Assembly (NCBI GenBank): GCA_029850565.1
Contig: JARCRR010000124.1
Location: 1-34,020 of the forward strand
Reading direction: 5' to 3'
Source of the DNA: Gallionella sp.
GTDB taxonomy: Bacteria > Pseudomonadota > Gammaproteobacteria > Burkholderiales > Gallionellaceae
DNA: 34,020 nt
A program made the position numbers and the translations under genes. Position 1 is the stretch's first letter, and every line of letters starts with the position of its first letter. The notes under the pieces were generated by a model that was not told where the DNA came from, made no database searches, and saw only the letters and a list, made by a program, of their open reading frames with translations. Below, one piece after another: positions 1-34,020 of this stretch.

Positions 1-174
1 GGTGTGAGATGCGCACAACTGCTGAATGACAATCGTTGTGCCGTGTTCGGCAAACCTGAACGCCCCGCTTTCTGCGCAGGACTCAGGCCTTCAACAGAGA
101 TGTGCGGCGAATCGCGCGAGCAGGCGATGCAGTGGCTATCAAGCTTGGAGCTTGCCACACGACCCTCGGTATAA
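1..174 (+). CDS. YkgJ-family Zn/Fe-chelating cysteine cluster protein, C-terminal fragment (starts before window)
   Basis: Frame 1 is open from base 1 to TAA at 172-174: GVRCAQLLNDNRCAVFGKPERPAFCAGLRPSTEMCGESREQAMQWL; Cys pattern and context fit YkgJ family. Not in the ORF track because the start is outside the window. Confidence 0.75.
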   Translation, partial: GVRCAQLLNDNRCAVFGKPERPAFCAGLRPSTEMCGESREQAMQWLSSLELATRPSV

Positions 175-181
175 TCGCGCC

Positions 182-388
182 ATGTCACACAGCCACCCTT
201 TGTCACCTTCAGCCGAGGTTACTCCCGATTCACCCTGTAGCGGTCATTGCACGACCGTGTTGGGTGACGATGTATGCCGCAGTTGTCTGCGCACCTTCGA
301 AGAGATCACGCGCTGGATAGAGATGAGTCACGCTGAACGCTGCGCAGTGAACCAACGTATCGCAACCCTACAACTCAAGAAACACTAA
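182..388 (+). CDS. DUF1289-family small Cys-rich protein
   Basis: ATG at 182; MSHSHPL...DSPCSGHCTTVLGDDVCRSCLRTFEEITRWIEMSHAER matches the DUF1289 pattern (C-x3-C...C-x2-C-x2-T-x2-E-I-x-W). Confidence 0.8.
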   Translation: MSHSHPLSPSAEVTPDSPCSGHCTTVLGDDVCRSCLRTFEEITRWIEMSHAERCAVNQRIATLQLKKH

Positions 389-391
389 GCA

Positions 392-1219
392 ATGGACATC
401 ATCCTGTTACTCAAAGCCGCCATCCTCGGCGTGGTCGAAGGTCTGACCGAATTCCTGCCTATCTCCTCCACAGGCCATCTCATCTTGGTGGGCGACCTTC
501 TCGACTTCAACGATGAGCGCGGCAAGGTGTTCGAGATCGTCATCCAGTTCGCTGCCATCCTCGCGGTGTGCTGGGAATATCGCGCCAAGTTGGTATCGGT
601 CACAACGGGGTTGGTGCAGAAACAGGAGGCCGCGCAACGTTTCACCTTCAATCTATTCATCGCCTTCTTGCCGCTGGCGATACTCGGCTTGCTGTTTGGA
701 AAGGCAATCAAGGCACATTTGTTTTCTCCCGTCCCTGTGGCACTTGCCTTCATCATCGGCGGTCTCATCATCTTGTGGGCGGAGAAGCGCCAGCACACTG
801 AGCACATCGGCAGTGTGGATGACATGCACTGGAAGGATGCGCTGAAGATGGGATTGGCGCAGGCACTGGCTTTGATTCCCGGCACGTCGCGTTCGGGCGC
901 GACGATTATTGGAGGCTTGTTTTTTGGGCTCAGCAGGAAGGCCGCGACCGAATTCTCGTTCTTTCTCGCCATCCCCACGCTGACCATGGCGACATTGTAC
1001 GAAGTGGTGAAGTATCGCGACCAGTTCCATGCGGATGACCTCGGTATCTTCCTGGTCGGTTCCATCGCCTCATTCATCAGCGCCTTCATCGCGGTGCGCG
1101 GATTGTTGCGCTACATCAGCCGCCACGATTTCACCATCTTCGCGTGGTATCGCATCGCGTTCGGTTTGATCGTATTGATCACTGCCTATACGGGTGTAGT
1201 GAGCTGGTCGGCTGCATAA
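392..1219 (+). CDS. uppP: Undecaprenyl-diphosphatase (UppP/BacA)
   Basis: 275 aa; motifs [20 protein letters not shown] and [17 protein letters not shown] are diagnostic of BacA/UppP. Confidence 0.97.
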
Positions 1220-1227
1220 GCCGCGCA

Positions 1228-1344
1228 TCACCCCGCCAGTATGGCGAGGATGAACACGATGATGGCGATTTCGATGAGGGTGAGGTTGGAATGTTTCTTG
1301 GTCGAGCTGTTGATACGCAGGAGCAGCGAAAAAAGATTCCGCAT
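1228..1344 (-). CDS. Putative 38-aa single-TM small protein with prepilin-like TLIE segment
   Basis: Manual translation of the minus strand: MRNLFSLLLRINSSTKKHSNLTLIEIAIIVFILAILAG*; begins 18 nt after the rhodanese stop with GAGAG 5 nt upstream of ATG. Absent from the ORF track (too short). Confidence 0.5.
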   Translation of the reverse strand: MRNLFSLLLRINSSTKKHSNLTLIEIAIIVFILAILAG

Positions 1345-1362
1345 AGACGCTCTCGGTAAAGC

Positions 1363-1815
1363 TTAGCTCTGCTCCCAAGGCAGACCGGCTTTGCGCCAGC
1401 CGTTCACCCCGTTGCGCTGATTGCCGGTGCTCTTGTCTCCCTCGAACCCTTCCAGGATGTTATAGCAATCGGCATATCCCGCTTGCGTCGCAAGGGCTGC
1501 GGCCGCGTGCGAGCGCTGACCGCTACGGCACAGGAACAGCACCAGCGATTCTTTATCGACCTGCTGCTCCAGCGCCACCATGAAATTGGGATTCGGCTTC
1601 ATGCCGGGATAGCTCATCCACTCGATCTCGACCGCGCCCGGTACACGACCGACCCAGTCGATCTCGGCACGTGTGCGCACATCGACTAACTTCGCCCCCG
1701 GCGCGCTCTTCAATATCTCGAAAGCCTCTCCTGGCAATATCGCCCCTTCATAAGTAAGGTTGGCATCTTTCGCGCGTTGCTGCGCTTTGCTCAATATCTC
1801 GGTGATCTTTCCCAT
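1363..1815 (-). CDS. Rhodanese-like domain protein
   Basis: MGKITEILSKAQQ...AKLVDVRTRAEIDWVGRVPGAVEIEW...LVLFLCRSGQRSHAAAALATQAGY; catalytic CRSGQRS loop. Start placed at 1815, not the longer track ORF. Confidence 0.9.
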   Translation of the reverse strand: MGKITEILSKAQQRAKDANLTYEGAILPGEAFEILKSAPGAKLVDVRTRAEIDWVGRVPGAVEIEWMSYPGMKPNPNFMVALEQQVDKESLVLFLCRSGQRSHAAAALATQAGYADCYNILEGFEGDKSTGNQRNGVNGWRKAGLPWEQS

Positions 1816-1893
1816 GATGTTCTTTCGTAAATGTTTTAGGTTTGATGCGTCCCTGCTATCCTGCGCACTCGCTTGCATACTATCCCAACAGCA

Positions 1894-3081
1894 ATGAAAA
1901 ATCACACGCACTCTCACGGGCATAACCACTCGCATGATAAGTCTGCCGCCTTTGAGCCGGCCCATCCCGTGCGTTTCGCCGCTGCCCGTAAAAGCACGTG
2001 GGTGAGTATCGTCATCAATCTTCTGCTGACGATCGTGCAGGTGTTGGCGGGCTTCTTCGGCAAGTCGCAATCGTTGATGGCGGATGGTCTGCACTCTTTG
2101 GCCGACCTGCTCTCCGACGTGCTGGTACTGTTCGCCAACCGGCATGGCAATAAACATGCTGATGCCAACCACCCTTACGGCCATGCGCGCATCGAAACTG
2201 CCGCATCGCTCATTCTTGGCGCCAGCCTCGCCGCTCTCGGTATAGGACTACTGATCGCCGCCGGGATGCGCCTGCAACATCCCGAACATGTTCAATCTGT
2301 ACATCCGTTCACCTTATGGGTCGCCCTCTTCGCGTTGGCCGCAAAGGAAGGCATGTTCCGCTACATGCTGGCCGTCGCTCAACGTGTACGCTCACAGATG
2401 TTGGTAGCGAATGCATGGCATGCGCGTTCGGACGCCGCTTCGTCTTTGGTCGTGGTCGTGGGTATCGTGGGTAACCTGCTGGGTTACACCTTCCTCGACT
2501 TGGTGGCCGCCGCCGTGGTGGGTGTGATGATCGCCTACATGGGCATCCAGTTCGCGCGTGATGCCTTGCTCGAATTGGTGGACACCGGCCTTGACGAGGC
2601 AGAAGTCCGCGCCATCCGTAACACGCTCAAGGCGGTTCCCGGTGTGATCGGATTACATGATTTGCGCACCCGCAAGATGGCGGATAACGCACTGGTGGAC
2701 GCACACATCATGGTCGATCCCAGAATTAGCGTATCGGAAGGCCACTACATCGCCGAGGCCGCTCGCGGAGCCGTATTGAAGGGGCATCACGTGATGGATG
2801 TGATGGTACACATCGACCCCGAGGACGACGCCCATGCCAGACCGAACGCCCACCTACCGCAACGTCATCTGTTGCTCGCCCATCTCTACAACCGCCTAGG
2901 CGAGAGCCTGCCTACCTCCACTCGTATCGTGATGCATTATCTGAACGGGAAGGTGGAAGCCGAGATATTGCTGGACACGCCTATCGACCTGACTGGTCTG
3001 CAACATAAATGTTCGGCCCTTACCGCTGACGATCCTTATTTCCGCCAGGTCACGCTTCACCAGACATTCGCACCAAAATAG
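1894..3081 (+). CDS. Cation diffusion facilitator (CDF) family metal transporter
   Basis: His-rich N-terminus MKNHTHSHGHNHSHDK, then SLMADGLHSLADLLSDVLVL and HPYGHARIETAASL, CDF signatures. Confidence 0.95.
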   Translation: MKNHTHSHGHNHSHDKSAAFEPAHPVRFAAARKSTWVSIVINLLLTIVQVLAGFFGKSQSLMADGLHSLADLLSDVLVLFANRHGNKHADANHPYGHARIETAASLILGASLAALGIGLLIAAGMRLQHPEHVQSVHPFTLWVALFALAAKEGMFRYMLAVAQRVRSQMLVANAWHARSDAASSLVVVVGIVGNLLGYTFLDLVAAAVVGVMIAYMGIQFARDALLELVDTGLDEAEVRAIRNTLKAVPGVIGLHDLRTRKMADNALVDAHIMVDPRISVSEGHYIAEAARGAVLKGHHVMDVMVHIDPEDDAHARPNAHLPQRHLLLAHLYNRLGESLPTSTRIVMHYLNGKVEAEILLDTPIDLTGLQHKCSALTADDPYFRQVTLHQTFAPK

Positions 3082-3179
3082 TGCGTCTTGCCTGTGCCGC
3101 GCCCCAATCGAGAGCATTCATAGGCGCGCCCGTTGTGGGGCAGATATGGCACAATGCGCGTCTCGCAGGATTCAGGGGG

Positions 3180-3195
3180 TGGCATAGTTTCTGCT
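3180..3195 (+). promoter_or_regulatory. Candidate sigma-54 (-24/-12) promoter of glnA
   Basis: TGGCATAGTTTCTGCT with GG-N10-GC spacing; 74 nt upstream of the glnA ATG. Confidence 0.5.
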
Positions 3196-3268
3196 GTTCA
3201 GGACTGGTCGCACCATTAAGTTCGTTTCAAAAACAGCATCGTTTAATTTTTAATTGGGAGATTCGAGT

Positions 3269-4684
3269 ATGTCTAAAACAGCAGCCGACGTTCTGAAGAT
3301 CATCAAAGAACAAGGCATCAAGTTCGTTGATCTACGTTTCACTGACACCCGTGGTAAAGAACAGCACGTTGGCGTGCCGGTCTCCCACGTTGACATGGAC
3401 AAGTTCGAAGAAGGTCATGCCTTCGACGGTTCCTCCATCGCCGGTTGGAAAGGCATCCAAGCCTCCGACATGTTGCTGATGTTGGATCCTGATTCTGCTT
3501 ATGTCGATCCATTCTTCGACGAGCCGACCCTTGTGATCACTTGCGACGTGATCGAGCCATCCGATGGCAAGGGTTACGACCGCGATCCACGCTCCATCGC
3601 CAAACGTGCCGAGGCTTACCTGAAGTCCACTGGCATCGGTGACGCCGCTTACTTCGGCCCAGAGCCAGAATTCTTCATCTTCGACTCCGTGCAATGGAAG
3701 ATCGATATGTCCGGCTGTTCCGTGAAGATCAATTCCGAAGAAGCTGCCTGGTCTACCGGTCATGAGTTCGATGGCGGTAACACAGGTCACCGTCCGATGG
3801 TGAAGGGCGGTTACTTCCCGGTCCCTCCGGTCGATAGCTTGAACGACATGCGCGCTCAGATGTGTCTGTTGTTGGAAGAGATCGGCATCCCCGTCGAAGT
3901 TCACCACCACGAAGTGGCGACTGCCGGTCAGTGCGAACTGGGCACCAAGTTCAATACATTGGTCAAGCGTGCTGACTGGACACAAGCTCAAAAGTACGTC
4001 ATCCAAAACGTCGCTCACCAATACGGCAAGACCGCGACCTTCATGCCCAAGCCCATCGTTGGCGACAACGGTTCCGGCATGCACGTTCACCAATCCATCT
4101 GGAAGGGTGGCAAGAACATGTTCGCAGGCAACGGCTATGCTGGATTGTCCGAGACAGCGCTGTACTACATCGGCGGCATCATCAAGCACGCCAAGGCATT
4201 GAACGCGATCACCAACCCGGGTACCAACTCTTACAAACGCCTCGTTCCTCACTACGAAGCGCCGGTGAAATTGGCCTACTCCGCAAAGAACCGTTCCGCT
4301 TCGATCCGTATCCCTCACGTCGCTAGCGACAAGGCGCGCCGTATCGAGACACGTTTCCCAGATCCATCTTCCAACCCATACTTGTGCTTCGCCGCACTGA
4401 TGATGGCCGGCTTGGATGGTATCCAGAACAAGATCCACCCAGGAGATCCGGCAGACAAGAACCTGTACGATCTGCCACCGGAGGAAGATGCAAAGATCCC
4501 AACCGTGTGTGCTTCGTTGGATGAAGCCTTGGCTGCGTTGGACAAAGACCGTGAGTTCTTGACTCGTGGCGGCGTGTTCTCTAACGACTTCCTCGATGCC
4601 TACATCGATCTGAAGATGGAAGAAGTGAACCGCATCCGCATGACGACTCACCCGGTCGAATTCGACATGTACTACAGCCTGTAA
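3269..4684 (+). CDS. glnA: Glutamine synthetase, type I
   Basis: [34 protein letters not shown]...[12 protein letters not shown]...[15 protein letters not shown]...NRSASIRIP. Confidence 0.98.
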
Positions 4685-4704
4685 GCGATACCGCAGGTAA
4701 TGAG

Positions 4705-4734
4705 AACGGAGCCCTGGTGGCTCCGTTTTCTTTT
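4705..4734 (+). terminator. Rho-independent terminator after glnA
   Basis: Perfect 9-bp stem AACGGAGCC / GGCTCCGTT with loop CTGGT, followed by TTCTTTT. Confidence 0.85.
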
Positions 4735-4814
4735 GCGGGAACCGCGTGCGGCCGGTGTTTGTCACATGTGCGGCCTTAACCTATACTCCCGCCATCATTT
4801 TGCAGGGTACGACC

Positions 4815-5303
4815 ATGAATCTATTTCGTCTGACGATGTTGTGTAGCGCGTTTGTTTTCGCCAGCACGGCGCAAGCAGAGATATACAAGCGTGTGGATAA
4901 AGACGGTCACGTGACTTATTCGAGTGCACCGATCAAAGGCGCAAAAAAACTCCAACTCGAACCGTTGCCTACCATGACTGCACAGCCTATACCGCCCAAG
5001 GCTCGCAACAATAACGAATCATCATCGGAATTCCGCGTGAACTCCGAAACGCAAACCCGCCGCGACGATACACGTCGCAAGATATTGGAAGATGAACTCG
5101 CCACCGAAGAAAAGCTGCTAGATGATGCACGCGCAAAACTGAAAGAGGCGGAAGACAACCCCGAAGTATTCAAAACCTCTACCGGTCAGACTCTTCGTAA
5201 CGTCGCAAAATATGATGAAAAGGTCAATGCTGCACAGGACGACGTGAAAGGCCACGAGAAGAACATCCAAGCGTTAAAGACCGAGCTCTCCAACCTGAAG
5301 TGA
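4815..5303 (+). CDS. DUF4124 domain-containing exported protein
   Basis: Signal peptide MNLFRLTMLCSAFVFASTAQA then EIYKRVDKDGHVTYSSAPIKGAKKLQL, typical DUF4124; coiled-coil C-terminus. Confidence 0.85.
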   Translation: MNLFRLTMLCSAFVFASTAQAEIYKRVDKDGHVTYSSAPIKGAKKLQLEPLPTMTAQPIPPKARNNNESSSEFRVNSETQTRRDDTRRKILEDELATEEKLLDDARAKLKEAEDNPEVFKTSTGQTLRNVAKYDEKVNAAQDDVKGHEKNIQALKTELSNLK

Positions 5304-5341
5304 CCTCTTTCGTTGGCATGTTTTCTGCTCATTAGACTCAC

Positions 5342-6397
5342 ATGCCAAGTTCAACACTCCCTTCGCTAGAACATCTTTCCACCGCAGTCGTCCTGCTGGA
5401 CGATCAATCGCGCATCGCCTATCTCAATCCGGCGGCGGAACACCTGTTCGCAGTGAGCCATAGCAACCTGCTTGGTCATCCTTTGCAGCACGCTTTCAAC
5501 CATGCTGACCAATTGTGGGCTGCCATGCAATCAGCATTGTCCAGCAATGCCAGCCATATCGAACATGACATGATGTTGGGTACGCACACATTGCCTAACA
5601 AGCTGCATCTGAGTTGCACGGTGACGCCGATACATCTGGATCAGTTCGCTTTGCTACTGGAGTTCCACACCATCGACCGCCCGTTGAAGATGGCGCGCGA
5701 AGAGCAGATGCTGGACCAGACACAGGCCAACCGTATGCTGCTGCGCAATCTGGCACACGAGATCAAGAATCCGCTGGGCGGCATACGCGGTGCTGCACAG
5801 TTGCTGGAACAGGAGTTGGAGAAGCCGGCACTGCGCGAATACACCCAAGTCGTCATCCAAGAAGCGGATCGTCTGCGCTCGCTCATGGAGAAACTGCTCA
5901 CGCCGCAACATGTGCCCCATTTTAGTGCGCTCAATATCCATGAGGTGTTGGAGCGTGTACGCAGCGTCGTTCTTGCCGAATTACCCGAAGGCTTGCTCAT
6001 CCAGCGCGACTACGATTTGAGTCTGCCGGATCTGCACGGCGACAAGGAGCAGTTGATACAAGTTGTGCTCAACATCGTGCGCAATGCGGCACAGGCGATG
6101 AAAGGCCACGGCACCATCACCTTCCGCACCCGCATCTCGCGCCAGGTCACCTTGATGAAGAAGCGCCATCGCCTTGCCATCGCGGTACAGATCACCGACA
6201 ACGGCCCCGGTATTCCCGGGCATCTGCGCGACAAGATCTTCTATCCGCTGGTCTCTGGTCGTGCCGACGGACACGGGTTAGGGCTCACGCTGGCGCAAGA
6301 TTTTGTCAGCCAACATCAAGGTAGTATCGAATTCGAAAGCGAACCGGGGCGCACTTGTTTCACAGTGATGCTTCCGCTCACGAACATGGAAAAATAA
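5342..6397 (+). CDS. ntrB: Nitrogen regulation sensor histidine kinase NtrB (GlnL)
   Basis: PAS domain, H-box NLAHEIKNPLGGIRGAAQLLEQEL, ATPase motifs DNGPGIP and GHGLGLTLAQDFV. Confidence 0.95.
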   Translation: MPSSTLPSLEHLSTAVVLLDDQSRIAYLNPAAEHLFAVSHSNLLGHPLQHAFNHADQLWAAMQSALSSNASHIEHDMMLGTHTLPNKLHLSCTVTPIHLDQFALLLEFHTIDRPLKMAREEQMLDQTQANRMLLRNLAHEIKNPLGGIRGAAQLLEQELEKPALREYTQVVIQEADRLRSLMEKLLTPQHVPHFSALNIHEVLERVRSVVLAELPEGLLIQRDYDLSLPDLHGDKEQLIQVVLNIVRNAAQAMKGHGTITFRTRISRQVTLMKKRHRLAIAVQITDNGPGIPGHLRDKIFYPLVSGRADGHGLGLTLAQDFVSQHQGSIEFESEPGRTCFTVMLPLTNMEK

Positions 6398-6401
6398 TGA
6401 C

Positions 6402-6542
6402 GGCCACCTCTAAAAATCCAAATTTCGTCGCAATACTGCGTTGCTCACAAAAAATCACTCCTTACATATCGGGCATATGCCGCGTCGCAATTTTTTGCTC
6501 GCGCCTTGTCTTGCTTAGAACTTTAAATTTTTCGAGGTAGCC
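6402..6542. mobile_element. MITE-like palindromic element between ntrB and ntrC
   Basis: 24-nt terminal arms 6402-6425 (GGCCACCTCTAAAAATCCAAATTT) and 6519-6542 (AACTTTAAATTTTTCGAGGTAGCC) are inverted with 19/24 identity; internal 10-bp palindrome GGCATATGCC at 6472-6481; repeated GTCGCAAT inside. Confidence 0.65.
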
Positions 6543-6544
6543 TC

Positions 6545-7945
<1,401 letters not shown>

Positions 7946-7947
7946 GG

Positions 7948-8829
7948 CTAGCGTTTCTTACCTGCCTTCTTCCACACACCCGTGATGGGCTGCTGATCCT
8001 TGCTCTCACCCAAGATGGACAGACCATACATCTCCGAAAGCGTGCGTAGCAGCGTGTAGTGGTTGATGCGCTGCGCTGGCTTACCCGGCTTCACCATCTC
8101 ACCCACAAAGATCGTCGCGATACGATTCCCTTCGCGGCCATCATCTTCGTCGAAGGTGACTATGAGCAGACTGTTGTGTGTCATCGCCCACTGCGCATAA
8201 GCCTCGATGTTTTGTTTCAGCCACGCATCCCCTTCCTCAATGCTGCCATCATGCATGTCGTTGCGCTGATCGGGCACCACCAGAGATACGGTCGGTAGTT
8301 GCGAAAAATCTTGCGGGAACGCCGTGAAGGGTTGGTTGAATGCGGCCAGCTCTTTCCAATTCGCTGCAGGATTATGTTTGCGCATGTACGCACCGTAGCG
8401 ACACCCTTCGTAGCCCGCCTCGGGCAGTGACTCCGAATAGCTGACGAAGCCCAACCCTTTCTCGATAAGCGCCCCACCCAGATTCTCGCCCTTCAATTCG
8501 AGCGGGCAGGCGTTGCTGCTGATGCCGCGCGTCGTGCCGGAGAACAGCGCGAGATAGTTAGGCTGACTGGGATGGGTGACGCCATACGAGTTGGTGAACA
8601 GCACACCGCGTTGCGCGAGGGCATTGATGTAAGGCGCATCAGCATTACCGATGATCTTGGAATAGCCCCGATTCTCTTCCACCACGATGACGATGTGATC
8701 GGGGCGCGGCAAAGTGATTTCTGCCGCAATAGCCGATTGAGCGACACAAAAAAACGCAAACGCGAACAGCGACTTCACGAACTCACTCATCTTTATCGGC
8801 AGTTGGTGCAGGTGCGTCCGCTTCATCAA
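7948..8829 (-). CDS. Secreted phosphoesterase / acid phosphatase family protein
   Basis: Signal-like N-terminus (a later start MSEFVKSLFAFAFF also possible), PDHIVIVVEENRGYSKIIG...SYGVTHPSQPNYLALFSG...FDEDDGREGNRIATIFVG. Confidence 0.85.
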   Translation of the reverse strand: MMKRTHLHQLPIKMSEFVKSLFAFAFFCVAQSAIAAEITLPRPDHIVIVVEENRGYSKIIGNADAPYINALAQRGVLFTNSYGVTHPSQPNYLALFSGTTRGISSNACPLELKGENLGGALIEKGLGFVSYSESLPEAGYEGCRYGAYMRKHNPAANWKELAAFNQPFTAFPQDFSQLPTVSLVVPDQRNDMHDGSIEEGDAWLKQNIEAYAQWAMTHNSLLIVTFDEDDGREGNRIATIFVGEMVKPGKPAQRINHYTLLRTLSEMYGLSILGESKDQQPITGVWKKAGKKR

Positions 8830-8977
8830 GCGGTTTCTTCTTCGGGCGATTCTTGCTCGGGTCAGCGAAGTTGAAACGCCCGGCCAGCACGCAACCCTTC
8901 ATGCCAATGTCGCATGGCTTGTTCAGCACCTTCTGGCACTTCTCATCCACCTCATGCGGACAACCCCAACCGCCCAT
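8783..8977 (-). CDS. Small conserved-looking hypothetical protein (Cys-containing, basic/acidic C-terminus)
   Basis: 64 aa, MGGWGCPHEVDEKCQKVLNKPCDIGMKGCVLAGRFNF...; same strand and close to both neighbours (overlaps the longest reading of the upstream phosphoesterase ORF). Confidence 0.65.
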   Translation of the reverse strand: MGGWGCPHEVDEKCQKVLNKPCDIGMKGCVLAGRFNFADPSKNRPKKKPLDEADAPAPTADKDE

Positions 8978-8986
8978 GTGTAATCC

Positions 8987-9325
8987 TTAGGCCTTCTTCA
9001 CGAACTCCGTCTTCAGTTGCATCGCACCGATGCCATCGATCTTGCAGTCGATGTCGTGATCGCCATCCACCAATCGGATATTTTTCACCTTGGTGCCCAC
9101 CTTCACAACGGAAGACGAGCCTTTGATCTTCAAGTCCTTGATGACGGTAATCGTGTCTCCGTCATTCAACACCGTACCGAAAGCATCCTTGAACACCTTC
9201 ACTTCTTCTACTGCCTCAGCAGCGACTTTAGGCCATTCATGTGCGCACTCGGGGCAGACATAGTTGTCACCATCTTCGTAGGTGAATTCGGAACTGCATT
9301 TAGGGCACTTCGGTAAATCGATCAT
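8987..9325 (-). CDS. yjdM: YjdM/PhnA-type zinc-ribbon protein
   Basis: [31 protein letters not shown]...[38 protein letters not shown], typical PhnA-family sequence. Confidence 0.93.
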
Positions 9326-9403
9326 TCAAAACTCCAAATAAATTTCAATAATGGCTTGCTGCTTTTGCGGAACGGGGGCGATAGGCGATGCCCATTTAAT
9401 GCA

Positions 9404-10078
9404 CTATTTCCCTCTACTCTCGTCTGTATAAGAACTCAGCAATCGTTCGAGGGCCAAAGTATCTGTATCGGAAAGTCTCCGAATGATGCTTTTTAATTCG
9501 TAAGATGTACTGAGCATGCTCTTCCTGAAGCCGATTGTTCTTACCAAAACATTCTGGCCATAGAACGAAATTGTGTAGGAGTATGGATGAGCATATGGAC
9601 TCTCAGGTACCAAATTTAAATAGCTCAGCCAAAGACTTCGATTCGCATTAAATATACCAACAAATTCTGAAACGGCCTGAGGGTCGCTAACCACCTTTGT
9701 CTTGATGGTGCTACTACCATAAGTATTGAATTTCGGCTTCTCCGAGGCTGCCGGACGGGCTGGATTGGTCCAGAACTTGACGGGCTCATCAAGAATCGAT
9801 GTGTATGAAGGCTGGCTTGGATTTTGAGCCTCGTAATATTCAAGAAATTTTCTATCGATTTTGATGGAGTGGTACTCACTCACTTCAATGCGATCAATAT
9901 TTTGAAGCTCCGGTAAGGTATAGCGAATCAGATCATTGGCAACGGCAGCAGAGGTTATCGCCGATCCATATACAACTGACTTACACCCTGAAAGCAAAGA
10001 ACAAACAACTGGCAGTATAAGAACCCAGAAGTAAAGACGTGGTGGGCGCCTGTATAAAATTTTAGAGCTTATATCCAC
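9404..10078 (-). CDS. Hypothetical lipoprotein
   Basis: 224 aa with lipobox VVCSLLSGC after a hydrophobic stretch; locally A/T-richer than neighbours; overlaps the ubiE 3' end by 17 bp. Confidence 0.7.
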
Positions 10079-10793
10079 GATGCACCGCCACCACCCCGCC
10101 CGTCATATTAAAGTACTCGACGCGCTCCAGTCCCGCATCGAGCATCATCTGTTTCAGCTCTTCCTGTCCCGGATGCATGCGGATGGATTCGGCGAGGTAG
10201 CGGTAGCTGTCGGCATCATTCGCAATCAGCTCGCCCATCTTGGGGAGTAGCTTGAAAGAGTAGAGGTCGTAGACTTTCTCTAGCGGTTTGGCGACCTTGG
10301 AGAATTCCAGCACGATGACCCGGCCACCGGGCTTGAGCACGCGTTTCATCTCGCGCAGGGCGGCATCTTTATGGGTGACGTTGCGCAGGCCGAAGGCGAT
10401 GCTGACGCAGTCGAAATAGTTGTCGGGGAAAGGCAGATGCTCGGCGTCGCATTGCGCGGTGGGTGTTGGCGTGCCGTTATCGATCATGCGGTCACGACCG
10501 ACGCGCAGCATGGCGTTATTGATGTCAGTGAGGATGACCTGACCACGACTACCGACCTTCTTCAGAAACAGCTTCGACAAGTCACCCGAACCACCCGCCA
10601 CATCCAATACACGCTGGCCTTCGTGTACGTTGGCCAAACCCACAGCGAACGGTTTCCACACGCGGTGCAAGCCGACCGACATGAGGTCGTTCATGATGTC
10701 GTATTTGCTGGCGACGGAGGTGAACACGCCCGCGACCTTCTTGGCTTTTTCGCTCTCGTCTACGGTCTCAAATCCGAAGTGGGTCTTGCTCAT
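10062..10793 (-). CDS. ubiE: Bifunctional demethylmenaquinone/2-octaprenyl-6-methoxy-benzoquinol methyltransferase
   Basis: [47 protein letters not shown]...[12 protein letters not shown]...[28 protein letters not shown]. Confidence 0.97.
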
Positions 10794-10813
10794 GGTGATA
10801 CTCCTTTGGTTCT

Positions 10814-10880
10814 GTCATTCCGGCGCAGGCCGGAATCCAGTTTCTAAAATTACTGGACACCGGCCTTCGCCGGTGTGACG
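10814..10880 (+). repeat. BIME/REP-like 67-bp element, copy A
   Basis: GTCATTCCGGCGCAGGCCGGAATCCAG...CTGGACACCGGCCTTCGCCGGTGTGACG; two inward-facing palindromic heads; near-identical to the reverse complement of 11735-11801. Confidence 0.85.
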
Positions 10881-10884
10881 GCAT

Positions 10885-11235
10885 TTATTTATCGCGGCTC
10901 TTGCCAGCAGCTTCCAACTTGCCCAGATAGTCATGCCACATGGCATCTTGGTATTGCCCCAGCTCGTGCAGGTAATCCCACGAGAACAGCCCGGTATCGT
11001 GCCCATCATCAAAACTGATCTTGAGTGCGTATTGCCCGACGGGTTCGATACCGGTGATGCCTACATCTCGCTTGCCGACTTGCAGGGTCTCCTGCCCCTT
11101 GCCGTGGCCGCGCACTTCGGCGGAGGGTGAGTACACGCGCAGGAACTCGGCAGGCAATTTGTAACGCGCACCGTCGTCGAAAGCAATCTCAAGCACCTTG
11201 GACTTCTGGTGCAGGATGATGTCGGTGGGTGTCAT
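10885..11235 (-). CDS. DUF971 domain-containing protein (gamma-butyrobetaine hydroxylase-like N-terminal domain)
   Basis: MTPTDIILHQKSKVLEIAFDDGARYKLPAEFLRVYSPSAEVRGHG...YALKISFDDGHDTGLFSWDYLHELG. Confidence 0.9.
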   Translation of the reverse strand: MTPTDIILHQKSKVLEIAFDDGARYKLPAEFLRVYSPSAEVRGHGKGQETLQVGKRDVGITGIEPVGQYALKISFDDGHDTGLFSWDYLHELGQYQDAMWHDYLGKLEAAGKSRDK

Positions 11236-11717
11236 AGCGAGCGTATCTTTTTCAGCAGCGCGGTGGTGGAGCGCTCGTGCAGGAAAGGGATGCTGTGCAC
11301 CGAGCCGCCCCAGCCTTGCACTTCCTTGCTGCCCACGATGTTCTCCGGCTTCCAGTCGCCGCCCTTCACCAGCTTGTCTGGATGACAAGCGAGGACGAGA
11401 TTGAGCGGTGTGTCTTCGTCGAACTGCACCACCAGACTCACCGATTCCAGCGAAGCCAACACCGCCATGCGGTCGTCTTGCTGATTGATGGGGCGGTCGT
11501 CGCCTTTGCCTTGGCGCTTCACCGAGGCATCGCTGTTCACGCCGACGATGAGCGATGCGCCGAGTGCGCGCGCCTGTGCGAGGTAAGTGACATGGCCGCG
11601 ATGCAGCACATCGAAGCAACCGTTGGTGAACACCAGCGGACGCGGCAAGGCGGCGACCTTGGCTGCGAGGTCAGCGGCTGTGGCGATCTTGTCTTCAAAT
11701 GTAGGAGTTGGATACAC
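11232..11717 (-). CDS. rfaE2: D-glycero-beta-D-manno-heptose 1-phosphate adenylyltransferase (stand-alone HldE C-domain)
   Basis: LVFTNGCFDVLHRGHVTYLAQARALGASLIVGVNSDASVKRQGKGDDRPINQQDDR; 4-nt overlap with the next gene. Confidence 0.95.
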   Translation of the reverse strand: MYPTPTFEDKIATAADLAAKVAALPRPLVFTNGCFDVLHRGHVTYLAQARALGASLIVGVNSDASVKRQGKGDDRPINQQDDRMAVLASLESVSLVVQFDEDTPLNLVLACHPDKLVKGGDWKPENIVGSKEVQGWGGSVHSIPFLHERSTTALLKKIRSL

Positions 11718-11734
11718 ATAAACCTCTAGTAATT

Positions 11735-11801
11735 CGTCACACCGGCGAAGGCCGATGTCCAGTTGATTTAAACACTGGATTCCGGCCTGCGCCGGAATGA
11801 C
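11735..11801 (-). repeat. BIME/REP-like 67-bp element, copy B (inverted relative to copy A)
   Basis: Reverse complement GTCATTCCGGCGCAGGCCGGAATCCAGTGTTTAAATCAACTGGACATCGGCCTTCGCCGGTGTGACG aligns ungapped with copy A; differences are mainly in the central spacer. Confidence 0.85.
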
Positions 11802-11827
11802 GATATCTGAATATTCTTTGCTTACAC

Positions 11828-13007
<1,180 letters not shown>

Positions 13008-13352
13008 TTAAAGCTCGAATGCGTTCTTGACCCACTCGATACCCGATTCACCTTCGGGTGTGGTCAGCAAGATAGCGTCGAAGCGGCACGGCGGGATAAG
13101 GGGCAGATTGCTCAGATAGTGTTGCGCGGTATGCACGAGTTTGGCTTGCTTGCGCGCATCGATGCTGGCTGCCGCTCCGCCGAAATCACTGCGGCTGCGC
13201 ATACGCACCTCGGCGAACACCAAGGTGTCGCCATCCTTCAGGATGAGATCGATCTCGCCGTAACGGCAACGGTAATTGGCTTGGATGAGTCGCAGACCTT
13301 GCTGCTGCAGGAAGCGCGCCGCAGTCTGTTCGGCCTGCGCGCCCGACTTCAT
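13008..13352 (-). CDS. yraN: UPF0102 protein YraN
   Basis: AEQTAARFLQQQGLRLIQANYRCRYGEIDLILKDGDTLVFAEVRMRSRSDFGGAAASID, YraN nuclease-like core. Confidence 0.93.
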   Translation of the reverse strand: MKSGAQAEQTAARFLQQQGLRLIQANYRCRYGEIDLILKDGDTLVFAEVRMRSRSDFGGAAASIDARKQAKLVHTAQHYLSNLPLIPPCRFDAILLTTPEGESGIEWVKNAFEL

Positions 13353-14572
13353 TGCTGCGGCTTGCTTTCCACCAACTGGGGGCGTCCGTCGAGCGGAATA
13401 CCTTGGCCTTGGCGCAATACCGCAGGCATCGCTTCACGTTCCAGCAAGTGCCCGTTCAAGCCGATCTTGCCGGTCACGCCATCCATGGGCAGCGAGTTGA
13501 TGGTGTCGTGCTGGTAGAAGATTTGCAGCAAACGGTAGGCGTCGATACCGAGTGCATACAGACGTTCCATGTCTTGCGGCAAGGGCGGTACGACGCGCTG
13601 ATACACCATCACGGCCGGATGATCCGGCTGCAATACCCAAGGCATATCCACGAATCTCACTTCCGCCAGGTCGAAGTTCACCAGATTGTTGGCATTGCCG
13701 GAGAACACTTGCGAGCTCGCATAGACCGGCAACAGGTTGCTGATATAAGGACGCAGCAGACGCGCCTTATCCACCTCGGCAGCGAGGAACACCATGTTGC
13801 CCGGATCGGTCGGTATGAGTCGCAAAGGTGCTGTGTCGCCGGAGTAGACGATCTCGGACAGGATAATGCCGCCCGAGCGTTGCCAATTGCCCGAGAACGC
13901 TTGCGCCAGACGCTTCGACAACGCCGTGTCGGTGCGCACGATGGTCGCGCTCAACAGTCCGGCCTTGGTCGCCAACTCCGCGACTTGGTGAGCCTCTTGA
14001 TCCGCAGGCAGGCCGAAGAAATAAAGCTGATCGGCACGGGGTGCATCGATCACGTTCAGCGCCAAAGTCGGCACCGCCACCTTGGAGCTGGTTGCCAGTG
14101 CGACCACGCCATTACGGGTGAGCGGGCCGGCAACAGAAAGCGCTCCCGCTTTGATCGCTCGTTGGTACAGCGCGAGCACTTCCGTCTTTTCGTCGTTGCA
14201 AGGGTAGATGCGCACCGGCAGGCCGTTCGCTTGTTGGGCGGCAGCAGCCATGAAGCCTTGCTGGACGGCTTCCGCCGCTTTGCCGAATGCAGCCGATTTC
14301 AACGGCAGGATCAATGCGATGTGATGCTCTGTCGGCTCGTTTGGAACAGCTTCGCCAGAGGAAACGACCTCGACTGCCGGCTCGGTGACCACACCGGTGG
14401 TGGCGACCGGCTGTGCCGAAGCGGGTGTCGTGGTTGGCGCTTTAGCTGTGTGTGCAGGCGCTGGAACGGCAGAGGTCGTCGCAGGCGGAGTGGCGCAGCC
14501 AAAAAGGCTCACGTATAGTGCGGCGATCAACAAACCGCGTAACCATTTCGATTCAGAGGCGACAACTTGCAT
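13349..14572 (-). CDS. lpoA: Penicillin-binding protein activator LpoA-like lipoprotein
   Basis: N-terminal lipobox region LYVSLFGCATPP; HIALILPLKSAAFGKAAEAVQQGFMAAA, periplasmic binding-like LppC/LpoA domain; between rsmI and yraN. Start 14572 chosen; 14587 possible. Confidence 0.88.
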   Translation of the reverse strand: MQVVASESKWLRGLLIAALYVSLFGCATPPATTSAVPAPAHTAKAPTTTPASAQPVATTGVVTEPAVEVVSSGEAVPNEPTEHHIALILPLKSAAFGKAAEAVQQGFMAAAAQQANGLPVRIYPCNDEKTEVLALYQRAIKAGALSVAGPLTRNGVVALATSSKVAVPTLALNVIDAPRADQLYFFGLPADQEAHQVAELATKAGLLSATIVRTDTALSKRLAQAFSGNWQRSGGIILSEIVYSGDTAPLRLIPTDPGNMVFLAAEVDKARLLRPYISNLLPVYASSQVFSGNANNLVNFDLAEVRFVDMPWVLQPDHPAVMVYQRVVPPLPQDMERLYALGIDAYRLLQIFYQHDTINSLPMDGVTGKIGLNGHLLEREAMPAVLRQGQGIPLDGRPQLVESKPQQ

Positions 14573-15427
14573 ATCAAAGCCGATCAAAAATTGGAGTGCG
14601 CATTATATGTAGTCGCCACCCCGATTGGGAACTTAAGCGATATTACTTTGCGCGCAATCGAAGTATTGAGCGCAGCCGACACCATCGCAGCAGAAGACAC
14701 GCGCAATACCAAGTATCTATTGCAGCATCACGGAATCAACGATGCGCGCCTGTTGGCTTTGCATCAGCACAACGAGCGCGGCGCGGCGGAGAAGATCGTC
14801 GCGCTATTGGGCCAAGGCCTCAGCGTCGCACTGGTGACCGACGCGGGAACGCCCACGGTGAGCGATCCCGGTGCGTTGCTGGTCGATGCGGTACGCAATG
14901 CCGGATACCGTGTCATCCCCATTCCGGGCGCAAGCGCCGTCGTCACCGCGTTGTCCGCCTCCGGTCTGAGTGCGCCACATTTCCTGTTCTATGGCTTCCT
15001 GCCCAACAAATCCAGCGCACGCTGTAGCGCCTTGCAGACATTGGTCGAGCATCCCTACACCCTGGTGTTCTACGAAGCACCGCACCGTATCCTGGATTGT
15101 GCGAAGGACCTGCTCACCGTGTTCGGCGGCGAGCGCGAGGTCGTGTTCGCGCGCGAGATCACCAAGTTGTTCGAGAGCCTCCACCGCTGCAAATTGAGCG
15201 CGGCCTTGGATTGGCTGAACAGCGACCCCAACAACCTGCGCGGCGAGTTCGTACTGTTGGTCTCCGGCGCACAGCCGCGCGAAGGCTTGGATGCGGAGAC
15301 CGAGAAGACCTTGTCTCTGTTGCTGGAGGAGTTGCCGCTCAAACAGGCGGTGCAACTGGCGGTGAAGATCACGGGCGGCAACAAGAACGAGTTATATGAG
15401 CGCGCGCTTGCCCTCAAGCAACAATGA
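14567..15427 (+). CDS. rsmI: 16S rRNA (cytidine(1402)-2'-O)-methyltransferase
   Basis: ALYVVATPIGNLSDITLRAIEVLSAADTIAAEDTRNTKYLLQHHGI...VTDAGTPTVSDPG...PIPGASAVVTALSASGL. TTG start with upstream AGAGG. Confidence 0.96.
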   Translation: MHIKADQKLECALYVVATPIGNLSDITLRAIEVLSAADTIAAEDTRNTKYLLQHHGINDARLLALHQHNERGAAEKIVALLGQGLSVALVTDAGTPTVSDPGALLVDAVRNAGYRVIPIPGASAVVTALSASGLSAPHFLFYGFLPNKSSARCSALQTLVEHPYTLVFYEAPHRILDCAKDLLTVFGGEREVVFAREITKLFESLHRCKLSAALDWLNSDPNNLRGEFVLLVSGAQPREGLDAETEKTLSLLLEELPLKQAVQLAVKITGGNKNELYERALALKQQ

Positions 15428-15502
15428 GGAAACGGTTGTTATCTGTTTGCCCTTTGCTAAACTTCGGCCACAACGATCAATGACCAAAGGTTGCATGACA
15501 CC

Positions 15503-16633
15503 ATGCTGAACAAGCTCATCACACTTTCATTGCTGGCGCTTTTGAGCGCCTGCGGTGGCGGCAACAAACCTGCCGCCGGTGCGGCACCCGCCGCCCCGCC
15601 TCCACCCGAGGTCGAAGTGATAACCGTAGCCCCCGGCGATGCGACCTTCACGCAAGACCTGCCGGGACGTGTGCAGGCTTATCGCACGGCGCAAGTGCGT
15701 GCCCGTGTGGATGGCGTGGTGGAAGCGCGATTATTCAAAGAAGGTGGCGAGGTAAAAGCAGGAACGCAATTGTTCCGCATCGACGCACGCAGCTACCAGG
15801 CGACCGCCGAGGCCGCCAAAGCAGATGCAATGCTGGCGAAGGAGACCGTCGAGCGCTACAAGCGCCTGCGCGAGATCAACGGCATCAGCCAGCAAGACCT
15901 CGATCTGGCGCAGAACAAAGCCAAGCAAGCCGAGGCTGCGCGCATCAAAGCGGAAGAAGATTTGGAGCACGCCAATGTGCCCGCCCCGCTTTCCGGCCAC
16001 ATCGGGCGCGCCCAAGTCACCGAGGGCGCATTGGTCAGCAAGAGTAGCGCGACCCTGCTCGCCACCATCGAGCAGCTCGATCCGGTCTACATCAATTTCA
16101 CCCAATCCAGTGCCGAGCTGTCGCGTTTGCGCCGCGCGGTTGCGACAGGCGTCATGAAGCGTGCCGACTCGGCCAAGGTCGAGTTGCTGCTCGAAGACGG
16201 CAGCATCTATACACAGACCGGCAACATCCACTTCAGCGATATGGCGGTCGACCCCTCCACCGGGTCGGTGGCTTTGCGCGCCGAGTTCCCCAATGCCAAG
16301 CGTGATCTGTTGCCCGGTATGTTCGTGCGCATCCGCTTCCCCGAAGCCATCGCCGAGAACGTCATCCGTGTTCCGCAACGCGCAGTGCAGGCGAACACAC
16401 AAGGACAATTCGTGATGGTGGTCGGCGCGGACGGCAAAGCCAATCCGCAACCGGTCAAGACGGGTGGCATGGCCTCCACCGACTTTGTCATCCTCAGCGG
16501 ACTCAAAGGCGGTGAGCAAGTCATCGTCAACGGCTTGCAGAAGGCACGCCCGGGCACCGTGGTGAAAGCCGTCCCCGTGGTCGAGACGATGAAGTTGGAC
16601 AAGCAGCTCACCGCTCCCGCACCTTCCAAGTAA
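15503..16633 (+). CDS. RND efflux periplasmic adaptor (MexA/AcrA family lipoprotein)
   Basis: Lipobox LLALLSACGGG; VEVITVAPGDATFTQDLPGRVQAYRTAQVRARVDGVVEARLFKEGGEVKAGTQLFRID. Confidence 0.96.
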   Translation: MLNKLITLSLLALLSACGGGNKPAAGAAPAAPPPPEVEVITVAPGDATFTQDLPGRVQAYRTAQVRARVDGVVEARLFKEGGEVKAGTQLFRIDARSYQATAEAAKADAMLAKETVERYKRLREINGISQQDLDLAQNKAKQAEAARIKAEEDLEHANVPAPLSGHIGRAQVTEGALVSKSSATLLATIEQLDPVYINFTQSSAELSRLRRAVATGVMKRADSAKVELLLEDGSIYTQTGNIHFSDMAVDPSTGSVALRAEFPNAKRDLLPGMFVRIRFPEAIAENVIRVPQRAVQANTQGQFVMVVGADGKANPQPVKTGGMASTDFVILSGLKGGEQVIVNGLQKARPGTVVKAVPVVETMKLDKQLTAPAPSK

Positions 16634-16637
16634 ACCC

Positions 16638-19600
16638 ATGTTCGCCAAATTCTTCATCGACCGCCCCATCTTCGCCTGGGTCATCGCCATCATCATCCTG
16701 ATGGCGGGGGTGCTCGCTTTGCGCGGCTTGCCCGTGACACAGTACCCGCCCGTCGCGCCACCTGCACTTTCTGTTTCCATCAACTATCCCGGCGCTTCGG
16801 CACAGGTCATCGAAGAGACCGCCATCGCGCTCATCGAGCAGGAACTGAACGGCGTCGAGAACCTGCTCTACATGGAATCGGCTTCCGAGTTGGGTAGCGG
16901 CAGCATCACGCTGACCTACGAGACGGGTACCGACCTCAACCTCGCCTCCGTCGAAGCGCAGAACCGCGTGAAGCGCGTCGAGGCGCGTCTGCCGGAAGAG
17001 GTGCGCCGACTCGGCATCACCACCAACAAATCGGCGCGCAACTATGTGATGTTCGTCGCGCTCATCTCGCCGGACAAGACATACGACAGCGTGGGTCTGG
17101 GCAGCTTCGTGAGCGCCAGCGTGATCGACAGCATCAAGCGTGTGCCGGGCGTGGGCGAAGCGCTGATGTTCGGCACCGAATACTCGATGCGCCTGTGGCT
17201 CAAGCCGGATCGTTTGCAGGCGTATGGCCTGTCCCCTGCCGATGTCTCCAAAGCGGTGCGTGCACAGAACACGCAACTGGCGATGGGCGAGCTGGGGCAA
17301 CTGCCTGCCGCACCGGGGCAACAGCTCAACGCCGTGATCGTCACGCGCAGTCGCTTGGCCTCGGTGGAGGAGTTCGGCAACGTCATCATCCGCACCAATC
17401 CCGATGGCTCCAGCTTGCGCGTGAAGGATGTCGCCCGTGTCGAACTGGGCGCGCAGGATTACGCGCGCCAATCGCGTCTGGATGGTCAGCCCTCCGCCAA
17501 CATCGCCATCCGTTTGGCTCCCGGTGCGAACGCGCTGGAAACGGTTGGCGCGGTGAAGGCGCGCATGGGCGAACTGGAGAAGAGCTTCCCCAAGGGAGTG
17601 AGTTGGCTGGTGCCGTATGACACCTCGAAGTTCATCGACATCTCCATCAAAGAAGTGCTGAAGAGTCTGGCCGAGGCGCTGTTGCTCGTGGTGCTGGTGA
17701 TGTACCTGTTCCTCGGCAACATCCGCGCCACCATCATTCCCACCATCGTCATTCCCGTCGCACTCGTGGGTGCCTTGGTCGGCCTGTATCTGCTGGGCTA
17801 TTCCATCAACGTGCTGACGCTGTTCGCGATGGTGCTCGCCATCGGTATCGTGGTGGACGATGCCATCGTGGTGGTAGAGAACGTGGAGCGCATCATGGCG
17901 ACGGAAGGATTGTCGCCGCGCGACGCCACGCGCAAGGCGATGGATCAGATCATCGGCGCCATCATCGCCATCACCTTGGTGCTGTCGGCGGTGTTCATCC
18001 CGATGTCGCTGTTCGGCGGCTCCACGGGCGCGATCTATCGCCAGTTCGCCGTGACGCTGTTGCTGACCATGGGCTTCTCGGCCTTGATGGCGGTGACGCT
18101 CACCCCCGCGCTGTGTGCTTCCATCTTGAAGAAGGAGGATGCAAAACCGCACGGCCCCTTTGGCTTGTTCTTTGAGAAGGTGACCCAGCGCTACACACGA
18201 AGCATCAACTCAGTGGTGCGCAAGACCGCGCGTTATCTGGTGATCTATGTGGTCATCATCATCGCCATGGGTTGGCTGTTCACCAAGTTGCCGGGCAGCT
18301 TCCTGCCGGAAGAAGACCAAGGCTATTTCGTCAACGTCATCCAACTGCCTGCGGGTGCCACACAGGAACGCACGATGGAAGTGTTGGAGCAAGTCGAACA
18401 GCACTACCTCAAGCTGCCTGAAGTGGAACACGTAGTAGCGGTAGCGGGCTTCTCCTTCTTCGGTCGCGGGCAGAACGCCGCTATCGCTTTCGTGCGTCTG
18501 AAAGGTTGGGATGTGCGCCCCGAAAAGGAAAGCAGCGCTCCCTCGCTAGTGCGCAAAGCGAACAAGGAGTTGTCGCGCATCAAACAGGCGATGATCTTCG
18601 CCATCAACCCGCCCTCCATCCCCGAGCTATCTGCCACGGGCGGTTTCGATTTCCGCTTGCAAGACCGTAGCGGACAAGGGCGCGAGAAGTTGTTGGAAGC
18701 ACGCAACATGATGTTGGGCATGACCGCACAGAACCCCGCGTTGGCAGGTGTGCGCCCAGAAGGACAAGAAGCCGGCCCACAACTATTGCTGGACATCGAC
18801 CGCCTCAAAGCGGAAGCACTCGGCGTCTCCTCCGCCGATCTGAACGAGACCTTGCAATCGCTGTTGGGCGTGGCCTACATCAACGACTTCGTGCGGCAGG
18901 GACGTATCTTGCGCGTGCAGATGCAAGCCGAGGCTGATTCGCGCCGCACACCGGAAGACATCCTCAAGGTCACCGTGCGCAACAACAAGGGCGGCATGGT
19001 ACCGCTGTCCGAGTTGGCGACCCCGCGCTGGACCGTCGGCTCGCCCAAATTGGATCGCTACAACGGCATCCCTTCGATGAAGATCTCGGGTGCGGCCGCA
19101 CCGGGTCGCAGCACCGGCGAAGCGATGGCCGCGATGGCAGACATCGCGCAGAAGCTGCCGCCCGGTTTCGGCTATGAATGGTCGGCCACTTCACGCGAGG
19201 AGATGATGTCTGGCGCGCAAGCACCGTTGCTGTTCGCCATCTCGTTGTTCGTGGTGTTCCTGTGTCTGGCGGCGTTGTACGAGAGCTGGTCTATCCCATT
19301 CGCCGTCATGCTGGTGGTACCGCTCGGCATCTTCGGCGCGATCCTGGCGGTGAATCTACGTGGCTTGCCCAACGACATCTACTTCAAGGTCGGCCTCATC
19401 GCCATCATCGGTCTGTCGGCGAAGAACGCCATCCTGATCATCGAGTTCGCGCGCAAGTTGCAAGACGAGGGGATGAAACTCATCGACGCCACCGTCGAAG
19501 CGTGCCGCCTGCGTTTCCGTCCTATCCTGATGACCTCCATCGCCTTCATCGCGGGCGTGTCGCCGCTGGCGTTCTCCACCGGTGCTGGCGCGCAAAGCCG

Positions 19601-19742
19601 CCACGCCATCGGCACCGGTGTGATGGGCGGCATGTTGGCCGCCACCGTGCTGGCGGTGTTCCTCGTGCCGGTGTTCTTCGTGGTGGTGCGCAAGTTCTTC
19701 CCCGGGCATGCGCGCAATGAGAGTGAATACGAAGACGACTAG
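16638..19742 (+). CDS. RND efflux pump inner-membrane transporter (HAE1, AcrB/MexB family)
   Basis: 1034 aa; [62 protein letters not shown]-type N-terminus, [18 protein letters not shown]. Confidence 0.97.
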   Translation: [1034 protein letters not shown]

Positions 19743-19769
19743 GCCGGTCTGAAGCAGGCTCAATAGCGT

Positions 19770-19800
19770 TACAATTCCGGCTCATCCATTGAGCCGGAAT
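19770..19800 (+). promoter_or_regulatory. pyrC leader: -10-like TACAAT (19770-19775) overlapping a perfect hairpin/palindrome (19774-19800)
   Basis: ATTCCGGCTCA (19774-19784) / TCCAT loop / TGAGCCGGAAT (19790-19800), 11/11 bp stem, ending 6 nt before the pyrC ATG; no T-tract follows. Confidence 0.7.
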
Positions 19801-19806
19801 CATTTC

Positions 19807-20841
19807 ATGCAACAACTCACCCTTACCCGCCCCGACGACTGGCACTTGCACCTGCGCGATGATGCGCTGATGGCCTCGGTGCTGCCCGACACCGCACGCC
19901 AGTTCGCGCGCGCCATCGTTATGCCCAATCTGCGCCCGCCCGTTACCACCACCGCGCAGGCCGTGGCCTACCGCGAGCGCATCCTCGCTGCACTACCTGC
20001 TGGCATGAAGTTCGAGCCGCTGATGACGCTGTACCTCACCGACAACACCAGCGCGGAAGAGATCAAGAAAGCCAAAGCCAGCGGTGTGGTGCATGCGGTG
20101 AAGCTGTACCCCGCAGGGGCGACCACCAACTCCGACGCGGGGGTCACCGATCTGCGCAAGACCTACGCCGCACTGGAAGAGATGCAACGCTGCGGCATGC
20201 CGTTCCTGGTGCATGGTGAAGTGACCGCCAGCGACATCGACATCTTCGACCGCGAAGCCGTGTTCATCGAACGCGTGATGCAACCGCTGTTGAAAGACCT
20301 GCCGAACCTGCGCGTGGTGTTCGAACACATCACCACCAAAGATGCCGCACAGTTCGTAACCGAAGCGCCGGACACCATCGCCGCCACGCTCACCCCGCAA
20401 CACCTGCTCTACAACCGCAACGCCATGCTGGTCGGCGGCATCCGCCCACACTTCTACTGCCTGCCGATTCTCAAACGCGAAACACACCGCGAAGCTTTGG
20501 TGAAAGCCGCCACCAGCGGCAGCAAAAAATTCTTCCTCGGCACCGACAGCGCCCCGCACGCGCAACACACCAAAGAGAACGCCTGCGGCTGCGCCGGATG
20601 CTACAGTGCGCACAACGCCATCGAACTGTATGCCGAAGCTTTCGAGGCTGCGGGTGCGTTGGATAAACTCGAAGCATTCGCGAGTTTCTACGGCGCGGAT
20701 TACTACGGCCTACCGCGCAACAAAGAGACCATCACCTTGCGTAAGGAAGAGTGGCAAGTGCCTGCGTCGGTGGGGTTTGGCGAGCATCAGCTTGTGCCAC
20801 TAAGGGCGGGGGAGAAGATGAAGTGGAAGTTGGTGGAATGA
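19807..20841 (+). CDS. pyrC: Dihydroorotase (class II, PyrC)
   Basis: [48 protein letters not shown]...[22 protein letters not shown]. Confidence 0.97.
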
Positions 20842-20916
20842 CGATGTATATTCGAAAACTGAAAGATGTAGCAAGCAACTTTTGAAGTTCAATTTAATCT
20901 TTAAGGAGAAAACGTA

Positions 20917-21174
20917 ATGAGTTTTATGTTCCCTGTTGTATTGGTTGTAATCGGATTCTTTTTTTATCGTGCGTTTAAAAAACATTCATCAACACCAACC
21001 TTTGATGATTACCGCAATAACTATCCTGAATTGGTCAAGGATGGAAAAATCACATGCCACAAATGTTCGGGCAAAGATATTTTCGTTAAAACAATCGGTA
21101 AAACACCAACCTCATTACTGAATCATCATCTTTGTAAAACTTGTGGAACTACGTTGTTTCGCTCTTCAACCTAA
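20917..21174 (+). CDS. Hypothetical membrane-anchored zinc-ribbon protein
   Basis: N-terminal TM (MFPVVLVVIGFFFYRAF) and CHKC...CKTC pairs; AAGGAG ribosome-binding site upstream. Confidence 0.7.
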   Translation: MSFMFPVVLVVIGFFFYRAFKKHSSTPTFDDYRNNYPELVKDGKITCHKCSGKDIFVKTIGKTPTSLLNHHLCKTCGTTLFRSST

Positions 21175-21261
21175 GCTTGGCAAACGGGTTGAATAACGCG
21201 GCAATCTCACTTATTGAGCGTCGATTCGCTTAATTCAATTCACAACCTACACGTAATATAA

Positions 21262-21561
21262 ATGAAAATTTTAGACGATTTTGCCAAGTTAATTAGTTCG
21301 AGGAACGAAAAAACCTTTGAAGGGTTGCCAAGTTGGATTCTGGGGGTTCTTGGTGCATTAGCGTTCCTATGCTTTTCCTATTTTGGACTTATGTACAGCG
21401 ATGTTGTCCCAGATTTCATCAAAGAAATAAACACGATCGGTATTAATCTGACTGCGCTTAAAATCGCTTTTGTTCTTGCAATATATTCATTTCCAACTTG
21501 GTGGTTCGGGTGCGTTGCTGCTAGGTGCCACACGGTGTTGTATGAGCGCTGGTTCAAATGA
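21262..21561 (+). CDS. Hypothetical small membrane protein (two predicted TM segments)
   Basis: 99 aa with WILGVLGALAFLCFSYFGLMY and ALKIAFVLAIYSFPTWWFGCVAA hydrophobic segments; locally A/T-rich. Confidence 0.55.
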   Translation: MKILDDFAKLISSRNEKTFEGLPSWILGVLGALAFLCFSYFGLMYSDVVPDFIKEINTIGINLTALKIAFVLAIYSFPTWWFGCVAARCHTVLYERWFK

Positions 21562-21574
21562 TTAAAGGAGCCTT

Positions 21575-21620
21575 GCTCGAATTAATTTCGTAGCCAAAGG
21601 GGTCGAGCTCGAATTAATTT
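21575..21620 (+). repeat. Direct repeat pair GCTCGAATTAATTT (21575-21588 and 21607-21620)
   Basis: Two exact 14-nt copies 32 nt apart in the non-coding gap before the gamma-carbonic anhydrase gene. Confidence 0.8.
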
Positions 21621-21641
21621 TCCCGCCTCTAAAATAATCAC

Positions 21642-22181
21642 ATGCCACTATCCAACTATCTCAGCACTTCCCCCACCCTAGGCGACCGCGTCTATCTGCA
21701 CCCCTCCTGCCAGGTCATCGGTGAGGTGAAGATCGGCGACGACAGTTCTGTGTGGTGCAACACGGTGTTGCGCGGTGATGTGAACCGCATCGAGATCGGG
21801 CGCGGCTCTAACGTGCAAGACTTGACCATGGGCCATGTGTCGCACAAGACGGCGGAGAAGCCCGATGGTTCGCCGCTGATCATCGGCGACTATGTGACGG
21901 TGGGGCATTCGGTCATTTTGCACGGCTGCCGTATCGGCAACGACTGTCTCATCGGTATGGGCTCCATCATCATGGACGATGTGGTGATCCCAGACCGCGT
22001 GATGATAGGTGCGGGCAGCCTGATCTCGCCGGGCAAGACGCTGGAGAGCGGCATGCTCTACATGGGCCGCCCGGCCAAGGCGGTGCGTGCGCTGACGGAT
22101 GAGGAGATGGGCTATCTGCGTTACTCCGCCGAGCATTACATGCGGGTGAAGGACAATTATCTGAAAGGCACGGTGAAATGA
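21642..22181 (+). CDS. Gamma-carbonic anhydrase-like hexapeptide-repeat protein
   Basis: Left-handed beta-helix repeats: VYLHPSCQVIGEVKIGDDSSVWCNTVLRGDVNRIEIGRGSNVQDLTMGHV...VTVGHSVILHGCRIGNDCLIGMGSIIMDD. Confidence 0.95.
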   Translation: MPLSNYLSTSPTLGDRVYLHPSCQVIGEVKIGDDSSVWCNTVLRGDVNRIEIGRGSNVQDLTMGHVSHKTAEKPDGSPLIIGDYVTVGHSVILHGCRIGNDCLIGMGSIIMDDVVIPDRVMIGAGSLISPGKTLESGMLYMGRPAKAVRALTDEEMGYLRYSAEHYMRVKDNYLKGTVK

Positions 22182-22546
22182 CGATGTTCGGCAACGACAT
22201 CATGTTGCATGACGGGCAGGAACTTGAGCTTCAGATCGAGCGTACTTGCATCGCGCTCGGCCTCGATTGCAAAGACGATTACCAAGTGCGCCTCTTCGCA
22301 CGTGACGTGTTGCAGAATATCGCGGCACTGAGAAAAGCAGCGCACGAGGGGGATATGCAAGCACGCAGCAAAGTCGAGCTATACGGCCTGGCGATGCTGA
22401 TGCACAAGACCAATGCGGCGACCTTCGGCTCGAACTATCTGAACCAGTTCGCCAAGGTGACCGAACATCAATCCGCTTGGGCGGCCGTTGCGCAGGCTTT
22501 GTGGAAAGAGCTGGAAGCGCGCAACCCGGACAGCATTGAACCGTAG
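22178..22546 (+). CDS. Hypothetical protein
   Basis: 122 aa; 4-nt overlap with the upstream gene and closely followed by the DUF2288 gene, suggesting an operon. Confidence 0.75.
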   Translation: MTMFGNDIMLHDGQELELQIERTCIALGLDCKDDYQVRLFARDVLQNIAALRKAAHEGDMQARSKVELYGLAMLMHKTNAATFGSNYLNQFAKVTEHQSAWAAVAQALWKELEARNPDSIEP

Positions 22547-22556
22547 GAAACGAAGC

Positions 22557-22871
22557 ATGAAACAACCGACCCTGGAAGACATCGACCGCGCTCAGGTGAA
22601 CATGGAGACCTCACAGATCGGCTGGCGCGAGTTGCAACCCTATTTCGCGCGCGGCGCAACGGTCGCCGTGAAAGCGGAACTCGATCTGGTCGAGGTCGCG
22701 TACCAGATATCTCGTGACAACAAGGCGCAAGTGGCACAGTGGCTGGAGTCGGGGCAGATAGGCCGCGTCACCGACGAGCAGGCATTGGCCTGGTACGAGG
22801 CCGATGCGCTGGTATGGGCAGTGGTGGCACGACCCTATGTATTGGTGCAAGACAAGAACCGCGATCAGTAG
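22557..22871 (+). CDS. DUF2288-family protein
   Basis: MKQPTLEDIDRAQVNMETSQIGWRELQPYFARGATVAVKAELDLVEVAYQISRDNKAQVAQWLESGQI matches the family pattern. Confidence 0.82.
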   Translation: MKQPTLEDIDRAQVNMETSQIGWRELQPYFARGATVAVKAELDLVEVAYQISRDNKAQVAQWLESGQIGRVTDEQALAWYEADALVWAVVARPYVLVQDKNRDQ

Positions 22872-23883
22872 CATCGTCTCTTCCTCTTTGCCTATTTGTC
22901 GTCAGCAGAGGGCAGGTTGGCTGTTGATCGCCGTCCTGTTTTCGATGCCGGTGTATGCGGAAGAAGCTCCGCCCGAGACCTTGGGCGCAGTGCCTCCTGC
23001 ACCCCTCATCCCCCTGCCCTCGCTCGATACGATGGATGCACCGCGCGATTATCTTTCAGGACAGTTCACGGGATTGATCGGCAAGGTCGACCGGTTCTTC
23101 GGCGATGACCGCCACTATCAGGAAAGCAACGCAAGCGTGCTGCAGCTCGACATCACGCGAGTGACAGGCTACAACGGGGACGGCATGTATGTGCTATCGG
23201 GCAGGGCAAAACTCGATCTGCCCAACACCGAAGAGAGATTGCATCTGACGATCGAAAGCGATCCGGATCAGAACTTCTCCACCGACCAATCGCGCACTCA
23301 GCAACAATCGACCCAACGCAGCACGATACAAAGCATCGCAGCCGCCCTGCGCTTCGAGCAGACCGGCAATGAACGCTGGCACTTCAGTACAGATGCGGGG
23401 TTGAAATTCCAAGGGTTGGAAACGACGCCGTTCGCGCGGGTACGCGGCAGTGTGGGCGAGGTCTTCGGTTTGTGGCACGCAAAAGCGGCCGAGACTGTGT
23501 TTTGGTTCAACACCGTCGGAACAGGAGAAACGACCCAGTTCGACTTGGAAAGACTCATCAGCGAACCGTTACTGTTCCGTGCCACCAGCAGTGCCACTTG
23601 GCTGCATGAGAAACAGAACTTCGATCTGCGCCAAGACCTCTCGCTCTTCCACACCTGGGACGAACGCACCGCGTTGCTCTATCAGGCCAGCGCATTCGGC
23701 ATCAGCAAACCCCATACACATGTCACTGACTATGTGCTGTTGCTGTCGTACCGCTATCGCCTGCATCGTGACTGGCTGTTCTTCGAGCTCGATCCGCAAC
23801 TGCATTTCCCCGCTGAAAGGCGGTTCCGCACCAGTCAAGCATTGGTGATGCGACTGGAGATGCTGTTCGACGAAACGAACTAG
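22804..23883 (+). CDS. Hypothetical exported protein (possible outer-membrane beta-rich protein); true start probably 22900-22950
   Basis: Hydrophobic LLIAVLFSMPVYAEEA signal-like segment; alternating-polarity segments and aromatic terminal region; longest ORF overlaps DUF2288 so the start is uncertain. Confidence 0.7.
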   Translation: MRWYGQWWHDPMYWCKTRTAISSIVSSSLPICRQQRAGWLLIAVLFSMPVYAEEAPPETLGAVPPAPLIPLPSLDTMDAPRDYLSGQFTGLIGKVDRFFGDDRHYQESNASVLQLDITRVTGYNGDGMYVLSGRAKLDLPNTEERLHLTIESDPDQNFSTDQSRTQQQSTQRSTIQSIAAALRFEQTGNERWHFSTDAGLKFQGLETTPFARVRGSVGEVFGLWHAKAAETVFWFNTVGTGETTQFDLERLISEPLLFRATSSATWLHEKQNFDLRQDLSLFHTWDERTALLYQASAFGISKPHTHVTDYVLLLSYRYRLHRDWLFFELDPQLHFPAERRFRTSQALVMRLEMLFDETN

Positions 23884-23897
23884 CCAGCCCTCCCGCC

Positions 23898-25382
23898 TCA
23901 TTTGACCTTCTTCATCGCCCCTTCGATACGCTCGCATAGCGTCTTCAATATCTTGATGCGGGCGAAGTTCTTGTCGTTGGCCTCGACCAGTGTCCACGGC
24001 GCGATCTCGGTGCTGGTCCTGTCCACCATGTCGCACACGGCATGTTCGTAGTCATCCCACTTTTCGCGGTTGCGCCAATCCTCTTCGGTGATCTTGAAGC
24101 GTTTGAAACCGATCTTTTCGCGCTCTTTGAAACGGCGTAACTGCTCTTCCTTGGTGACGGCGAGCCAGAACTTCAACACCACCGCTCCGCTTTCGCTCAA
24201 TTGCTCTTCGAAGTCGTTGATCTCGCCGTAGGCACGCATCCAATCGGCTTCGCTACAGAATTTCTCCACCCGTTCGACCAGCACACGGCCATACCAGGAG
24301 CGGTCGAAGATGGTAAAGCGGCCGATGCGCGGGATATGCCGCCAGAAGCGCCACAGATAGGGTTGTGCGCGCTCTTCTTCGGTGGGTGCGGCGACCGGAG
24401 TGATGCGGTAATGACGCGCATCCAACGCGCCGGTGATGCGACGGATGGCGCCGCCTTTGCCGCCCGCATCGGAACCTTCGAACACAGCGATGACCGAGAG
24501 ATTCTTGAACTTGGGGTCACGCGTGAGCAAGGCGAGCTTGCCCTGATATTTTTCCAGCTCGCTGTCGAATTTCTTCTTGGCGATCTTTTGCGACATGTCG
24601 AGCTTGTCCAATACGTCGAGCTGGTCGATGGCCGATTGCAGCGGGGCGACAGCCGGTGCCGACTTGGCTGTGTTCGCCAGACGCTTGCGCATCGCGTCCA
24701 GCAGTATCTTGCCAACGGTCAGGCTGCGATAACGCTCATCCGCACCTTCCACCACGATCCAGGGTGCCTCTGCCGTGCTGGTCTCGCGCAGTGCATGTTC
24801 TGAGACCTTGCGGAACTTGTCATACATGCCGAAGCGCTCCCAATCCAGTTTGGTCACGCGCCAACGTGTCTTGGGATCCTTCTCCAATGCCTTGAGGCGT
24901 TTCCTCTGCGCATCTTTGGAGAGATGGAACCAGAACTTGAGTACGAGCGCGCCCTCGTCGGTGAGCATCTTCTCGAAACGGTTGATCTGTTCGATGTGCT
25001 GATTGAGGGTCGCCGCGCTGGTCTTTTTCAGGACACGCTGCACGATAGGTGCGGTGTACCAGGAACCGAAGAACACGCCGATCTTGCCCTTGGGCGGTAA
25101 TGCACGCCAGAAGCGCCACATGGCCGGACGTTCACGCTCTTCATCCGACATCTCGCCCATCGCATTGGCCTGGATGTGGCGTGGATCCATCCATTCGCTG
25201 AGCAGGTTCACCGTCTCGCCTTTGCCCGCACCATCTACCCCGCCCACCAGAATGATGACCGGGAATTTTGCTTTCTGCGCGACGTCGAACTGCGCGTTCA
25301 ACAGATCTTCGCGCAGCTTCGGCACTTCCTTGTCGTAAGTCGCTTTGTCGATCTTGTGTCCGAGTTCGGCTGATTCAAACAT
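23898..25382 (-). CDS. pap: Polyphosphate:AMP phosphotransferase (two fused PPK2 domains)
   Basis: Two Walker-A-like loops GGVDGAGKGE and EGSDAGGKGG; repeated RFWR...P and SWY motifs typical of PPK2 family. Confidence 0.93.
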   Translation of the reverse strand: MFESAELGHKIDKATYDKEVPKLREDLLNAQFDVAQKAKFPVIILVGGVDGAGKGETVNLLSEWMDPRHIQANAMGEMSDEERERPAMWRFWRALPPKGKIGVFFGSWYTAPIVQRVLKKTSAATLNQHIEQINRFEKMLTDEGALVLKFWFHLSKDAQRKRLKALEKDPKTRWRVTKLDWERFGMYDKFRKVSEHALRETSTAEAPWIVVEGADERYRSLTVGKILLDAMRKRLANTAKSAPAVAPLQSAIDQLDVLDKLDMSQKIAKKKFDSELEKYQGKLALLTRDPKFKNLSVIAVFEGSDAGGKGGAIRRITGALDARHYRITPVAAPTEEERAQPYLWRFWRHIPRIGRFTIFDRSWYGRVLVERVEKFCSEADWMRAYGEINDFEEQLSESGAVVLKFWLAVTKEEQLRRFKEREKIGFKRFKITEEDWRNREKWDDYEHAVCDMVDRTSTEIAPWTLVEANDKNFARIKILKTLCERIEGAMKKVK

Positions 25383-25400
25383 GATGTACCCCCCTGTAGA

Positions 25401-25853
25401 TTACAAACCTTCCGGTGCGATGGCCAAGCGTAGATTGGTCTGGTAATCGCCTTCACTGGTGTGCCGACTGAGCCACCACACCGCCCCTTTCTTCACGCTG
25501 AATCCGCTTTTGGAATTCGCCAGCAGCAAAGCGGCGATCTGTCCCAGCGCGGGTTGATGGCCCACGATGAGTACGGTACTGTCCAAGTCGGGCCAACCGA
25601 TGGCATCCAAGATGTCTTGTGCACCGGCACCGGGTGCCAGTCCCTCTTCGGTTTGGAAATGTTTGGTGAGCGCGTGTGCGGTCTGCTGGGTACGTTTGGC
25701 CGGACTGACCAGGATACGTGTGTCTTCGGGGAGGCGGGCGCGTAAGAAGGTTGCCATCTTCTCTGCCTGCTTGTGACCTTTGCCGGTCAATTCGCGTTCC
25801 AGATCGGGTGATCCGTCATGCGCTTCAGCATGTCGCCACAGTATCAATTCCAT
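25401..25853 (-). CDS. sixA: Phosphohistidine phosphatase SixA
   Basis: MELILWRHAEAHDGSPDLERELTGKGHKQAEKMATFL...VGHQPALGQIAALLL, RHG/SixA motifs. Confidence 0.93.
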   Translation of the reverse strand: MELILWRHAEAHDGSPDLERELTGKGHKQAEKMATFLRARLPEDTRILVSPAKRTQQTAHALTKHFQTEEGLAPGAGAQDILDAIGWPDLDSTVLIVGHQPALGQIAALLLANSKSGFSVKKGAVWWLSRHTSEGDYQTNLRLAIAPEGL

Positions 25854-25887
25854 GATCAACACTCCGCGAATATTACTATCGAGGTTG

Positions 25888-25908
25888 CAGGATATACCGT
25901 ATATACTG
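25888..25908. promoter_or_regulatory. 21-bp imperfect palindrome, candidate operator
   Basis: CAGGATATAC-C-GTATATACTG, arms match 9/10; contains TATACT (25902-25907), a possible -10; lies between divergent sixA and the RHH-like gene. Confidence 0.5.
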
Positions 25909-25939
25909 TTTTTGCCACATTCAAATGGAGATGAAGATC

Positions 25940-26302
25940 ATGGCCACCCGAACCGCTCGCACCCCCGCTAAAACGGCACCCGCTCGTAGACCCGCTGCCG
26001 TGAAAGCCGCCACGAAGCCTGCCGCCCCCAAGGTCATCGCGAAGCCGCAAAAAAAACATAAGAAGGACAAGAAGTCCGGCGACAAAGTGAAGGTCGTGCG
26101 CGACAGTTTCACCATGCCGCAAAACGATTATGCACTGATCGCCGCGCTTAAAGAAAAGGCGGTGAGCGGTGGTGTGCATCTGAAGAAGAGCGAGTTGCTC
26201 CGCGCCGGTTTGCGCCTACTCTCCAACTTGACTGCCGCTCAATTGCAGAAAGCGATAGCCGATCTGGAAAAGATCAAGACCGGGCGGCCCAAGAAGGCTT
26301 AA
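25940..26302 (+). CDS. Ribbon-helix-helix-like protein with K/A/P-rich basic N-terminal tail
   Basis: MATRTARTPAKTAPARRPAAVKAATKPAAPKVIAKPQKKHKKDKKSGDK tail, then VKVVRDSFTMPQNDYALIAALKEKAVSGGVHLKKSELLRAGLRLLSNL, beta-alpha-alpha RHH-like pattern; GGAG 9 nt upstream of ATG 25940. Confidence 0.75.
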   Translation: MATRTARTPAKTAPARRPAAVKAATKPAAPKVIAKPQKKHKKDKKSGDKVKVVRDSFTMPQNDYALIAALKEKAVSGGVHLKKSELLRAGLRLLSNLTAAQLQKAIADLEKIKTGRPKKA

Positions 26303-28389
26303 TCCTCTTCCCCTGCGCCGAGCGCCTGCCCCAGCGACTGCATCAGGTCCTGTTGTGCACAGGTCTGCACCCCCCGTCCACTCGTCTTGCGATGCCAGAA
26401 GCCGTTGCAATCCATCTCCCACGCTTGGCAGTTGTCTTTCAGATAGATCTTCAGACCTTCATCCAGCACGCGTTTCTTCAGCTTGCTGTCGATCAGCGGG
26501 AAACAGGCTTCGATACGGCGGAAGAAGTTACGGTCCATCCAGTCGGCGCTGGCCAGATACACGTCATGCTTCATCTCGTTGCGGAAATAAAAGATGCGGG
26601 AATGCTCAAGGAAGCGCCCGATGATGGAGCGCACGCTGATGTTTTCCGACAGTCCGGCGACCCCGGGACGCAGTGCACAAACTCCACGCACGATGAGGTC
26701 TACCTTCACCCCTGCTTGCGACGCCTCGTACAACGCCATGATGGTCTCCGGCTCTAGCAGAGCGTTCATCTTGGCGATGATGTGAGCTCGCTTTCCGGTT
26801 TTCGCGATCTTGGTCTCGTTGCGGATAGCTTCCAATACTTTGCTGTGCAGCGTGAAGGGAGACTGCCACAGATGATGCAGCTTCTTCGCCTTGCCCAAGC
26901 CGGTGAGTTGAACGAACACCTCATTCACATCCGCACACATCTCTTCGTTGCAGGTGAACAGACCGAAGTCGGTATAGAGTTTGGCGGTACGCGGATGGTA
27001 GTTCCCTGTTCCTAGGTGCACGTAACGACGCAGCCTCTTATCCTCACGGCGCACCACCATGAGCATCTTGGCATGGGTCTTGTGTCCGACCACCCCGTAT
27101 ACCACGTGCGCACCGACAGCCTCCAAACGGCCGGCCCAGTTGATGTTGGCCTCCTCGTCGAAACGCGCCAACAATTCCACCACCACGGTGACTTCCTTAC
27201 CGCGCTGCGCCGCCATGATGAGCGCCTCCATCAATTCGGAATCCTCACCGGTGCGATACACCGTTTGTTTGATTGCCACGACATCAGGGTCACTCGCAGC
27301 CTGTTGGATGAATTCGATGACCGGTTTGAACGATTGGTAAGGATGATGCAGCAGCACATCTCCCTTGCGGATCGCCTTGAACATGTCTGCGCCCTTCTTT
27401 TGCAACAAGGCTGGCACGCCGGGTACGAAAGGTTTGAACTTCAAGTCGTCGCGCGGCACCTGGCCGGGGATGCGCATCAGTCGCACCAGATTCACCGGGC
27501 CGTGCACACGAAACAGATCTTCCGGTTTCAGCTCGAACTGGCGCAACAGGAAGTTCGCCAATTCCGGCGGGCAGTTGTCCGCCACTTCCAGACGTACCGC
27601 ATCGCCGAAATGGCGTTGCGGCAATTCGCCTTGCAGGCTCACGCGCAGGTTCTTCACCTCTTCCTCGTCCACGAACAGATCGCTGTTGCGCGTCACGCGG
27701 AATTGATAACAACCCAATACTTCCATGCCCGCAAACAACTCGCCTACGTGGGCGTGGATGATGGATGACAAGAACACGAAGCCGTGCGGGCAGTCCGCGA
27801 TCTCCGGCGGCATCGGGATGGCGCGCGGCAAAACGCGCGGTGCCTGCACGATGGCTTTGGCGGAGTTGCGGCCGAACGCATCCTTGCCCTGCAACTCGAC
27901 GGCGAAGTTCAAGCTCTTGTTCACCACGCGCGGGAACGGATGGGAGGGATCGAGCCCGATGGGCGTCAGTACCGGCATGACTTCGCGCAGGAAGAACTCT
28001 TTCACCCAATCTTGTTGAGCCGCGTTCCAGTGCGTGCGGCGGATGAACTTGATGCCTTGCGCCGCCAGGGCGGGCACCAGCTCTTTGTTGAACAGCTCGT
28101 ATTGCCGGGCAATGAGTTGATGCGTGGGCGCGAACAGGCGCTTGAGGATCTGCGAGGCTTCCAATCCGTCCGGACCCACTGCGATGCCGCCCAGCTTGAT
28201 CTGCTCCTTCAACCCCGCGACGCGTATCTCGAAGAACTCATCCAGATTGCTGCTGACGATACACAGGTAGGTGAGACGCTCCAGCAAAGGCACTTGCGGA
28301 TCTTCCGCTTGTGCCAATACTCGGCGGTTGAACTCCAACAGACCAAGTTCGCGATTGAGGAAATTCTGCGCTGGATAGTTTTTAGCCAA
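26299..28389 (-). CDS. ppk1: Polyphosphate kinase 1
   Basis: MAKNYPAQNFLNRELGLLEFNRRVLAQAEDPQVPLLERLTYLCIVSSNLDEFFEIRVAG...YVHLGTGNYHPRTAKLYTDFGLFT. Confidence 0.98.
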   Translation of the reverse strand: MAKNYPAQNFLNRELGLLEFNRRVLAQAEDPQVPLLERLTYLCIVSSNLDEFFEIRVAGLKEQIKLGGIAVGPDGLEASQILKRLFAPTHQLIARQYELFNKELVPALAAQGIKFIRRTHWNAAQQDWVKEFFLREVMPVLTPIGLDPSHPFPRVVNKSLNFAVELQGKDAFGRNSAKAIVQAPRVLPRAIPMPPEIADCPHGFVFLSSIIHAHVGELFAGMEVLGCYQFRVTRNSDLFVDEEEVKNLRVSLQGELPQRHFGDAVRLEVADNCPPELANFLLRQFELKPEDLFRVHGPVNLVRLMRIPGQVPRDDLKFKPFVPGVPALLQKKGADMFKAIRKGDVLLHHPYQSFKPVIEFIQQAASDPDVVAIKQTVYRTGEDSELMEALIMAAQRGKEVTVVVELLARFDEEANINWAGRLEAVGAHVVYGVVGHKTHAKMLMVVRREDKRLRRYVHLGTGNYHPRTAKLYTDFGLFTCNEEMCADVNEVFVQLTGLGKAKKLHHLWQSPFTLHSKVLEAIRNETKIAKTGKRAHIIAKMNALLEPETIMALYEASQAGVKVDLIVRGVCALRPGVAGLSENISVRSIIGRFLEHSRIFYFRNEMKHDVYLASADWMDRNFFRRIEACFPLIDSKLKKRVLDEGLKIYLKDNCQAWEMDCNGFWHRKTSGRGVQTCAQQDLMQSLGQALGAGEED

Positions 28390-28403
28390 GGATTCTTTTT
28401 GCG

Positions 28404-28676
28404 TTAGTTTTTTGGCGGAACGAAGCCTGTTGGCATCTGTGTTCCCGCACCGAAGAAGTAGTTCTCCATCTGCTGTGCGAGATATTGACGCGCTTTGAGA
28501 TCAGCCAGATTGAGACGATTCTCGTTCACCAGCATGGTTTGGAACTTGATCCAGCCTTGCCACGCTTCTTTCGACACATTCTCGAATATGCGCTGTCCCA
28601 ACGCACCCGGATACATAGGACGATCCAGACCTTCAGCCTCGCGGCCCAATTTTACACACTGCACCATTCTTGCCAT
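28404..28676 (-). CDS. yggX: Oxidative damage protection / Fe(2+)-trafficking protein YggX
   Basis: [76 protein letters not shown]. Confidence 0.97.
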
Positions 28677-28735
28677 TTTGCTTCTCCACAACAGGTTGAT
28701 GATAAGGGCGGATTGTTACATTCCGATGAACCTCG

Positions 28736-30061
28736 TTACTTGAGATTCTTGACGAACACCTTGGAGCGCCGCTGATAGTTGTACAGCGCTTTCTTTTCTT
28801 TCGGCAACTGGTTCACGTCTGCCTCTTGGAAATCGCGTTCGATGAACCAGTGCGCAGTGCGCGTGGTCAGCACGAATAGCTTCTTCATCTTTTGCGATTT
28901 CGCCAGACTGCTCATGTGATTGAGGATGGCCTCGCCGTATCCCCGATCGCGGCATTGCACATCCACCGCCAGACAAGCCAGCTCTGCTGAAGCTTCGTTG
29001 GGGAACGGATACAGCGCCGCACAACCGACGATGCGATGGTCGTGTTCCAGCACTTCGAAACGCGCGATCTCGCGTTCCAACAGTTCGCGCGAACGCCGCA
29101 CCAAGATACCCTCCTCTTCCAGCGGACGCAGCAACTGGATGATGCCGCCCACGTCTTCGATGGTCGCCGCACGCAGGGTGTTGAGCGTGCTCTCTACCAC
29201 CATGGTGCCGATGCCGTCGTCACTGAACAGTTCCTGCAACAACGCTCCATCAGTGTGACGACTGATAAGGTGGGTACGCGCCACACCGGCTTCGCAGGCG
29301 CGAACCGCGCACGGCAGGAATAATGCGATGTCATCGGGCAGCTTGCTTTTCTTGCTCAAGATGTCCTGCGCTTGCGCGATGGTCAGCTCCTTGGCGAGCT
29401 TACCTTTCTTGTCCTGTACGCCATCGGTGTCCATCATGAACACCAGTTTGTCGGCATCCAATGCGATGGCGGTCGCCGTGGCGATATCCTCCAGGGTGAG
29501 GTTGAACACCTCGCCCGTGGGCGAATAGCCCAGCGGCGACAGCAGCACCACCTCGCCGAATTCCATGCGGTCGCGCAATGCCGCGACATCCACTTTGCGC
29601 ACCGTACCGGTATGTTGCAGGTCGACGCCGTTGATGACGCCTATGGGTTGGGCGGTGATGAAGTTGCCGCCTGCCACACGGATATCGGCGTTCGCCATCG
29701 GCGAGTTCGCCAAGCCCATGGATAGCAGCGCTTCGATCTCGACCCGCGTGCGCCCGACCGCCTCCTTCACGCATTGCATGGTCTCGGCATCGGTCAAGCG
29801 GATACCTTGGTGATAAGTGCCCGCCAAATCATTCTTGGACAGATGCTGCTCGATCTGCGGGCGCGCACCGTGTACCAATACCAAGCGTATGCCCAGTGCG
29901 GCAAGCAGATTGAAATCGTGCGTCAGCTCGACAAACTTGCCGTCCGCCACCACTTCGCCGCCGAACGCGATGACGAAGGTTTTGCCGCGAAAGGCGTTGA
30001 TATAGGGTGCAACGGAGCGGAACCAAGCGACGAAATCCACCGGGGAAGTTACAGCAGGCAT
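28736..30061 (-). CDS. argA: Amino-acid N-acetyltransferase (N-acetylglutamate synthase)
   Basis: Amino-acid kinase fold N-terminus (FVIAFGGEVVADGKFVELTHDFNLLAALGIRLVLVHGARPQIEQHL) fused to a GNAT domain. Confidence 0.96.
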   Translation of the reverse strand: MPAVTSPVDFVAWFRSVAPYINAFRGKTFVIAFGGEVVADGKFVELTHDFNLLAALGIRLVLVHGARPQIEQHLSKNDLAGTYHQGIRLTDAETMQCVKEAVGRTRVEIEALLSMGLANSPMANADIRVAGGNFITAQPIGVINGVDLQHTGTVRKVDVAALRDRMEFGEVVLLSPLGYSPTGEVFNLTLEDIATATAIALDADKLVFMMDTDGVQDKKGKLAKELTIAQAQDILSKKSKLPDDIALFLPCAVRACEAGVARTHLISRHTDGALLQELFSDDGIGTMVVESTLNTLRAATIEDVGGIIQLLRPLEEEGILVRRSRELLEREIARFEVLEHDHRIVGCAALYPFPNEASAELACLAVDVQCRDRGYGEAILNHMSSLAKSQKMKKLFVLTTRTAHWFIERDFQEADVNQLPKEKKALYNYQRRSKVFVKNLK

Positions 30062-30096
30062 GTCATTCCTTTCAGGTTATTGCGCTATCTTACTTG

Positions 30097-30288
30097 CTAT
30101 TCCTCATCAAGCAACTTGCCTGCAATCGCCCAGTTCTCATCCGGTAGCTCATCAAAAGCGATGTAGGTATATGACTTTGGCTTGTGCGCGATGCGCTCCA
30201 AAGTATCGGTGATCTCTTCAGCAATCTTGGCCTTCTGTTCGCGGCTCAATGTCCCGGCGATACGGATATTTACATACGGCATGGTCAC
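30097..30288 (-). CDS. 4-oxalocrotonate tautomerase family protein
   Basis: MTMPYVNIRIAGTLSREQKAKIAEEITDTLERIAHKPKSYTYIAFDELPDENWAIAGKLL; processed Pro1 start context. Confidence 0.92.
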   Translation of the reverse strand: MTMPYVNIRIAGTLSREQKAKIAEEITDTLERIAHKPKSYTYIAFDELPDENWAIAGKLLDEE

Positions 30289-30291
30289 TCC

Positions 30292-31029
30292 TTAACTAAA
30301 ATCGCCCCATAGTGTCTGCAAGGCGGCGATACCTGTGATGGCGGCGGTCTCCGTGCGCAACACACGTGGGCCAAGACGGATAGGGACAAGACCGGCGTGT
30401 TGCGCCCTAAGCGCTTCATCACTGGTGAAACCGCCTTCGGGGCCGATCAGCAACACGACATCTTTTTCTATTCCCGTTTGTTCATGTAAGGCTGTTGCAC
30501 CTTCCGGCAGCAGGATGAACTTCTTATGGCTAGAGCTGCGCTGCGTCTCTAACCAAGCATCCAGCTCCAAGGGTGCGTGTGTGGCTGGCAAGGTGTTGCG
30601 TCCGCTCTGTTCGCATGCGGCAATCGCAACGCCTAGCCAGTGCGCGCTGCGTTTCTCGGCACGGGTCTCCGACAATTTTGCCACGCTACGTTGCGTCTGC
30701 ACCGGCTGGATACTCGTCACGCCCAACTCTGTCGCCTTTTGAATGACCCAATCCATCTTCTCGCTGCTACACATCGCTTGCGCCAGATGGATGCGCAGAA
30801 TGGACGAACCGGTATCGAGCACCGTCTGCAGATTGCCCAGCAAGACATGCTTGCCATTGATGGCATGGATGGTGGCATCCAGCGCATTGCCCAAGCCGTC
30901 GAATATCTGCACTGCATCGCCCACGCGCAAACGCAACACACGGCTGGCGTGATGTGCCGCTTCCGGCGGAAGTTCAGCGTTGGTATTCAGCGGTAGCGGT
31001 GGTGGACAATAGAAGCGTGGCGCAGCCAT
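30292..31029 (-). CDS. rsmE: 16S rRNA (uracil(1498)-N(3))-methyltransferase
   Basis: AHHASRVLRLRVGDAVQIFDGLG...KATELGVTSIQPVQTQRSV...LLIGPEGGFTSDEAL...RLGPRVLRTETAAITGIAALQ. Confidence 0.97.
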   Translation of the reverse strand: MAAPRFYCPPPLPLNTNAELPPEAAHHASRVLRLRVGDAVQIFDGLGNALDATIHAINGKHVLLGNLQTVLDTGSSILRIHLAQAMCSSEKMDWVIQKATELGVTSIQPVQTQRSVAKLSETRAEKRSAHWLGVAIAACEQSGRNTLPATHAPLELDAWLETQRSSSHKKFILLPEGATALHEQTGIEKDVVLLIGPEGGFTSDEALRAQHAGLVPIRLGPRVLRTETAAITGIAALQTLWGDFS

Positions 31030-31107
31030 AGCAATTAAAGGTCATGTGGGACGGGCGTGATAATATAACGGGCAGAAGAACAACGCTGGTTTTTGGGAGA
31101 GATGTGT

Positions 31108-31665
31108 ATGGTCAGTCTGCAACCCCCTTTGTGTGATTTCGGCTGGAAAGCGCGCCCGTTCGATTTGTTGGGCACCGATGGCGAACGCCACACTTTGGAA
31201 AGTGCTCGCGGCACAAACGGATTGCTGGTGATGTTCATCTGCAACCACTGCCCTTACGTCAAATCCATCCGCGACCGTATCATCCGCGATGTGCGCGAAC
31301 TGCAGTCGCACGGCATCAACAGCATCGCCATCATGTCCAACGACCCTGCCGATTACGCGGAAGACAGTTTCGACAACATGAAGCTGATCGCCCAACAGTA
31401 CGGCTACCCTTTCCCCTACGTGTGGGACGAGACACAGCAGATCGCCAAGGATTACGGTGCGGTATGTACGCCCGATTTCTTTGGCTTCAATGCGAATCTG
31501 GAGCTGCAATACCGCGGCCGTCTGGACGCTTCGCGCAAGGAAGCGGTGGCTGACGCAACGCGCGATCTGTTCAACGCCATGCTGCAAGTCGCGCAGACCG
31601 GACAAGGCCCGCGCGAACAGATCGCCAGCATGGGCTGCTCGATCAAATGGAAGGATGAAGCGTGA
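31108..31665 (+). CDS. Thioredoxin-family / AhpC-TSA-like redoxin
   Basis: LLVMFICNHCPYVKSIRDRIIRDV...AIMSNDPADYAEDSFDNMKLIAQQYGYPFPYVWDETQQIAKDYGAVCTPDFFGF. Confidence 0.92.
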   Translation: MVSLQPPLCDFGWKARPFDLLGTDGERHTLESARGTNGLLVMFICNHCPYVKSIRDRIIRDVRELQSHGINSIAIMSNDPADYAEDSFDNMKLIAQQYGYPFPYVWDETQQIAKDYGAVCTPDFFGFNANLELQYRGRLDASRKEAVADATRDLFNAMLQVAQTGQGPREQIASMGCSIKWKDEA

Positions 31666-33035
31666 AGATATTGATCCTGGGGGCCGGGCAAGTCGGCTCG
31701 ACCGTTGCTGAAAATCTGGTGAATGAGGCCAATGACATCACAGTAGTCGATTCGGATGCGGAGAAGTTGCACCAGTTGCAGGATAGGCTCGATCTGCGCA
31801 CGGTCGTGGGTAATGCGGCCCACCCGTCGACGCTAGAGCAAGCCGGCATCGCCGATGCGGACATGCTGTTGGCCGTGACGCAGAGCGACGAGGTCAATCT
31901 GGTCGCCTGCAAATTGGCTGCCAGTCTTTACAACACGCCGACGCGCATCGCGCGTATCCGCTCCACTGAATATCTCAACCGCGAAGAAGTGTTCAGTACC
32001 GACAACTTCTGTGTCGACTTCTCTATCTGCCCCGAGCAGATCCTCACCGAATACATCACCAAACTGATCGAATTCCCGGAAGCTCTGCAAGTGTTGGAAT
32101 TCGCCGAGGGCAAGGTTTCCTTAGTCGCCGTGCGCGCGTTCGAAGGCGGCCCGCTGGTCGGAAAACCCTTGAGCTTCTTGCGTACTCACATGCCCCAAGT
32201 TGATACTCGCGTCGCCGCGATATTCCGCAAAGATCGAGCAGTCAGTCCGGAAGGCACAACCATCATCGAGGATGGGGATGAGATCTTCTTCATCGCCGCC
32301 ACCGAGAACATCCGCCGCGTGCTGAAAGAGATGCGTCGTATGGACAAGCCAAACAAGCGCGTGATGATCGTGGGCGGTGGCAACATCGGCAAACGCTTGG
32401 CCAAGGCGCTTGAGAACGACTATCAGGTCAAGCTGATCGAATTCAACAAGAAATCATGCGAACGGCTGGCAAGCCAATTGAGCAAGACGCTGGTGCTGCA
32501 CGGCGATTGCACCGACGAAAAGCTGCTGCAACAGGAGCACGTCGAAGATGTGGATGTGTTCTGCGCGCTCACCAACGATGACGAGAACAACATCATGTCG
32601 GCACTGCTGGCAAAACAGATCGGCACACGCAAGGTGATCGCCCTGATCAATCGCAGTGCTTATGTCGGTTTGGTTCAGGGCGGCAAGATCGACATCGCAT
32701 TGTCACCCGCCCACGTCACCATCGGCTCCTTGCTCGCTTATGTACGCCAGGGTGATGTGGCTGCCGTCCACTCCTTGCGGCGCGGTGCGGCCGAAGCATT
32801 GGAACTGATCGCGCACGGTGACCGTGAATCATCACAGGTGGTGGGCCGCCGCATCGATGAGATCGACTCCCCTCGCGGTGCCACCATCGGCGCCATCGTG
32901 CGTGATGGCAAGGTTCTCATCGCCCATCACGATACCGTTATCGAGTCAGACGACCACGTCATTGTGTTCGTCATCGACAAGAAGATGATCCGCAAGGTCG
33001 AGCAGTTGTTCCAAGTCAAACTCGGGTTCTTCTGA
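31662..33035 (+). CDS. trkA: Trk system potassium transporter regulatory subunit TrkA
   Basis: Two KTN/RCK halves: MKILILGAGQVGSTVAENLVNEANDITVVD and RVMIVGGGNIGKRLAKALENDYQVKLIEFN. Confidence 0.97.
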   Translation: MKILILGAGQVGSTVAENLVNEANDITVVDSDAEKLHQLQDRLDLRTVVGNAAHPSTLEQAGIADADMLLAVTQSDEVNLVACKLAASLYNTPTRIARIRSTEYLNREEVFSTDNFCVDFSICPEQILTEYITKLIEFPEALQVLEFAEGKVSLVAVRAFEGGPLVGKPLSFLRTHMPQVDTRVAAIFRKDRAVSPEGTTIIEDGDEIFFIAATENIRRVLKEMRRMDKPNKRVMIVGGGNIGKRLAKALENDYQVKLIEFNKKSCERLASQLSKTLVLHGDCTDEKLLQQEHVEDVDVFCALTNDDENNIMSALLAKQIGTRKVIALINRSAYVGLVQGGKIDIALSPAHVTIGSLLAYVRQGDVAAVHSLRRGAAEALELIAHGDRESSQVVGRRIDEIDSPRGATIGAIVRDGKVLIAHHDTVIESDDHVIVFVIDKKMIRKVEQLFQVKLGFF

Positions 33036-34020
33036 TGCGGCGAGCCCTCACCGTTATCCACGCTTTGGGGCTGTTGCTGGTGGTGTTCAGCGTAGCCTAT
33101 CTCATGCCCATCATCACCTCGCTGATCTATGGTGATTACACCATGCTGTTCGATTTCGCGCTGGCGATGCTGTGGACAGCCTGCGCAGGACTCTTGATGT
33201 GGATGCTGACACGCCGCCACAAAGGCGAGCTTTCCATCCGCCATGGCTATTTGCTTGTCGTTGCGATGTGGACGGCGATGCCTGCTTTCAGCACCATCCC
33301 TTTGCTGATGACTATTCCAAATCTGTCGTTCACCGACGCTTATTTTGAGACCATGTCAGGCATGACCACCACGGGAGCGACTGTATTGGTTGGGCTGGAT
33401 AACCTGCCCCCAGCCATCAATATCTGGCGGCACGAATTAAATTGGCTAGGCGGCATGGGTATCATCGTGTTGGCGGTCGCCGTGCTGCCGCTACTCGGCA
33501 TCGGGGGGCGGCAGTTGTTCAAGGCGGAGACACCGGGCCCGATGAAGGATTCCGCGCTGACGCCACGCATCACCGAGACTGCGCGAAACTTGTGGCTGGT
33601 CTATTTTGCCATCACAGTCGCATGCATCTTGCTGCTCAAGCTGGTCGGCATGAATTGGCTGGATGCAATCTGTCACGCCTTTGCGGCGATGGGATTGGGC
33701 GGTTTTTCCACGCACGACGCCAGCGTCGGTTATTTCAATTCACCCGCTATCGAATTCGTGCTTATCGTATTCATGCTCATCGCGGCACTGAATTTCGCCA
33801 CTCACTTTTTGGCGTGGCGAGCAAAAAGTGTGAAGATCTATCTGGCTGACGCGGAAGCCGTCGCAACGCTTGCTCTAGTCATTGGAAGTTGCTTTGGTAT
33901 CGGTGCTTTCTTGTGGTGGCAAGGAACCTATCCTGAATTTCTGACTGCCCTGCGCCACGCCAGCTTCAATCTTGTATCGATGGCGACCGATTGCGGCTTC
34001 GCCAGCGCAGATTTCAACCA
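33035..34020 (+). CDS. trkH: TrkH-family potassium uptake protein (truncated by window end)
   Basis: ATG at 33035 overlaps the trkA TGA by one base (TGATG); MRRALTVIHALGLLLVVFSVAYLMPIITSLIYGDY...FETMSGMTTTGATVLVGLDNLPPAINIWRHELNWLGGMGIIVLAVAVLPLLGIGG...; open to the window end, so missing from the ORF track. Confidence 0.96.
   Translation, partial: MRRALTVIHALGLLLVVFSVAYLMPIITSLIYGDYTMLFDFALAMLWTACAGLLMWMLTRRHKGELSIRHGYLLVVAMWTAMPAFSTIPLLMTIPNLSFTDAYFETMSGMTTTGATVLVGLDNLPPAINIWRHELNWLGGMGIIVLAVAVLPLLGIGGRQLFKAETPGPMKDSALTPRITETARNLWLVYFAITVACILLLKLVGMNWLDAICHAFAAMGLGGFSTHDASVGYFNSPAIEFVLIVFMLIAALNFATHFLAWRAKSVKIYLADAEAVATLALVIGSCFGIGAFLWWQGTYPEFLTALRHASFNLVSMATDCGFASADFN

Follow-up and report, generated by a model that had tools for sequence, protein, structure and literature searches.

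Start-site switching at enterobacterial pyrC (and pyrD) was reportedly described by Wilson et al. 1992. The transposase genes of IS10 and IS50 are known to be protected from read-through. Such protection is also stated for the IS200 transposase gene in a review (PMC3196728), and the start-site mechanism of E. coli pyrC has been restated (PMC7818426). In bacteriophage T4, long, upstream-started transcripts of gene e (lysozyme), and also of soc, 49, and I-TevI, fold a stem that hides the Shine-Dalgarno (SD) sequence, and the late promoters of gene e sit in the DNA encoding the 5' strand of this stem (PMC3014915). No direct match was found among the publications searched for chromosomal cases of a promoter within a hairpin.

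The Gallionellaceae group considered here consists of iron-oxidizing freshwater bacteria. The window, that is, the whole stretch of 34,020 nucleotides of DNA that was analyzed, belongs to a Gallionellaceae MAG whose closest named relatives are Sideroxydans and Gallionella MAGs. In the window, the stop codon of an RND efflux gene and the ATG of pyrC are separated by 64 nt, and both genes are on the same strand. The features of this locus are as follows.

15491 to 16633, + strand: membrane-fusion protein gene of the efflux operon (open reading frame; Pfam HlyD_D23)
16638 to 19742, + strand: RND efflux transporter gene, AcrB/ACR_tran (open reading frame; Pfam PF00873, E = 0)
19770 to 19775, + strand: TACAAT, the −10-like element of the pyrC promoter, conserved in about 54 distinct Gallionellaceae pyrC upstream regions
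19774 to 19784, + strand: left (5') arm of the hairpin, ATTCCGGCTCA, sharing the last 2 nt of TACAAT (from folding and covariation)
19781 to 19784, + strand: predicted local transcription start zone, inside the left arm, 6-9 nt past the −10 (start-site rule of PMC5730371)
19785 to 19789, + strand: loop, TCCAT
19790 to 19800, + strand: right (3') arm, TGAGCCGGAAT
19796 to 19799, + strand: GGAA, a weak SD-like sequence within the lower stem (right arm)
19807 to 20841, + strand: pyrC, encoding dihydroorotase (344 amino acids)

The likeness of the pyrC hairpin to T4 gene e consists in an SD within the stem, a predicted local promoter at the DNA of the 5' strand, and a structure that covaries in a few relatives. 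On the other hand, gene e represents a temporal phage switch that was experimentally shown (about 100-fold) and uses a T4 late promoter, whereas the block at pyrC is predicted only, concerns a bacterial housekeeping gene, and would involve a sigma-70-like −10. The likeness to the transposase genes lies in a hairpin before the start codon, which there keeps expression from incoming outside transcripts low, through termination and SD occlusion; its purpose in those genes, however, is to limit transposition, and pyrC is not mobile. Enterobacterial pyrC is the same gene and has an identical TCCGGC/GCCGGA core with an SD in the right arm. However, the left arm in the window is 5 nt nearer the −10 than that of E. 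coli pyrC, and stem and loop measure 11 bp and 5 nt compared with 6 bp and 15 nt in E. coli.

Hairpin and predicted transcription start upstream of pyrC

The original prediction had described a perfect 11-bp hairpin that overlaps TACAAT, includes GGAA, and stops 6 nt short of the ATG. This was confirmed in the sequence: an exact 11-bp stem (19774-19784/19790-19800) encloses a 5-nt loop, and CATTTC separates the right arm from the ATG at 19807. This tail also agrees with the previously noted absence of a T-tract after the hairpin. The full stem was present in the minimum-free-energy fold, with a z value of −2.6 (111 nt). Among perfect stems of at least 11 bp with a short loop, the pyrC hairpin was the only one in the window, and windows resampled with the same dinucleotide content contained 0.07 on average. 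The hairpin motif is a single copy in the 2.2-Mb draft genome, allowing up to 3 mismatches, and an Rfam scan of the window gave no match at the gathering threshold. In 300 kb of a related genome (G014), comparable perfect hairpins appeared in 39 register-counted rows, representing roughly 25-30 distinct hairpins that were mostly terminators or repeats. Since such stems are not rare in these genomes, the pyrC hairpin is remarkable for its position and not for its strength: its unusual feature is the placement across the −10, the predicted start site, and the SD. Elsewhere in the window, a 15-nt inverted repeat at positions 4699-4733 (87% complementary, with a 5-nt loop and a T-rich right end) is located at a gene end and is terminator-like.

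RNA polymerase prefers to start 7 nt past the −10, and starts that precede this position by more than 1 nt or follow it by more than 2 nt are rare (PMC5730371). The start predicted at 19781-19784 lies within the left arm, so that most of the left arm would be absent from pyrC's own mRNA. In the folding predictions, RNA from this start keeps at most about 3-4 bp of the stem, in agreement with the small remnant expected earlier. The predicted probability that GGAA is unpaired was 0.33-0.38 in RNA from 19781-19784 and 0.01-0.02 in RNA from 19720-19770. Hypothetical starts at 19777-19780 gave stems of 5-8 bp with GGAA mostly unpaired (P about 0.3-0.5). Under the predicted start, positions 19774-19780, including the bases that pair with GGAA, are transcribed only in RNA begun further upstream. 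Consistent with the translational insulator that had been proposed as one possible role, only upstream-started RNA is predicted to fold the full hairpin, and the occlusion of the SD in such RNA is a computed result.

Distribution and base pairing among relatives

The pyrC upstream regions of about 145 Gallionellaceae were compared, together with samples at the order and class level. Two main layouts of the pyrC promoter were found in Gallionellaceae, and they alternate even among close relatives. In layout A (L003, L010, L012, L015, L017-L019, L021, L025, L027, L029, L031, and others), a TAGAAT/TAAAAT/GACAAT-like box is located about 5-10 nt before the ATG, the TAGAAT/TAAAAT form at about 8 nt, and a near-leaderless pyrC mRNA is predicted; this layout was also found in many Burkholderiales. 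In layout B, represented by 54 distinct sequences, TACAAT precedes the ATG by 33-38 nt, with AGCCGGAA close to the start codon. Most layout-B sequences lack the hairpin, and the right-arm segment AGCCGGAA is widespread, including in relatives without the hairpin. A strong stem was found only in the window clade (L001, L004, L005, L006, and L009), the L007/L016/L026 group, L028, and L112, and weaker stems were found in L013, L011, L036, and L037. L017 and L003 belong to the window's own pyrC clade yet have no hairpin, and their −10 adjoins the ATG. Because the tree, built on 390 nt of pyrC, has poor resolution, the number of hairpin origins is not fixed. An ancient pyrC hairpin common to gammaproteobacteria was considered and rejected, since E. 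coli alone had a comparable stem over the −10 among about 80 order- and class-level upstream regions.

The upstream neighbors of pyrC differ among the TACAAT-type relatives and include, for example, DNA polymerase I, an exonuclease, and transporters, as named from sequences alone. In L112, L036, L193, and L130, an outer-membrane efflux factor followed by a TetR-type regulator, likewise named from their sequences, lies upstream of pyrC. Because efflux genes lie beside pyrC in several relatives and the RND gene does so in others, the adjacency of the efflux operon and pyrC may be an old synteny in Gallionellaceae. A same-strand gene less than 100 nt upstream was present at 8 of the 9 strong-hairpin loci and at 7 of the 45 others; when lineages were collapsed, the counts were 4/4 and 7/45, respectively (p = 0.0016).

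Several individual loci showed further features. The homologous stem of L016 and L026 runs into TTTTTTC, forming a canonical intrinsic terminator ending at the pyrC start codon. L005 has an insertion of about 80 nt with TTCCCGCGAAGGCGGGAA and GATTCCCGCCTTCGCGGGAATGAC repeats between the RND stop codon and the pyrC −10, and its pyrC hairpin is still perfect. L095, from the MAG of a gammaproteobacterium (Competibacteraceae), contains TATAATTCCGC...GCGGAA upstream of pyrC, with a left arm that directly follows the −10 and is complementary to the SD region. In L294, at about 8346-8390 on the − strand, a perfect 12-bp hairpin (AGTTCCTGCCAG/CTGGCAGGAACT) is located 13 nt before an ATG, with a GGGAG SD outside the stem.

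In the 9 distinct hairpin sequences, 93.9% of the cells were paired, and 10 cells and 3 pairs were changed on both sides. The covariation score was 0.288 compared with 0.100 for shuffled sequences (0/500), a comparison that involves few lineages and shuffles correcting relatedness only partly. Sliding the pairing register resulted in a far lower score in every register. When own arms were compared with swapped arms in all 54 TACAAT-type sequences, none of 2000 permutations equaled the own-arm match; with 8 representative lineages, the match was 22.3 for own arms and 18.1 for swapped arms (0/2000). No own-arm effect was observed in the 42 TACAAT-type sequences without a strong hairpin (755/2000), and these sequences therefore gave no sign of a family-wide residual hairpin. 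Base composition alone is thus not the cause of the match.

Compared with the family consensus, the left arm in the window is altered at positions 1, 5, 7, 8, and 9 after TACAAT, and each of these alterations creates a pair. At pair 3, where the family has a C-A mismatch, the window clade has U-A (left C to T), the L007 clade has C-G (right A to G), and L112 has U-G. The covariation of the stem in relatives, which had been put forward as a test of the hairpin, was present. The stem, its conservation pattern, its covariation, and its placement with respect to the −10 and the SD are all observed directly. The shift of the left arm toward pairing, together with the three pairs changed on both sides, suggests that the hairpin structure is probably under selection; this is graded as probable and not as proven, because few lineages contribute to the counts and the tree is weak.

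Predicted translational block and rival explanations

From the sequence, the best explanation of the hairpin, which we hold with about even confidence, is an anti-read-through (isoform-specific) translational block of pyrC. RNA polymerase at the local TACAAT would begin inside the left arm, so that the ribosome-binding site would be free in a pyrC leader of about 23-26 nt, and RNA polymerase running in from the RND efflux operon would copy the whole inverted repeat. The read-through RNA would fold into a stem of about −19 kcal/mol in which GGAA is buried and whose end lies 6 nt before the AUG. The efflux-operon RNA would then yield little dihydroorotase, and pyrC would still need its own promoter for expression. 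Three parts of this model are inferred: where transcription starts, that read-through RNA exists, and that translation is affected. Seven TACAAT-type relatives (L036, L193, L130, L138, L146, L162, and L199) have a close same-strand upstream gene and no strong hairpin, which, together with the absence of this layout from L017 and L003, indicates that such a block would be dispensable. Further points against the block are that the upstream gene in L112 encodes a TetR regulator and not an RND pump, that GGAA is weak as an SD, and that its predicted accessibility in the local RNA is just about 0.35.

The hairpin could instead form the 3' end of the RND efflux mRNA, either as a weak intrinsic terminator or as a stem protecting a trimmed Rho-terminated RNA, so that the insulation would be transcriptional; the overlap with the pyrC promoter would then arise because the 64-nt gap offers no other room. 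This role is ranked as the main rival because two relatives carry a T6 tract, and we regard it as possible but rather unlikely. Like intrinsic terminators that overlap a downstream promoter, the locus has a stable stem in a short intergenic gap, and there is no other hairpin between the RND stop codon and pyrC. The stem is followed by TTTTTT in L016 and L026 and by TTCTT in L007, as in a canonical terminator, and in related genomes, perfect stems of similar size mostly resemble terminators or repeats. However, the T-tract is not conserved with the stem, the tails being CATTTC in the window, ACCCC in L028, AACCC in L013, and CACTTC in L112. In addition, the hairpin was not called by the terminator scan, and it differs from such terminators in extending through the SD, which a pure 3'-end role does not need.

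A switch of the enterobacterial pyrC type, in which start choice is nucleotide-sensitive and longer, CTP-started transcripts fold an SD-blocking hairpin, appears improbable here, even though the gene is the same and TCCGGC-15 nt-GCCGGA before the ATG of E. coli pyrC equals a six-base stem in the window. TCCGG is located 1-5 nt past TACAAT in the window, outside the usual start range, compared with 6-10 nt past TATCCT in E. coli, so that ordinary start choice cannot include or exclude the SD-pairing strand; this spacing speaks against the pyrimidine switch that had been suggested as an alternative to the insulator. Starts at 19777-19780 would yield stems of 5-8 bp, but these leave GGAA largely unpaired. 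The hairpin relatives lack a −10-like hexamer 5 nt upstream of TCCGG, and the lower stem, which is impossible in the local RNA, covaries at pair 3. An alternative −10 permitting starts at TCCGG was also sought, and no conserved candidate was found.

Binding of a dimeric repressor to the palindrome spanning the −10 and the start site, as in the DNA operator also envisaged in the original prediction, is improbable. The near-perfect inverted repeat is indeed at a classical operator position (−10 and +1), and a CCGGC-n11-GCCGG core is retained in several lineages. However, the genome contains one copy at up to 3 mismatches and no repeated operator or element, and the right arm is retained where the left arm is missing. 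Furthermore, both members of inner pairs are replaced (C-G to G-C to A-T) and the loop varies in length, and these two properties are more in keeping with base pairing than with a protein making fixed contacts. Fortuitous, functionless complementarity in a few lineages between the C-rich stretch after the −10 and CCGGAA near the ATG has just as little probability, since the stem extends to 11 perfect pairs and separate lineages show compensatory changes, although the family consensus already pairs at 5 of 7 positions near the SD and most relatives and the wider class have no hairpin.

Overall, the roles proposed in the original prediction are partly supported: an insulator would fit the locus, a pyrimidine switch is not supported, and an operator is unlikely.

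Proposed insulation of pyrC from upstream transcription

In the best reading, the pyrC hairpin would be a T4 gene e-type translational block, here on a housekeeping gene. We tentatively propose, with somewhat less than even confidence, that Gallionellaceae evolved a promoter-embedded anti-SD strand from the pre-existing SD segment, probably more than once. Translation of pyrC would then depend on the promoter from which its RNA came, and this chromosomal counterpart of the T4 gene e arrangement would act as an isoform filter that insulates pyrC from efflux-pump transcription. In compact bacterial genomes, only tens of bases often separate one gene from the next, and it is seldom known how a gene is protected from the transcription of its neighbor. 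If the proposed block is true, insulation would come cheaply, through evolution of an anti-SD strand from the few bases that separate the −10 from the start site, and the same pyrC hairpin core could arise under a logic unlike that of the textbook enterobacterial switch. It would also provide a signature with which other genomes can be screened.
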